Shown here piece after piece: positions 1 through 64,000 of a stretch of DNA of 64,000 nucleotides (position 1 is the stretch's first letter; each line of letters begins with the position of its first letter). The notes under the pieces were generated by a model. That model was not told where the DNA came from and made no database searches. It saw nothing but the letters and a program-made list of their open reading frames with translations. The stretch lies in NCBI GenBank assembly GCA_028824295.1, contig JAPPED010000001.1:124001-188000 (forward strand), in the 5' to 3' direction. A program made the translations under genes and the position numbers. The DNA comes from Rhodospirillales bacterium (GTDB lineage Bacteria > Pseudomonadota > Alphaproteobacteria > TMED109).

Positions 1-978
1 TTCGCTGAGCCTCCGACCGCTTGCGAGTTCGGCCACCGCTACGACGATCTGGCCACCATCCAACATCGGAATCGGGAACAGGTTGATGATTCCCAGGTTG
101 ACCGAAAGAAACGCGATAAAGCCGAACAGCGGGAGCAGGCCCTGTTCGGCAAAGTCTCCGGATACCTGTGCGATCATCACCGGACCACCCAGCTCATCGG
201 TACTGCGGCGGCCGGTAAGTATTTCGCCGAATGCTTCCAGCACAGAACTCGTCAGGTACCACGTCTCTCCGAAGGCGTCCCTGGCGGCCTCAAAGACGCT
301 CGCCGGTTCGCGCTCGGGCAGCGCAATGGCCACCCCCACCCGGCCAACCTGATGCACCGTGCCGAGTGGATCCGTCCAGTCGACCATGACCGGGGTCACG
401 TCAAGCTCGGTCACGCGACCGTCCCGCTCGATGACAAACGTCAACGGGGTCCCGGGATACGGGCTTACCGCGTCCCGGATTTCCTGGGCACGCGTCACGA
501 TCTGTCCGTCGATGGACAGGATGCGATCCCCTGGAAGGATGCCCGCGCTCGCGGCCGCGCTGTCCGGAAGCACCTGTTCCACGGTAGTCGAGGTGCCGGC
601 CTTTCCGAAGGCAAGGAAAAGCGCGAAAAAGACCACGACAGCAAAGAGGAAATTCGCTCCGGGCCCGGCTGCAAGAATCGCGATTCGGCGGATCGGGGCG
701 TGCGCCTGTAGGCTCTCGTCCGGCTCTGGTTCCGCTTCGCTGCCGCCTTCTCCCTGTTCCGGCGGATTCGGAAAACGCACATATCCGCCGAGCGGAATGA
801 GGCTAAACCGCCACCGTGTGCCCGCACGATCGGTCACACCGAACAGCTCGCGCCCGAAACCGATCGAAAACACCTCCACCTTCGCGCCATTCCAGCGAGC
901 AATCAGGTAATGCCCGAGCTCGTGGACGAATACCACGACGCACAGGACCAGCAGGAACCAAAGCAAGGACGAAATCAC
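1..978 (-). CDS. rseP: RseP-type site-2 protease (M50 zinc metalloprotease), C-terminus missing
   Basis: Inner-membrane intramembrane protease that cleaves anti-sigma factors and leftover signal peptides. The frame is open from a GTG at 978 to the window edge (326 codons). A hydrophobic first helix runs into the zinc-binding motif HELGHYLIAR at about residues 19-28. A PDZ region around residues 115-200 contains GILPGDRILSIDG, and the second metal-site motif NLFPIPMLDGG appears near the cut end. It lies 14 nt after the dxr stop, as is common in proteobacteria. No ATG lies in frame between the dxr stop and the hydrophobic helix, so GTG 978 is the best start. The last C-terminal membrane segment lies outside the window. 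Confidence 0.95.
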   Translation of the reverse strand, partial: MISSLLWFLLVLCVVVFVHELGHYLIARWNGAKVEVFSIGFGRELFGVTDRAGTRWRFSLIPLGGYVRFPNPPEQGEGGSEAEPEPDESLQAHAPIRRIAILAAGPGANFLFAVVVFFALFLAFGKAGTSTTVEQVLPDSAAASAGILPGDRILSIDGQIVTRAQEIRDAVSPYPGTPLTFVIERDGRVTELDVTPVMVDWTDPLGTVHQVGRVGVAIALPEREPASVFEAARDAFGETWYLTSSVLEAFGEILTGRRSTDELGGPVMIAQVSGDFAEQGLLPLFGFIAFLSVNLGIINLFPIPMLDGGQIVVAVAELASGRRLSE

Positions 979-992
979 GAACGCTACGAATC

Positions 993-2156
993 CTAGTGCA
1001 CACTGGTCAGTGCGCGGGCGGACGCACGGGCCTGTGCGTCGACCGCGACGACGGCAGTGAAGTCATCAATGGGAGTATCCGGGAGCGTCGCCAAGACCTC
1101 CTCGGACACGGCGGTAATTCTCGGGAACGGCAGCGTGCCGTGGAGAAATGCGGCTACAGCTTCCTCGTTGGCAGCATTCAAGATCGTAGGAGCCGACCCC
1201 CCTTGTTGCAAGGCTTCGCGCGCGATTCGAAGGGCTGGAAAGCGCTCTGGATCCGGCTTCCGGAAGGTGAGGCAGCCTTGATCCGCCAAGTCAAGGCGAG
1301 GAAGTTCCAGCTCCATCCGATCCGGCCAGGCAAGTGCGCAAGCGATGGGTACGCGCATGTCCGGAATGCCGAGAACGGCACACAAGGTCCCGTCGACGTA
1401 CTCAACCAGTCCATGGACGAGTGATTGGGGATGGATAAGAACGTCAAGCTGGTCGGGTCGGACCGGAAACAGGTGCGCGGCTTCAATCAGCTCCAGCCCC
1501 TTGTTCATCATGGTGGCTGAATCCACCGAAATCTTTGCACCCATATTCCACACGGGATGGGCAACCGCGTCCTCGGGCGTGACCGACGAAAGACTGTCCG
1601 GGCTGCGATCGAGGAACGGGCCACCGGATGCCGTCAGGACCACCGCACGCACGCGTTCCGGCCGCTCCGAATCGAACACCTGGAAAATTGCGCTGTGCTC
1701 TGAATCCACCGGAATGATGCTGCCGCCTGACCGGGCGGCCACTCGCTTGAGGAGCGCCCCGGCACAAACCATGCTTTCCTTGTTGGCGAGGGCCACGGTA
1801 GCCCCTCGCTCCAAGGCCTTTGCAGTCGGCGTGAGCCCCGCTGCCCCGCCGATCGCCGCCATGACCCATTCCGCCGGTCGCGCACCAGCTTCGATCACAG
1901 CGTCTGCCCCGGCACCCACTTCGATCCCGGTACCCGCCAGTGCTTCCTCCAGGACCTTGGCCTGGCCCGTGTCCGCGATGGCTGCATACCTCGCGTTCAG
2001 CAGGCGGGCCTGCTCCGCCAGCTTGATGGCATTGGATCCCGCGGCCAGTGCCGCGACGTCCCATCGTCCGGGGTGCTCAAGAAGCAGGCTGATGGTGCTT
2101 TGCCCCACCGAGCCGGTGGAACCGAGAACCGTGACCGTCTTCCCCGGCTGTATCAC
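993..2156 (-). CDS. dxr: 1-deoxy-D-xylulose-5-phosphate reductoisomerase
   Basis: Makes 2-C-methyl-D-erythritol 4-phosphate in the non-mevalonate isoprenoid pathway; cytoplasmic, NADPH and divalent-metal dependent. The NADPH loop GSTGSVG is at residues 12-18. ALANKESMV, PVDSEHSAIFQ and the substrate/metal region GAKISVDSATMMNKGLE are all present. With the GTG start at 2156 the protein has 387 residues, the usual family length. The frame stays open further upstream, but that extension would run through cdsA. The start lies 1 nt after the cdsA stop. It sits with uppS and cdsA, so isoprenoid precursor, undecaprenyl carrier and phospholipid synthesis are probably co-transcribed. Confidence 0.97.
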   Translation of the reverse strand: MIQPGKTVTVLGSTGSVGQSTISLLLEHPGRWDVAALAAGSNAIKLAEQARLLNARYAAIADTGQAKVLEEALAGTGIEVGAGADAVIEAGARPAEWVMAAIGGAAGLTPTAKALERGATVALANKESMVCAGALLKRVAARSGGSIIPVDSEHSAIFQVFDSERPERVRAVVLTASGGPFLDRSPDSLSSVTPEDAVAHPVWNMGAKISVDSATMMNKGLELIEAAHLFPVRPDQLDVLIHPQSLVHGLVEYVDGTLCAVLGIPDMRVPIACALAWPDRMELELPRLDLADQGCLTFRKPDPERFPALRIAREALQQGGSAPTILNAANEEAVAAFLHGTLPFPRITAVSEEVLATLPDTPIDDFTAVVAVDAQARASARALTSVH

Positions 2157-2157
2157 C

Positions 2158-2952
2158 TCAGGTTCCTTTGACGACCAGCTTCCAAATCGCCACGAGCGTG
2201 ACGCCGAACAAGAATCCGTCAACCCGATCGAGGACCCCGCCATGACCGGGTATCAGCCGGCCGGTATCCTTGCACCCATGCGCGCGTTTCACCGCGCTCA
2301 TGACCAAATCACCCACGATCGTGGCCATCCCAACGCTGACGGCACTGATAACCGCTGTTTCCGCAGGGAATCCTAGCATTATCCCGACAAGACCGCCTGC
2401 GACACCCGCTGCGAAGATGCCGCCAAACAGTCCGCTCCAGGTCTTGCCCGGGCTGATCGTCGGTGCCAGACGTCGACCCCGAAGCACGCGTCCGCACAGA
2501 TAGGCAAATGTGTCGGTGGTCCATACAACGAGCAAGCACCACAGCAGCAGGTTGCGCCCTTCGTCGCCGTCACCGCGAAGCTCCCAAACCAAGGTCAGCG
2601 GAAACGCAAGTATCGGGACACCGAGTAAGCCGTTAGACCAAGTGCGGTCGGGCCAGCGGATGCAGATCCTCGCTACGGCAGCTCCGACAAATGCGGCTGC
2701 CACGGCCCCGACGGGTCCGGCGGCGTAATACGCTGCCCCCCCGATGGCAGTTGCGCTCAACGGCGGCCCATACGCCTCGAGTCCGCGGCAGCCCAGCATT
2801 CGGAACCATTCGTGGCCGATCTGCCAGCCTGCAGCGACCAGCAAAATTGCGAGCGGCCAATTCCCGGTCCATGCGGGGATCAGTACCAAGGGCACCATTA
2901 CTGCCGCCGACGCAGTTCGAACGGCAAGCTCCCGCGTCGCTACTCTACGCAT
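2158..2952 (-). CDS. cdsA: Phosphatidate cytidylyltransferase (CDP-diglyceride synthase)
   Basis: Integral membrane enzyme that converts phosphatidate and CTP to CDP-diacylglycerol for phospholipid synthesis. It has 264 residues with multiple hydrophobic segments. The C-terminal CdsA signature is intact in the last 46 residues: SAVKRAHGCKD, then HGGVLDRVD. The ATG at 2952 overlaps the uppS stop by 8 nt (ATGCGTAG), which suggests translational coupling. Longer in-frame extensions upstream lie inside uppS and were not used. Confidence 0.96.
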   Translation of the reverse strand: MRRVATRELAVRTASAAVMVPLVLIPAWTGNWPLAILLVAAGWQIGHEWFRMLGCRGLEAYGPPLSATAIGGAAYYAAGPVGAVAAAFVGAAVARICIRWPDRTWSNGLLGVPILAFPLTLVWELRGDGDEGRNLLLWCLLVVWTTDTFAYLCGRVLRGRRLAPTISPGKTWSGLFGGIFAAGVAGGLVGIMLGFPAETAVISAVSVGMATIVGDLVMSAVKRAHGCKDTGRLIPGHGGVLDRVDGFLFGVTLVAIWKLVVKGT

Positions 2953-3703
2953 CGATTCCGCCGAACCGGCGGCGGCGGCAGTTGTATGCCGCGATCGCGT
3001 CCTGAAAGTCCTGTCTGGTGAAGTCCGGCCATAGTACTGAAGTGAAATACAGTTCCGAGTATGCGATCTGCCATAGCAGGAAGTTCGAGATTCGGTGCTC
3101 GCCACCGGTTCGGATGACCAGGTCAGGATCCGGTACGCCTGCCGTCATCAAGCGCTGGCTGAGGGCCGTTTCGTCCACCTGCGAAGCGTCAATACGCCCT
3201 GCCACTGCGTCCTCCAGCAGCTGCCGAAACGTCCACGCGAGCTCACTGCGGCCACTGTAGTTCAGTCCGACAATCACTCGCAAACCTTTGTTTGCAGACG
3301 TCCTATCCTCCATCATCGCCATTCCTTCCGCGACTTCTGGCGGAAGTTTGGCCCGGTCACCGATAAACGTTACGCGCACGTTCTGCTCTGCCAGCGCGTC
3401 CATCTCCGTGTGCACATGCCGAACCATGAGTGACATGAGGACCTCGATCTCACGACGAGGCCGTTTCCAATTCTCGGTCGAGAACGCGTAGAGCGTGAGG
3501 TACCTCACCTCACAGGCAATTGCTCCGGCGATCGTTTCACGAACTGCATCCGCGCCCTTGCGGTGCCCATCAACACGGGCCAGCCCGCGCTGGACCGCCC
3601 AACGGCCGTTGCCGTCCATGATCACGGCAACGTGCGACGGTTGCTCCCTCGACTGGTCAGCCCGCGCGCTCTCCGAAAACCGAGGGCTGATCGTACACCT
3701 CAC
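2945..3703 (-). CDS. uppS: Undecaprenyl diphosphate synthase (cis-prenyltransferase)
   Basis: Condenses isopentenyl diphosphate onto farnesyl diphosphate to make the C55 lipid carrier for peptidoglycan and O-antigen. The catalytic motif MDGNGRWA is at residues 29-36 (Asp30). The C-terminal family signature RTGGEHRISNF leads into LWQIAYSELYF. The length of 252 residues is normal. The GTG start at 3703 overlaps the frr stop by 4 nt. The last few residues are Arg-rich (CRRRRFGG). Confidence 0.97.
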   Translation of the reverse strand: MRCTISPRFSESARADQSREQPSHVAVIMDGNGRWAVQRGLARVDGHRKGADAVRETIAGAIACEVRYLTLYAFSTENWKRPRREIEVLMSLMVRHVHTEMDALAEQNVRVTFIGDRAKLPPEVAEGMAMMEDRTSANKGLRVIVGLNYSGRSELAWTFRQLLEDAVAGRIDASQVDETALSQRLMTAGVPDPDLVIRTGGEHRISNFLLWQIAYSELYFTSVLWPDFTRQDFQDAIAAYNCRRRRFGGIDA

Positions 3704-4257
3704 ACCTGAAGAATTTCCTGACGCTTGACTGCTACCAGCTGGTCAATCTGTCCAACGAAATCGTCCGTGAGCTTTTGTACCTCTTCGCCTTCCCGGCGGT
3801 GCTCATCCTCCGAAAGTTCCCCCTCCCGCTGTGCGCTCCGAAGACTGTGCATCACGTGCTGACGGACATTTCGAACGGCTATGCGCGCCTGTTCGGCGTA
3901 CCGGTCGGCGGTTCTGGCGAACTCCTTGCGCCGGTCTTCCGTCAGTTCCGGCAACGGAACGCGGAGTAACGTCCCTTCCGTGATCGGATTAAGCCCAAGA
4001 TCTGATTCACGAATTGCCCGTTCAGCCGACTTCACGTTTCCTTGATCCCATACCTGGACGGTCAGCAAACGTGCTTCCGGCGCGCCGACGGTCGCCAGCT
4101 CCGAAAGCCGCATCGTCTGTCCGTAGGCCTCGACCTGAATGGGCTCCAACAGACTCGTGTGCGCCCGGCCAGAGCGGAGTCCGGAAAACTCTTCCTTGAG
4201 AACGCGAATGGCGCCTTCCATGCGACGTCTGGCATCGGCGAGATTCGAGTCGGTCAT
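3700..4257 (-). CDS. frr: Ribosome recycling factor
   Basis: Works with EF-G to split post-termination ribosomes. The 185-residue length is typical. Visible family hallmarks are the N-terminal helix ending LKEEFSGLRSGRAHTSLLEPI, TVQVWDQGNVKSAERAIRESDLGLNP, and the coiled-coil region RRKEFARTADRYAEQARIAVRNVR. It sits between pyrH (5 nt away) and uppS (4-nt overlap), the canonical order. Confidence 0.98.
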   Translation of the reverse strand: MTDSNLADARRRMEGAIRVLKEEFSGLRSGRAHTSLLEPIQVEAYGQTMRLSELATVGAPEARLLTVQVWDQGNVKSAERAIRESDLGLNPITEGTLLRVPLPELTEDRRKEFARTADRYAEQARIAVRNVRQHVMHSLRSAQREGELSEDEHRREGEEVQKLTDDFVGQIDQLVAVKRQEILQV

Positions 4258-4262
4258 CGGAT

Positions 4263-5096
4263 TCAGCCTTCCTCAGCTTCCATCATACCGAATGCCCTCT
4301 CGCCGACACGGCGGTCATGCAGCACCAAGTGGCGGGGCTTGTCACTGACCATGGTAAACGTTCCTTGGCCCTGCACGGCGTCAACGAGCGCGTTCGTGCC
4401 TTCAAGCGAAAATACGAGAATCGGTATCTCCGCATCTCTGGCGATCGACAGGGCAGCTGAATCCATGACCTGCAGATTCTTGGCCAGCGCATGCTGGTAG
4501 GAAATCCAAAGAAAGCGTTTGGCGTTCGGGTTGCGATGCGGGTCGGAATCGTAAACCCCGTCCACTTGTGTGCCCTTGAAGATCGCGTCGCACTGCAGTT
4601 CCGCGGCACGCACAGCAGCCGCGGTATCGGTGGTAAAAAGCGGAGATCCGGTTCCTGCGGCGCACACCAAAACCTCTGACTGCTCAAGGTAGGCGTGCGC
4701 TTGCCAGCGAACAAATGGCTCACAAATTTCCGGCATTGATATCGCCGACATCACATGGGATTTGATGTTTTGCGCGCGCAGGGCACTGTGCAGCGCCAGT
4801 CCGTTAATGACGGTAGCCAACATCCCCATCTCGTCTGCCGTAGGACGATCGAGGTATCTCAGCTTGCTTTCGGTGCCGCGAAAAATATTGCCCGCCCCGA
4901 TCACGATGCAGACCTGGATTCCGAGGCGATAGACAGATCGGATCTCTCTGGCGATGTGGCTGACCTTCTCGCCGTCGATCCCGTGCCCTTGCGCGCCGGC
5001 AAACGCTTCGCCGGACAGCTTGACTAGGACGCGACGGTAAAAGGGCCCGGGCGGCAACGCCAGGCCCCCCGTCTTTTTCCCGTCACGCGTACCCAT
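4263..5096 (-). CDS. pyrH: Uridylate kinase (UMP kinase), extended at both ends
   Basis: Phosphorylates UMP to UDP in pyrimidine nucleotide synthesis; hexameric amino-acid-kinase fold. Core motifs are VLVKLSGEAF near residue 24, IVIGAGNIFRG, LDRPTADEMGMLATVINGLAL, and GTGSPLFTTDTAAAVRAAEL. At 277 residues it is about 35 longer than most bacterial enzymes, with a short N-terminal leader and a C-terminal tail after the usual end (HDRRVGERAFGMMEAEEG). The start codon at 5096 leaves 41 nt after tsf. Confidence 0.96.
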   Translation of the reverse strand: MGTRDGKKTGGLALPPGPFYRRVLVKLSGEAFAGAQGHGIDGEKVSHIAREIRSVYRLGIQVCIVIGAGNIFRGTESKLRYLDRPTADEMGMLATVINGLALHSALRAQNIKSHVMSAISMPEICEPFVRWQAHAYLEQSEVLVCAAGTGSPLFTTDTAAAVRAAELQCDAIFKGTQVDGVYDSDPHRNPNAKRFLWISYQHALAKNLQVMDSAALSIARDAEIPILVFSLEGTNALVDAVQGQGTFTMVSDKPRHLVLHDRRVGERAFGMMEAEEG

Positions 5097-5137
5097 CAGT
5101 CAGTTTCCTGTTTCGCGAACGGCGTCCGCGGATGCGC

Positions 5138-6061
5138 TTAGCTCCTTAACGTGCCTGCCACTTCCGCCGCCAAGTTCGACACGCGTTTTTCCACCCCCTC
5201 GCCCAGCACGAGACAGGCAAGGCCGGACAAGTGCGCCGCCACACCAGCGCTCTCGGCAACCGATGCAAGCACATCGGCAACCTTAGACTTGTTGTCGATC
5301 ACCCATATCTGCTCCGTCAGCACCACCTCGCCATAGAACTTGCGCATACGGCCTTCAACCATCTTTTCGATGATGTTGTCTGGTCGGCCGCTTTCTCTGG
5401 CCTGTTCAATGAGCACGGCCCGTTCGCGCTCGACGGCGGCCGGATCCAGGTCATCGCGGCGAAGCGCCTGCGGTCTTGCCGCGGCCACATGCATCGCAAG
5501 CTGTTTCGCAAGATCCTCGAAACCCTCGGCGGCTCCGTCCGTTTCGACCGCCACGAGCGTCCCGATGCGTCCCAGGCCCGCCGCAACGGCCCCGTGCACA
5601 TAGCTACCGATCAAGCCGCGTTCCACCGTCACCGACTCCGTACGGCGGACCACGATATTCTCGCCCGTCTTGGCGCTCACCTCGATTGCGCGCTCCGCCA
5701 CCGTGGCGCCACCGGACAGCGTCGACGCAGTTAGCGCTTCCAGGTCGCCTCCGGCGTCCAAGCCTGCGTCCGCCACCTCGCGCACGAACGCCTGGAATTC
5801 GGTGTTCCGGGCCACGAAGTCGGTTTCGGCGTTAACCTCCACCAGCGCCGCGCGCCGGCCATCCACCGAGAGACCCACCAGTCCTTCAGACGCCGCGCGC
5901 CCCGCCTTCTTCTCGGCGCCGGCAATGCCCTTGGCGCGCAGCCAGTCCTGCGCTGCTTCGAGGTCACCGCCCGTCTCGGAAAGCGCGCGCTTGCAGTCCA
6001 TCATTCCCGAGCCTGTCTGCTCGCGCAGCTGCTTGACCAGTGCGGCAGAAATCTTCGTCAT
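5138..6061 (-). CDS. tsf: Translation elongation factor Ts
   Basis: Guanine-nucleotide exchange factor for EF-Tu. The N-terminal UBA-like domain ([18 protein letters not shown], residues 10-27) and the EF-Tu-contacting TDFVARN motif at residues 80-86 are both present. The length of 307 residues is standard. The ATG at 6061 overlaps the rpsB stop by 4 nt (ATGA). This is unusual because rpsB and tsf are more often separated by an untranslated gap; see the rpsB tail. Confidence 0.98.
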
Positions 6062-7023
6062 GGGGTTGTCTCCACATCCGTTTCCGATGCGGTTGGATCG
6101 GACGGCGCGGGTTCCGACGGTGCGGCTTCGCCTTCGCCATCGTTGGCGCTACCGCCGCTGCTGTCGCTGGCGGCCGCGGCTGGCTCGGCGGCATCGTCAG
6201 CCGGCCCGGATGCATCTTCGGCCGGCTCCTCTTCGGCAGCAGCGCTCTCGCCGCTCGTCTCGTCGATTACCTCGAGGGATGCGTCTCCGACGCCACCTTC
6301 CTCCGATGCCCCGACGTCCACTCCGGCCAGTTTCTGTTCTTCTTCCAGCCCGCCCAGCACGGCGTTGGCGGCCAGCTCGCAGTACAAGATCACGGCACGG
6401 GTCGCGTCATCATTGCCCGGGATCGGGTAATCGATTCCGACCGGATCGGAGTTCGTGTCCAGAATCGCCACAACCGGAATGCCGAGCGATTTTGCTTCGG
6501 CCACCGCTATGCGTTCGTGGTTGGTATCGACGACCACCATCGCGTCCGGCAAGCCACCCATTTCGCGGATTCCGCCCAGAGACCGGAGAAGCTTCACACG
6601 CTGACGCTGCAGGTTCAGGACCTCCTTCTTTGGCAGGTTGCCTTCATCTTCCTCCAGTCGCTGTTCCATCTGCTTCAAGCGGTCGATGGACTTCGAGATG
6701 GTCTTCCAGTTGGTCAGCATGCCGCCAAGCCAGCGCTGGTTGACGTAGTGTTGACCGCAGCGTCTGGCATGTTCCTCGACCGGGTTCTGCGCCTGCCGCT
6801 TGGTGCCGACGAACAACACGCGGCCCCCCCCGGCTGCGATTTCTCGTAAGAATGCCAGGGCGGCATACAGCATTGGTACCGTCTGCTGCAGATCAATAAT
6901 GTGAATGCCGTCACGCTCGCTGTGGATGTACGGCGCCATGCGCGGGTTCCACCGGCGAACCATGTGGCCGAAATGCACTCCAGCTTCCAGGAGCTGGCGC
7001 ATGGTGAAATGGGGAATGGACAA
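6058..7023 (-). CDS. rpsB: 30S ribosomal protein S2 with long acidic C-terminal tail
   Basis: Small-subunit ribosomal protein. The start is a TTG at 7023, seven nt after a strong AAGGAG site, giving [20 protein letters not shown] like other alphaproteobacterial S2 proteins; the next ATG is seven codons in. The S2 core ends near residue 229 ([15 protein letters not shown]). About 90 further residues follow, almost entirely Ala, Glu, Asp, Ser, Gly and Pro, probably disordered. Acidic S2 tails are known in some alphaproteobacteria, but this one is long and its reading frame runs into the tsf start. Confidence 0.97.
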
Positions 7024-7131
7024 TTGAGAACTCCTTTATCCGGTTGAACCACCACGGGAGAAACCGAAACTTCGGCACCGGAAGGCCGGGCATGGAAAAC
7101 ACCGGGCCGTTCCCGTGTGAGTACTGGCCTT

Positions 7132-7160
7132 CCTCTAGGCCGAATGCGTCAGATTTGCAA
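7132..7160 (-). promoter_or_regulatory. Candidate sigma-70 promoter for the rpsB operon
   Basis: On the minus strand, TTGCAA (7160-7155) is followed after 17 nt by TAGAGG (7137-7132). This would give an untranslated leader of roughly 100 nt before the rpsB TTG start. Match to consensus is moderate. TTGCAA is a palindrome, so the -35 half has no strand specificity by itself. Confidence 0.35.
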
Positions 7161-7216
7161 GCTTGATGAGGCTGAGACTCTTCGAGACCTCAACGTTTTG
7201 GCCGCCGTCGGAGCGA

Positions 7217-8716
7217 TCAGATGTTCGTGGAGGCGATGCCGGGGCGCTTCCGTACCCTTCGGACCGCTTCCTGCCAGAGGGTCAGGTGCGGGGCACAATC
7301 GGCATCGGACGGGGTGAAGCAACGTTCTTCTTTCCAGAGCCTGCCGACGGCATTCGTGTCGTCATAGGTTCCCGCACCAAGTCCCGCCAGAAATGCCGCT
7401 CCGAGCGCGGTGGTCTCGGTTACGGCAGGCCGTTCCACTGGCACGCCAAGCACGTCTGAAAGAAACTGCATGAGCCAATCGTTCTTCGCCATGGCTCCAT
7501 CGACGCGAAGCCGACCATACTGCCCGAGGCCGCCGGCCGCCTCGAGGAGATCATGCGTCTGATAGGCGACTGCTTCTAGGCCCGCTCGCACGATGTGGGC
7601 CGGCGTCGTGTCACGTGACAATCCAAAGATCCCGCCGCGTGCCTCCGGGTCCCAATGCGGTGCTCCCAGACCGGTAAACGCGGGCACGAGAACCACTCCT
7701 CCCGAGTCCTTCACGGTTGCCGCCAGTCCCGATGAGCGGACGGGATCGGCAACCAGCCTCAGGGTCTCGCTCAACCACTGAATGGTACTTCCGGCATTGA
7801 AGATCGTGCCTTCGATGGCATAGCTGGTCTCACCGGCCAACCGGGAGCCAACCGTTCCCAGCAAACCGTTCGCAGGTTTCGGCTTGCTGCCGCCGACGTT
7901 GATCAGCAGGAATGCCCCGGTTCCGTATGTGCACTTGGCCATGCCTGGCTTGAAGCATGTCTGCCCGACCGCCGCCGCTTGCTGATCACCGGCGATTCCC
8001 CGGATCGGTATTTCGGCCCCAAGAAGGTCAGCAGAAATTGTCCCATAGTCGGACACGCTGTCCCGTACTTCCGGCAAGATCACACGCGGCACCCGGAACA
8101 ATTCCAGCAAGTCAAGATCCCATTGCTGGGTGGCAATGTTGAACAGCATGGTCCGAGAGGCGTTCGTGGCGTCGGTGGCGTGCACGCGCCCACCGGTCAA
8201 CCGCCACAGTAAGAAGCTGTCGATCGTTCCGAAGGCCAGCTTCCCGGTGGCGGCCGCCGCGTCAGCGTCCTCGACGTGCTCGAGCAGCCACTGCAGTTTG
8301 GTCGCTGAAAAATAGGAATCAGGGACCAGGCCGGTCGCCTCCACGATCGCGGATGCCAGTCCCTGTCGTCGCAGTTCGGAGCAGCGCCCGGCCCCGCGGC
8401 GATCCTGCCAGACGATCGCGTTGTAGACCGGCCGGCCACTGCTGCGCTCCCAGACCACCGTTGTCTCGCGTTGATTTGCGATGCCGGCAGCTGTGATCTC
8501 CAGCCCACGGTCCTGGGCGACGCCAACCGCCTCCCGGCACGTCTCCAGCGTGGTTCGCCAGATTTCCTCCGGGTCCTGTTCCACCCAACCGTCCGGCCCG
8601 TATCGAGACGCAAGCTCTTTCTGGGAAACGACCAGCGGGACCGCGTCAAGAGTAAACACGATGGCCCGGCTGCTGCTGGTGCCCTGATCTATGGCGAGGA
8701 GTGCAGGCTGGCGCAT
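7217..8716 (-). CDS. glpK: Glycerol kinase
   Basis: ATP-dependent phosphorylation of glycerol to glycerol 3-phosphate; FGGY family. The 499-residue length matches the family. Motifs seen are the N-terminal phosphate loop AIDQGTSSSRAIVF, NQRETTVVW and AIVWQDRR for substrate binding, TKLQWLLEHV, KCTYGTGAFLLIN, and the C-terminal FGGY-like block LRVDGAMAKNDWLMQFLSD. No glycerol facilitator (glpF) or glycerol-3-phosphate dehydrogenase (glpD) is adjacent, so it stands alone here. It ends 194 nt before the rpsB start on the same strand. Confidence 0.97.
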   Translation of the reverse strand: MRQPALLAIDQGTSSSRAIVFTLDAVPLVVSQKELASRYGPDGWVEQDPEEIWRTTLETCREAVGVAQDRGLEITAAGIANQRETTVVWERSSGRPVYNAIVWQDRRGAGRCSELRRQGLASAIVEATGLVPDSYFSATKLQWLLEHVEDADAAAATGKLAFGTIDSFLLWRLTGGRVHATDATNASRTMLFNIATQQWDLDLLELFRVPRVILPEVRDSVSDYGTISADLLGAEIPIRGIAGDQQAAAVGQTCFKPGMAKCTYGTGAFLLINVGGSKPKPANGLLGTVGSRLAGETSYAIEGTIFNAGSTIQWLSETLRLVADPVRSSGLAATVKDSGGVVLVPAFTGLGAPHWDPEARGGIFGLSRDTTPAHIVRAGLEAVAYQTHDLLEAAGGLGQYGRLRVDGAMAKNDWLMQFLSDVLGVPVERPAVTETTALGAAFLAGLGAGTYDDTNAVGRLWKEERCFTPSDADCAPHLTLWQEAVRRVRKRPGIASTNI

Positions 8717-9138
8717 CGCGGGGACAATTCCTTTGCACGCGTGGCTTGAGCCGGGAATCTACCGTCCAGCAGGATGGACGGAGCGATCGGGGGACCCATT
8801 CCGTCAGCAGCTGTCCGAAGCTGGTTTTGACCGCGGAAGACAGCCGTGGCAGTGCCGAGAAGGCACTTGGCCTTCGATGGTCGAATTCGGTCCATATGAA
8901 CCAATAGGTCGCCCCCTCGCATCCCGGGAACCGACCTTCCCTGGGGGACTGCAGTCACTGAACCCGTCTCGGGCGAAACCTGTGTTCGGGATGGTCGGCA
9001 ACATGGGCCATCGACAGGATGCAAAGTGATCTTGGACGGTCAGCGTTCCGGGACAACGTCAGCTAGGACGACAGATGTCAGTGGTCCTGCCAACCGATAC
9101 AATCGGTCACGTCCGAGCCACAACATCAGAGGTGTCCG
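8717..9138. other. Intergenic region between divergent glpK and the TPR protein gene
   Basis: About 420 nt with no convincing gene on either strand; the open frames here are low-complexity shadows without family resemblance. It must hold the promoters of glpK (minus) and of the TPR gene (plus). A palindrome near its right end is listed separately. Confidence 0.6.
9093..9107. promoter_or_regulatory. Perfect palindrome overlapping a -10-like box
   Basis: ACCGAT-ACA-ATCGGT is a perfect 6-3-6 inverted repeat. It contains TACAAT (9098-9103), a 5/6 match to a -10 element, about 35 nt before the TPR gene start. It could be an operator or just a chance symmetric promoter. No good -35 box was found at the right distance. 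Confidence 0.3.
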
Positions 9139-9879
9139 GTGGTCAACGTTTCAAGACTCATCGCGTTACTCGCGATTCCCGTACTGTTTCCCGGCGCCGC
9201 TGCGGCCCAAACCGTCGACGAGGTGTTGACTGCCCGCTTTGACGGCAGGTTCCTCGAGGCGGCTGACCTCGCCGAGGGCCTTGGCACCTCCGAGGGATAT
9301 GCCTTGGGCGCGCAAGCTTTGGCCATTTACGGGCATCATCTCGCCCCGACCCGGGAAGAAGCGCAGTCGACGCTGCTAAGGGCCATCGATCTTGCGGAAA
9401 AGGCGGTTGAGCTTGACGACTCCAACCCGCTTGCCCACCAGGAATTGGCCCACGCCATGGGCCGTTACGCCGAAACCCTGCCTACCACCGAGGCATTGAG
9501 CGGCGGCTATGCGGAAAAGACGATCGCCTCCATGCGGCGGGGCCTCGAGCTCGATCCGGACTTCCTATACGGGCACTTGGCCGTGGCCGGCTGGCATGCC
9601 CGGATCATCAACGCGGCCGGGTTCTTGGGCGCGTTGATCTACGGCGCCAGCGAAGATGAGGCCATCGCCCACTACCAGCGGGCCACGGAACTTGGTCCCG
9701 ACAATGTCATCGTGATGGCCGGTCACGCTATCGGCCTGCTGATGCTAGACGATGATGACTACCGCGGTCAGGTTGAAGAACTGCTCGCGCGCATCGAGGC
9801 TGCGCCGAAGGAAGACGCGTACGAGCGACTGATGCACGAGGAAGTCCTGAAGCATCTCGAGGCCATCGACGGAAGCTGA
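9139..9879 (+). CDS. Secreted TPR-repeat protein of unknown function
   Basis: A 246-residue protein starting at GTG 9139, with a probable Sec signal peptide (hydrophobic core LIALLAIPVLFPGAAAA, cleavage near residue 23). The mature part is helical with TPR-like units, for example AIDLAEKAVELDDSNPLAHQ, TIASMRRGLELDPDFLYGH and AIAHYQRATELGPDNVIV. It probably acts in the periplasm as a scaffold or assembly factor, but nothing indicates a partner. It is convergent with the thiamine-diphosphate enzyme gene and shares no operon. Confidence 0.8.
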   Translation: MVNVSRLIALLAIPVLFPGAAAAQTVDEVLTARFDGRFLEAADLAEGLGTSEGYALGAQALAIYGHHLAPTREEAQSTLLRAIDLAEKAVELDDSNPLAHQELAHAMGRYAETLPTTEALSGGYAEKTIASMRRGLELDPDFLYGHLAVAGWHARIINAAGFLGALIYGASEDEAIAHYQRATELGPDNVIVMAGHAIGLLMLDDDDYRGQVEELLARIEAAPKEDAYERLMHEEVLKHLEAIDGS

Positions 9880-10010
9880 GCGCGGCATCGGCAAGTCCTC
9901 ACGCAGAGCCGGGGGTCGGCCTGCGGGGCGTCGACGGACAGCGCCAACACATGATCGCGGAACTCTTCGCAATCAGTGCTGAATAGGCCAGGCTGCAGCC
10001 TCGTTTCCGC

Positions 10011-11693
10011 TCACGCTGCTTCTTTGCGCTTCTGCCGCGTGTACGGCGGGGGCTTGAAGTAACGAGGGTACTCGCCGATCGACGCCATATCGACCTCGAC
10101 CAGTGCTGGGCCGCGCACTGCCAGTGCTGCTTGCATGGCCGTCGTTAGTTCATCGGACGTTTCGACGCGCGCATAGTGAAGCCCGGCAAGTTCAGCCAGC
10201 TTCCCGAAGTCGGGGGCGAGCAGGTTATCGAAATAGTGCCGTCCGCCGTACAGCGCGTCCTGAATGTGGCGAATGACCCCATACCCGTTGTCGTTCATGA
10301 CAACGAAGACGACATCCGATTGTTCCTGCACCGCGGTCCACACCTCCGCCAGACTGAGGCAAAAACCGCCGTCGCCGCACATGGAGACGACCTTGCGACC
10401 GTTGGCCCCGATTGCCGCTCCGATACCGAACGGCAGGCCCGGACCGATAGCGGCGCTCACCGGGAACACGTTGGTGCGCGGATCGTTTAGCGGGAAGATT
10501 CGATTTCCCCAGGTGCTGTTCGCAAGCGTGATGTCCCGTACCCAGATGGCGTCCGGCGGCATGACATCCCGCATGCGGGCGGGGAACTCCCGGTAGGCAT
10601 CGAGGGCGTCCGCATAGCTCGTCGCTGCCTCATCCTTGCTGGCCGCAGCATCGGTGCCGTGGTCGGGTGCGATCGAAAGCGACATCTGGTCAAGTCGGTC
10701 GGCGATCGAGTCGAGCGCTGCCCCGGCTTCGGCAACGTGGAACAGATCGGCCGGGTAAGTACGTCCCGAAGCGGACGCCTCGATATCAATATGAATCCGG
10801 CGGTCAGGTAGCGTGAGACTCATGTCGACGGTTTCCTGTCCGCGCAGCCGGCACCCGACCACGACCAACAGGTCAACCGACTTCAGGAATTCGAGTCCTC
10901 GAGGGGTGGTCACCAAGGGCCCGAGCACAAGGGGGCATTGCTCCGAAACGACACCGCGTCCGTTCCAGCTGGTTGCCAGCGGAATACCGAGGTCGATCCA
11001 GCGTTTCACGGCGTTTCTGGCGTGCTTGGCCCCATTGCCGGTCCACAGCAATGGACGACGGGCACCGGCCACCTGGGCCGCGATCGCGTCGAGACCGGCG
11101 TCAGTGCCCGGGTTGGGTTGCGGTACCGGCAGGCTCAGGAAATCGAGCCCCCCGGGGCGGGCGATCACGTCTCGTTGAATGTCGATTGGAATCTCGACAC
11201 TGACCGGGCCTGTCGGCGGGCTCAATGCGAGGGTGGCGGCCTTTACCAATGTCCCGAACGCTGTCTCCGGGCTCCGCACCCGAAACGCCCCCTTTGATAC
11301 GGCTTCAAGCATGCCAAGCTGGTTCGGCGCGTCATGCACCGGACCCTGGGCGCGTTCCAGGTATCCGCTGGCGGTTTGACCCGTCAGATGGAGCAGCGGG
11401 GTGCCGGCGAAGCCGGCCTCCACCAGGGCACCGGCGGCGTTTGCAGCCCCGGGACCGGTGCTGGTGATCAGTACACCCAGTTCACCGGACACGCGGGCGT
11501 ACGCATCGGCCATGTGCCCGGCTCCGGCCTCTCCGCGCCCCATCACGAATCGAATCGCGTTTCGGCGTCCGATGGCGTCCAGCATCGGAATGTTGTGAAT
11601 CGAGACCACGCCAAAAACCGTGGTCACTCCGATTGCGTCGAGGAATTCGGCAACCAAATCACCGATGGGGATGGCGTATTCATTGCTGTTCAT
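10011..11693 (-). CDS. Thiamine-diphosphate-dependent enzyme, acetolactate synthase-like
   Basis: 560 residues in the three-domain layout of the acetolactate synthase/benzoylformate decarboxylase superfamily. The catalytic Glu55 lies in GRGEAGAGHMADAYAR. The cofactor motif GDGGFCLSL near residue 437 is followed by NDNGYGVI. The frame is open up to 11750, but ATG 11693 gives the natural N-terminus and leaves room for the tRNA gene. There is no ilvN-type regulatory subunit nearby, so a role in branched-chain amino acid synthesis is unlikely. Substrate unknown: decarboxylase, carboligase and sulfoacetaldehyde-type activities all remain possible. Confidence 0.85.
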   Translation of the reverse strand: MNSNEYAIPIGDLVAEFLDAIGVTTVFGVVSIHNIPMLDAIGRRNAIRFVMGRGEAGAGHMADAYARVSGELGVLITSTGPGAANAAGALVEAGFAGTPLLHLTGQTASGYLERAQGPVHDAPNQLGMLEAVSKGAFRVRSPETAFGTLVKAATLALSPPTGPVSVEIPIDIQRDVIARPGGLDFLSLPVPQPNPGTDAGLDAIAAQVAGARRPLLWTGNGAKHARNAVKRWIDLGIPLATSWNGRGVVSEQCPLVLGPLVTTPRGLEFLKSVDLLVVVGCRLRGQETVDMSLTLPDRRIHIDIEASASGRTYPADLFHVAEAGAALDSIADRLDQMSLSIAPDHGTDAAASKDEAATSYADALDAYREFPARMRDVMPPDAIWVRDITLANSTWGNRIFPLNDPRTNVFPVSAAIGPGLPFGIGAAIGANGRKVVSMCGDGGFCLSLAEVWTAVQEQSDVVFVVMNDNGYGVIRHIQDALYGGRHYFDNLLAPDFGKLAELAGLHYARVETSDELTTAMQAALAVRGPALVEVDMASIGEYPRYFKPPPYTRQKRKEAA

Positions 11694-11814
11694 GGTCGTT
11701 GGTCGAGGCTCGCGGTTGATGTACTCAGGTCGCGTCCGGTGCAGGGTCACCAGACGACCGGAGGTTGGCAGGCGTCGTGTTGTGGCCGTAGTCTCCGCAG
11801 GCGATGGCCGAAGT

Positions 11815-11904
11815 GGATGGGTGGCTGAGTGGTCGAAAGCACCGGTCTTGAAAACCGGCGATTCCGCAAGGAATCCGGGGGTTCGAATCCCTCCCCATCC
11901 GCCA
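11815..11904 (+). tRNA. tRNA-Ser (anticodon UGA)
   Basis: 90-nt class II tRNA with an encoded CCA end. The acceptor stem is GGATGGG (11815-11821) paired with CCCATCC (11894-11900). The anticodon stem CCGGT/ACCGG encloses loop CTTGAAA, whose anticodon TGA reads UCA codons. The T-arm GGTTCGAATCC is standard, and the long variable arm (GATTCCGCAAGGAATC) identifies tRNA-Ser. It lies on the plus strand between two minus-strand genes. No integrase or repeated 3' end flanks it. Confidence 0.98.
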
Positions 11905-11912
11905 GTCCGGAC

Positions 11913-12896
11913 TCATGAATGACCGGCGACGGCGCGCGGTTCGTAGAGTTCTTCCAGATACTCCATGTCGCTCGCGTCGAGCGACCGATCGACTGCCTTC
12001 AACAGCGTGTCCAGCTGTTCCTGGCTCGACACCCCGACAATCGGCGCGGTCACGGCTGGTTTCGCCAGCAGCCAGCCAAGCGCCACTTCCGGTCGGGAAG
12101 CCCCCAGACGCTCTGCAACTTCTCCAACCCGGTCGGCAATCGCAAAGTCGATATCCCGGTAGTACATGCTCTGGGCGATGTCGTCGGTCTTGGCGCGCAC
12201 GGTGCCGCCGCCGCCCTGGCGGTGTCGATTGCCGACAAGGAAGCCTCTGGCAAGCGGGCTCCACGGGGTGACCGCAATACCCTGGTCAGTGCACAGCGGG
12301 ATCATCTCCCGCTCTTCCTCTCGATAGATCAGATTGTAGTGATTCTGCATTGACACGAACGGCGTCCAACCATTCTGCCGCGCAACGGCCTGAGCTTTCA
12401 TGAACTGCCAGGCGTACATGCTGGAGGCACCGAGATACAGAGCCTTGCCGGCTCGCACCACGTCGTGCAGCGCCTCCATCGTTTCCTCGATGGGAGTTTC
12501 GCGGTCCCAGCGATGAATGATGTAGAGGTCAACGTAGTCGGTGCCGAGTCGACGAAGCGAGGCGTCGATACTCTCCATGATGTGCTTGCGTGACAGGCCG
12601 CGCTCATTCGGACCATCACCCATGCGCTGAAAGACCTTGGTCGCCAGCACGTACTCGTGACGCCGGAGAAGGCTTCCTAACACCCGGCCTGTCACTTCCT
12701 CACTGCCTCCCAGCGCATAGACGTCCGCCGTATCAAAGAAATTGATTCCGGCGTCGACTGCCGCCTTGATGATCGGCCGACTGGGTCCCTCCTCCATCAC
12801 GTAGTCCCGCCAACCCGGGGTGCCGAACGTCATCATGCCCAGGCAAAGCTTTGAAACTTTGGTACCCGTACGTCCAAAGCTCACGTATTCCATCAT
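11913..12896 (-). CDS. Aldo/keto reductase
   Basis: NADPH-dependent oxidoreductase with a TIM-barrel fold, 327 residues. The catalytic tetrad is visible: Asp and Tyr in NFFDTADVYALGGSEE, Lys in YVLATKV, His in LYIIHRWDRETP. The C-terminal part carries the NADPH-binding block ending IVGVSSQEQLD. Two adjacent ATGs (12896 and 12893) follow AGGAG; spacing slightly favours the second and does not alter the protein. It lies downstream of serS on the same strand, where surE or pcm is often found in relatives. Substrate unknown. Confidence 0.92.
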   Translation of the reverse strand: MMEYVSFGRTGTKVSKLCLGMMTFGTPGWRDYVMEEGPSRPIIKAAVDAGINFFDTADVYALGGSEEVTGRVLGSLLRRHEYVLATKVFQRMGDGPNERGLSRKHIMESIDASLRRLGTDYVDLYIIHRWDRETPIEETMEALHDVVRAGKALYLGASSMYAWQFMKAQAVARQNGWTPFVSMQNHYNLIYREEEREMIPLCTDQGIAVTPWSPLARGFLVGNRHRQGGGGTVRAKTDDIAQSMYYRDIDFAIADRVGEVAERLGASRPEVALGWLLAKPAVTAPIVGVSSQEQLDTLLKAVDRSLDASDMEYLEELYEPRAVAGHS

Positions 12897-12924
12897 GGAT
12901 CTCCTGTTGATGAAGGTCTGATTG

Positions 12925-14205
12925 TCAGGTTGAAGTGGCGGAAATCCGCTCGAGGTGACCAAGGTAGGGTCGCAGGGCGACAGGAACGGTGATGGATCCG
13001 TCCGCTTCCTGGTAGTTCTCCATCACGGCGATCAGCAATCGTCCGGCTGCCACACCGGATCCGTTCAGCGTGTGGACATACTGCAGATCTCCGGAATCCG
13101 GATGACGATACCGGGCGTTCATGCGACGGGCCTGAAAGTCACCACAGTTGGAACAGCTGGAAATTTCCCGGAACGCCTCCTGACCAGGCAGCCAGACCTC
13201 GAGGTCGAGAGTCTTGCGCGCCGAGAAGCCCATGTCGCCGCTCGAGAGCAAGACCACGCGGTAAGCAAGGCCCAGTTGCTGCAGCACAGTTTCAGCGCAG
13301 CGCGTCATGCGTCGCAGTTCAGCGTCCGAATCTTCGGGGCGAGTGATCGATACCAGTTCAACCTTGCTGAACTGGTGCATCCGGATCATGCCGCGATTGT
13401 CCCGGCCGCCGGCGCCGGCTTCAGCCCGATAGCACGGCGTTAAGGCGGTGTACCGCCGAGGGAGCGTGGTGCCGTCCTGAATTTCTCCGGCAACCAGATT
13501 CGTGAGCGGCACCTCGGCGGTAGGAATGAGCCAGTACCCGTCGGTGGTCTGAAACAGGTCTTCCGCAAACTTGGGTAGCTGACCCGTCCCGAACAGGGCG
13601 GCCTCGCGTACCAGCGCGGGCGGACTGACTTCCTGGTAGCCGTGTTCCTGGGTCTGCAGGTCCATCATGAAAGTAGTCAGGGCTCGCTCGAGGCGGGCGA
13701 GCGCGCCCGTCAGAATCACGAACCGCGCCCCGGACATGCGGGCGGATCGCTGGAAATCCATCAAGCCGAGCGCTTCTCCCAGGGTCACATGGTCACGGGC
13801 CTCAAACGCGAACGTAGGCGGCTCGCCCCAATGCCGGAGTTCCTGATTCGCGCGCTCGTCGGGGCCGTCCGGGACGTCAGCGTCGGGCAGGTTCGGGAAT
13901 TCCGACAGCATGGTCTGAACCTGAGCGTCCAGCTGGTCGGCGCATGTCTGGAGCTCGGAGATCGAGCGCTTGAGGTCACCTACCTGCCGCACGAGATCCG
14001 CCACATCCTCGCCGGCAGCCTTCCGCGCCCCGATGTCGCGACTGGCCGCGTTCCGCTCTGTCTGTGCGGCTTGCAGGTCGGTCAGGCACTTGCGCCTGCG
14101 GGTATCCACTTCGAGCACTGCGGTTGCCTGCGGTTCGAGCCCGCGCCGTGCTAGACCCGCGTCAAACTGCTCCGGATTCGCCCGAATCCACGACATCGCA
14201 AACAT
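12925..14205 (-). CDS. serS: Seryl-tRNA synthetase
   Basis: Class II aminoacyl-tRNA synthetase charging tRNA-Ser. The N-terminal long coiled-coil arm is residues 25-105. Core motifs are TAEVPLTNL, motif 2 [23 protein letters not shown], and motif 3 in [19 protein letters not shown]. The 426-residue length is normal. It follows tatC by 11 nt, the usual alphaproteobacterial linkage. A tRNA-Ser gene lies about 1 kb downstream on the opposite strand. Confidence 0.98.
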
Positions 14206-14216
14206 GGAACGTCAGC

Positions 14217-15107
14217 CTATCTGCCCATGTGATAATCGGTTTCAGGAATGTCATCGTCCGGCCCGTCATCGGGTGGCGCGTCGTCGCCGTCGTTGTCGTC
14301 ATCCGGGAGATCGTCATGTTCTCGCGCGTAGCGCCGCTCCATAGCGGCGGCCAACAGGATGGAGATCTCAAACAGCACGATGATCGGGATCCCGAGGCCA
14401 ACTTGGCTGATCAGGTCCGGCGGCGTCAGGAGGGCAGCGCCGACAAACGCAATGACCACCGCATACTTTCGCCGCTTTCGCAGGGCGGCGGCGGTCGTGA
14501 GCCCCGCCCGGGCTAGCAAGGTGATGGCGACCGGCAATTGGAATGCCAGGCCGAAGGCAAACATGAGCTTCAGGACGAGCGACAGGTACTCGTTGACCTT
14601 GGCCTCAAGCTCAATGGCCAGACCGGTATCGACTCCGGCGGTTTGGAACGAGAGGAAAAAGGACCAGGCGAGCGGAAAAATGAAGGCGTAGACCAACGTG
14701 GCGCCCAGGGCGAACAGCACGGGCGTGGCGACCAGAAACGGCAGAAATGCACGGCGCTCAGTGCGGTACAGTCCCGGTGCGGCGAACTTGTACAGCTGCG
14801 TCGCGATGACGGGAAACGAGACAAAGAGTGCGGCGTAAAATGAGACCTTCAGGTAGGTGAAGAACGCCTCGGTCAGCGCTGTGTAGATCATGCGCGGATT
14901 CTCGACGCCGCGCTCCTCGTAAATCTTCGCGAGCGGTCTGACCAAGAATGCGTAGATGTCTTCGGCGAAGACATACGCGATCACGAAGCAGACGAAAAAA
15001 GCGACGACCGCCCACTTCAGGCGGTCGCGCAATTCGATTAGATGGTCGATTAAGGGTGCCCTGGAGGCCTCGATCTCCGCTTCATCCCGGTCTGTTCGCG
15101 ACGCCAT
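14217..15107 (-). CDS. tatC: Sec-independent protein translocase TatC
   Basis: Polytopic inner-membrane receptor of the twin-arginine pathway. The N-terminal APLIDHLIELRDRLKWAVVAF and the FLPFLVATPVLFALGATLVY region are typical, and about six membrane helices are visible. The last ~30 residues form a strongly acidic Asp/Pro/Gly tail (DLPDDDNDGDDAPPDDGPDD) that is not part of the conserved fold. It is cotranscribed with tatB (9-nt gap) and tatA. A TorD chaperone and molybdoenzyme maturation genes elsewhere in the window imply Tat substrates. Confidence 0.97.
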   Translation of the reverse strand: MASRTDRDEAEIEASRAPLIDHLIELRDRLKWAVVAFFVCFVIAYVFAEDIYAFLVRPLAKIYEERGVENPRMIYTALTEAFFTYLKVSFYAALFVSFPVIATQLYKFAAPGLYRTERRAFLPFLVATPVLFALGATLVYAFIFPLAWSFFLSFQTAGVDTGLAIELEAKVNEYLSLVLKLMFAFGLAFQLPVAITLLARAGLTTAAALRKRRKYAVVIAFVGAALLTPPDLISQVGLGIPIIVLFEISILLAAAMERRYAREHDDLPDDDNDGDDAPPDDGPDDDIPETDYHMGR

Positions 15108-15116
15108 CTCCCGAAA

Positions 15117-15656
15117 CTAGGCCTCGTCGCTGCCTTGTTCGGGATCGCCGGCGCGGACATGGCGGAGTCCTACCGGGCGCGAAGCGGGCTCCTTGGGCTC
15201 CGACGCGGTGCGGGCAACCGTCCCGGCGGGCTGTGCCAAGGGAGTTCCGCCCGGCATGGTCGGCGGGCGCGCCGGGGGCGGGCTCGGCGGGATTGGCTCC
15301 GGCTCGACCGTCTTCGGTGTCTCTTCCTCGACGGCCGAATTGGCGGATCCGTTCGAATCGGACGGTACTCGGATGTCCTGCAGCGACCGGGTGAGTTCGC
15401 CGCCCGGATCTATCGTGGATCGGATCTCGTGCCGGAAGCCGCTCCGGGCGGATTCCACCGTCTTTCGGACCTCGTCGAGCTCGGCCTCGCGGACCGCATC
15501 ATCCACCGATTCACGGAACTCCTTGGCCAGCGCGCGAATCTTTCCTGCCCACTGCCCCACCGTGCGGAGAACTTTCGGGATATCCCTCGGCCCAACGACA
15601 AAGAGCACCACCACACTGATGACAAGGACTTCCGTCCAGCCAATGTCCAGCATCAA
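15117..15656 (-). CDS. tatB: Sec-independent protein translocase TatB
   Basis: Single N-terminal membrane helix (GWTEVLVISVVVLFVVGPRD), then an amphipathic helix (IPKVLRTVGQWAGKIRALAKEF) that identifies TatB rather than TatA. The rest of the 179 residues is a Pro/Ser/Glu-rich, probably disordered tail. It lies between tatA (27-nt gap) and tatC. Confidence 0.95.
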   Translation of the reverse strand: MMLDIGWTEVLVISVVVLFVVGPRDIPKVLRTVGQWAGKIRALAKEFRESVDDAVREAELDEVRKTVESARSGFRHEIRSTIDPGGELTRSLQDIRVPSDSNGSANSAVEEETPKTVEPEPIPPSPPPARPPTMPGGTPLAQPAGTVARTASEPKEPASRPVGLRHVRAGDPEQGSDEA

Positions 15657-15683
15657 AGCCTCGGTGCACGCCGGGCCGTGCCG

Positions 15684-15932
15684 TTACGATTTGGCCGATT
15701 CGTCGGCTTTCGCGGTGGCGGCGGCCGCAGGTGCGGCATCTTCAGCACCCGTCGCTTCGTGCGCTACTTCCTTCGGCCCGTCGGCATCAGCCGCGACCTC
15801 TTCCTTCATGCCGGAACGGAAACTCTTGATCCCTTTGGCCAGATCGCCCATCACTCGGGGCAGCTTGCCGGCGCCAAAAAGAATCAGAACGATCGCAAGG
15901 ATCAGAATGACTTGCCAAATGCCAATGCCCAT
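15684..15932 (-). CDS. tatA: Sec-independent protein translocase TatA
   Basis: Pore-forming Tat subunit of 82 residues. It begins MGIGIWQVILILAIVLILFG and continues with the hinge and amphipathic helix AGKLPRVMGDLAKGIKSFRSGM. The C-terminal half is Ala/Glu/Lys-rich. It is the first gene of tatA-tatB-tatC-serS. Confidence 0.96.
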   Translation of the reverse strand: MGIGIWQVILILAIVLILFGAGKLPRVMGDLAKGIKSFRSGMKEEVAADADGPKEVAHEATGAEDAAPAAAATAKADESAKS

Positions 15933-16016
15933 GGCCCTAGAACCTCCGACTGCGCCATGGTTGGGGGACGCAACCCGCGATGCTCAGTATGGCAAAGATG
16001 GGCCGTTCCGCAACAA

Positions 16017-17096
16017 TCAACCGTCTGTTGGAAACACGAACGCCCGCGCGGGATCCAGCCGCACGAGGATCTCGGCACCTTCAGCGGGCGCCGAATCGGC
16101 CGGCACGCGGGCATGCAGAATTCCGCTGTCATCTCGTGGCTGGATCGCGACCACGGCGAGCGCCCCCAGGCTGCGAACGCTTCGAACCGTCACGGGGGTT
16201 CCGTCACCGAGCAGCAACCCTTCTTCCCGCACCAGCAGCTCGGCTGCACTGCCTTCCGAAAATCCGGGCGCTCCGAGCGGCCCGAACGGCGTGGTCACCT
16301 GTCCACCCTGCACTTTCACCGGTATCCGGTTTACATGCCCCAGGATCCCCGCACAAAAGGCGTCGTTGGGATGCGAATAGATTTCCTCCGGCGTACCAAG
16401 CTGTAGGACCCTCCCGTCGTGCATCACACTGATGCGGTCGGCAAACCGCATCGCATCTTCCGGATTGTGGCCGACGAGGACCGCGACGGTCCCGGAATCA
16501 CGAAGAACCCGGCAAACCGCGGCAGCCAGGTCGGTCCGAAGTTGCGGGTCAAGGCCGGCAAACGGCTCGTCGAGCAACATCACGTCCGGATCGGTGGCGA
16601 GAGCTCTTGCAAGCGCAACCCGTTGTGCTTCACCCCCGGACAACGTGTGCGGCAGGCGCTCGGCAACGTCGGCAAGTTCTACGCGCTCCAGCATCTCCTG
16701 CGCCCGCGTGGCACGAGTCGGGCGGGCTCGCCCGTTGAGGCCGAACGCCACGTTGTCTGCGGCGCTCAGATGCGGGAAGAGCGCGGCATTCTGGAACACC
16801 ATCCCCACCCGGCGCTGTTCCGGTGGTACTTCGATGGACCTGTTGGCCAATACGCGGCCATCAACGACGATGGAGCCACCGTGAATGTGTTCGATGCCGG
16901 CGATGGCCCGCAGCAACGTGGTCTTGCCCGCTCCGGACGGTCCGACAATCCACAGCACCTCTCCGTGCTTGGCATCGAGGAAAATGTCAGTAATCAGCGG
17001 CTTTCCACTGGCCTGCGATCGAACCGACAGGCCCCGGACTTCCAAACCGCGCTTCGATTCACCTGCCATCATTCTCAGGTCCGCGCTGTCGAACAT
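16017..17096 (-). CDS. fbpC: ABC transporter ATP-binding protein, FbpC-like
   Basis: Cytoplasmic ATPase of an iron(III)-type importer. Walker A is GPSGAGKTT, followed by the Q-loop FQNAALFPH, signature LSGGEAQR, Walker B VMLLDEPFAGLD and switch GHNPEDAM. A C-terminal TOBE-like domain makes up the last ~110 residues. With ATG 17096 the protein has 359 residues; 17072 is an alternative. The frame stays open to 17345, but that extra segment has no family resemblance. This leaves a 226-nt gap after the permease gene, larger than elsewhere in the operon. Confidence 0.92.
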   Translation of the reverse strand: MFDSADLRMMAGESKRGLEVRGLSVRSQASGKPLITDIFLDAKHGEVLWIVGPSGAGKTTLLRAIAGIEHIHGGSIVVDGRVLANRSIEVPPEQRRVGMVFQNAALFPHLSAADNVAFGLNGRARPTRATRAQEMLERVELADVAERLPHTLSGGEAQRVALARALATDPDVMLLDEPFAGLDPQLRTDLAAAVCRVLRDSGTVAVLVGHNPEDAMRFADRISVMHDGRVLQLGTPEEIYSHPNDAFCAGILGHVNRIPVKVQGGQVTTPFGPLGAPGFSEGSAAELLVREEGLLLGDGTPVTVRSVRSLGALAVVAIQPRDDSGILHARVPADSAPAEGAEILVRLDPARAFVFPTDG

Positions 17097-17322
17097 GCCA
17101 CCATCGCATCTATCTGACCCAAGAAGCAATGGCAAAGTGCGCAAGTTCCGGAACCTTGCACGTCTTCCACGGGCGGTTCGGCTCGTTGGGTGACCGGCAC
17201 ATCGTGGTGGTTTGCGTGATGAACTCGCGCCGTACCGTCCAAGATGGTAGGTCGCCAGCAACGGAACGGGGCAGGACCAGTGCCGATTCGACGGTGGCAA
17301 CGGTCCGGGCAGCCTCTTTCGG

Positions 17323-19005
17323 TCAGGATGAGGTCTCGGCCGCAACGCTTGGCTGCAGGAAGCGCCGCGACAGCACGATCAGGGGAACCAGCCCAACGGC
17401 AACAATCGCAATGGCAGGGAGAGCCGCGTCCGCCATCCTTTCTTCCTGCGCCATTTCGAACGCTCGCACTGCCAACGTGTTGAAATCAAATGGTCGCAGG
17501 ATCAACGTGGCGGGGAGTTCCTTCATCACCTCAACGAACACCAGGGCCGCGGCGGTGGCAATGCCCCCACGGAGAAGTGGCACGTGCACCCGGACCAACA
17601 TGCCGCGAGGGAACACTCCCAATGTCCGCGCAGCCGCGTCGAGAGTGCCTGGAATGCGGTGGTACGAACTCTCGAGCGCGTTCATCGATACGGCGAGAAA
17701 GCGGACCGCATAGGCAAACAGCAGTACGGTCACGGTCCCGGACAGCAGCAGGCCGGTGCCAGCCCCGAATATCATCCGGCTCACGTCATCCACAGCGTGA
17801 TCGAACAACGAGCACAATCCCAATACGCCAACCGCCACGACCACGCCTGGCACCGCATATCCCGCGCCGGCAGTCCGGGCAAACGGGCGAACGATGGCTG
17901 GATCAAGGCGCAGGCCGAACACCACCAACCACGCGATCGCCACAGTCAGGGCTGTAGCGGCGAGTGCCAGGCCCAGAGTGTTCAGCATGATCGCAGGGAA
18001 CGCGGGATCGATCGGGGCGCCGGCGCGCAGATGCCACCAAGCGAGAAAGGCGGCGGGTAGCACGAAGCCAAGTAGTACCGGCAACCCGCAGCCGAGCATG
18101 GCCATCGCCGCCCGCCGGCCGCGCAACACATACCGGATAACGGGTCGGCTCCGATCGTTTTCCGGATGGTAGCGGAGCGACTTGCGCAGCCGTCGTTCCG
18201 CCCACAAGACCGCAAGGACCACCAGCAGCAGGACGGTAGCCAGCCGGGCCGCGGCACCGATATCCCCGAACCCGAACCATGCTCGGTAGATCCCCGTCGT
18301 AAAGGTTCCGATGCCAAACAACTCCATGACGCCGATATCATTCAGCGTTTCCATGACTGCCAGCGCACAGCCGGCGACCAAGGCGGGACGCGCCAGCGGC
18401 ACCGCGAGAGTGCGAAAGATTCGAACCGGCCCCCGGCCCAGCAAGCGGCCGGTTTCAATCAATGTCGCCGACTGGGTTGCAAACGCCGTCTGGACGAGGA
18501 GGTACGCGTAGGGATAGAGCACGAGGGAAAGCACGACGGTCGCCCCAAGCGGTGAACGCACCGAGGGAAACCAGTAGTCGTCCTTGCCCCAGTCGAAGTA
18601 ATCCCGCAACGCTGTCTGGATGGGCCCAGCGAACTCGAGCAGGTCACCGTAGACAAAGGCTGCGATGTAGCCGGGCAGGGCCAGCGGCAACACCAGCGCC
18701 CAACTGAAGAACGCACGTCCCGGGAAATCGCACATGGCGATCAGCCAAGCCGTGCTGACCCCGAGAATCGCGGTCCCCAACGCCACTCCCAGGGCGATCC
18801 CGACCGTGTTGACTATGTAACCAGCGAGTACCGTATCAACGAGGTGCGGCCACAGATCGTTGGCTGGTGCCGAGAGGCCGAACACCACTACCAGGAGTGG
18901 CCCGACCAGCAGCAGCGATGTCACCGACGCGGTCCACGTCCAGCTGTTCAGCGTACGGATGCGGCGCCCGGCGCTGCTCAGGCGGGCCAGGGCGGCGCCC
19001 ATCAT
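17323..19005 (-). CDS. fbpB: ABC transporter permease, FbpB-like (fused double permease)
   Basis: 560-residue membrane protein with two tandem permease domains, about 12 helices in total. Each half carries an EAA-type coupling loop: GRLLGRGPVRIFRTLAVPLARPA around residue 190 and ARTLGVFPRGMLVRVHVPLLRGG in the second half. This two-in-one architecture is typical of ferric iron FbpB/SfuB permeases. It starts 2 nt after the fbpA stop. Confidence 0.93.
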   Translation of the reverse strand: MMGAALARLSSAGRRIRTLNSWTWTASVTSLLLVGPLLVVVFGLSAPANDLWPHLVDTVLAGYIVNTVGIALGVALGTAILGVSTAWLIAMCDFPGRAFFSWALVLPLALPGYIAAFVYGDLLEFAGPIQTALRDYFDWGKDDYWFPSVRSPLGATVVLSLVLYPYAYLLVQTAFATQSATLIETGRLLGRGPVRIFRTLAVPLARPALVAGCALAVMETLNDIGVMELFGIGTFTTGIYRAWFGFGDIGAAARLATVLLLVVLAVLWAERRLRKSLRYHPENDRSRPVIRYVLRGRRAAMAMLGCGLPVLLGFVLPAAFLAWWHLRAGAPIDPAFPAIMLNTLGLALAATALTVAIAWLVVFGLRLDPAIVRPFARTAGAGYAVPGVVVAVGVLGLCSLFDHAVDDVSRMIFGAGTGLLLSGTVTVLLFAYAVRFLAVSMNALESSYHRIPGTLDAAARTLGVFPRGMLVRVHVPLLRGGIATAAALVFVEVMKELPATLILRPFDFNTLAVRAFEMAQEERMADAALPAIAIVAVGLVPLIVLSRRFLQPSVAAETSS

Positions 19006-19007
19006 GC

Positions 19008-20036
19008 CTACTTCCAGCCCGCGCGATCGGCGATCCGGACCGCATCAGCATTCAACTTGCCGAATTCCACCACGGGAACGTCATCGGGTGTGAAACTCTG
19101 CCATTTGGCCACTTCGCCGCTCGGCTGCACATCGGGATGTACCGGGAACTCGTTGTTGATCTCTGCGTACAGAGACTGGGCTTCCGGAGAGGCAAGGAAC
19201 TCGATAAAGGCGAGTGCCAGCTCGGGATGGGGCGCGTGGCGGGCAACACCGGCGCCGCTGACATTGACGTGCGTGCCCATCCGATCGTCGGCCGGGAAGT
19301 GAAGCGCCGTATTGCTGATGGAATCAGATTCTTCCGAACCGAGCATCAATGCGTAGTAGTAGCTGTTGACAATCGCCACATCGGCTTCGCCCGCGGCCAC
19401 GGCCCGGATCTGGTCGCGGTCACCGCCACTCGGGGGGCGGGCAAGGTTGCCGACAACACCGCGGGCCCATTGCTCCGCCCTCTCAGGCCCAAAATTGGCA
19501 ATGACCGCCGCGATCAGTGACTGGTTGTAAATGTTGCTACTGGAACGCACGGCCACCCTTCCCTCCCAGGTGGAAGCCGCAAGATCAATGTAGCCACCAA
19601 GGTCTGTGGCGATGCTGTAGGAACTGACCCGGTCCGTTGCGTAGACGACGGCGCGGGCGCGCAGGCTCAATCCAAACCACTGGTTGCCGGGATCCCGATA
19701 GTCAGAAGGGACCACGCTGTGGAGAAACTCCGAGTCGACCGGTTGCAGCAAGCCTGCGTCGACGGCCCGCCACAGGTTGCCGGCGTCAACCGTCAGCAGG
19801 ACGTCGGCCGGCGAATACTCGCCTTCCGCGATCATGCGCTGGATAAGCTGCCCGCCGGATGCGGCCACGATCCTGACGTCCGCACCCGTTTTCGCCGTGA
19901 ACGCGTCCAGGAGCGGGCGCATCAATGCTTCCTTGCGCGACGAATACAGATTGACTGACTCGGCGGCTGCCGGGGTGGCAGCCAAGATCGAGGAGCCGGC
20001 AATTGTGAGCGTCAGCGCAAGGGTCAGGACACGCAT
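19008..20036 (-). CDS. fbpA: Iron(III)-binding periplasmic protein, FbpA-like
   Basis: Solute-binding protein of 342 residues. The signal peptide is MRVLTLALTLTIAGSSILAA, with cleavage near PAAAESV. The mature N-terminus SVNLYSSRKEALMRPLL is typical of FbpA/FutA. The iron-coordinating tyrosines are in IVNSYYYALM. ATG 20036 was chosen because it begins directly at the signal peptide. It heads an operon fbpA-fbpB-fbpC. The ligand is probably Fe3+; related proteins for other ligands cannot be excluded. Confidence 0.92.
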   Translation of the reverse strand: MRVLTLALTLTIAGSSILAATPAAAESVNLYSSRKEALMRPLLDAFTAKTGADVRIVAASGGQLIQRMIAEGEYSPADVLLTVDAGNLWRAVDAGLLQPVDSEFLHSVVPSDYRDPGNQWFGLSLRARAVVYATDRVSSYSIATDLGGYIDLAASTWEGRVAVRSSSNIYNQSLIAAVIANFGPERAEQWARGVVGNLARPPSGGDRDQIRAVAAGEADVAIVNSYYYALMLGSEESDSISNTALHFPADDRMGTHVNVSGAGVARHAPHPELALAFIEFLASPEAQSLYAEINNEFPVHPDVQPSGEVAKWQSFTPDDVPVVEFGKLNADAVRIADRAGWK

Positions 20037-20048
20037 TGAGCATCCATT

Positions 20049-20067
20049 GCAAGTAACAATTATTCGC
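20049..20067 (-). promoter_or_regulatory. Candidate Fur-like operator upstream of fbpA
   Basis: A 19-nt imperfect palindrome, GCGAATAATTGTTACTTGC on the minus strand, with six of nine symmetric pairs. It lies 12 nt upstream of the fbpA start in an AT-rich patch. Length and position fit a Fur-family operator on an iron importer, but the match to the classical Fur box is only partial, and alphaproteobacteria may use Irr or RirA instead. Confidence 0.3.
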
Positions 20068-20244
20068 AGGTTCATAGCCGATGAATCAAGTGGCCGCAAC
20101 CCACTTCGACCTCTTGACGGAAGTTCCGGATACCGGTGATGCGGCTGGCTCAGCCCGTCGACCTACGCGTTATTGTGGGCGCCGCTGATCACACGCTCGG
20201 ATGGCACGTCGACCGCACCGAAGACCACTTCTCAGAGGATGGCT

Positions 20245-20721
20245 ATGACCCTTTCTGCTGACAATCCCGATGATCTCGCCGCCTTCATCGCGCGGTTCAC
20301 CCGTGCCGCCTGTACGGGCCCCGGCGCCAAGCTTGCGGAATGCTTCACTGACGACGGCGTGTATCACGACGGGTTCTACGGGGCGTTTTGCGGACGTGAA
20401 GCGATTGCGGCCATGATCGACGATCATTTCCACGCGCATTCCGAGAATCTGGAGTGGGTCTACAAAGATATTTGTGAGGGAGCAGGCCTCGCCTACGGAT
20501 CGTACCGCTTCCATTACGATTCCCTGCTGCCAGGCGCCAAGGGAACGCGCGTGACCATGGAAGGAATGGGCAGGTTCCGCTTTCAGAAGGGGCTGATCGC
20601 CGACTATTCGGAAATTTTCGACGTCGGGATTGGAATGACCCAGCTCGGATTTCCGGCCGAACGGATCGCACGCTCGCTTCAGAAACGCGCGGCAGCCGTG
20701 GTGAACGGCCCCATCCTCTAG
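20245..20721 (+). CDS. SnoaL/NTF2-like fold protein
   Basis: 158-residue soluble protein beginning MTLSADNPDDLAAFIARF. The pattern is that of the SnoaL-like cone fold: a first helix, then AECFTDDGVYHDGFYGAFCGREAIAAMI, and later VTMEGMGRFRFQKGLIADYSEIFD. ATG 20245 lies six nt after AGAGG; the ATG at 20239 abuts that site and is less likely. The function of these proteins ranges from isomerases to hydratases, and the neighbours do not narrow it. It is divergent from the fbp operon. Confidence 0.8.
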   Translation: MTLSADNPDDLAAFIARFTRAACTGPGAKLAECFTDDGVYHDGFYGAFCGREAIAAMIDDHFHAHSENLEWVYKDICEGAGLAYGSYRFHYDSLLPGAKGTRVTMEGMGRFRFQKGLIADYSEIFDVGIGMTQLGFPAERIARSLQKRAAAVVNGPIL

Positions 20722-20954
20722 CGGCCCTGTACGCAAATCGCGGGAACGTTCTGCGGTATCGCGGCAAGTTCGGGCGGCCCCCTCCGGGATGCGTCACCAG
20801 CATGGAATTCGCCTGCGCATGGCGTCCGCCTACCGCCAATGTGGCAAGTCTCCGGCCCGCATCATGTGCGAAATCCTCCCCGCCAGGGCATCCGGCACCT
20901 GTCGGTTGCCGTCGGGTCAGGCCTGTCGGTGCCGTCGTCCGGACCGACGCTCAA

Positions 20955-22205
20955 TCAATCCAGCAGTCCGCGAAACGGCAGCCAGTTCACCGGCTGACCG
21001 GGCCGCACTTCGCTGACGTTCTCCGGCAACACCGCGAGTCCTTCGGCCCAAGCCACCGACGAGAGGATGCCGGCGCCGGAGCGCGGAAACAGTTCAAGCA
21101 CCTCAGGGTGCTCCGTAGAACGGCGGCGGACCCGCAGGAACTCGCGACGACCAGTTTTTTTCTTGTACGTGAAGCCACACTCGGCCGGCACGCCGGACGG
21201 GAACTTCCAATCCTCCCCAGCCAGCCTAGCGATGACCGGCCGCGCAATCACCAGGAACATCACGAAGGCAGCAACCGGATTGCCCGGTAAGCCAACGACC
21301 GGAGTCTCGGCAAACTGGCCCAGGCCGACCGGGCGTCCCGGCTTGACCGCGAGGCGCCAGAAGTAGAGGGAACCGGCGTCGCCCAGCGTCCGCCGTACAT
21401 GATCCTCCTCGCTTTCCGACATTCCTCCGGAGACGATCAGCAGATCATGGAAACTTGCCGCCCGCGCGAGCTCTTCGTGCACGTCCTTGGCGCGATCGAC
21501 CACGATGCCGAGATCACTGACGTCGGCGCCGGTAGCGCGGGCGAGCGCGCAGAGCATGGTCCGGTTGGAATCGTAGATCTGTCCCACTTCAAGGGCGCGC
21601 CCAGGGTCAGCGAGCTCATCCCCTGTTGACAGCACCCCGACGCGCAGCCGACTCCGTACCTTGACCGACGCGCGTCCCAGAGCCGCCAGGATGCCGGTTT
21701 CTGCGGGCCCGATTCGCTGACCTGCCCGCAGCACCGTTGCCCCTGCCTGCAGGTCTTCACCAGCAGAGCGTGCGTTCGCTCCCCGCCTCAGCCCGGCAGG
21801 TACGTACACGCGTTGGCCTCGGAGCTCCGCGTCCTCCTCCATCACGACCGTGTCGGCATCCGAAGGAAGCACGGCGCCGGTGAGAACCCTCACGGTGCTC
21901 TCGTCAGGCAGGTCACCAGCCCAGGGATGCCCCGCACCTGCACTACCGATCAGCTTCAGCCACCCTTCACCTTTCCCTGCCAAGTCAGCGAACCGGAACG
22001 CATAACCGTCGACGGCCGTGTTTGCGTGCGGCGGCACGTCGCGGTCGCTGGTGATGTCTTCAGCGAGAGTCCGTCCCGGGGATGACCCGACCGGCACGTC
22101 GACCAGCAAGGTCGACGGCTTGAGTCGACGCCCCAGCTCGGCATGAGCATCCGCAAGCGGAATCAGCCCACCGCCGAAGGCGAAGCAGTCGTCCTTAAGC
22201 TGCAC
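20955..22205 (-). CDS. moeA: Molybdopterin molybdotransferase MoeA (paralogue 1)
   Basis: Inserts molybdate into adenylylated molybdopterin. 416 residues, GTG start at 22205. Family blocks are ANTAVDGYAFRFADL, VRVLTGAVLPSDADTVVMEED, VGVLSTGDEL, YDSNRTML, DLLIVSGGMSESEEDHV, and VGLPGNPVAAFVMF. It overlaps mobB by 11 nt and is the last gene of the polyferredoxin-mobB-moeA unit. A second, diverged MoeA is encoded at 38131. The location beside TorD and DUF3305/3306 suggests this copy serves a dedicated molybdo- or tungstoenzyme. Confidence 0.93.
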   Translation of the reverse strand: MQLKDDCFAFGGGLIPLADAHAELGRRLKPSTLLVDVPVGSSPGRTLAEDITSDRDVPPHANTAVDGYAFRFADLAGKGEGWLKLIGSAGAGHPWAGDLPDESTVRVLTGAVLPSDADTVVMEEDAELRGQRVYVPAGLRRGANARSAGEDLQAGATVLRAGQRIGPAETGILAALGRASVKVRSRLRVGVLSTGDELADPGRALEVGQIYDSNRTMLCALARATGADVSDLGIVVDRAKDVHEELARAASFHDLLIVSGGMSESEEDHVRRTLGDAGSLYFWRLAVKPGRPVGLGQFAETPVVGLPGNPVAAFVMFLVIARPVIARLAGEDWKFPSGVPAECGFTYKKKTGRREFLRVRRRSTEHPEVLELFPRSGAGILSSVAWAEGLAVLPENVSEVRPGQPVNWLPFRGLLD

Positions 22206-22704
22206 GGTTCGAGATGCCGAGTTCGACGAGAATGAAGTCGACGATCGCGGTCTCGTCGTTCAGCGGAAGGACCCTTCGATCGAATTCCGAAACCGGGGCA
22301 TCGGCAGCAATGGCGATGATCATGGGGTCGTCGGCAGCGAGCAACGGACGTCTCAAGGCAGGACGATGCACTTCGATCTTCTTGTGGGCCCCGCCCTTCC
22401 AGCCTTCGATCAGCAGGACGTCGACCGTTTCCATCCGTGCGATCAAACGCTCAGGGGTGCGGTCAACATTGCGCTCTTCATGGATCAGCGCCCAGCGCTG
22501 TCCCGAGGCGACAAGGACCTCGCGCGCACCGGCTTCGCGGTGAACAAAACTGTCTTTCCCCGGCCGGTCAATTTCAAAGCTGGCGTGCGCGTGCTTCAGG
22601 GTCGAAACCGTATGGCCGCGCCGGTTGAATTCCGGGATCAGGCGAGCGATCAGCGACGTCTTTCCGCTTCCCTGCCATCCAACGATTCCGATCCTGGGAA
22701 TCAT
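22195..22704 (-). CDS. mobB: Molybdopterin-guanine dinucleotide biosynthesis protein MobB
   Basis: GTP-binding adaptor for bis-MGD cofactor synthesis. The 169-residue protein starts MIPRIGIVGWQGSGKTSL, with the P-loop at residues 9-17. The MobB blocks STLKHAHASFEIDRPGKDSF and VDVLLIEGWKGGAHKKIEV are intact. It overlaps the polyferredoxin gene by 4 nt and moeA by 11 nt, so the three genes are very likely translated together. Confidence 0.95.
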   Translation of the reverse strand: MIPRIGIVGWQGSGKTSLIARLIPEFNRRGHTVSTLKHAHASFEIDRPGKDSFVHREAGAREVLVASGQRWALIHEERNVDRTPERLIARMETVDVLLIEGWKGGAHKKIEVHRPALRRPLLAADDPMIIAIAADAPVSEFDRRVLPLNDETAIVDFILVELGISNRAA

Positions 22705-24422
22705 TTTCGCTCTCCGTCCGAGCCCTTGCCTCCTGGCCCCTCACCTGAACCGGACCGGTAGTCGTCCGTTGTGCGGACCCTGGGGCGGGCCGTTTCGCCG
22801 GCGGCGAGGGGATCACGGAACTGGTCGATGACCCGGCAATCCGCACACATTTTCACACGCTGCTCCAGCCGGGGATCCATCGCCAACATGGGATGGCCGG
22901 CAAGCCTTTGCAGTGTCCGTTCGATGGACTGACGCACACCGAACGGTTTTCCGCAAGAGATGCACGCAAATGGCTGCTCTTCGTGCAGCGTGCGCCCGGC
23001 GCCGGGACCAAGGTCCGGCCGCAGTCTTGCCTGCAGCGTGATCGCGTCCTCCGGGCAGGTCGCGCGACACAGGCCGCACTGGACGCACGCGTCTTCCTGA
23101 AATCCCAATCGGGGAGTGTCGGGATCATCCTGCAGCGCGCCGGTCGGGCAAGCGCCGACGCAGGCCAGGCACAAGGTACAAGCGTTCGGGTCAACCTCGA
23201 TGGTGCCGAAGGCCGCATCCTTGGGCAGAATGATCGTATCGGCGGCAACCGCGGCGTGCGCGTGCAGGTGACGGACAGCCTGCAGCGCGCCGGCGCGTCG
23301 TTCGCCGAGCGCCAGGAATTCGGCCGATGGCCAGTCTGCTCCGCGTTCGAGGGATTGCAGGATGGCGAGCAGGGTGTCCGGGTCCGCCGTGGCGGAATGG
23401 ACCGCGCGGCCCCCGAACCCAAGAGCCTCAGTAATGGCGTTCACCACTGCCATTTGCTCGTCAATGGGACGGAGAGTATCCGGACGGGCCGGGTTGCTGA
23501 CGCACACGACATGGGAAGCGCCCCAGGCCAGGGCCATCGTCATCAATTCGGCGCCCGCTTGTGAAACGACTCCCAATGAGAGCGGTAGCAGGCGGGAAAG
23601 ATCTTGGCCGGCCTGTTCCCGCGCCGCTTCGATCAGGTCGGCTCCGAATCCGTCGCCGTGCAGGACCAGGATTGGAGCGTGTCCGGCATGCTCGTGCCAC
23701 GCCCGCAACGCGGCGCGCAGTCGTCGCAAGGATGCGTCTTCGGCCGGTAGGTCGTAGCGAAGCGCTCCCGTCGGACAGGCACCGACGCACAGACCGCAAC
23801 CGGCGCAAACCAGCGGGTCCAGCGCCACGTGGTCGCCCGCGGGTGCGATCGCCCCGAGGGGGCAGAGGTCAAGGCAACGCGTGCAACCCGAAATTCGGCT
23901 GCGCGCGTGCGCGCAGTATTCGCTACGAACGTCGACGAATAGCGGGTACTCAAGGTCGCCACGGCACTCGGCGACCGCTTGCAAGCCGGCCTTCAGGGCC
24001 CGCGGGTTCCGCGGATCACAACGCACATACCCTCGTCGGAGCTCGTGAGCCTGGACCGGTGGCGGACCGCGCGAGAGATCGAGGACCGCATCCGCCTCCA
24101 GCCGTTCGTCACTGTCTCGCAGCGTCACGATCCAGGCGCCCACGTGCCCGGCCACCTGCGCTGGCCTGCCCACCACGACACGAACGGACGCCTGCACCGG
24201 ATGGTCGGCGGTGTCGCCCGGGCCATCGGCGGACAAGACCGTCACCGCATTGCCGTCAGCCAACTCTCGGGCAGCCGGCACCGCGTGTGCCCACGTCCCG
24301 ATGATCAGCACCCTTCCGTGCCCGTGCACGTGGAGCGCGCGTCCTGGCGGCACGGACTCCTTCGTCCACGCGTCCGACGCGGCGTCCAGAGGTGAACGAT
24401 TCGTTGCCACTGCAGCCGGCAC
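22701..24422 (-). CDS. Polyferredoxin of the formate dehydrogenase maturation type (four 4Fe-4S motifs)
   Basis: 573 residues. Four ferredoxin-like cysteine clusters are visible: CTRCLDLCP at 180-187, CAGCGLCVGACP at 206-217, CTLCLACVGACP at 415-426 and CVQCGLCRATCP at 446-457. Two more CxxC pairs near the C-terminus (487-490 and 526-529) may bind zinc. Residues 245-360 form a separate alpha/beta domain between the cluster pairs, possibly MvhD/FlpD-like. No signal peptide is seen, so it is cytoplasmic. Similar proteins sit beside DUF3305, DUF3306 and TorD genes in alphaproteobacterial formate dehydrogenase loci. The GTG start at 24422 is uncertain. Confidence 0.85.
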   Translation of the reverse strand: MPAAVATNRSPLDAASDAWTKESVPPGRALHVHGHGRVLIIGTWAHAVPAARELADGNAVTVLSADGPGDTADHPVQASVRVVVGRPAQVAGHVGAWIVTLRDSDERLEADAVLDLSRGPPPVQAHELRRGYVRCDPRNPRALKAGLQAVAECRGDLEYPLFVDVRSEYCAHARSRISGCTRCLDLCPLGAIAPAGDHVALDPLVCAGCGLCVGACPTGALRYDLPAEDASLRRLRAALRAWHEHAGHAPILVLHGDGFGADLIEAAREQAGQDLSRLLPLSLGVVSQAGAELMTMALAWGASHVVCVSNPARPDTLRPIDEQMAVVNAITEALGFGGRAVHSATADPDTLLAILQSLERGADWPSAEFLALGERRAGALQAVRHLHAHAAVAADTIILPKDAAFGTIEVDPNACTLCLACVGACPTGALQDDPDTPRLGFQEDACVQCGLCRATCPEDAITLQARLRPDLGPGAGRTLHEEQPFACISCGKPFGVRQSIERTLQRLAGHPMLAMDPRLEQRVKMCADCRVIDQFRDPLAAGETARPRVRTTDDYRSGSGEGPGGKGSDGERK

Positions 24423-24681
24423 CTCTCAGGCAGGCGGAAACGACATCTGTACAGCTTAGCGCCAGAACACTGCGCGAGGTGTCGATAAACCGTCCTCCCA
24501 CGTCTTCAAGCAGGAATGCCGCAATGGTTCGGCAGTCCCAGGGGATCGGCGGCCGCAGCCGAGCGGCTTGCTCGCACTGTCGAAGGAACAACAGAGATTC
24601 AATTCCTTGGGGCGGTATCACCTCGGCTTCGGGCAGTCGCGTAGTATTCGGACTCCTCAGTGGATAGCGAGGAGAGGCGCG

Positions 24682-25134
24682 ATGCGGACCCGACTGCCGG
24701 TGCGAATCACGCTTGAGCGCCGTGAAGGTTCAGGGCGATGGGCCTCCACCGTCTGGCAAGCGGTGGCAGTCGTGCCCGAAAGCGACTCCTCGGTTTCCGA
24801 ATCGCCGCAGCTCGTGTTGGAACTTCATCGCAAGGAAACAGAAGGGTACAGAACAAATCTCGCTGCCAATCGTGCCGTCTACGTGGTTCTCCGGCCTGGT
24901 CCTGACGGCACCGTCTCTGAACCGTTCCTGGCGACCGTCTGCCCATTCGAAGCACAGGATTACGCGGATGACGCCGATTCGCGCGTCGACGCCGTTCCCA
25001 TGCCGACTTCGGTTGCAGCCTGGGTTACGGCCTTCGTGCGCCGCCATCATGTCGAAGAGCCGTTCCGGAAACGCAAGCGGGGACCCAGGTCGTCGCCGGA
25101 ATCCTTTGCCCGACCGCCCCGGTCTCAGCGATGA
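24682..25134 (+). CDS. DUF3305 domain protein
   Basis: 150-residue soluble protein starting MRTRLPVRITLERREGSGRWAS, matching the start of DUF3305 proteins. Also visible are VWQAVAVVPES, LVLELHRKETEGYRTNL, and a basic C-terminus ending FRKRKRGPRSSPESFARP. ATG 24682 follows a strong GAGGAGAGG site. These proteins of unknown biochemical role occur in formate dehydrogenase maturation loci of alphaproteobacteria. It overlaps the DUF3306 gene by 4 nt and is divergent from the polyferredoxin gene. Confidence 0.85.
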   Translation: MRTRLPVRITLERREGSGRWASTVWQAVAVVPESDSSVSESPQLVLELHRKETEGYRTNLAANRAVYVVLRPGPDGTVSEPFLATVCPFEAQDYADDADSRVDAVPMPTSVAAWVTAFVRRHHVEEPFRKRKRGPRSSPESFARPPRSQR

Positions 25135-25655
25135 GAAACTTCTTCAGCCGATGGTCGAAGCGGGCTGTGGAGGCTCGACGGCCGGAGCCGCCTGATGCCC
25201 CGTCCGATGAAACCGCAGCCGATCAAGCCGCTTCGCCGACGATAAGCCGAGATCCCGACGATACCGATCTCGCGCAGCCAGCCGACTTGCCCAATGTGGC
25301 AGAGCTGGGACCGGAGGCGGATTATCGCCCCTTCCTGAAACGCTCCGTTGCACCTGCGCTACGGCGCCTGGCGCTTCGACGGTTGTGGCAGAGCGACCCT
25401 GTCCTCGCCAACCTGGACGGGTTGAATGACTACGATGAAGATTTTGCGTCTCTCCACAGAACCGGCGCGGAAGCGATCGCCGACGCAGTCCGGGCGGGCC
25501 GGCGGTACGCCCGTGAGCCGATCGCGGCACGCGATGCTCCCGACGCCCCGCCGGCAGAGCTGCAGGCTGATTCAGGGACAGAATTGGCCACCGCCGAGTC
25601 CGAGGCTGCAGCCGTGAATGCGGACGATCCTGAGGTCCCGGGGGAACCGGCTTGA
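25131..25655 (+). CDS. DUF3306 domain protein
   Basis: 174 residues. It begins MRNFFSRWSKRAVEARR, the typical DUF3306 N-terminal amphipathic segment. The conserved core is YRPFLKRSVAPALRRLALRRLW followed by DPVLANLDGLNDYDEDF. The rest is Ala/Glu/Asp-rich and probably disordered. ATGA overlap with DUF3305 and TTGA overlap with torD indicate a tightly coupled operon. Function is unknown beyond association with formate dehydrogenase maturation. Confidence 0.85.
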   Translation: MRNFFSRWSKRAVEARRPEPPDAPSDETAADQAASPTISRDPDDTDLAQPADLPNVAELGPEADYRPFLKRSVAPALRRLALRRLWQSDPVLANLDGLNDYDEDFASLHRTGAEAIADAVRAGRRYAREPIAARDAPDAPPAELQADSGTELATAESEAAAVNADDPEVPGEPA

Positions 25656-26299
25656 GCACGGGCCCGGTCGGCGACGACACCGCGCCCCATCTGGACGCCG
25701 AAGATCACTCGCGGTCGCAGTGCTACCTGCTGTTCTCCGGGCTCCTCCACGCGCCGCCGGCGCAGGACTTGCTGGCCGCAACCGCCGCACTGCAGGGCGA
25801 CGCCGGCCTGTCGCTGCTCGGCTCACTCAACGAACTGGGTGCGTGCACCCGCCAGATGACCGAGGAGGCCATTCGCCACGAATACGAAGATCTTTTTCTA
25901 GGCTTGGGTGAGGTTGGGATCAATCCGTACCAGTCGTATTACCTCACCGGGTTCATGTACGAGAAGCCGCTGGCTGAACTCAGGCGCACGTTCCAGATCC
26001 TTGGGGTCCGCGCGACGCGCTCCACCGGTGACCCGGAGGATCACGCTGCTGCCATCCTCGAAGCAATGGCCGGGCTGATTGCTGGTGCCTTTGGACCGCC
26101 CGCCCCCCTGTCATCGCAAAAGGATTTCTTTGACCAGCACATCTGGACCTGGATGCCGGCCCTGTTCAACGACCTCGCCGTCCATCCGGGCGCCGTGTTC
26201 TACCGGGCCGTCGGGTCCGCCGGCGCCGCGTTTCTCGACACGGAGCAGCGCGCGTTCGAGCAGGTTTCGCCGATGGTCCGAGATCATGGATCTCAGTGA
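25652..26299 (+). CDS. TorD/DmsD-family molybdoenzyme chaperone
   Basis: Cytoplasmic all-helical chaperone that binds Tat signal peptides and shields the apo-enzyme during cofactor insertion. 215 residues. Family features are the early RSQCYLLFSGLLHAPP and EYEDLFLGLGEVGINPYQSYYLTGFMYEKPL, plus EDHAAAILEAMAGLI and DFFDQHIWTWMPALFNDL. It starts with TTG at 25652 inside the DUF3306 stop (TTGA). Its gene end overlaps the convergent DUF4396 gene by 7 nt. Its client, expected to be a Tat-exported Mo/W enzyme, is not encoded in the window. Confidence 0.9.
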   Translation: MSTGPVGDDTAPHLDAEDHSRSQCYLLFSGLLHAPPAQDLLAATAALQGDAGLSLLGSLNELGACTRQMTEEAIRHEYEDLFLGLGEVGINPYQSYYLTGFMYEKPLAELRRTFQILGVRATRSTGDPEDHAAAILEAMAGLIAGAFGPPAPLSSQKDFFDQHIWTWMPALFNDLAVHPGAVFYRAVGSAGAAFLDTEQRAFEQVSPMVRDHGSQ

Positions 26300-26742
26300 C
26301 AGGATTTTCCCAGAACCCGCAAGCGCCAATAGTTGTACGGGAGCGGCACCAGGAACCCGGCCGCCAGCATCGGCGGGATCACCCACCATGTCAGCCGCGC
26401 CCCTCCCGTCAGCAGAATGTCCACGGCATTCATAGCCACTTCCATCCCGAGCATCGACAGCAGCGACATCCCGAAGGCAGTCCGCATCGCCTCGCGCAAC
26501 CGCATGATCCGCGCCAGCATCACGGTCTCGATGGCGAAGCTGGTGATAATCCCGTTCACCATGGCGAGGCTCATGATCAACCAGACGGGCCAGGGAACGG
26601 CCAGCAGCTGGCATACCCAAATGGTTCCCAGGTCGCCCAGCGCACAGCCGAACAGGCAGCCCGCGGTATTGCGGCAGGCCAGGCGGAACACCTGCCAGCG
26701 TGAACTCCCAACCGGGAGGGTGCTCGAAACGCTCATCCCCAC
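26293..26742 (-). CDS. DUF4396-like four-helix membrane protein
   Basis: 149 residues with about four hydrophobic segments. Recognisable blocks are CRNTAGCLFGCALGDLGTIW, WPVWLIMSLAMVNGIITSF, GMSLLSMLGMEVAMNAVD, LTWWVIPPMLAAGFLVPLPY and a Cys-His end. It resembles DUF4396 proteins, whose role is unknown. It starts 3 nt after the eno stop, with GTG 26742 or ATG 26736, so it is probably cotranscribed with eno in the place where ftsB is often found in relatives. Its end overlaps torD. Confidence 0.75.
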   Translation of the reverse strand: MGMSVSSTLPVGSSRWQVFRLACRNTAGCLFGCALGDLGTIWVCQLLAVPWPVWLIMSLAMVNGIITSFAIETVMLARIMRLREAMRTAFGMSLLSMLGMEVAMNAVDILLTGGARLTWWVIPPMLAAGFLVPLPYNYWRLRVLGKSCH

Positions 26743-26745
26743 TAT

Positions 26746-28038
26746 TTAGCGTCCTCGCCGCAGTGCTTGCCAGCCCGCGTACTGGGCTCCAGACCCGAGT
26801 TCGTCCTCGATCGCCAGGAGCCGGTTGTATTTCGCCGTCCGTTCTCCGCGGGCCGGAGAACCGGTCTTGATTTGGCCACATCCGGTGCCAACGGCCAGGT
26901 CCGCGATCGTCGTGTCCTCGGTCTCACCCGACCGGTGCGACACGATCACGCCGAAATCTGCCGCCGCAGCCGTACGGATCGCGTTCAGCGTCTCACTCAA
27001 GGTTCCGACCTGGTTCAGCTTTGCGAGCAGGGCGTTCGCCGCCCCGTGGCGAATGCCTCTGTCCAGGCGTTCGACGTTCGTCACGAACAGATCATCCCCA
27101 ACGATCTGCATCCGTTTCCCCACGGTTGCAGCGAAGATCTGCCACGCATCCCAGTCGTCGTCGCCAAACGGATCCTCGATCGACACGATCGGGTACCGGT
27201 CGACGAGGGTTGTCCAGTACGCCGCCAGACCGTCGGCTTCCAGCGTGAGGTCTTCTCCCTTCAGCCGGTACCAACCGTCATCCAGCAGTTCACCGGCCGC
27301 CGCATCCAATGCAATTCCGACCTGCGCACCGGGCTGATAGCCCGCTCGCTCGATGGCCCGCAGCAGAAATTCGATCGCGTCTTCGGTGCTGTCGAGCGAC
27401 GGCGCAAACCCTCCCTCGTCCCCCAGACCGATTCCGTGCCCCGCCTCAGCTAGCAGGTCCGCCAGTACATGGAAGATCTCGGCCCCCCAGCGCAGTGCCT
27501 CGGCGAACGTCGCCGCTCCGGACGGAACGATCATGAACTCCTGCACGTCCAGCCGGTTGCGCGCGTGGGCGCCGCCGTTGAGCAGATTCATGAACGGAGC
27601 CGGCAGGATCCGGGCGGTGAGCCCGCCGAGGTGCCGGTAGAGCGGGATGCCTTGGCATCGAGCGGCCGCCCGGGCTGTCGCCAGGCTCACACCCAGCAGC
27701 GCGTTCGCGCCCAGACGGGACTTGTCCGGCGTGCCATCGAGCCCGTTCAGCGCGTCGTCGACGACGCGCTGGTCCATCGCGTCCAGGCCGATAACCGTGT
27801 CCTGAATCTCGCCTTCGACGGCCTGTACGGCCTGGAGGACGCCGCGGCCGCAATACCGCTCCTGATCGCCGTCGCGCCGTTCATGCGCCTCGTGCGCCCC
27901 GGTGGACGCCCCCGCAGGTACGGCAGCCGTCGCCCGCGTCCCCGCCCCAAGCGTGACTTCCACCGCGATCGTGGGGTAACCGCGGCTGTCCAGTATCTCG
28001 CGGGCCCGTAGCGAGCGCAGCGCCGTAGCCGCCATCAT
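26746..28038 (-). CDS. eno: Enolase
   Basis: Converts 2-phosphoglycerate to phosphoenolpyruvate in glycolysis. 430 residues, ATG 28038, overlapping the kdsA stop by 4 nt and following AAGGAG. Catalytic and metal residues are intact in [50 protein letters not shown] and [10 protein letters not shown]. Somewhat diverged from common enolases: the loop usually HADNNVDIQEF reads [11 protein letters not shown], and PSGASTG is PAGASTG. These changes spare the catalytic His, Glu and Ser. Confidence 0.96.
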
Positions 28039-28864
28039 TCGCACTCCTTCGCCAGACGATCGAATGCGACCAGTGTGCCGAGCAGTAACGGCAAATCCGA
28101 CAACGGCAGCATGTTGGGACCGTCGCTGGGCGCGCGGTCGGGGTCAGGATGCGTCTCCATGAACACGGCCGCAACTCCTATGGCACAGGCGGCCCGCGCC
28201 AGAACAGGAACAAACTCACGGCGTCCGCCGGAGCGCGTCCCCTCGCCGCCAGGTTCCTGAACTGAATGCGTGGCATCGAACACGACGGGGCAGCCAGTCT
28301 GACGCAGCACGGGCAGCGCGCGCATGTCGTTCACCAGGCGGTTGTATCCAAATGATGTGCCGCGTTCGCAAACCAGCACCTGGCCGTTGCCTGCCTGACG
28401 CAGCTTGTCGACCACGTTCTGCATGTCCCACGGCGCCAGGAACTGCCCTTTCTTGACCATGACCGGTCTGCCCGTCACGGCGGCCGCTTGCAGCAGGTCC
28501 GTCTGACGGCACAGGAATGCCGGGATCTGCAGCAGGTCGACGTGCTCGGCCACCGGCGCGCACTGCCCGCGCTCATGAACGTCGGTGACCACGGCCACCC
28601 GGAGTCGCTCGCGAAGTTCCGCAAACACGTCAAGGGCTGACGCCATCCCCAGTCCGCGCGGACTGGTGCCGCTGGTCCGATTCGCCTTGTCGAACGAGGT
28701 CTTGTAGACGAAACCCAGCCCTGCCTTGCGGGTCATCTCCTGCAGGGCAGCGCAGGTCTCGAGCGCGTGGTCCCGGCTTTCCATCGCGCATGGTCCGGCG
28801 ATCAACGTCAGCGGCTGCCGGTTCCCGATTGCCACGTCGCCGACCATGACCGGTCCGGACGACA

Positions 28865-28865
<1 letters not shown>
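28035..28865 (-). CDS. kdsA: 3-deoxy-8-phosphooctulonate synthase (KDO8P synthase)
   Basis: Condenses arabinose 5-phosphate with phosphoenolpyruvate for the lipopolysaccharide core sugar KDO. 276 residues. Blocks seen are [69 protein letters not shown], and [15 protein letters not shown]. The ATG overlaps the pyrG stop by 1 nt (TGATG). Its substrate PEP is made by the next gene, eno. It shows the cell makes LPS. Confidence 0.97.
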
Positions 28866-30574
<1,709 letters not shown>

Positions 30575-30922
30575 TCAGTCTCCCGTCGGTGGTGCCGGTT
30601 CGGAGTCCGCTTCGTCAGTCACGGGCTCCAGGATCCCGGTGGGCAGCGCCTCGTCAGTCACCGGCACCAGCGGAAGCAGGTCGTCGTCGGGCATGCTTGC
30701 CAGCACCGCCAGGAGCAGGCTGATCCCCATGAATGCAACGGCCAGCACAGCGGTCGTCCGTGTGAGCAGGTTCGCCGAGCCGCGGCTGCTCATAACCCCG
30801 CCGAACGGGTCGGAGCCACCCCCGATGCCGCCCAATGCCCCGCCATCACTTCGTTGCAGCAGGATGGTGCCGACCAGAGCCGCGGCAACGCATACGTGAA
30901 TGACGAGCAGGAAAGCAGTCAT
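30575..30922 (-). CDS. secG: Preprotein translocase subunit SecG
   Basis: Small inner-membrane component of SecYEG. 115 residues with two helices (LLVIHVCVAAALVGTILLQ and TAVLAVAFMGISLLLAVLA) flanking the conserved loop RSDGGALGGIGGGSDPFGG. The ATG at 30922 overlaps the tpiA stop by 4 nt. The C-terminal tail is acidic and Pro-rich. tpiA-secG-pyrG is a common alphaproteobacterial order. Confidence 0.96.
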   Translation of the reverse strand: MTAFLLVIHVCVAAALVGTILLQRSDGGALGGIGGGSDPFGGVMSSRGSANLLTRTTAVLAVAFMGISLLLAVLASMPDDDLLPLVPVTDEALPTGILEPVTDEADSEPAPPTGD

Positions 30923-31698
30923 GGCAGGACGGTCCGGGCCGGGGAGACAGCCTCGCATATGCCCCAGAATTCCCCGGGTTGCAAGGATGCGCCGCCGACG
31001 AGCAACCCGTCGACACCGATTCCCCCCCCGATCCGGCCGGCATTGGCGGCCTGCACTGAGCCGCCGTACAGGATTCGCCAGGGTCCCGGACCGTAGGTTT
31101 GCTCAAGCGCTCCGCGAATTGTCGCGTGCATGGCCTCGATCTCGGCCCGACCGGGAACGTTGCCCGTACCTATCGACCATACCGGCTCGTAGGCCACCAC
31201 TGCGGCCGCGCAATCGAGTTCAGGTGGCAGCGATGCAAGGACTTGAGCGGTGACCTGCGCTTCCGCCTGTCCGTTCGTCCGGGCGGCAGCGCTCTCACCG
31301 ACGCACACGATCGGTGTCAGGCCCGCGGCCTTCGCCGCGATGACCTTCGCCCGCACATCCTTGTTGCTCTCGTGATGATGGGCTCGCCGTTCCGAATGCC
31401 CCAGCAGCACGAACGTGCAGCCGGCGTCGCGAAGCATCCCTGCCGCCACCTCGCCGGTACGGGGACCCGGCGGTGCACTCGAGCAGTCCTGTGCGCCCAG
31501 CTGAAACGGTGTCTGCCTGATCTGCCGGCCCACTAGATCGAGCAGCGTGTGGGGCGGGCACAGCACGATCTCCGCGCCGGGTGCGTCCTGCCGGCCGCGG
31601 CCGGTCAGCCGCTTCAGGCCGTCCACCAGCGCGGTCGCTTCGGCACGGGTGCCGTGCATCTTCCAGTTGCCGACCACCAGACAGGATGATGCGGACAA
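30919..31698 (-). CDS. tpiA: Triosephosphate isomerase
   Basis: Interconverts dihydroxyacetone phosphate and glyceraldehyde 3-phosphate. 259 residues. The active-site lysine is in VVGNWKMHG, the histidine in LLGHSERRAHH, the glutamate in AYEPVWSIGTG, and the phosphate loop in LYGGSVQAANA. It is divergent from ppiD across a 100-nt promoter region. Confidence 0.97.
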   Translation of the reverse strand: MSASSCLVVGNWKMHGTRAEATALVDGLKRLTGRGRQDAPGAEIVLCPPHTLLDLVGRQIRQTPFQLGAQDCSSAPPGPRTGEVAAGMLRDAGCTFVLLGHSERRAHHHESNKDVRAKVIAAKAAGLTPIVCVGESAAARTNGQAEAQVTAQVLASLPPELDCAAAVVAYEPVWSIGTGNVPGRAEIEAMHATIRGALEQTYGPGPWRILYGGSVQAANAGRIGGGIGVDGLLVGGASLQPGEFWGICEAVSPARTVLP

Positions 31699-31798
31699 TG
31701 CGAAGCTCTCTTGGAAAACTGACAGCGGCGCGGGTGGCCGGAGCGCTACGCTCCACTATAGTCTCGCCGTCACTGCATTTCCGTCGAGAGAATCCATC

Positions 31799-33694
31799 AT
31801 GCTGCAGGCGCTGCGCCGCCATGCCGGGTCCTGGGTCGCGAAGGGGTTCCTGCTGTTACTAGCGGCGAGCTTCGGGCTGTGGGGAGTCGGCGACATCTTC
31901 AGTGGCTACCAGGATCCTGTCGTCGCCGAAGTTGGCGACCGGGACATTCATGCGTCGGCGTTCTTCAATCGCTACAACCAGCGGCTGTCGGAACTCCGAC
32001 GATCCTTGGGCGGCAATGTCGACGAGAATCTGATCCGACAGCTCGGGCTGCCGGAGCAAGTCCTGAACGACATGGCAAGGCGCCTGCTGATCCAGGTGGA
32101 GGTGTCGGAACGCGGGCTGGCTGCCGGCCAGAACGATCTCGGCAGCTGGCTGCAAGATCAGGATATGTTTCGAAACAGCCTCGGCCAATTCGATCGCAAC
32201 CTGTTCAACTATGCCGCGCGCTCCCAGGGCCTTCAGCAGGAAGAGTTTCTCGCTTTGCTCGGAGAAATGCGGACCAGCGAGTTGCTGCTCGATGCCGTGT
32301 CGTTCGGCGCCCATCCGCCGGACCGCTGGCTGAAGACCTTCCACGCGCTGGACAGGGAGAAGCGCAGCGCCCGGGCGGCAGTCTTCCTGGCCGCCGACTC
32401 CGATTTGCCGAAACCCGCCACGGACGAGGCGGTCCGGGCCCGCCACGAGGAGCAGACCGATCGCTATCAGACGCCGCGCCGGCGTGACCTGACGTTCGCG
32501 GTGTTGGATCCGGAGACCCTGACGAGCGCTGTCCGGATCACGGAGGAAGATCTGCTGGAAGCCTTCGACCAGCGCCGCGACGAGTACTTCGAAACCGAGC
32601 GGCGCCATGTCCGGCAGTACCTGGCGGATGCCAGGGAAGAAGCGGAACGGGTCCTGGCACGGGCCCGGGAGGGCATCGGTCTGGCCGCCGCGGTCGAGGA
32701 GACGCTGGACGGCCAGGTCATCGACCTCGGTCCGGTGACGCGTGACGAGCTCGATGCCGACTATGCGGAGGCCGTTTTTTCGGCCGGCGCCAACACCCTG
32801 CACGGCCCCTCGGAGACAGCCTTCGGCTGGCGGGTCTTCGAGGTGGCCGATATCCAGGAAGCCAGAACGCCGTCGCTGGATGACATCCGCGACACCCTTA
32901 CCGATACCCTGCAGCTCGAACGGGCATTCGACTTGCTGCATGAGCGTGCAGAAGTGTTCTACGACGAGCGTGCCGGCAACGCATCGCTCGAGGAGGCGGC
33001 CAGGGCGAGCGGCGCGTCGGTGCTGTCCGTCGTCGATATTGACGCTCAGAGCCGTGACAGCACAGGCTCCGCGCATCCGGACGCTCCCGGCCGGGCACTC
33101 GTGACGCTGGGCTTCAACGTCAATGCTGACGGGACCTCGGATCTGGAAGAACTCGATGACGGTCGCATGGTTGCAGTGCGGGTCGACCGGGACGTGCCGG
33201 CCCGCGCCATGACGCTGGACGAGGCCCGCGAAGACATCCTGGAGGACCTTGCGGAGGAAGCCCGCATGGCCGACGCGCACCGACGAGCCGAAGCGTACGC
33301 CGCGGCAGCATCCGGCACCGCTAGCCTATCCACGCTGGCTACCGTACATGGCGGCGTGCTGCATACGTCCGAGTCGTTTACCCGCAGCGGGGAAGGTGCG
33401 GCGGCCGATTTCCCGGACATCGCCCGGCAGATCGCATTCGAACTCACGATAGGGGGCACCAGCAGCGCCGAAGAATTTGGGGGCGGCTATGCCGTGGTCA
33501 CGCTCGACCAGATCGTCGACGCCCCGGAGCCGACCAGTGAAGATCTGGACACCAGCCGCGCCACGCTTGGGGCAGCACTCGGGAACGACGTCGTGTTGTC
33601 ATTTATCGCGTCGCTCTGGAGCGCCCATCAGGTGAGCATCAACCAAACGGCGCTGGATCGGGTTCTCACCGATAACACCGGCTCGTCGTTCTAA
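31799..33694 (+). CDS. ppiD: PpiD-like peptidylprolyl isomerase (SurA N-terminal domain)
   Basis: Membrane-anchored periplasmic folding factor acting near the Sec channel. 631 residues, close to E. coli PpiD. An N-terminal anchor helix (GFLLLLAASFGLWGVGDIF, about residues 16-34) is followed by a SurA-like chaperone region and a parvulin-type domain around residues 230-350 (ETERRHVRQYLADAREEAE to TAFGWRVFEVADIQEAR). Sequence in the isomerase region is weakly conserved, so activity is uncertain. It is followed after 14 nt by trpE, suggesting one transcript. Confidence 0.88.
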   Translation: MLQALRRHAGSWVAKGFLLLLAASFGLWGVGDIFSGYQDPVVAEVGDRDIHASAFFNRYNQRLSELRRSLGGNVDENLIRQLGLPEQVLNDMARRLLIQVEVSERGLAAGQNDLGSWLQDQDMFRNSLGQFDRNLFNYAARSQGLQQEEFLALLGEMRTSELLLDAVSFGAHPPDRWLKTFHALDREKRSARAAVFLAADSDLPKPATDEAVRARHEEQTDRYQTPRRRDLTFAVLDPETLTSAVRITEEDLLEAFDQRRDEYFETERRHVRQYLADAREEAERVLARAREGIGLAAAVEETLDGQVIDLGPVTRDELDADYAEAVFSAGANTLHGPSETAFGWRVFEVADIQEARTPSLDDIRDTLTDTLQLERAFDLLHERAEVFYDERAGNASLEEAARASGASVLSVVDIDAQSRDSTGSAHPDAPGRALVTLGFNVNADGTSDLEELDDGRMVAVRVDRDVPARAMTLDEAREDILEDLAEEARMADAHRRAEAYAAAASGTASLSTLATVHGGVLHTSESFTRSGEGAAADFPDIARQIAFELTIGGTSSAEEFGGGYAVVTLDQIVDAPEPTSEDLDTSRATLGAALGNDVVLSFIASLWSAHQVSINQTALDRVLTDNTGSSF

Positions 33695-33708
33695 GCGAGG
33701 CATAAGGC

Positions 33709-35217
33709 ATGCCGGTTCAGCCCGCGCGCGGCGCGTTCCGGCAAACGTACGACGCGGGGACGCCGCAGATCGTCTGGCGGACACTGATCGCGGATCTGGA
33801 AACCCCCGTGTCGGCAATGCTGAAGCTGGCACGCCAACGCCCCAACAGTTTCCTGCTCGAGTCGGTCGAGGGTGGCGACACGCGCGGCCGGTACTCAATC
33901 ATCGGATTTGCCCCCGACGTGATTTGGCGGTGCAGCGGGAATCGGGCCGAAATCAACCGACAGGCGCACCTGGATCCGGACGCCTTCGAGCTCGAGCCGC
34001 AGGAAGCGCTTGGTTCGCTCCGCAAGCTGCTAGCCGAGTCGCGCATCGACCTCCCGGAAGACCTGCCTCCCATGGCTGCCGGGCTCGTCGGCTTCATGGG
34101 ATTTGACACGGTGCGTCTCATCGAACGCCTGCCGACTGACCGCCCCGCTGCCCTCGGGCTGCCAGACAGCCTTCTGATCCGGCCTACCGTCATGGCCATC
34201 TTCGACGCGGTGTCCGACACGGTCACGGTAGCGACACCCGTCTATCCGGACGACGTCGTGACAGCGGGCGCCGCGTTTACTGGAGCCGAACGACGGCTGG
34301 AAGACGCTGTTGCGGCACTGGGCACGCCGCTCGAACCCGAACCCGAGCCGGCCACAGACCAGCTCTCGCCTCCCTCCCCCGTCTCGAACATGACGCCAGA
34401 CCATTACCGGGCCATGGTGACGCGGGCACGCGAGTACATTCTGGATGGCGACGTTTTTCAGGTGGTCCTCGCGCAGCGGTTCGCCGCTTCGTTCCGGCTG
34501 CCACCGTTTGCGCTCTACCGCGCGCTGCGCCGGCTCAATCCTTCCCCGTTTCTGTTCTACCTGAACCTGGATGGCGTCGCGGTCGTCGGATCCAGTCCGG
34601 AAATCCTGGTGCGCGCACGTGACGGGACGGTCACGGTCAGGCCCATCGCCGGGACCCGTCCCCGAGGGGCCGACCGGACACGCGACCTGGCCTATGAACG
34701 CGAGCTCCTCGCTGATCCCAAGGAGTGTGCCGAGCACCTCATGCTGCTGGACCTCGGCCGCAATGACGTGGGCCGGGTCAGCGTGCCCGGCACCGTCCGC
34801 GTGACCGAGCAAATGATCGTCGAACGGTACAGCCACGTGATGCACATCGTTTCCAACGTCGAAGGTGATCTCGACCCCAGACACGACGGCATCGACGCCC
34901 TGATGGCGGGATTTCCGGCCGGCACGGTCAGCGGTGCACCCAAGGTGCGTGCGCTGGAAATCATCGACGAACTGGAATCGGAACGCCGCGGCATCTATGC
35001 CGGTTGCGTCGGCTACTTCTCCGTCAACGGGTCCATGGATTCATGTATTGCGCTCCGTACCGCAGTGGTGAAGGACGGCACGATGTACGTTCAGGCCGGG
35101 GCAGGGATCGTGGCGGACAGCGATCCCGAGGCTGAGTACATGGAGACGGTCAACAAGGCACGCGCGCTGTTTCAAGCCGCCGAAGAGGCCGTGCGGTTTG
35201 CCGGCGGCCAGGGCTAG
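33709..35217 (+). CDS. trpE: Anthranilate synthase component I
   Basis: Uses chorismate and ammonia from TrpG to make anthranilate. 502 residues. The feedback-inhibitor (tryptophan) site motif is in [17 protein letters not shown] near residue 50. Catalytic blocks include [51 protein letters not shown], and [19 protein letters not shown]. It heads the trp genes, which are all adjacent except trpA, trpB and trpF. Confidence 0.97.
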
Positions 35218-35245
35218 GCCCGCCGACCGGCACCGGAAGTCACCA

Positions 35246-35830
35246 ATGTATGTCCTGATCGACAACTACGACAGCTTCACCTGGAACCTCTGGCACTATC
35301 TGGAGGAGTTGGGAGCGTCGGTCGAGGTCTATCGGAACGACACCTTGACGGTCAACGACGTACTCGCTCGCAAACCGGCCGGAATCGTGCTTTCACCTGG
35401 GCCGTGTACCCCCAACCAAGCGGGTATCTGTCTCGAGCTGGTGCGCGCGGCCGCCGGACAGACGCCGGTCCTCGGAGTCTGTCTGGGCCACCAGTCGATC
35501 GGACAGGCTTTTGGCGGTCGGGTGGTTCGTGCCCGAACGGTGATGCACGGCAAGACCAGTCCGATCCAGCACGACGGCAGTGCGATCTTTCACGGTCTCC
35601 CCTCCCCGTTCACGGCCGCGCGGTACCATTCGCTGATTCTGGAACGGAGCTCCATGCCCGATTGTCTGCAGATCACGGCAGAAACCGGCGATGGCGTCAT
35701 CATGGGGATCCAGCATGTCCGGCACGCACTGTTCGGCGTCCAGTTTCATCCGGAGAGCATCGCGTCGGAGCAGGGTCACGCATTGCTGAGGAATTTTCTC
35801 GATGCGACACGGACGGAGCGTTCGGTGTGA
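35246..35830 (+). CDS. trpG: Anthranilate synthase component II (glutamine amidotransferase)
   Basis: Supplies ammonia to TrpE; it may also serve aminodeoxychorismate synthase. 194 residues starting [19 protein letters not shown]. The oxyanion block [12 protein letters not shown], nucleophile in [15 protein letters not shown] and the final triad in [12 protein letters not shown] are all present. It starts 28 nt after trpE and ends with a GTGA overlap to trpD. Confidence 0.97.
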
Positions 35831-36855
35831 GTGAGGGCCCCCCGTTTCACGACATCCTTGCGGCGGTCGCGGACGGCCAGACGCTTACCCGAAACCAGGC
35901 GCAACACGCGTTCTCGCTCCTGATGGAGGGGCAGACCAGCCAGGCGCAGACCGCCGCGTTCCTGATGGCCCTGCGCGTTCGAACGGAGCAGGTCGAGGAG
36001 ATCGCGGGTGCCGCGCAGGCCATGCGCGCGAAGGCCACGCGCGTCCGCGCCCCGGCAGGAGCGATCGATACCTGCGGTACAGGTGGTGACGGGCTGGGTA
36101 CCGTGAACGTCTCGACGGCAACCGCCCTGGTAGTCGCAGGGTGCGGTGTGCCGGTCGCGAAGCACGGCAACAGGGCCGTCTCCTCCAAGTCCGGGTCCTC
36201 GGATGTGCTGGATGCGCTGGGGGTCAATGTCGCCGCTCCCGTCGACGCCGTGGAGCAAGCCATGCGAGTGGCCGGCGTCGGATTCCTCCTGGCCACGGTC
36301 TACCATCCGGCCATGCGGCATGTCGGACCAGTTCGGGCCGACCTCGGTCTGCGCACCGTCTTCAACCTGCTCGGGCCGCTCGCCAATCCCGCGGGTGTGC
36401 GCCGGCAGGTCATCGGTGTGTTTGCCGACCGATGGCTGGAGCCGCTCGCCAGGGTGCTCCATGAGCTGGAGTCGGAGCATGCATGGATCGTCCACGGCGC
36501 CGATGGCATGGATGAACTGACCACCACCGGCGCAACCCATGTGGCCGAGCTAAAGGGGGGACAGGTTCGCACGTTCACGGTGGCCCCCGAGGATGCCGGC
36601 CTTTCGCGAGCAGCTCCTGCCGAGCTGGTCGGCGGGGACGCCGCCGCCAACGCCGCGTCCATTCGGGACTTGCTCGACGGGAGGCGGAGCCCGTATCGCG
36701 ACATCGTCGTACTCAACGCCGCCGCTGCCCTGATCGTGGCGCAGCGGGCCGACAGCCTGGAAGCAGGCGCAGCACAGGCCACCCATTCGATCGATTCCGG
36801 CGCCGCCGGCACGGCACTGGATCGGCTGGTCGCGTGTACGCAGGCACAGCAATGA
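35827..36855 (+). CDS. trpD: Anthranilate phosphoribosyltransferase
   Basis: Second step of tryptophan synthesis. 342 residues. The PRPP motif [53 protein letters not shown], and the metal site in [14 protein letters not shown] are present. The frame is open far upstream into trpG, but GTG 35827, overlapping the trpG stop (GTGA), gives the correct N-terminus and fits the coupling seen along this operon. Confidence 0.97.
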
Positions 36856-37658
36856 ACGACCGACTCCGCTCGATCCTTGAGGCCAAACGGGACCGCGTGT
36901 CGGCACAACGTGTGGCGGTGCCGGAAATCGAACTGGAGCGACGGGCAACCGCGCAGGAGCCCCCGCGTGGGTTTGCGTCCGCGCTGCGACAGCCAGTCGC
37001 CCGTGGCACCTACGGCCTGATTGCAGAAATCAAGCGAGCGAGCCCCTCCAAGGGACGCTTGCGGGACGATTTCGATCCGGCAGTGCTGGCCGGCGCTTTG
37101 CATGACGGGGGGGCAGCCTGTATTTCGGTATTGACGGACGAACCGTTCTTTGAGGGTTCGGACGCGCATCTCATGGCTGCGCGTGCCGCCACTCCCGTCC
37201 CGGTGCTCCGCAAGGATTTCATGCTCGACCCGTATCAGATTCTCGAATCCCGCTCCCTCGGAGCAGACTGCGTGCTGCTGATTCTGGCCGCGCTGGATGA
37301 CTCGGAGGCATCGATAATGGCGCGCGACGCAAAGGCGCTCGGGATGGACGTCCTGGTCGAGGTGCACGACGAGCGCGAACTTGATCGTGCCGGTCCGCTC
37401 GGAGCGGACCTCGTCGGAATCAATAACCGCAACCTGCACACGTTCGAGGTTGATCTGGCGACTACGGAACGCCTGGCGGCCCTGGCGCCAGCTGGGGCTG
37501 ACCTCGTGGCGGAGAGCGGTCTCGGCGGGCCGGATGATCTCCACCGTCTGGCCAATTGTGGTGTCCGACGCTTCCTGATCGGTGAAACCCTGATGCGCAG
37601 TCCGGACGTCACGGAAGGCGTCCGCGCCCTTCTGGCCCGCACGGCGGACGCAGCGTGA
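36852..37658 (+). CDS. trpC: Indole-3-glycerol-phosphate synthase
   Basis: Fourth step of tryptophan synthesis. 268 residues in a TIM barrel. Motifs are [66 protein letters not shown] and [11 protein letters not shown]. Start ATG 36852 overlaps the trpD stop (ATGA). It is monofunctional; no TrpF domain is attached. Confidence 0.97.
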
Positions 37659-38134
37659 GCGAACGGTTTACCCATCTGGACGAGTCCGGCCGCGCGCGCA
37701 TGGTGGACGTGGGCGAGAAGGCGGTCACCCGCCGGACCGCCACAGCGGCCGCACGCGTCACGATGTCGGCATCCACGCTGCGGATGATCCTGGACGGCGG
37801 CCACCAGAAAGGCGACGTGCTTGGCGTCGCGCGGGTTGCCGGAATCATGGCGGCCAAGCGCACCCACGAACTGATCCCCCTGTGCCACCCGTTGCCGCTC
37901 GACTCCGTTGCCGTGGAACTGAGCTGCCGACCCGAGGAGGAGGCAGTGGAGATCCGGGCGACGTGCGCCACCTCCGCCAAGACTGGCGTGGAGATGGAGG
38001 CGCTGTCGGCGGCGAGCGTAGCCGCCCTCACCGTGTACGACATGTGCAAGTCGGTGGATCGTGCGATGCGAATTGACGCTGTCCGGTTGCTCCACAAGGC
38101 CGGCGGCAAGTCAGGAACGTTCCGCGCATCATGA
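37655..38134 (+). CDS. moaC: Cyclic pyranopterin monophosphate synthase
   Basis: Second step of molybdenum cofactor synthesis. 159 residues. Active-site blocks are [29 protein letters not shown] and [23 protein letters not shown] start overlapping the trpC stop. The trpC-moaC-moeA link is characteristic of alphaproteobacteria. Confidence 0.97.
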
Positions 38135-39348
38135 TTTCGGTCACGGACGCCCGGCAACGGATTCTTGAAGCCATGCCGCTGGTGGCCACCGAGCGGGTTC
38201 CGTTGACAAATGCGCTGGGCCGGGTGCTCGCCACCGATGTAACGGCACGTACCGACCAGCCGCCGTCGGCGGTTTCCGCGATGGACGGCTACGCCGTACG
38301 CTCGGCGGACGTGCAGGCGACCCCTTGCGACCTGATCGTCGTCGGCGAGGCCCCTGCCGGCCGTCCGTTTGACGGATCCGTCGAAGCCGGCGAGGCGGTG
38401 CGCATCTTCACCGGCGCCCCGCTTCCCGACGGAACCGACAGCGTCGTCATCCAAGAAAACACCGAACCTGTGCAGAGCAGTGCAGTCCGTGTCCTGAACG
38501 GAGTCGCCTGCGGAAAACACGTCCGTGGTCGGGGCATCGATTTCAGGCAGGGCGATCCACTGGTGACGGCAGGGAGCCTGCTCACAGCCCGCGACGTCGG
38601 TCTGTCGGCAGCCGCCGATTGGCCTTGGTTGAGTGTCCGGCGCCGCCCGCGGGTGGCCCTCCTCGCCACGGGTGACGAAATCGTCCTGCCGGGTGAAGCA
38701 CGCAGATCGGGACAGATCGTCTCGTCCAATACGTTTGCGCTGGAATCCATGATACGGGCCGTTGGTGGCGATGCGGTCGATCTGTCGCTTGTTCCCGACG
38801 ACCCGGCGGCGCTTCGCGCGGCAATCGACGGGGTGCGTTCATTTGACCTGCTGGTGACGACCGGCGGCGTGTCGGTCGGCGCCTACGACCTGGTCGGCCA
38901 GGCCCTCCAATCGGCAGGCCTGAATCGACATTTCTGGAAGATCGCCATGCGTCCCGGTAAGCCTCTCCTGTTTGGGACGCTTCCAGAGGGTCCACCCGTC
39001 CTGGGATTTCCCGGCAATCCGGTATCCACCTACGTGTGCGGCCTCGTGTTTCTTCTGCCGGCATTGCGGACGATGCTGGGGCTCGACCCGGGCCCGCGCT
39101 TAGTGCAGGCGGAACTAGGCCGCGATCTGCCCGCGAACGACGTGCGGGAAGACTATCTCCGGGCGTCCACCAGACGGGATGACACCGGCTCGATCACGGT
39201 CCATCCCTTCGAGCTTCAGGACAGTTCCGTGCTTTCACTGCTGGCCCGGGCTGACTGCCTGGTCATTCGTCCCCCGCACGCTCCCGCGGCCCCCGCCGGA
39301 ACGCCCGTCACTGCGCTTCCTTTCCCGGCTGCTGCCGGCAGCACGTGA
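38131..39348 (+). CDS. moeA: Molybdopterin molybdotransferase MoeA (paralogue 2)
   Basis: 405 residues. Blocks are [80 protein letters not shown], and [13 protein letters not shown]. Start ATG 38131 overlaps the moaC stop by 4 nt. This copy sits at the housekeeping position after trp genes and moaC, so it is the likely general MoeA; the paralogue at 20955 is specialised by context. Confidence 0.95.
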
Positions 39349-39400
39349 TCGCCGCGCATTTGACCCGGGTGATCGCGGGAGAGGACGCAAAGTGCTCACA

Positions 39401-39429
39401 TTGACTTCTTGTTGCGAACAAAGTAGAAC
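39401..39429 (+). promoter_or_regulatory. lexA promoter with overlapping LexA-type operator
   Basis: TTGACT (39401-39406) and TAGAAC (39424-39429) are separated by 17 nt, a good sigma-70 match 37 nt before the lexA start. A direct repeat GAAC (39416-39419) and GAAC (39426-39429) lies over the -10 box. The known alphaproteobacterial LexA operator is a GTTC/GAAC direct repeat with a 7-nt spacer. Here the spacer is 6 nt. Location and motif together favour autoregulation of lexA. Confidence 0.6.
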
Positions 39430-39466
39430 ATAGAAGCAAGGCACGCAGCCGCTCTGGGTTCACCGC

Positions 39467-40120
39467 ATGCTCACTCGCAAACAGCACGAACTCCTCGTCT
39501 ATCTGAACAAGCGGATCGAGGAGACCGGGATCTCGCCCTCGTTCGAGGATATGAAAAATGCCCTCGGACTCAAATCGAAATCCGGGATCCACCGGCATCT
39601 GACCTCCCTCGTGGAGCGCGGATTTGTCGAGCGGTTACCCAACCGGGCCCGCGCGATTCGCGTGGTTCGAAAGCCTGAAGAAGCCGCTGCGACGGTGGAC
39701 AACAGCAGTCCCGGCCAGTGGGGAGCCCTGATCGATCTCCCGTTCTACGGAACAATTGCAGCAGGCACCCCGATCGAGGCCATCCAGCACGAGTCCTTCA
39801 TCAAGGTTCCGCCGACGATGAACCTAGGCACCGGGAGCGGCGAACACTTCGCGCTCAAGATCCAGGGGGACTCCATGATTGATGCCGGAATCTTGGATGG
39901 GGACATGGGGATTTTTCGACGTCAGCAGACAGCCGAATCGGGCCAGATTGTCGTCGCGTTCATCGATGGTCGCGAGGCAACGCTGAAACGGTTCCGGCCG
40001 CAGGCCGATTCCATCCAACTGCTGCCAGAGAACAAGGCCCTCGAGCCGATCGTGGTGCACCCGAGTCAGCTTCAGATCCAGGGCATCATGAAAGGGCTGT
40101 ACCGCACCGTCATCTACTGA
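39467..40120 (+). CDS. lexA: LexA SOS-response repressor
   Basis: DNA-binding repressor that self-cleaves when RecA is activated by damage. 217 residues. A winged-helix N-terminus ([21 protein letters not shown], residues 22-42) is followed by the cleavage site Ala99-Gly100 in YGTIAAGTP. The Ser/Lys dyad is Ser136 (GDSMIDAGI) and Lys174 (EATLKRF). It has its own promoter with a likely operator. In relatives, comEC is often between lexA and gltX; it is absent here. Confidence 0.97.
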
Positions 40121-40226
40121 GGCTTTGCCTCCCGCTGGACGGGAGGCGCCAACCGCGTGCCGTCAGCCGGCGATAACCGCCGGCCATTCGCGCGCGTCCC
40201 CCGTCGTCCGTCCCGAGGCCTTCACC

Positions 40227-41624
40227 ATGACCGTAGTGACCCGCTTTGCCCCGTCGCCGACCGGGTTCCTGCACATCGGAGGTGCGCGGACGGCACTGTT
40301 CAACTGGCTGTACGCCCGGGGTCGAAAGGGCAAGTTTCTCCTCCGGATCGAAGACACTGACCGGGTCCGGTCGACTCCTGAGGCAACGCAGGCGATTCTC
40401 GATGGACTCTCCTGGCTGGAACTCGATTGGGACGGCGAGGCCGTCTTCCAGTCAAAGCGATCTGATCGCCATCGCGAGATCGCCGAGACGCTCCTCCGCA
40501 ACGGCGACGCCTATCGCTGCTACTGCACTCCGGAAGAACTTGCTGCCATGCGTGAGCAGGCGACCGCCGAGAAACGTTCGATGTGGTACGACGGCCGATG
40601 GCGCGACCGTGATCCCGCCGATGCGCCCGCCGGGATCGAGCCCACGATTCGCATCCGGACACCCACGGCCGGGAGTACTTCCATCGCGGATCGCGTCCAA
40701 GGCGGCGTGACCGTCGAGAACAAGGAAATCGACGACTTCGTGATTCTGCGCGCCGATGGCACGCCGACCTACATGCTGTCGGTGGTGGTCGACGACTCCG
40801 ACATGGGAGTCACACATGTCATCCGGGGCGACGATCACTTCACCAACTGCTTTCGTCAGTGCCAGATCTACGACCTCCTCGGCTGGCCGCGGCCCTCCTT
40901 CGCCCACATCCCCCTGATTCACGGCGATGACGGCAGGAAGCTCAGCAAACGGCATGGTGCGCTCGGAATCGAACACTACCAACAGGCCGGATACCTTCCC
41001 GCAGCGCTCAGGAACTACCTCCTGCGGCTAGGATGGGCTCACGGCGATGAGGAGGTCATCGGCACATCGGACGCGGTCAGATGGTTTGACCTCAAGGGGG
41101 TCGGGCAAAGCCCTGCCCGTTTCGATCTCAGGAAACTCGACCACCTAAACGCCATTTATCTCCGTGAAACTGCCGATGCCGACTTGGCGGCGATCATCGC
41201 GTCACGCCTGACCGCGGACGGCGTGCCGGCCGACCCGGAGCACGTCGGGCGCCTGACCCGCGGCATGCCCGATCTGAAGGCACGCGCCCGCACCCTCGAC
41301 GAACTGGCCACGGTTGGCCGGTTCTACGTGCTCCCCCGCCCCCTTGCGCTCGACTCGAAAGCCGAACGCCAGCTTGATCCCGCTGCGCGAGCACTCCTGC
41401 GGGACGTGTCCGAGGTCCTTGCTGCGACTGACGACTGGTCGAACGCCGGCCTAGAGACGCGGATTCGCGAGTACGCCGCGCGTACTGACACGAAGCTGGG
41501 CAAAGTGGCCCAGCCTCTCCGGGCGGCGCTGACGGGGGCCACGACTTCCCCGCCCATCTTCTCGGTTATGGACGTCCTGGGCCGCGCCGAGACGCTGGGC
41601 CGGATCGGTGACGTCGTCGACTGA
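40227..41624 (+). CDS. gltX: Glutamyl-tRNA synthetase
   Basis: Class I synthetase charging tRNA-Glu. 465 residues from ATG 40227. The HIGH-type motif is [20 protein letters not shown], the KMSKS-type motif is [10 protein letters not shown]. The zinc-site region reads CYCTPEEL. The frame is open upstream to 40125, but that segment does not resemble the family. It is separated from lexA by 106 nt and convergent with the following SDR gene. Confidence 0.97.
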
Positions 41625-41635
41625 GGCGCGTCAGC

Positions 41636-42397
41636 TCAGATACAGCGCCCGCCGTCCACCTCCAGCATCACCCCCGTCAGGAACTCTGCCTCGTCCGAAG
41701 CAAGGAACAGCGCCGCGTTCGCCACATCCGACGGTGTCGAGAGCCGTCCCATCGGTACCGTGGCGCGGAACCGCGCTCGGGCTTCGTCCGGGTCTCCGTC
41801 GCCGAGGAAATCCGGCAGCATCGCGGTTTCTCCGGCGACTGGACAGATCCCGTTCACCCGAATGTTCTCCGGCGCGAGCTCAAGCGCCAGCGTGCGGCTC
41901 AGCGTCAGCAGGGCCCCCTTCGTCGAATTGTACGGGGCGAGACCCGGCCGTGGCGCCAGCGCCGCCGTCGATACTGTATTCAAGATCACGCCGCCGCGTC
42001 CCTGCCGGCGCAGGACCGGCACGGCGTGCTTCGCGCCCAGGAAGCAACTCTTCACGTTGACTCGGAAAAGCTGGTCGAAAAACTCCTCGTCCACCTCAAC
42101 GAGCGGCGTGGGTCTCATCCCGATGGCGGCGTTCTGAACCAGGATGTCAAGCTGCCCGAACGCATCGACGGCTGCTTCGATCATGCGCTTGGTATCAGCA
42201 TCGCTGGCCACGTCCGCACCGCATGCGATGGCACCGCCGCCGGAACCTCGGATTGTCTGGGCGACCTGCTCGGCCCCGTCGCCGTTGATGTCAGCGACCA
42301 CCACGCGCGCCCCTTCCTCCGCAAAGCGGTGCGCGATGCCTTCCCCAAACCCGCTGGCACCTCCGGTGACGATCGCGACTTTGTCCTGGAGTCTCAT
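41636..42397 (-). CDS. Classical short-chain dehydrogenase/reductase
   Basis: NAD(P)-dependent oxidoreductase of 253 residues. Cofactor loop TGGASGFGEG at 12-21, acidic VVADINGDGAEQ suggesting NAD preference, NAAIGM, catalytic Ser in NTVSTAAL, YxxxK in APYNSTKGALL, and a usual C-terminal substrate lid (ASDEAEFLTGVMLEVDGG). Substrate not predictable. It stands alone on the minus strand. Confidence 0.9.
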   Translation of the reverse strand: MRLQDKVAIVTGGASGFGEGIAHRFAEEGARVVVADINGDGAEQVAQTIRGSGGGAIACGADVASDADTKRMIEAAVDAFGQLDILVQNAAIGMRPTPLVEVDEEFFDQLFRVNVKSCFLGAKHAVPVLRRQGRGGVILNTVSTAALAPRPGLAPYNSTKGALLTLSRTLALELAPENIRVNGICPVAGETAMLPDFLGDGDPDEARARFRATVPMGRLSTPSDVANAALFLASDEAEFLTGVMLEVDGGRCI

Positions 42398-43118
42398 GGC
42401 AGTCCTTTCCGGCCCGTGCCTGAATCGTGTTGCAGACGCTCCAATAGGTATTGGGGAAGACCGCTGACCGCAAGATTACAGCCGCGTCCCGCCGGGAACG
42501 TGCCAAATGCCCGACCAATGCACGGCGGCGGATTTCTGGTTGGCTCAACGCTGCCTTCCCGCGGCACTCGGTTGCGAAGCGGCCCAATCCCGTTCCGGTC
42601 AACCTGTTTCCCCCTCCGGGGAGGAACCTGCTGCTATCGCGGCCGAGGCACAGGCTCTTCGCGGGACTTGCGCAAGCAACTCGTGGGCGCTGCTGAAGCT
42701 AGCTCAGCGCTCACCCGGTTTCATGCCGTGGGCTGTTTCGCCGAATTTCTTCAAATCCAGCACGCGCCGCATCATGCTGCTCGCAACGTGCCGCGATGAA
42801 CCGTACTTCCCTCGGTCGCCGTGTCCGGCAGCTTGTTCCACGGGCCCGACATGCATCCTCGATCGTGCGCCCTACCACTTCACGAACCGCTGCAACGGCG
42901 TCGGTTTGGCGTTGGCGGACCGGTTCGCTCGATGACGGTCCGCTCGAGTTCCACAGCTAATCCGTTGCAGACTATCCTGTAGCTGAAATGCACCGCGCTG
43001 AAAGGTGCGCAATCTGCACCCGTGGTTGCTAACGGCCCGAGGGTCTGCGTCGCCGGGCCTCCCCGGAAATCGCTACCCTGCCGGCCGCACTCACGACCTT
43101 CGCCAGGAGCTCTTCAAC
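42398..43118. other. Gene-poor stretch between divergent SDR and malate/lactate dehydrogenase genes
   Basis: About 720 nt without a convincing gene. Open frames on the plus strand have no family-like composition. A 50-codon minus-strand frame (listed next) is the only candidate. The promoters of both flanking genes must lie here. Confidence 0.5.
42704..42856 (-). CDS. Possible 50-residue small protein or gene remnant
   Basis: An ATG at 42856 preceded by CGAGG opens a 50-codon frame. It reads like a folded helical peptide in its second half (SSRHVASSMMRRVLDLKKF then GETAHGMKPGER). Another frame from an overlapping ATG encodes MSGPWNKLPDTATEGSTVHR and stops soon after, so a frameshifted remnant of one gene is conceivable. 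No family was recognised. This could be noise. Confidence 0.22.
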   Translation of the reverse strand: MHVGPVEQAAGHGDRGKYGSSRHVASSMMRRVLDLKKFGETAHGMKPGER

Positions 43119-44213
43119 ATGCGTATCCCTGCCCAATTGCTTGAAACTTATGTTGCCGAGATCTTCAAAGGCGCAGGTTGCCCCGATGATGAGTCCGAAC
43201 GCATCGCGTTCTACCTCGTCCGAGCCAATCTGGCAGGGCATGACAGTCACGGGGTGATTCGGGTTCCGCGGTACCTCTCCTGGATGGAAATCGGGTCGGT
43301 CAAGGCGGGTGTGCAACCCGACGTGGTTAGCGAAGGTCCCACGCATGCCGTAGTGGACGGCTGTTTCGGATTCGGGCAGTCGGTCGGACCGTTCTGCGCC
43401 GACATTGGAATTGCCAAGGCCGAAGAACACGGTCTTTCCATCGTGGCAATCCGGAATTCGGGACACCTGGGGCGTATCGGCGACTGGCCGGAGCGCGCGG
43501 CCGACGCGGGAATCGCCTCGCTTCATTTCGTCAACACGTCCGGCCTCGGCCTGCTAGTCGCGCCCTACGGGTCATCTGATCGCAGATTCTCAACCAATCC
43601 CTTCGCGGCCGGCGTTCCCATCCCCGGCGAGGATCCGCTCATTCTGGACTTCGCGACATCGGTGGTGGCGGAAGGCAAGGTCTTGGTTGCTCACCAGGGC
43701 GGCAAACCATTGCCGGACGGCGCCCTGATCTCCTCGGAAGGAGAATTCTCGACCAACCCTGAGCTCATTTACGGTGTCGGGACCGCGGCAAATCCCAACG
43801 ACATGCGCGGCGGTGGAGGTGCCATCCGGGCCATGGGCGAGCACAAGGGATCAGGTCTGGCGTTCCTCTGCGAGGTACTGGCGGGCGCCCTCACCGGCTC
43901 GGGCTGCGCAACCCCCGAGCAATCCAATCTCGCCAACGGCATGCTGTCCTTCTACTTCCGTCCGGATGTGCTTGGTTCCGAAGACGTATTCGCTGCAGAG
44001 ATGGAGCGTTACCTCGCTTTCTTCCGGACCGCGCGCCCGCTTGACGGAACGGATCGTGTCATGATCCCGGGAGAGCCTGAGAACCGGTCCCGTGCCGACC
44101 GACTGGCCAACGGGATTCCGCTGACCGACACCACATGGGAATCCATTTGCTCCGCGGGCGACGGCTACGGCGTACGCGCACCCGCGCTTGTTTCGGAAGC
44201 CATCGCATCGTGA
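43119..44213 (+). CDS. Malate/L-lactate dehydrogenase family oxidoreductase (LDH2/MDH2)
   Basis: NAD(P)-dependent 2-hydroxyacid dehydrogenase of the non-Rossmann LDH2/MDH2 family, 364 residues. Blocks visible are GHDSHGVIRVPRYL, VDGCFGFGQSVG, VAIRNSGHLGRIGDW, PYGSSDRRFSTNPFAAGVP, ILDFATSVVAEGKV and MGEHKGSGLAFLCE. ATG 43119 follows AGGAG at about 10 nt. Substrates in this family include malate, lactate, ureidoglycolate and delta1-piperideine-2-carboxylate, so specificity is open. Its stop overlaps the start of the next gene by 4 nt. Confidence 0.93.
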   Translation: MRIPAQLLETYVAEIFKGAGCPDDESERIAFYLVRANLAGHDSHGVIRVPRYLSWMEIGSVKAGVQPDVVSEGPTHAVVDGCFGFGQSVGPFCADIGIAKAEEHGLSIVAIRNSGHLGRIGDWPERAADAGIASLHFVNTSGLGLLVAPYGSSDRRFSTNPFAAGVPIPGEDPLILDFATSVVAEGKVLVAHQGGKPLPDGALISSEGEFSTNPELIYGVGTAANPNDMRGGGGAIRAMGEHKGSGLAFLCEVLAGALTGSGCATPEQSNLANGMLSFYFRPDVLGSEDVFAAEMERYLAFFRTARPLDGTDRVMIPGEPENRSRADRLANGIPLTDTTWESICSAGDGYGVRAPALVSEAIAS

Positions 44214-44680
44214 TCCGCGGCATCCGAGACGCGACGCTGCTCATCACACTGCTGGCTGCGCCATCGGCTCTGGCCCAGGAAGTGGAGTGCACAGCGGATA
44301 CGGCGGGGGATCCTGTCTGCGAGCTTCGGATACAGAGCGGTGGAAAAGAGGCATCCGACCTAGGTGTCTACAACGTTGCCCTGCTGCTGCAACGCCTGGC
44401 TCCCGCCACCGAGCAGGCGCTCTCGTTCTCGATTGCGATCGACGCCGCCGAATGCGGAAATCCTCCGCGGCGATTCATCAAGGAACCTGCGGGGTTTTCT
44501 GGAGGAGAGGCGAAACTCAAGTTCAACTTTCCGCTGTTCCTGCACACTTCCGACGATGGAGGAGAGTACTGCGTTCGCGTGACCGCATTCGGTTGCGAGG
44601 GAGGTTGCACCGGCCATATCGAGCTCAAGGTTGGCGATTCGGCCGTCATGCGTCAGGACACGGATCCTCTCCTTCGCTAG
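44210..44680 (+). CDS. Small secreted cysteine-containing protein, unknown function
   Basis: 156 residues from GTG 44210, overlapping the dehydrogenase stop (GTGA). The N-terminus ATLLITLLAAPSALAQE is a probable signal peptide. The mature protein has six cysteines that could form disulfides (CTADTAGDPVCELR, AECGNPP, YCVRVTAFGCEGGC) and looks beta-rich. No domain recognised. It probably is cotranscribed with the upstream dehydrogenase, yet a functional link is not evident. It converges on the aminotransferase gene with a 4-nt overlap. Confidence 0.7.
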   Translation: MIRGIRDATLLITLLAAPSALAQEVECTADTAGDPVCELRIQSGGKEASDLGVYNVALLLQRLAPATEQALSFSIAIDAAECGNPPRRFIKEPAGFSGGEAKLKFNFPLFLHTSDDGGEYCVRVTAFGCEGGCTGHIELKVGDSAVMRQDTDPLLR

Positions 44681-45843
44681 CGCTGTGTGCCCGGCCGGTG
44701 CCGGAGAACATCGCGCAGGGCGGCAATGACTCTCGCTACCATTGAATCGTCGAGCTCCGAGTGCATGGGAAGATTGACAACACGGGTCGTGATGTCTTCG
44801 GCCATCGGACAGGGAAGACCCAGTCGGGCGGAGTCGCGAAATGCCATCTGAGCAGGCAGGGTGCGCGGGTAGTACACGCGCGTCGGGATCCCGCGTTCGG
44901 TGAGCGCAGCCCGGACGGCATCCCGGCGGTCCACCAGCAGGGAATACTGGGCCCAGACACTGACGTTGCCGTCGGGGACCACGGGGATCTCCGCCAGATC
45001 ACGTAGCGCCTCCGTATAGGCATCGGCGATCGCGTTTCGTCGTGCGATTTCATCCTGGTAGGCGGGAAGTTTGGCTAGCAGCACCGCCGCCTGCAGCGTG
45101 TCGAGCCGGGAGTTGGTGCCGATCCGCTGGGCGTCGTAGGGGTCCCCGGAAGTTCCGTGCGCGCACACGACTCGCCACTGCTCCATGCGTGCCCGATCGT
45201 CGGTGAACATCGCACCGCCATCGCCCCATGCGCCCAGCGGCTTGCTGGGAAAGAAACTCGTGATCGTCGCGTCCCCAAACGCTCCCACCCTGCGACCGTG
45301 CTGGCTGGCGCCAAAGCTCTGGGCGCCATCGACCAGTAGAAAGAGACCCTCCTCCCGGCACAGCGGTTCCAGGCGCCCGTAGTCAGCCGGTAGCCCAAAG
45401 AGGTCAACCGGCATCACGGCGCGGGGGACGAGATCCCCTGCCGAACGCACGTGGCGGATCGTGTCAGCCAACACGGACGGATCCATCACGAACGTCCGAG
45501 GATCAATGTCGACAAAGATCGGGGTCGCGCCGTTCAGCGCAACGGCACCGCCGGTCGCCACGAAACTGAACGCCGGGACGAATACCGCATCACCGGGCCC
45601 GATTCGTTCCGTGCGTAACGCGATGTTCAGCGCGTCCGTGCCATTGGCAACTGCAACGACATGCTTTGCGCCTGACCGGGCAGCGAGCACGGTTTCCAGT
45701 TCCGCCACCTCGGGCCCATTGACGAAACGGCCATGCCCCAGGACCGTCGCGATGCGCGCGTCGATCACCGGCTGCAGTCGTTTGTACTGCCCTACGGGGT
45801 CAAGTAGACTTACAGGGGGCTGCGGCGACGAGCGGCTCATCAT
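44677..45843 (-). CDS. DegT/DnrJ/EryC1-family sugar aminotransferase, WbpE-like
   Basis: PLP-dependent enzyme that aminates nucleotide-linked keto-sugars. 388 residues. Features: SLLDPVGQYKRLQPVIDARI, NGTDALNIALR, DIDPRTFVMDP, LLVDGAQSFGASQHGR, the PLP lysine in TSFFPSKPLGAWGDGG, and GTNSRLDTLQAAVLL. It overlaps the Gfo/Idh oxidoreductase gene by 4 nt. In WbpB-WbpE systems the pair makes a 3-amino sugar for O-antigen. The acetyltransferase (WbpD) is not adjacent. Confidence 0.9.
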   Translation of the reverse strand: MMSRSSPQPPVSLLDPVGQYKRLQPVIDARIATVLGHGRFVNGPEVAELETVLAARSGAKHVVAVANGTDALNIALRTERIGPGDAVFVPAFSFVATGGAVALNGATPIFVDIDPRTFVMDPSVLADTIRHVRSAGDLVPRAVMPVDLFGLPADYGRLEPLCREEGLFLLVDGAQSFGASQHGRRVGAFGDATITSFFPSKPLGAWGDGGAMFTDDRARMEQWRVVCAHGTSGDPYDAQRIGTNSRLDTLQAAVLLAKLPAYQDEIARRNAIADAYTEALRDLAEIPVVPDGNVSVWAQYSLLVDRRDAVRAALTERGIPTRVYYPRTLPAQMAFRDSARLGLPCPMAEDITTRVVNLPMHSELDDSMVARVIAALRDVLRHRPGTQR

Positions 45844-46829
45844 CCGTTCTCCGGCGTCTGCAGCAGCACCGTCCGTTCCTCGTTAAGCGAACGGAAACAG
45901 GCGTCCAGCACGGTCATGACACGTAGTCCCTCGGATGCTCCGCTCAGTGGGGCCACACCGGTCTTGACAGCTTCCACGAAAGCGACGCATTCGGCAGCCA
46001 GGGGCTCCTGCTCGGGAAAGCGGATTGCGCACGGGGGCTGACCGGCAGGTGTCAGCCTCAACTTCGTTCCCGGGGGCGCCACGTCGTCAAATACCGCCGA
46101 ACCGGAATCGCCTCGCACCTCGAAGCGCTGCACCTTTGAATCGCTGCGCCAGGAAACGGTCGTCCGGGTCCTGAGACCGGTCCTGAAGCAAAGCTCGATT
46201 GCGCATTGCACATCGGACGAGCCACCCGAATGGGGACCGGTGCCAGAGCAGCGAACCGATGTTGGCAGCGCGCCGGTACAAGCGAGGATCATCGCGACAT
46301 CATGTGGAGCGAACTCCCACAGGACGTGTTCCCGCGGGACTTCTGGCCCCGGGGCGAGCCTGCTGGTCACGATGCTGTGCAGTGTCCCGAGGCGGTCGCT
46401 GCGCACCAACGACAGCAACGACTGAAACGCCGGGTGATAATGCAGCAGGTGTCCTGTCACCAGCTGCAATCCTGAACAGCTCGCATCGGCCACCAGCGCC
46501 TTCGCGGCGGCAAGGTCGGTGGTCATCGGCTTTTCGACGAACACGTGCAGGCCTGCAGCCAGAGCCGCCGCGGCGATATCGTGATGGGTGCCGGCCGGTG
46601 TCGCGATAGCAACTGCATCCACCTCCCCGGAACTGATGAGCTCATTCGCATGACCATGGCCGGGCACCGACGGACACGCGCGCGCAGCTGCACGAAGCGC
46701 TTCCGAGGCCGAATCGCATAATCCCGCCAGGCACCCGATCCCGTGAAAGTTTCGCGCCAGGTTCCGGCCCCAGCGGCCGGTTCCCACGACACCCACGCGA
46801 ACCCGCGTGTCACGCAACGTCAACGACAA
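45840..46829 (-). CDS. Gfo/Idh/MocA-family oxidoreductase, WbpB-like
   Basis: NAD-dependent sugar dehydrogenase of 329 residues. Rossmann loop VGVVGTGRWGRNLARNF, ATPAGTHH, the catalytic EKP motif in HVFVEKPMTTDLA, and the substrate region TGHLLHYHPAFQSL. It precedes and overlaps the DegT gene, so the two probably act in sequence on one UDP-sugar: oxidation at C3, then transamination. Confidence 0.9.
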   Translation of the reverse strand: MSLTLRDTRVRVGVVGTGRWGRNLARNFHGIGCLAGLCDSASEALRAAARACPSVPGHGHANELISSGEVDAVAIATPAGTHHDIAAAALAAGLHVFVEKPMTTDLAAAKALVADASCSGLQLVTGHLLHYHPAFQSLLSLVRSDRLGTLHSIVTSRLAPGPEVPREHVLWEFAPHDVAMILACTGALPTSVRCSGTGPHSGGSSDVQCAIELCFRTGLRTRTTVSWRSDSKVQRFEVRGDSGSAVFDDVAPPGTKLRLTPAGQPPCAIRFPEQEPLAAECVAFVEAVKTGVAPLSGASEGLRVMTVLDACFRSLNEERTVLLQTPENG

Positions 46830-46853
46830 CTCTTTGGGGGCAGGCCTGCTGAA

Positions 46854-47285
46854 TCAGCTGGGCTGATCAGGCGGCGATCCGTCTGAAGGGTGCAGTACCA
46901 GTGCGGCGGAATTCAAGCAATATCGCTGTCCAGTAGGCGGAGGGCCATCAGGAAAGACATGGCCGAGGTGCGCGTCACATGCCTGGCACAGCACCTCGGT
47001 TCGAACCATTCCGAAGCTCGTGTCCGTGCGTTCCGTCACACAAGTCTTGGCAAGAGGTTCCGCGAAGCTCGGCCACCCTGTCCCGGAGTCAAACTTCGCA
47101 TCCGAGGCAAACAATGAAGCTCCACAGCAAACGCAAACATAAGTGCCCGGACGCTTCTCATTGCAATAACGCCCGCTGAAAGCGCGCTCGGTCGCGGCCC
47201 TGCGGGTAATGGCGTACGTCTCGGCCGACAACCGCTCGCGCCAGTACGCATCCTGATCTGCTGCGTCCTTCCAGTCGTGGTCCAT
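46854..47285 (-). CDS. msrB: Peptide-methionine (R)-S-oxide reductase
   Basis: Repairs oxidised methionine. 143 residues. Two zinc CxxC pairs: CVCCGASLF and CQACDAHLGHVF. The signature FDSGTGWPSF and the catalytic cysteine in GQRYCLNSAAL are intact. Without a signal peptide, it is cytoplasmic. It sits 24 nt upstream of the sugar oxidoreductase gene on the same strand. Confidence 0.97.
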   Translation of the reverse strand: MDHDWKDAADQDAYWRERLSAETYAITRRAATERAFSGRYCNEKRPGTYVCVCCGASLFASDAKFDSGTGWPSFAEPLAKTCVTERTDTSFGMVRTEVLCQACDAHLGHVFPDGPPPTGQRYCLNSAALVLHPSDGSPPDQPS

Positions 47286-47618
47286 ACGCCAAGCTCCTGC
47301 TGCTGCAGCACTATACCCGCTAGACCGGGAAAGGCGCGCCTTTGCTTCCGGGACGGAAACACGAGCCCGAAACCGGCACTAGCCATGCCATTTCACCTGC
47401 TTGGTAATCGGATCGGGGCTGCAGGGGTAGTCGGCATCATTGGCATCCAGGCCACCCTAACCTTCGCACTGCGTATCGGACACAGCCCGCCACCATGACA
47501 GGTGTCCTGCTAGGATTCGCGAACGACGGGAGGTGGACCCAGGTCCGCAGGACCGCGGCAGGGAGCCGAATCAACCAGCCTTGCGTCACTGCCAATCATG
47601 CTTCGGAGCAAAGCCACG
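47286..47618. other. Intergenic region between divergent msrB and MaoC-like genes
   Basis: About 330 nt with no credible gene, no strong inverted repeats and no recognisable RNA. It should contain both divergent promoters, but no convincing -35/-10 pair was found. Confidence 0.5.
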
Positions 47619-48074
47619 ATGCCGACTGTTATTGCGCTTGCAGATTTACCCCGCTTTGCAGGGAAAGAGATCGGAACCAGCCAGTGGCTGGAAATGGACC
47701 AAGACCGCATCGACCGATTTGCCGAAGCAACCGCTGACTACCAATGGATCCACGTCGATGCCGAGCGCGCTGCATCGGGCCCGTTCGGGACGACGATTGC
47801 GCATGGTTTCCTGACGCTTTCGATGATCAGCTCCTTCACGTCGCAGATCCTCAAGGTCGAGGGAATCGCTCGCACCATCAACTACGGCGCCAACCGCCTG
47901 CGATTTCTCACACCGGTTCGACCGGGCGACAAGATTCGGAGCCGCCTGGAAATCCTGCGTGTGGAAGACTTCAAGGGGGGAGTCAAGGTGGAGAATCGAT
48001 CCACCGTGGAAATCGACGGTGCGGAACGGCCTGCTTGCATCGTGGAAGGGATCGCCGTCCATTACCCGGCATGA
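47619..48074 (+). CDS. MaoC-like hydratase/dehydratase
   Basis: Single hot-dog domain of 151 residues, like R-specific enoyl-CoA hydratases and NodN. The catalytic dyad is Asp40 and His45 in ATADYQWIHVDAERA. The following GPFGTTIAHGFLTLSMI and YGANRLRFLTPVRPGDKI are family blocks. ATG 47619 is preferred because the sequence starts like relatives; ATG 47598 is possible. No other fatty-acid genes are adjacent. Confidence 0.92.
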   Translation: MPTVIALADLPRFAGKEIGTSQWLEMDQDRIDRFAEATADYQWIHVDAERAASGPFGTTIAHGFLTLSMISSFTSQILKVEGIARTINYGANRLRFLTPVRPGDKIRSRLEILRVEDFKGGVKVENRSTVEIDGAERPACIVEGIAVHYPA

Positions 48075-48224
48075 CCAATCCCCGGCCGGTCAGCCGGATG
48101 ACTGGACCAAGTACCGCAGAGAACACTTGCTTTAGGCAAGAGATACTGGACGGCAGATCGGATGAACCCGTCACTACCAGCTAGGCAGCCAGGATTGTCC
48201 CCTGTTGGTCCCCGGACAATACGC

Positions 48225-48842
48225 ATGGTGCTTGCCGGCCAATCGAATGCCACGTTCGCACTGACGCGTGCACGAAGTTCGTGCCCCGGCGTCGACAGGC
48301 TCAAGGGGCGCAGCCGGCAGCTGGTGGCGGTGATCCTCCTGGTGCTCGCAACAGTACTGGTACGCGGCCCGGGAGAAGCGCTTGCGGACGACGGGGATTC
48401 AGGTGGGCGCACCGCCGTTCCCGAAGCTCGCCTGATCCCCAACTGCGCCCGGACTGGCGGCGGGATCGCGATCGCCGAAGCCCAAGGCCGGATCTACTAC
48501 TGTCTGCAACGCGTCGTGGCCATCGAACGACGCTACCCTAGCGCTTCAAAGTTCTTCTTCCTGCACGAATATGGGCATATCGCTTTGCAGTCGGGCGACG
48601 AGCTTCTCGTGGACTGCTGGAGTGCCCATGAGCTCTCCCACACCGTCCGAGGCGAGGAAGTCCTGACCGCCGCACGTCGCTACATCGAGCAATTCAAGCT
48701 GTTCATCCCAAAGTACGGGGGAACCGGAGCCGATCGGTCCGAACTTCTCAAAGGCTGCTACGACGAGGGCCTGGCTTGGCTTGAGCGGGCCCGAGCCGAA
48801 GGCAGGCGGCCGCCACCACTTGCAGCCGGGAACCGCCAGTGA
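48225..48842 (+). CDS. Small secreted HEYGH zinc-metallopeptidase-like protein
   Basis: 205 residues from ATG 48225; ATG 48162 would add 21. A hydrophobic stretch VAVILLVLATVLV and the following EALADD suggest a signal peptide or anchor. HEYGH (codons 48564-48578) lies in FFFLHEYGHIALQSGDELLVDCWSAHELSHT. The spacing from HExxH to DC resembles ADC-type zinc metallopeptidases, in which an acidic residue after the helix is the third ligand. Cysteines elsewhere (NCARTGG, YYCLQR, GCYDE) may form disulfides. Proteolytic activity and substrate are unproven. Confidence 0.6.
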   Translation: MVLAGQSNATFALTRARSSCPGVDRLKGRSRQLVAVILLVLATVLVRGPGEALADDGDSGGRTAVPEARLIPNCARTGGGIAIAEAQGRIYYCLQRVVAIERRYPSASKFFFLHEYGHIALQSGDELLVDCWSAHELSHTVRGEEVLTAARRYIEQFKLFIPKYGGTGADRSELLKGCYDEGLAWLERARAEGRRPPPLAAGNRQ

Positions 48843-49022
48843 ACGTGCACGCCCCAGTGCCCCACTCATGCTCTGACCGGATGTGCAACCTGCCTATGAT
48901 CCAAGCGCCGTCCTGACACGACGGAACGGATCACCCGGCACACGTGCGCGGTGCCCCAAGCTCTTCCCGCCACTCGCGCACGTGAGCCCGTTCTTTACCC
49001 ACCTGCATGCGGCTGTCCCTGC

Positions 49023-49634
49023 CTAAGGTGCCAACCGTTCGTACCGCCACCCCTTCTTGGCGCGTACGTACCGGAGGCGTTCGTGCAGGCGATCGTCGCG
49101 GTGACGCCAAAACTCAATCCGATTGACAGCGATTCGATAGCCCGTCCAATGGGAGGGACGGTCCACCGGCCTGCCTGAGAAGTGCTCCGCGGTTTCTTCG
49201 AACTGCCGGCTCAATTCTTCCAGTCCGCCTGCCAGCACGCTCGATTGCGCACTTGCCCACGCGCTGATCTGACTCCCGCGAGGTCGGGACGCAAAATAGC
49301 GATCAGCTTCTTCATCGCTCACAAGCACCGCCGCGCCTTCGACCCTTACCTGTCGGCCCAGCACCGGCCAGTGAATGACCAGCGCGGCGTTCGGGTTTCC
49401 CTTGAGCTCCTCGCCTTTCCGGCTTTCAGTGTTCGTGTAGAACACCAGGCCATCTGCGTCGATTGCCTTCACCAGCACCATTCGCGCTGCCGGAGCTCCG
49501 TTTTTTCCCACGGTGGCAAGGCATGCGGCCGACGGGTCCTGCGTCTCTTCTCTTTCGGCGTCGGCACGCCAGGTTTGCAGCAGCTCAATCGGGTCGTCGA
49601 CCACTGGCAATGGTGCAATCGGTCTGTCTTCCAT
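49023..49634 (-). CDS. pdxH: Pyridoxamine/pyridoxine 5'-phosphate oxidase
   Basis: FMN enzyme making pyridoxal 5'-phosphate. 203 residues. Motifs: PSAACLATVGKNGAPAARMV, FYTNTESRKGEELKGNPNAAL, QVRVEGAAVLVSDEEAD, PRGSQISAWASAQSS, and the C-terminal EFWRHRDDRLHERLRY. It provides the cofactor used by the aminotransferase nearby. It is a single gene on the minus strand. Confidence 0.97.
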   Translation of the reverse strand: MEDRPIAPLPVVDDPIELLQTWRADAEREETQDPSAACLATVGKNGAPAARMVLVKAIDADGLVFYTNTESRKGEELKGNPNAALVIHWPVLGRQVRVEGAAVLVSDEEADRYFASRPRGSQISAWASAQSSVLAGGLEELSRQFEETAEHFSGRPVDRPSHWTGYRIAVNRIEFWRHRDDRLHERLRYVRAKKGWRYERLAP

Positions 49635-50035
49635 GTGTTCCCCGGTACGCCAGTGGGCGCGTAGGTAGCTGCGGCCCGAGAGAACTTCCCCAGGCGGATT
49701 TCAAAGTGCGGCCCTACGGTCGGTGGATCAAGCCGTCGATTCCACGGACCGAGGCTGTGAAGGCGCTGGCGGGCCGCCGGTTGCCGACACCGTAGGCGCT
49801 AGGGACGCCCCGGTCTGCTCGATCGCCTTCGTTGGCGAGCACACCGGCCCGCGTCGCCTGCCGGATGGCCGCAAGAAGTTCCCCGCGGTGATAACGGTGG
49901 CATCAGCCGCAAACAACGTGTCTGGTGTATTTCGCGACATGTGCCCGTCTCTCGCAACCGACGGCTGTTTCGGAAACTAGGCTCCCGCCCGTCTCACCGC
50001 TAGAACCATGTACCAACCGGTACAGGAGAATCATC
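49635..50035. other. Intergenic region between divergent pdxH and acetolactate synthase-like genes
   Basis: About 400 nt with no supportable gene on either strand. Only the ribosome-binding site CAGGAGA just before 50036 is clear. Confidence 0.5.
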
Positions 50036-51748
50036 ATGGGCAAGGCATCGGATCTGCTGGTCAGCGCGTTGGAAGCCGAAGGTGTCAACACGATCTTCGG
50101 AATCCCGGGTGAAGAGAATCTGGACTTCCTGGACTCATTGACCCGATCCACCAAGATCAGACTGGTGCTGACACGCCATGAACAGGCGGCCGGCTTCATG
50201 GCGGCCACTTATGGCCGTTTTACCGGTAAGGCCGGGATCTGTCTCTCAACGCTGGGGCCGGGCGCAACGAATTTCACCACTGCCGCTGCGTACGCGACGC
50301 TCGGCGGCATGCCCATGATGATGATTACCGGCCAGAAACCGGTGAAGCGCTCGAAGCAAGGCCAGTTCCAGATTCTCGACGTGGTCGAGATGATGAGGCC
50401 CATCACGAAGTACGCACATCAAATCGTGTCGGCCGACAACATTCCCACCCGCGTCCGTGAAGCCCTGCGACAGGCGGAGGAGGAAAAGCCTGGCGCCGTC
50501 CATCTCGAGCTGCCCGAGGATGTCGCCGGCGAACCCACGCTGGAGCGTCCGGTCGCCGCCTCCTACGTGCGTCGCCCGATCGCGGAAGAGAAAGCGGTGC
50601 GGGCGGCCGTGGACCAGATTGCCAACGCTAAGTCTCCGATCATTGTGATCGGTGCCGGAGGGAACCGGAAGCTGACCAGCCGCATGTTGACCGAGATGGT
50701 CGAACGGTTTCGCATTCCTTTTGCCACAACGCAGCTCGGAAAGGGGGTCATCGACGAAGCTCATCCTTTGTTCATGGGATGTGCGGCGCTGTCGGCAGGC
50801 GACTTCGTGCACCGTGCGATCGAGAGCGCTGACGTGGTGATCAATGTCGGCCACGACGTGATCGAAAAACCTCCGTTCTTCATGCATCGCGGTGATGGGC
50901 CCGAGGAACGACCACACCAGTCGGATGTCGACCCGGTTCGCGTGGCCCGAGGCACCGCCGTCATCCATGTGAACTTCCGGTCTGCCGAGGTAGATCCTGT
51001 CTATTTCCCGCAAATCGAAGTGGTGGGTGACATCGCTAATTCCGTCTGGCGAATCAGCCGGCTGCTCGAACTTGAAGAGACATCTTGGGATTTCGATCGC
51101 ATGGGTGCCATCAAGGCTCACCACGATGCCAGCATGGCTGAAGGCGAGGACGACAGCAGGTTCCCAATCTACCCGCAACGCCTGGTGCGAGACGTCCGAA
51201 GCGTCATGCCCGATGACGGGATCGTGTGTCTGGACAACGGGGTCTACAAGATCTGGTTCGCCCGCAACTACCGCGCCCGCGGCCCGAACACCGTGCTCCT
51301 CGACAATGCCCTAGCGACCATGGGTGCAGGATTACCGTCAGCCATGGCCGCCCACCTCGTCCATCCCGACCGCAAGGTGTTGGCCATCTGTGGTGATGGA
51401 GGGTTCATGATGAACTCGCAGGAAATTGAGACTGCGGTTCGCCTGAAAATGGATTTGACCTGTCTGATCCTCAATGACGGTGCCTACGGGATGATCCGTT
51501 GGAAACAAGCAAACATGGGCTTCTCGGACTGGGGCCTCGAGTACGGAAATCCTGATTTTCGCGCTTATGCGGAGAGTTACGGAGCCGCCGGACATCGCAT
51601 CGCGAGCGTCGAGGAACTCGCCCCCCTGCTCGCGGCATGCTTGTCCAGCCAGGGAGTACATTTGATCGATTGCCCTGTCGATTACTCTGAGAATGACCAG
51701 ATCCTGAACCACCACATTCAGGAGCAGAGTGCGGCCATCGGGACATGA
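50036..51748 (+). CDS. Acetolactate synthase large-subunit-like thiamine-diphosphate enzyme
   Basis: 570 residues. Catalytic Glu49 in LTRHEQAAGFMAATYGR, LSTLGPGATNFTTAAAYA, and cofactor motif CGDGGFMMNSQEIETAVR followed by LNDGAYGMIRWKQ. The N-terminus KASDLLVSALEAEGVNTIFG is typical of AlsS-like enzymes. A strong CAGGAGA site precedes ATG 50036. No ilvN regulatory subunit is near, so it may be a catabolic acetolactate synthase or another carboligase. Confidence 0.9.
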   Translation: MGKASDLLVSALEAEGVNTIFGIPGEENLDFLDSLTRSTKIRLVLTRHEQAAGFMAATYGRFTGKAGICLSTLGPGATNFTTAAAYATLGGMPMMMITGQKPVKRSKQGQFQILDVVEMMRPITKYAHQIVSADNIPTRVREALRQAEEEKPGAVHLELPEDVAGEPTLERPVAASYVRRPIAEEKAVRAAVDQIANAKSPIIVIGAGGNRKLTSRMLTEMVERFRIPFATTQLGKGVIDEAHPLFMGCAALSAGDFVHRAIESADVVINVGHDVIEKPPFFMHRGDGPEERPHQSDVDPVRVARGTAVIHVNFRSAEVDPVYFPQIEVVGDIANSVWRISRLLELEETSWDFDRMGAIKAHHDASMAEGEDDSRFPIYPQRLVRDVRSVMPDDGIVCLDNGVYKIWFARNYRARGPNTVLLDNALATMGAGLPSAMAAHLVHPDRKVLAICGDGGFMMNSQEIETAVRLKMDLTCLILNDGAYGMIRWKQANMGFSDWGLEYGNPDFRAYAESYGAAGHRIASVEELAPLLAACLSSQGVHLIDCPVDYSENDQILNHHIQEQSAAIGT

Positions 51749-51909
51749 TCACCGGGGCGATCGCCGACTCTCCGGATATCCGGATTGCGGGCATTCGTGC
51801 CCGCGTCTTTCCGCGGTGAATCGGGGCCACAAAACATCCATCTCCGGATCTCGACGGTTTCGAAGCCCGGCCGGGCCGAGACCCAATTTCAGCTTGAGAG
51901 GAAGTTCCG

Positions 51910-53481
51910 ATGAATGCCACGGCGCGGCCGCCAGTCCCGTTTGAGAACTGGACCATCACCAAACCCGCCAGGCGCGGCCGCAAGGGAGTCGTGGTCGCAC
52001 AGGAAGCCGAAGCTGCGGGGATCGGCGCGGACATGTTCGAAAGCGGCGGAAACGCAGTCGATGCGGCCATCGCAACCGCGCTCGCGCTGTCCGTCACTGA
52101 GCCGTGGATGAGTGGGCTGGGTGGTGGCGGCTTCATGGTTGCCTACATCGCTTCAGAGCACGCCGTGAAGGTCATCGACTTCGGCATGGTCGCCCCCGGC
52201 CAGCTCGATCCGTCCGACTACCCGCTGACCGGTTCCCAGGGGGCCGAGATGTTCGGATGGCCGCAGGTAGAGGACGACGCCAACATTCACGGCCCCAAAT
52301 CGATCGCAGTCCCGGGCGCTGTCGCGGGCTACGGGCTGGCGGCTGCGACTTTCGGGCGCAAGTCATGGTCTGATCTCGTTGACCCCGCCGTCGAACTCGC
52401 GGATCGGGGCCACCGCGTGACATGGTGGACCACCCTTCAGGTTGCTGCGGAGGCCAGTTTGCTGGCCCGGTATCCGGCTTCCGGAACCGTCTGGCTGCCC
52501 GGCGGATTTCCGCCGTCGATGCTCCCGGAGACGACGACGTCAGTTCTCTCGATGCAGGCCCTGGCGCAATCATTGCGGGTGCTGGCCGACGAGGGCCCGC
52601 GGAGCCTCTATGAAGGAACGCTCGCCCGGTCGGTGGCAGCCGACGTGAAAGCAGCGGGCGGGTACCTGTCAGAGGCAGACCTTGCGGCGTATGCCGCCCG
52701 ACTCACGGAGCCGCTCCAGCTGGCACGCGGGGAAGCGGTCTATCATCTACCTCGAGGACTGACCGCCGGGCCGACGTTTGCGCAGGCCCTGTCGCAACTT
52801 CCGGCGTTCGATTCGCGCGAGCCGGACGCCGTTACCTACCGCGCCTACGCCAAAGCGCTGGTCGATGCCTATCGAGGCAGACTCGAAAGCCTGGGGCATG
52901 CCGGTGACGACGGTAGCCAGAGCTGCACAACCCATGTCTCCGCAGCCGACGCCGACGGCAACCTCGTCATGCTGACCACTACCCTGCTATCTCCCTTCGG
53001 ATCGCGAATGGTGCTGCCGGGCAGCGGAATCCTGATGAACAACGGTATCAACTGGTTCGACCCGCGGCCGGGCAGGCCCAATTCGCTTGCTCCCGGCAAG
53101 CGTCCGCTTTCCAACATGTGCCCGATGGTGGCGACGCGAAATGGGGTGCCGTGGTTTGGATTTGGCGCTTCAGGCGGACGCAAGATCATGCCGGCAGTGT
53201 TTCAGCTCGCATCCTTCACGAACGATTTCGGCATGGACCTGGAAACCGCCCTTGCCCATCCAAGGCTCGACGCCAGCAACATCGACACGCTGGTTCATGA
53301 TGAGCGCCTCGACACCGCCGTGGCCGCGGCGATCAATGCCGTCGCCCCATCGACTCCCTGGGGCCCAACCTCGTTTCCTTCCATGTACGCCAATCCTTCC
53401 GGCGTGGCGATCACGGTCGACGGGGAGTGTCTCGGCGCCGTGCATCCGTATTCACCGGTCAGCGGTGTGGCGGCGGCATAG
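51910..53481 (+). CDS. Gamma-glutamyltransferase-family Ntn hydrolase without signal peptide
   Basis: 523 residues. N-terminal block ESGGNAVDAAIATALALSV and LGGGGFMVAY match the large subunit. The autocatalytic site is Thr340 in SCTTHVSAADADGN, where the chain should cleave. The oxyanion block near residue 420 reads FGASGGRKIMP. Classical bacterial GGTs are periplasmic, but this protein has no signal peptide, resembling cytoplasmic members such as oxamate amidohydrolase HpxW. Substrate unknown. It lies 161 nt downstream of the acetolactate synthase-like gene on the same strand. Confidence 0.88.
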   Translation: MNATARPPVPFENWTITKPARRGRKGVVVAQEAEAAGIGADMFESGGNAVDAAIATALALSVTEPWMSGLGGGGFMVAYIASEHAVKVIDFGMVAPGQLDPSDYPLTGSQGAEMFGWPQVEDDANIHGPKSIAVPGAVAGYGLAAATFGRKSWSDLVDPAVELADRGHRVTWWTTLQVAAEASLLARYPASGTVWLPGGFPPSMLPETTTSVLSMQALAQSLRVLADEGPRSLYEGTLARSVAADVKAAGGYLSEADLAAYAARLTEPLQLARGEAVYHLPRGLTAGPTFAQALSQLPAFDSREPDAVTYRAYAKALVDAYRGRLESLGHAGDDGSQSCTTHVSAADADGNLVMLTTTLLSPFGSRMVLPGSGILMNNGINWFDPRPGRPNSLAPGKRPLSNMCPMVATRNGVPWFGFGASGGRKIMPAVFQLASFTNDFGMDLETALAHPRLDASNIDTLVHDERLDTAVAAAINAVAPSTPWGPTSFPSMYANPSGVAITVDGECLGAVHPYSPVSGVAAA

Positions 53482-53683
53482 GTTTCACGCACGCCGCCAA
53501 CAAGAAACGTGCACCTCGACCCGCATTCACTCCATTCACCCGACCAGGTCCCGTTAGACTGGCGTTCGCGCGGGCCGCGCTTCCGGTAATCCGCGTGTAT
53601 AAGTCCGGCCACACCCTCAGCGCCTGCGAGGCTGATCCCGCGCTCGTGAGTGCCGCAACCTTCATTCTTCGAGACGCCTTGCG

Positions 53684-54994
53684 ATGATTCCCCGCTATGC
53701 CCGCGCCGAGATGACCCGCCTCTGGGAGCCGGAAACAAAGTTTTCGATCTGGCTCGAGATCGAGGCCCTAGCCTGCGAAAAGCAGGAACAGCTGGGCACC
53801 ATCCCTCACGGTGTGGCCGAGAAGTTGCGACAGCGTGGACGCATCGATATCCCGCGCATCGACGCCATTGAGCAGGAGGTTCGCCATGACGTCGTTGCGT
53901 TCCTGACCAGCTTGGCCGAACAGGTTGGAGAAGAATCGCGCTTCGTGCATCACGGCATGACGTCGTCGGACGTTCTCGATACGTGCTTTGCCGTGCAGCT
54001 GACCCGAGCGGCCGATTTTCTGTTGAAGGATCTGGACGAACTCCTGATCGCCCTTCGCGCTCGAGCGCACGAGGCCAAGGACATGGTCTGCATCGGCCGC
54101 TCACACGGTATCCACGCCGAGCCGACCACCATGGGCCTCAAGTTCGCGCAGGCCTATGCGGAATTCGATCGGAACCGGGATCGGCTCCGATCGGCCCGGG
54201 AAGCTGTCGCGACATGCAAGATGTCTGGTGCCGTCGGTACTTATGCCTCGATCTCCCCGGAAGTCGAGGCACATGTCGCCAATCAGCTGGGGCTCGTACC
54301 CGAACCCGTTTCGACACAAGTCGTGCCGCGCGACCGACATGCCATGTACTTCGCAACGCTTGCCGTGATCGCGAGTTCGGTTGAGCGGGTTGCGACTGAG
54401 ATCCGGCATTTGCAGCGGACCGAGGTGCGGGAAGTGGAGGAGGCGTTTTCCGAGAAGCAGAAAGGGAGCTCGGCAATGCCGCACAAACGAAACCCCGTGC
54501 TCTCAGAAAACCTGACCGGATTGGCCCGCCTCGTCCGCTCGATGGCGTTTCCCGCACTGGAGAACGTAGCCTTGTGGCACGAACGCGATATCTCGCATTC
54601 CTCGGTCGAGCGCATGATCGCCCCTGACGCCACGATCACGCTTGATTTCGCCCTGACCCGCTTAACAGATGTTATCAGGAACTTGGTGCTGTATCCGGAA
54701 AACATGCGAGCAAATCTCGGCCAGCTTGGCGGCCTGCATGCAAGCCAAGCGGTCCTGCTTGCGCTTGCCGAAGCAGGAGCCGCGCGAGAGGTCGCCTATC
54801 GCATTGTCCAGCGCAATGCGATGCGGGCATGGAGCAAGGAAGGAAGTTTCAGGGATCTGCTCAGCGGCGATCCCGAAGTGACCGCCTATCTCGCGCCAGA
54901 AGCATTGGCCGCAGCCTTTGACGATGCCCGACACGTGCGCAATGTCGACATCGTGTTCGAACGTGTATTCGGAGCCACCATCATTCCGACATGA
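53684..54994 (+). CDS. purB: Adenylosuccinate lyase
   Basis: Acts twice in purine synthesis, releasing fumarate. 436 residues. Motifs: VHHGMTSSDVLDT, CIGRSHGIHAEPTTMG, and the flexible signature loop SSAMPHKRNPVLSENL. It starts 202 nt after the GGT-like gene. Its 3' end overlaps the convergent DUF1476 gene by 14 nt. Confidence 0.97.
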   Translation: MIPRYARAEMTRLWEPETKFSIWLEIEALACEKQEQLGTIPHGVAEKLRQRGRIDIPRIDAIEQEVRHDVVAFLTSLAEQVGEESRFVHHGMTSSDVLDTCFAVQLTRAADFLLKDLDELLIALRARAHEAKDMVCIGRSHGIHAEPTTMGLKFAQAYAEFDRNRDRLRSAREAVATCKMSGAVGTYASISPEVEAHVANQLGLVPEPVSTQVVPRDRHAMYFATLAVIASSVERVATEIRHLQRTEVREVEEAFSEKQKGSSAMPHKRNPVLSENLTGLARLVRSMAFPALENVALWHERDISHSSVERMIAPDATITLDFALTRLTDVIRNLVLYPENMRANLGQLGGLHASQAVLLALAEAGAAREVAYRIVQRNAMRAWSKEGSFRDLLSGDPEVTAYLAPEALAAAFDDARHVRNVDIVFERVFGATIIPT

Positions 54995-55301
54995 TCTCGG
55001 ATTTCGCCTGATCCAGCAGGCGGTCCATCTCGGCGCGAATTTCACCCTCACTCTTGTGCATGCCAGCAGCTTCAAAATCGGCCTGCAGCTTCCGAACCAC
55101 GTCAGCGTCGCCAGGCTCATCGAAATCGGCCTCTACCACTTCCTGCGCATAGCTCGCTCGCTCCGCTTCGGGGCGCCCCATGACCTCGGCAGCCCAAATT
55201 CCGAGCAGCTTGTTTCGCCGCGCGACCGCCCGAAACTGCAGCTGCTGGTCATGCGCGTACTTCTTCTCGGCCTCGTCCTTCCGATCATCGAACGTGGTCA
55301 T
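54981..55301 (-). CDS. DUF1476 protein, F1-ATPase zeta inhibitor homologue
   Basis: 106 residues, starting MTTFDDRKDEAEKKYAHDQQ with FRAVARRNKLLGIWAAEVMG following, the DUF1476 core. In Paracoccus this family is the zeta subunit that blocks ATP hydrolysis by F1F0-ATP synthase through its N-terminal region. It is almost confined to alphaproteobacteria. The gene often lies near purB. Here it converges with purB and overlaps it. Confidence 0.92.
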   Translation of the reverse strand: MTTFDDRKDEAEKKYAHDQQLQFRAVARRNKLLGIWAAEVMGRPEAERASYAQEVVEADFDEPGDADVVRKLQADFEAAGMHKSEGEIRAEMDRLLDQAKSEIMSE

Positions 55302-55591
55302 GATTGCCCCCTCCCGCCAGGATTCTGAGGTGTAATCTCGGCATCCTTCGTTCCTGAAGTACTCGTAGCAATATTATGTAATACAAAACTAATTCCCTTC
55401 TCCCGCCACCGCAATGAACGTGCGACTGAGCTCATCAGCACGGCTGACTGTACGGCGCAATGGTCACGATGTCATCGCACCGCGGACGCCGCCCAAGCAC
55501 CGCGATGGTTACGCTGCAAAGCCGGCACCGCGCCTGAAACACTGTGCTCCTGAGATGGCCGCTCCCGGTTCGCTGCGGGAGGGCTGCAGTG
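55302..55591. other. Intergenic region upstream of the DUF1476 gene, with an AT-rich patch
   Basis: No gene supported in 290 nt. The segment 55366-55395 is markedly AT-rich compared with the surroundings and probably contains the promoter of the minus-strand DUF1476 gene, but no clean -35/-10 pair can be assigned. Confidence 0.45.
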
Positions 55592-56011
55592 CTACCGCCC
55601 GGGCGAAGACGCCGTCGATGGTGGATCGCAAGCAACCGTTTCCATCTTCGCCGGAAGCGACAGCTCCAAGATCTTCAGGTCATCCGATGTGCCGATCTCG
55701 TTGTGCCGCATCCCGCCTGGGATGAACAGTGATTCGCCTTCCTCGAGCCGGATCGTATCTCCCGTTTCAAACTCGAGCTCCACCCATCCCTTCAGCGAGT
55801 AGATGAACTGACCTTCGCAATCGTGGTAGTGCCAGCCGGTTGGCTCCGTCATGCCACGAATTGCTGTCATGGTCTGGGCCCGCAGCTTCCCGAGACTGGC
55901 TTCCGTCACCCCCAAGTCCTGGTAGGTGAAGAAATCGCGCCGGCCCTCCACGCTCGGAGCAGTTTCCGGGGTAGCGTGCGCCAGCTTCTGGACTTGTCGG
56001 ACATTAGACAT
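55592..56011 (-). CDS. Small cupin-domain protein
   Basis: 139 residues. Single cupin barrel: motif 1 PTGWHYHDCEGQFIYSLKGWVELE contains His-x-His and Glu metal ligands, motif 2 is FIPGGMRHNE. ATG 56011 is spaced correctly from AAGGAG, whereas ATG 56017 abuts it. The function could be ligand sensing or a small isomerase/dioxygenase. It is divergent from the NRDE gene. Confidence 0.87.
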   Translation of the reverse strand: MSNVRQVQKLAHATPETAPSVEGRRDFFTYQDLGVTEASLGKLRAQTMTAIRGMTEPTGWHYHDCEGQFIYSLKGWVELEFETGDTIRLEEGESLFIPGGMRHNEIGTSDDLKILELSLPAKMETVACDPPSTASSPGR

Positions 56012-56204
56012 CGGCATCTCCTTCAAGATGTCCGAAGTGTAACGGCCGATCGCGCCGTTGCCCAGAAAGATGGACGCAGGTTTCCGGGTTTCGCAGTGAG
56101 TTTGTCCGCAACGGTTCCCCGATCCGGCATCGCCGGACCGGCCGCGTGATCCTCGCGACTGCATTGGATACGATTCCGGGGAATCCCGTCCAGGTTTGGC
56201 CACG

Positions 56205-56975
56205 ATGTGCACGCTTGCCCTGCTCTTGCGCCCTAATCACCGCTGGCCCGTGATCATCGGGGCTAATCGCGATGAACTCGCCTCGCGGGCATGGAAGCCT
56301 CCGGGCCGCCATTGGCCGGCCCGGCCTGCCGTACTCGGCGGCGTCGATCTGGAGAGGAACGGGACCTGGCTCGCCGTGAACGACGCCAACGTCATGGCGA
56401 TGCTCCTCAATCGCCCCGTCCCGGACCCGCTCACACCCGGGTTTCGAACGCGCGGCGACCTGCCCTTGCTGGCGCTCGATCATGATTCGGCGATCGATGC
56501 GGCGTCGGCCGTCATGCAGCTGGACGCAGGGCAATGGAAACCGTTCAACCTCGTTATCGCAGACCGGAATACCGCCATTTGGATCCGGGCCCAAGGCACC
56601 TTGACCCAACATCAGTTTCCAACCGGTCTCTCGCTGCTCGCCAACGGTGAACTGAACGCAATGTCGCACGCGCGAATCGGCACTTACCACCCGTTATTCG
56701 AGCGCACTGCGGCGCCGGATCCGGACAGGGATCGCTGGCATGAATGGGCCCAGCTGCTTGGACGGACTCCGGTTCCCGGTGGCGCGCCCGATGCGGGCAT
56801 GGTGATCCCCGTTGATCACCGAGGGTTCGGGACGGTTTCCAGCACCATGCTCGCGATTCCGGCCGATCCCGGCGCCCGCCCCGCCTGGAAATTCGCGCCC
56901 GGACCGCCCGATCAAAGCGAGTTCACCTCTGTCGCGACCGGGGGCTCCGGCCCGGGGCGCCGGGCGCCGCGTTGA
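56205..56975 (+). CDS. NRDE/TANGO2-family protein
   Basis: 256 residues. Starts MCTLALLLRP, with Cys2 as in the family, and carries the naming motif in GANRDELASRAWKPPG. RNGTWLAVNDANVMAMLLNR is also typical. The family is widespread from bacteria to human TANGO2, whose exact activity is unsettled (suggested haem or lipid handling). An adjacent gene encodes a c-type haem protein, which may be coincidence. Confidence 0.88.
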   Translation: MCTLALLLRPNHRWPVIIGANRDELASRAWKPPGRHWPARPAVLGGVDLERNGTWLAVNDANVMAMLLNRPVPDPLTPGFRTRGDLPLLALDHDSAIDAASAVMQLDAGQWKPFNLVIADRNTAIWIRAQGTLTQHQFPTGLSLLANGELNAMSHARIGTYHPLFERTAAPDPDRDRWHEWAQLLGRTPVPGGAPDAGMVIPVDHRGFGTVSSTMLAIPADPGARPAWKFAPGPPDQSEFTSVATGGSGPGRRAPR

Positions 56976-57062
56976 CTCGACCTCCCGATCGGCACATCTT
57001 CCCAGCTTGAGTCCGGCCAGAAGCCGACGAGCTTGTGGCAAACCTGTTCAGGGAACCATTCG

Positions 57063-57674
57063 ATGCGTTACCTATGTCTCTTTGCGCTCGCGCTGGTACT
57101 TGCCACAACGGTCCCGGAAACTGCGACGGCCCAAACCGCCGCGTCTGGAAGCGAAACCATCGATCTTCGCCGCGAGAGCATGGCGGCGATGTGGCAGCGC
57201 CTTGATCGGCTGTCCGCACTGATCACGGAATCTCGGGCCGATGTCAGTGCGACCGGGGAACAGATCATCGTTCAGCCGGAACAGATGTCGCCCACGGAAG
57301 TCTACGCATTGGTCCACGGGACTGAGCCTTCCACCGATGCTCGCGATATCTCAGACCTCCTGGATCATGTGCGGACTCTCTGGCCGTCCAGCACCAACCG
57401 CGGGTGGCACGGGGCAACCCGGGCGGAACCGGTCATCTGGGTACTACCCGGAGTCTTTCAGCGGTACTTCGACGACACGATCAACGCTTCCGTCTCGCTG
57501 GTCGAGGCCCTGTCCAGTGATGACGGTCCCGCCGCACAGCGCTCCGTTTGTGAGCTAAGCCGCACATGCGGCCGCTGCCACTCGATCTTCCGGCGGGTTA
57601 CCCACGGCGATCTCAAGGTGGAAGGCAACGGATGGACCGGCAATTACGCCGCCTGCCGAGGGGTCACGTTCTGA
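57063..57674 (+). CDS. Cytochrome c'-like secreted haem protein
   Basis: 203 residues. Signal peptide MRYLCLFALALVLATTVPET, cleaved near ATAQ. The haem motif CGRCH is at 169-173, close to the C-terminus as in cytochrome c'/c556, with SIFRR following. The upstream region fits a four-helix bundle (MAAMWQRLDRLSALI). Unlike classical members it has about 30 residues beyond the haem site with another Cys (198), and one more Cys at 163. Periplasmic; role possibly NO binding or electron transfer. Confidence 0.82.
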   Translation: MRYLCLFALALVLATTVPETATAQTAASGSETIDLRRESMAAMWQRLDRLSALITESRADVSATGEQIIVQPEQMSPTEVYALVHGTEPSTDARDISDLLDHVRTLWPSSTNRGWHGATRAEPVIWVLPGVFQRYFDDTINASVSLVEALSSDDGPAAQRSVCELSRTCGRCHSIFRRVTHGDLKVEGNGWTGNYAACRGVTF

Positions 57675-57731
57675 TTGACGCCGCCGGGCAGCGACGACCG
57701 CAGACGGCCGTCGCCGAGTCCAGACGGTCCC

Positions 57732-58058
57732 TTAGTGGGCGCCGGTAGCCAACGAGGTTCGACAGCCGGCGAGTGCATCGCGCAGGCGCGATTCGTCGCC
57801 GGCGGCGGCGTAAGCACGCGCCGCCCGCCTGCCCTTTTCGATCTCGGGATCCACGAGGCTCGCATCGAGCTGCAGTTCGCCGATCCGTGTGCGCAACGCG
57901 GACATCAGCGCCACCGCAGCCCCTGAGTCGCTGGCCTCCGATGCGACTTCGGACACGCCCGCACACCAGGCAAGGTGTGCCGCATGTGCAGCAGTTTCCA
58001 CCGCAGTCGCCAAACCCGGGGCGGTCATGAGAACCGTCCCCAGCACGGCACCGGCCAA
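57732..58058 (-). CDS. Small secreted protein of unknown function
   Basis: 108 residues if TTG 58058 is used; the frame remains open to 58160 and the start is uncertain. The N-terminus AGAVLGTVLMTAPGLATA looks like a signal peptide. The rest is Ala-rich and helical with two cysteines (AWCAGV and AGCRTS) that may pair. It lies 55 nt downstream of the dehalogenase gene on the same strand. No family recognised. Confidence 0.5.
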   Translation of the reverse strand: MAGAVLGTVLMTAPGLATAVETAAHAAHLAWCAGVSEVASEASDSGAAVALMSALRTRIGELQLDASLVDPEIEKGRRAARAYAAAGDESRLRDALAGCRTSLATGAH

Positions 58059-58113
58059 GTGACGATACCCGCCGTTTGGCCCGGCTCCGCGCGGCTGCCG
58101 AATTTCCGGCAGC

Positions 58114-59007
58114 CTACGGGAGCTTGTCAAACCAGTCCTGAAGCGCATGGCCGATCTCATGGGGAGAATCCTCCTGGATGAAATGGCTGCCCTTGACCGT
58201 CACTTCCGTCTGGTTCCTCCAGGTACGGCAGAACTCGCGTTGGGGTCCCACCAAGATGGCGCCGGGTTCTGCATTCACGAAGAGCTTCGGGAAATCCGTC
58301 TTCGGCAGCCAGTCTGCGTACTCCTCGACGATTGCGCAGACATCGGCGGGTGTGCCGCCGACCGGAATCTCGCGCGGCCAGGTGAGCGTCGGACGGCGTG
58401 ACTCGCCTGGCTGGACGAAGGGACGGCGGTAAACCGCCATTTCCGCGTCGGACATCTTTCGCAGCACGGAACCGGGCAACACACGCTCGACAAACAGGTT
58501 GCGGTCCAGAATGAGCTCCTCCCCCTTCGGCGAGCGGAAGCCCTGAAAGATTCCCCGCGAAGCTTCGGGCCACTCGTCCCAGTCCACGGTACGGACGATC
58601 GCCTCCATGTAGGCGATACCGCGAACGGCCCCGGGATACCGGGCCGCCCAGTGGAAGCCGAGTGCCGAGCCCCAGTCATGCACCACGAGCGTGAGGCGAC
58701 CACCGATACCCAACGCCTCGATGAAGCCGTCCACGTACTTACGGTGATCCCGAAATCGGTAGGTGCCCGGCCCGGTCTCTGGCAGCGGATCCGAATCCCC
58801 CATCCCGACTAGGTCCGGCGCCAGGCACCGTGCCCGATCTGACAGGTGCGGGACGATGTTTCTCCAAAGGTAGGCAGACGTGGGGTTCCCGTGCAGGAAC
58901 AGGACCGGATCACCGCTTCCTTCGTCGACGTACGCCAGTTCCAGATCCGCAACCTTGATGCGCTTCTTGGGCAGTTCCTTGCTGGCAATCTCGTTCACAG
59001 CAGCCAT
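58114..59007 (-). CDS. Haloalkane dehalogenase, LinB-like (HLD-II)
   Basis: Alpha/beta-hydrolase hydrolysing carbon-halogen bonds to alcohols. 297 residues. All five functional residues of LinB align with a constant +3 offset: nucleophile Asp111 and halide-binding Trp112 in VVHDWGSALGF, Asn41 in HGNPTSAYLW, Glu135 in AYMEAIV, and His275 in GSHFIQEDSPHEIG. No Sec signal peptide is seen. It begins 7 nt after the enoyl-CoA hydratase stop. Natural substrates of such enzymes are often unknown. Confidence 0.93.
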   Translation of the reverse strand: MAAVNEIASKELPKKRIKVADLELAYVDEGSGDPVLFLHGNPTSAYLWRNIVPHLSDRARCLAPDLVGMGDSDPLPETGPGTYRFRDHRKYVDGFIEALGIGGRLTLVVHDWGSALGFHWAARYPGAVRGIAYMEAIVRTVDWDEWPEASRGIFQGFRSPKGEELILDRNLFVERVLPGSVLRKMSDAEMAVYRRPFVQPGESRRPTLTWPREIPVGGTPADVCAIVEEYADWLPKTDFPKLFVNAEPGAILVGPQREFCRTWRNQTEVTVKGSHFIQEDSPHEIGHALQDWFDKLP

Positions 59008-59014
59008 GGATCCG

Positions 59015-59812
59015 TCAGCCTCCGACAAACGCGGGCGCTCGCTTTTCGGCAAACGCCGAAACGCCCTCAATGCCGTCAGGACTCTGGACCGCCCGGGAAA
59101 TTTCGCGCGATTCCGCATCCATCTGACTTTCAAGTGTCCCGCCGGCCGAAGCCAGCAAGAGACGCTTGACTGCCCCGTACGCCTCGGTGGGACCGGTCGC
59201 CAGATGCTCGACCTCCCGAGCCACCTCTGCATCGAGCCGGGCGTCATCGCAGACACGGTCGATCATGTTCATCGCCAATGCCTCTTCAGCCGTAAAGCGA
59301 CGATTCGTCAACATGAGCTCGCGCGCCCGTCGAAGCCCCACGAGCCGAGGCAGGAAGTACGTCGAGCTCCCGTCGGGAGACAATCCGGCAGCGGTATAGG
59401 CCAGGGAGAACTTCACTGAGCGGGCTGCGAACACCAGGTCGCAACTCATCGCCAGCGACAGTCCGCCGCCCGCGGCAGTTCCCTGAATCTTGCATACGAC
59501 CGGTGCTGCCATGCGGTTGAAGTGGGAAATTGCGCCATGGAGATAGGTGGTCATTCGGAGAATTTCCGTTCCTAGCTCAGAGCGCTGCTCACGGAAACTG
59601 ACGAAATGCTTGAGGTCACCGCCGGCGCAGAACATGGGCCCCCGAGCCTCCAGCAGCAGCACCCTGACCTGCGGATCGCCCGCCGCCGCCACGGCCGCGT
59701 CGTACAACTCCTTCGTGGTATCGAGATCCAGAGCGTTTGCCTCGTCAGGCCGGTTCAGCATGATGTGGCCAACCGCACCCTCTCTCTCGTACAAGACTTT
59801 ACGGTCTCCCAT
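59015..59812 (-). CDS. Enoyl-CoA hydratase/isomerase family protein
   Basis: Crotonase-fold enzyme of 265 residues. MLNRPDEANALD, the CoA oxyanion region RGPMFCAGGDLKHF, and KIQGTAAGGGLSLAMSCDLVFAAR are typical. The second catalytic position of classical hydratases (GxxPxxG/E) reads GLSPDGSSTYFLPRLVG, with Asp in place of the usual Glu, so activity may be isomerase- or other-crotonase-like. It is between the SDR and the dehalogenase genes. Confidence 0.9.
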   Translation of the reverse strand: MGDRKVLYEREGAVGHIMLNRPDEANALDLDTTKELYDAAVAAAGDPQVRVLLLEARGPMFCAGGDLKHFVSFREQRSELGTEILRMTTYLHGAISHFNRMAAPVVCKIQGTAAGGGLSLAMSCDLVFAARSVKFSLAYTAAGLSPDGSSTYFLPRLVGLRRARELMLTNRRFTAEEALAMNMIDRVCDDARLDAEVAREVEHLATGPTEAYGAVKRLLLASAGGTLESQMDAESREISRAVQSPDGIEGVSAFAEKRAPAFVGG

Positions 59813-59870
59813 ATTCCTGATTCCTCTTGTGAATGAACATGAAGCGACAGCGGGGTGGATGCGCACCAAC

Positions 59871-60611
59871 CTACCAAGGCTCGGCCCAGGGTCGCAGGTC
59901 GAACTCGAAACTCCACGCGCTCCGGGGCTGCTTATGCACTGACCAGTAAACCTCCGCAATGTCCTCCGGGTCCAGCACATTGGGCTTCAATGGACGGGTC
60001 TCGAGCAGGTCCTGGCGGTGCTCGCGAATGAATGCCGTGTCGATGGGCCCATCGATCACTGGATGCGCCACGTGGATTCCCTGCGGACCAAGTTCCCGCG
60101 CCATGGACTGCGCCAGCGCCCGCAATGCAAATTTGGCACCGGCAAATGCCGCAAAGCCGCTGCCGCCGCGTAGCGAAGCGGTCGCTCCAGTGAAGAAAAT
60201 GCTTCCCGACCGGCGAGGCACCATGTGACGCGCGGCTTCGCGACCTGTCAGAAACCCTGCGTACGCGGCCAGTTCCCAGATCTTTCGGTAGACGCGGCCG
60301 GTTGTCTCGACGATCGGGTATTGGACATTGGGCCCAATATTGAACACCACCACCGAGAGCGGTCCGATGTCGCGCTCGACATCTGCGAACAACGTGACCA
60401 CCTGATCCTCGATTCGAGGGTCGAGCGCGAACGGATGAACGGCCAGGTCCTCCGAGCGCATCCGCTCCACCAGACCAGTCAGCCGAACCAGCTTCCGCCG
60501 AGTCACGACGGCCGTGTAGCCGCCGCGTGCAAAGCGGGTTGCCACCGCGCCGCCGGTGGCGTCGCCGGCACCTACCACCAGAATCACTTCCCGAGCATCA
60601 GCTCGAATCAT
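59871..60611 (-). CDS. SDR-fold protein lacking the catalytic tyrosine
   Basis: 246 residues from ATG 60611 after TGGAGA. The cofactor loop is the incomplete GAGDATGGAVA at 14-24. The YxxxK motif is replaced by FAGAK, with Phe156 and Lys160. This matches a described SDR subgroup with Phe in place of Tyr. Reduction by the usual mechanism is unlikely. First gene of the dehalogenase operon, 58 nt before the hydratase start. Confidence 0.85.
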   Translation of the reverse strand: MIRADAREVILVVGAGDATGGAVATRFARGGYTAVVTRRKLVRLTGLVERMRSEDLAVHPFALDPRIEDQVVTLFADVERDIGPLSVVVFNIGPNVQYPIVETTGRVYRKIWELAAYAGFLTGREAARHMVPRRSGSIFFTGATASLRGGSGFAAFAGAKFALRALAQSMARELGPQGIHVAHPVIDGPIDTAFIREHRQDLLETRPLKPNVLDPEDIAEVYWSVHKQPRSAWSFEFDLRPWAEPW

Positions 60612-60702
60612 CAATCTGTCTCCAGGCCACAACGTGCAAAGCCGCCTGGCAAGGGTGCCCGTGAAACCCCCTCGTCCGCAACGGTTTATGCTCCTCGGGA
60701 AA

Positions 60703-61110
60703 ATGGCCAATCTGATCCACCCGCGAACCCGCCGGCGGGGCATTGGCGGGCTCCTGGCGGTCATGTTCGCCGGCCTGACTCCTGAAGCCGGCACCGCGGA
60801 GACATGGCCGGTGGAACCGGTGGAGGTGACTCCGCCGCTTTGCAACCGATTTCAGCACAACGGCATGCTTGCATGCACCAACATCGTGGAAGTCGTGGTA
60901 CGAATTCCCGATGCCGCCAGCGATCCCGGCTTGGTGAGTTGCGTGCTGTATTCGGAAGAACAGCAGGTGCTCGGCACCGGAGAAGCGATTCTGCGCCCGC
61001 CAGAAGGCAGGCTCTGGGTCGTGCTGCGTGCACGAGCCCGGTTCGGCGTTACCACACTGCATGCCCGGACAGTCTGTACAATCCGGCCTCCCTATTGGGT
61101 CCGCGAATGA
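60703..61110 (+). CDS. Small secreted protein, unknown function
   Basis: 135 residues from ATG 60703 (ATG 60688 is possible). The N-terminus IGGLLAVMFAGLTPEAGTAE looks like a signal peptide. The mature chain has four cysteines (PLCNRF, LACTN, VSCVLY, TVCTIR) and a beta-rich pattern. No domain recognised. It is divergent from the SDR gene, with about 91 nt between. Confidence 0.55.
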   Translation: MANLIHPRTRRRGIGGLLAVMFAGLTPEAGTAETWPVEPVEVTPPLCNRFQHNGMLACTNIVEVVVRIPDAASDPGLVSCVLYSEEQQVLGTGEAILRPPEGRLWVVLRARARFGVTTLHARTVCTIRPPYWVRE

Positions 61111-61363
61111 AGCAGCCGATCTGGACAGGCTGATTCGGCGACACCTTCACCATTCGGAGGACCGCGAGCGAGGCCGGCCGTGAGTGAGGTCACGCCGAGC
61201 GTGGGTCGGCCTTCTGCCGACCGGTGCAGATGCCGCCCTCAGCGCTGGTTTGACGTCCAGAACAAATGGTGGATACTGCGATCCGTCCAGTGAATCGCCG
61301 GCTATGGCTCAGGCTGATTTCGCTGATTGCTCCGTTCAGTCTCGATGGTTTGGATTGCTGGCC

Positions 61364-61786
61364 ATGCACGCGGTCATTCGTACAGGCGGAAAACAGTACA
61401 GAGTTGCCCCGGGGGACGTGGTCACCGTGGACCGCCTCGTGGACGATGCCGGTGCAACGGTCACGTTCGATGAAGTTCTGATGGTGTCAGACGGCGAACG
61501 CTCGATAGTTGGTACTCCGCTGCTGGAAAACGCCAGTGTTACCGGAACCGTGGCGGAGCAGATGCGCTCACCGCGGGTGATCGTGTTCAAAAAGAAGCGC
61601 CGCAAGCACCACCGCAAGCGCAATGGACATCGGCAGCGCTTGACGGTCGTCCGCATCACCGATATCAACGTGAACGTGCAAAAGCACGGGGAACCGGCCA
61701 AGCCGGAAGGCGATTCCGCCGCTGCAACCGCGTCCGAGGACGTCGCACCCGCGGCCGGCGATGCGTCCGTCGATAATTCAGAGTAG
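61364..61786 (+). CDS. rplU: 50S ribosomal protein L21 with acidic tail
   Basis: 140 residues starting [20 protein letters not shown], the standard L21 start. The frame is open upstream to 61184 without L21 similarity. Conserved region [19 protein letters not shown] is present. The L21 core ends near residue 102 and is followed by a ~35-residue Ala/Asp/Glu tail, the same style as S2 in this genome. Confidence 0.97.
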
Positions 61787-61798
61787 GGAGCGCGCAGC

Positions 61799-62059
61799 AT
61801 GGCCCATAAGAAAGCAGGCGGATCCTCACGCAACGGCCGGGATTCTGCCGGACGCAGGCTCGGAGTGAAGAAGTACGGTGGCGAACGCGTCCGTGCAGGG
61901 AACATCATCGTTCGCCAGCGCGGAACTAGGTTCCACCCTGGTGCCGGTGTCGGCATCGGCAAGGACCACACGCTATTCGCCCTGTCCGACGGACAGGTCG
62001 TGTTTCGCACAAAGAGCGGCGGTCGATCGTACGTCTCGGTCGACGCCGGCACCGCCTGA
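61799..62059 (+). CDS. rpmA: 50S ribosomal protein L27
   Basis: 86 residues. [20 protein letters not shown] is a canonical L27 start with no processed leader; [19 protein letters not shown] follows. It lies 12 nt after rplU, as usual. Confidence 0.98.

Positions 62060-64000
<1,941 letters not shown>

Follow-up and report, generated by a model that had tools for sequence, protein, structure and literature searches.

The gene set considered here and its link to formate dehydrogenase (FDH) have already been published, in the form of the alphaproteobacterial DUF3305-DUF3306-torD/dmsD-'fdh tat'-fdhGHI operon (PMC4464133). For other organisms, it is established that FdhD is a sulfurtransferase and that proteins of the TorD family act as chaperones in Tat proofreading and cofactor insertion (PMC10609526, PMC4148689). 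The second paper also describes FdhM of Campylobacter jejuni, a TorD-family chaperone that is dedicated to a periplasmic, Tat-dependent FDH and whose gene lies upstream of fdhA (PMC4148689). The locus described here, from a Rhodospirillales bacterium (GCA_028824295.1), is predicted to encode a chaperone of the same kind, and it shares with the published operon the same genes in the same order inside each of two halves. Unlike in that operon and in C. jejuni, however, the halves are apart: the break lies exactly between torD and a small Tat gene (fdhX), the halves are 35 kb from each other on opposite strands, and torD has a convergent DUF4396 neighbour. As far as our literature search shows, this genus-wide separation of the two halves is the only new element. 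Based on the observed gene identities, linkage conservation, single copies, purifying selection and break site, we consider it highly probable that a standard alphaproteobacterial cluster for a Tat-dependent, quinone-reducing FDH was broken between torD and fdhX in the ancestor of the genus, and that the locus represents its maturation half.

The window, i.e., the whole 64-kb stretch of DNA that was analysed (G000:C1:124001-188000), belongs to an assembly of 3.02 Mb in 35 contigs that is 97.9% complete. Its minus strand carries moeA (20955-22205; PF03453/PF00994/PF03454), which is of the FDH-cluster type and predicted to act in molybdate/tungstate insertion; mobB (22195-22704; PF03205, E=5e-45; TIGR00176 above cut-off), a putative adaptor GTPase of MGD biosynthesis; and the gene for the multi-cluster polyferredoxin of the FDH cluster (22701-24422; Fer4 family matches and Cys motifs). 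Divergent from this arm, the plus strand encodes DUF3305 (24568-25134, with the conserved domain from ~24676; PF11749, E=3e-29, 102 bits against a gathering cut-off of 25), DUF3306 (25131-25655; PF11748, E=1e-20) and the NarJ/TorD-family chaperone TorD (25652-26299; PF02613, E=5e-23, 82 bits against a gathering cut-off of 22). Open reading frames and family assignments agree with the two tightly packed arms that a sequence-only reading had proposed, with overlaps of 11 nt (moeA/mobB) and 4 nt (mobB/polyferredoxin) on one strand and 4 nt each (DUF3305/DUF3306 and DUF3306/torD) on the other. We likewise confirmed that the 3' end of torD, after which the genus-specific break follows, overlaps by 7 nt with a convergent DUF4396 gene (26293-26742, minus strand; PF14342, E=7e-32); this neighbour was seen in genus loci only and is no part of the FDH cluster elsewhere.

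The polyferredoxin had been read as a four-cluster protein, and its cysteines suffice for four clusters, with three CxxCxxCxxxC motifs (at 206, 415 and 446) and one irregular four-Cys motif (C170/C180/C183/C187); two extra CxxC pairs (487/490 and 526/529) are found near the C-terminus. Divergence from DUF3305 is common to this polyferredoxin gene and its homologues in many of the FDH loci compared in this analysis. The FDH-cluster moeA represents a paralogue, since a second, housekeeping-type moeA (38131-39348) is located within a trpC-moaC-moeA-lexA-gltX block, where moaC and moeA span 37655-39348. Two MoeA proteins are encoded in each genome of the genus, and the paralogue is possibly specialised for Mo or W. 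On its other side, the maturation set adjoins the genes for an ATPase, a fused permease and a binding protein (16017-20099), which form an ABC transporter of the ferric-iron/aminoethylphosphonate type that is kept in the genus.

The sequence-only reading had described the set as being without its enzyme and had allowed for an enzyme encoded elsewhere. The latter proved right, as an fdh operon lies outside the window, while the former is misleading: the operon (G000:C1:101947-109519) shares the contig with the maturation set, from which it lies 35 kb to the left, and is 14.5 kb beyond the edge of the window. Within this catalytic half, which is on the opposite strand from torD, the gene order is fdhX-fdhA-fdhB-fdhC-channel-DUF6494-fdhD. 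FdhA (C1:106440-109259, minus strand; 940 aa), found through a PF00384 search of the genome, carries a twin-arginine Tat signal (LDRRAFLRNSG), a 4Fe-4S binding site and a Cys ligand (C184, in ARICHSTT) at the position that aligns with Sec in other FDHs, and is a near full-length homologue of the solved FdhA in PDB 9vap_A (1402 bits, residues 9-939). Directly downstream follow FdhB (4Fe-4S subunit) and FdhC (cytochrome-b-type subunit), and then an ion-channel-like gene, a DUF6494-like gene and fdhD; the names of the genes after fdhA come from reading and from homology to their counterparts in other FDH loci. The small Tat-signal protein encoded directly upstream of fdhA (E=4e-12) sits between torD and fdhA elsewhere, whereas in the genus torD is not directly upstream of these two genes, a difference of arrangement and not of protein membership. 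The operon is thus predicted to encode a Tat-dependent, quinone-linked FDH (FdhABC) that would couple formate oxidation to quinone. Upstream of the operon lies a fragment (G000:C1:110681-111562; L008:6681-7562) identified by reading as a truncated reverse transcriptase of the group II intron type, which was not recovered at the same place in the other genus members.

To determine the usual arrangement, 80 loci that encode the nearest FdhA relatives in public genomes were compared; 5 genus loci and 4 with too little flank were set apart. In all 71 non-genus loci with flanking sequence, torD is directly upstream of fdhA, which bears out the earlier expectation that the set is associated with FDH and that the catalytic gene normally follows torD. 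Usually, torD is in turn preceded by DUF3305-DUF3306 and the divergent polyferredoxin gene; in L086, L097 and L107, the DUF3305/polyferredoxin part is located downstream, with the position of torD unchanged. The contig of L053 (JAJDZN010000302.1) is labelled Bryobacterales; the FdhA encoded in its fdh operon shares 98% identity with that of the genus, and the contig probably belongs to a MAG that was mis-binned or misnamed. In a sample of 153 alphaproteobacterial genomes from across the class, FdhA was called at E<=1e-200 in 22 and DUF3306 in 23, and all 22 genomes with FdhA have DUF3306 (Fisher p ~1e-25). The gap between DUF3306 and fdhA amounts to 1.2-1.8 kb in 20 genomes and 4.7 kb in one, so that fdhA is close by in 21 other genomes of the sample, as compared to 39.9 kb in the window's genome.

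The sole genome of this sample with DUF3306 but without FdhA at that threshold, G133, is that of a distant alphaproteobacterium in which polyferredoxin, fdhD, a mobA-like gene, DUF3305 and DUF3306 are found together with no adjoining torD or fdhA (C3 ~108700-113100; L161:9683-14065). It has an FdsA-type FDH, NapA-like, NarG-like and other Mo enzymes, and its set is a better candidate for a maturation set without the usual enzyme.

Both halves are found on one contig, ~35-50 kb apart and with the same intervening genes, in six of the seven genomes of this genus of uncultured Alphaproteobacteria, including that of the window. The intervening order is SnoaL, afuAB, tatC, serS, glpK, rpsB-tsf-pyrH-frr-uppS-dxr-rseP-bamA-ompH-lpxD-fabZ-lpxA-lpxB, gltA and iorAB. 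In the seventh genome (G024), the halves are on two contigs that both end within the interval between them. The absence of DUF3306 and TorD in G023 is explained by a contig end, as its contig begins inside the DUF3305 region. This genus-wide conservation rules out a chance adjacency of the maturation genes.

DUF3306 was not found in the family outgroups searched, and for this reason we infer from other families that the halves were once contiguous in this lineage. In four mapped outgroups, the gene order is pyrG-secG-trpE-moeA-lexA-gltA-lpxB; compared to these, the lexA block and gltA are no longer linked in the genus, and gltA is turned round. Furthermore, relative to the family outgroups, the eno-gltX and gltA-lpxB blocks have swapped places. 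These changes of gene order indicate that the break of the FDH cluster fell inside a region that underwent rearrangement in the ancestor of the genus. From the orientation of the halves, a single inversion would restore a normal cluster, but one simple inversion is ruled out as the whole history; more than one rearrangement is needed, because the eno-gltX and gltA-lpxB blocks were exchanged as well. As a separate observation, the match to gltA (citrate synthase) contains one TGA in three genus members (G022, G024 and G027). Trees of FdhA and of the maturation proteins resolve no shared sister group for the genus, and it is therefore possible that the genus acquired the two halves separately.

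Turning to the other Mo/W enzymes of the genome, the PF00384 search returned six proteins, FdhA and five others: NuoG on C8 (named by reading), an FdsA-type, NAD-linked FDH on C21 (TIGR01591 above cut-off), and proteins on C3, C13 and C34. The search for FDHs and Tat-signal molybdoenzymes that the sequence-only reading had suggested thus yielded the Tat-signal FdhA on C1 and the FdsA-type FDH on C21. It is conceivable, albeit improbable, that the set serves, alone or besides FdhA, one of the other enzymes, be it the cytosolic NAD-linked FdsA, the bis-MGD-type proteins on C3, C13 and C34, or an MsrP/YedY-like protein beside the C34 enzyme. Apart from the number of further PF00384 proteins, such a role would be in line with G133, which keeps polyferredoxin-fdhD-mobA-DUF3305-DUF3306 without adjoining fdhA or torD and has an FdsA-type enzyme, and with the correlation of FDH-linked TorD with yedYZ (PMC4464133). 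However, no other PF00384 protein is linked to DUF3305, DUF3306 or TorD; all genomes of the class sample with FdhA also carry DUF3306; among the PF00384 proteins here, a Tat signal is recognisable by inspection in FdhA alone; and the TorD homologue encoded upstream of fdh in Campylobacter is FDH-specific (PMC4148689). Moreover, no separate DUF3306 or TorD belongs to the FdsA on C21, as both are single-copy in this genome, where torD is the only TorD/NarJ-family gene; the same holds across the genus, with one TorD and one DUF3306 per genome except at contig ends.

That the set is left over from a lost enzyme, as the missing catalytic gene after torD might suggest and as the earlier reading had considered, is scarcely credible, since the cognate fdhA is present and, throughout the genus, the ORFs are intact and evolve under purifying selection (dN/dS 0.03-0.42 for the set). 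Pairwise comparisons between genus members gave dN/dS values of 0.00-0.42 throughout, with all genes under purifying selection: 0.02-0.03 for fdhA, 0.10-0.12 for moeA, 0.03-0.07 for mobB, 0.17-0.21 for polyferredoxin, 0.17-0.25 for torD and 0.15-0.42 for DUF3305/DUF3306. No unusual acceleration of the maturation half between genera was found (distance ratio 4.06 vs 3.76). All genus genomes appear to be MAGs, yet an assembly or binning artefact is very unlikely, as six separately assembled genomes share one gene order across the two break sites, as far as their contigs extend. The locus is thus neither an orphan nor a relic but the product of a conserved rearrangement.

With regard to the least characterised members of the set, DUF3305 matches the C-terminus of the NCBIfam MobA-DUF3305 model NF011058 (E=3e-14, below the model's whole-protein cut-off), and in G133 it directly follows the mobA-like gene (named by reading). 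Its AlphaFold2 model is a compact alpha/beta domain (pLDDT 89.9), for which a PDB search revealed no convincing match (best Foldseek E=0.23; best VIA Z 3.2, rmsd 5.0 over 50 residues). From the model match, the neighbouring gene and the compact predicted fold, a role in cofactor handling is at best a reasonable guess. More specifically, DUF3305 could be an undescribed bis-MGD-handling domain that delivers the cofactor to FDH together with MobA/MobB and the polyferredoxin, although we regard this as rather doubtful. The DUF3306 model (pLDDT 63.6) is mostly disordered, with one conserved helical motif (~LRRRALRxLWRSNPVLANLDGLNDYDEDF). In G025, DUF3306 is part of a 989-aa stop-free frame overlapping the divergent polyferredoxin gene in antisense (G025:C117:27447-27743; L018), and this frame is probably open by chance, given the GC-rich DNA.

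Every biochemical step in this organism, as well as the roles of DUF3305, DUF3306 and the polyferredoxin, is what we infer. MobB and the cluster's own MoeA would help to make Mo/W-bis-MGD, which FdhD, encoded in the distant half, would sulfurate. TorD would keep hold of the Tat signal of FdhA while the cofactor goes in, and DUF3305, DUF3306 and the polyferredoxin may assist in further steps. FdhA-FdhB would then be exported via Tat, and FdhC would hand the electrons from formate to quinone. Since the DUF3305 gene is apart from the enzyme here, the set can presumably work in trans, and co-transcription with fdhA would not be needed.

Chaperones are often assigned to enzymes on the basis of conserved gene neighbourhood. 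The genus represents a clean exception, in which chaperone and enzyme partners must be found by co-occurrence. The split suggests that the tight linkage of torD and fdhA is dispensable, and what DUF3305, DUF3306 and the polyferredoxin each do should therefore be testable in trans.
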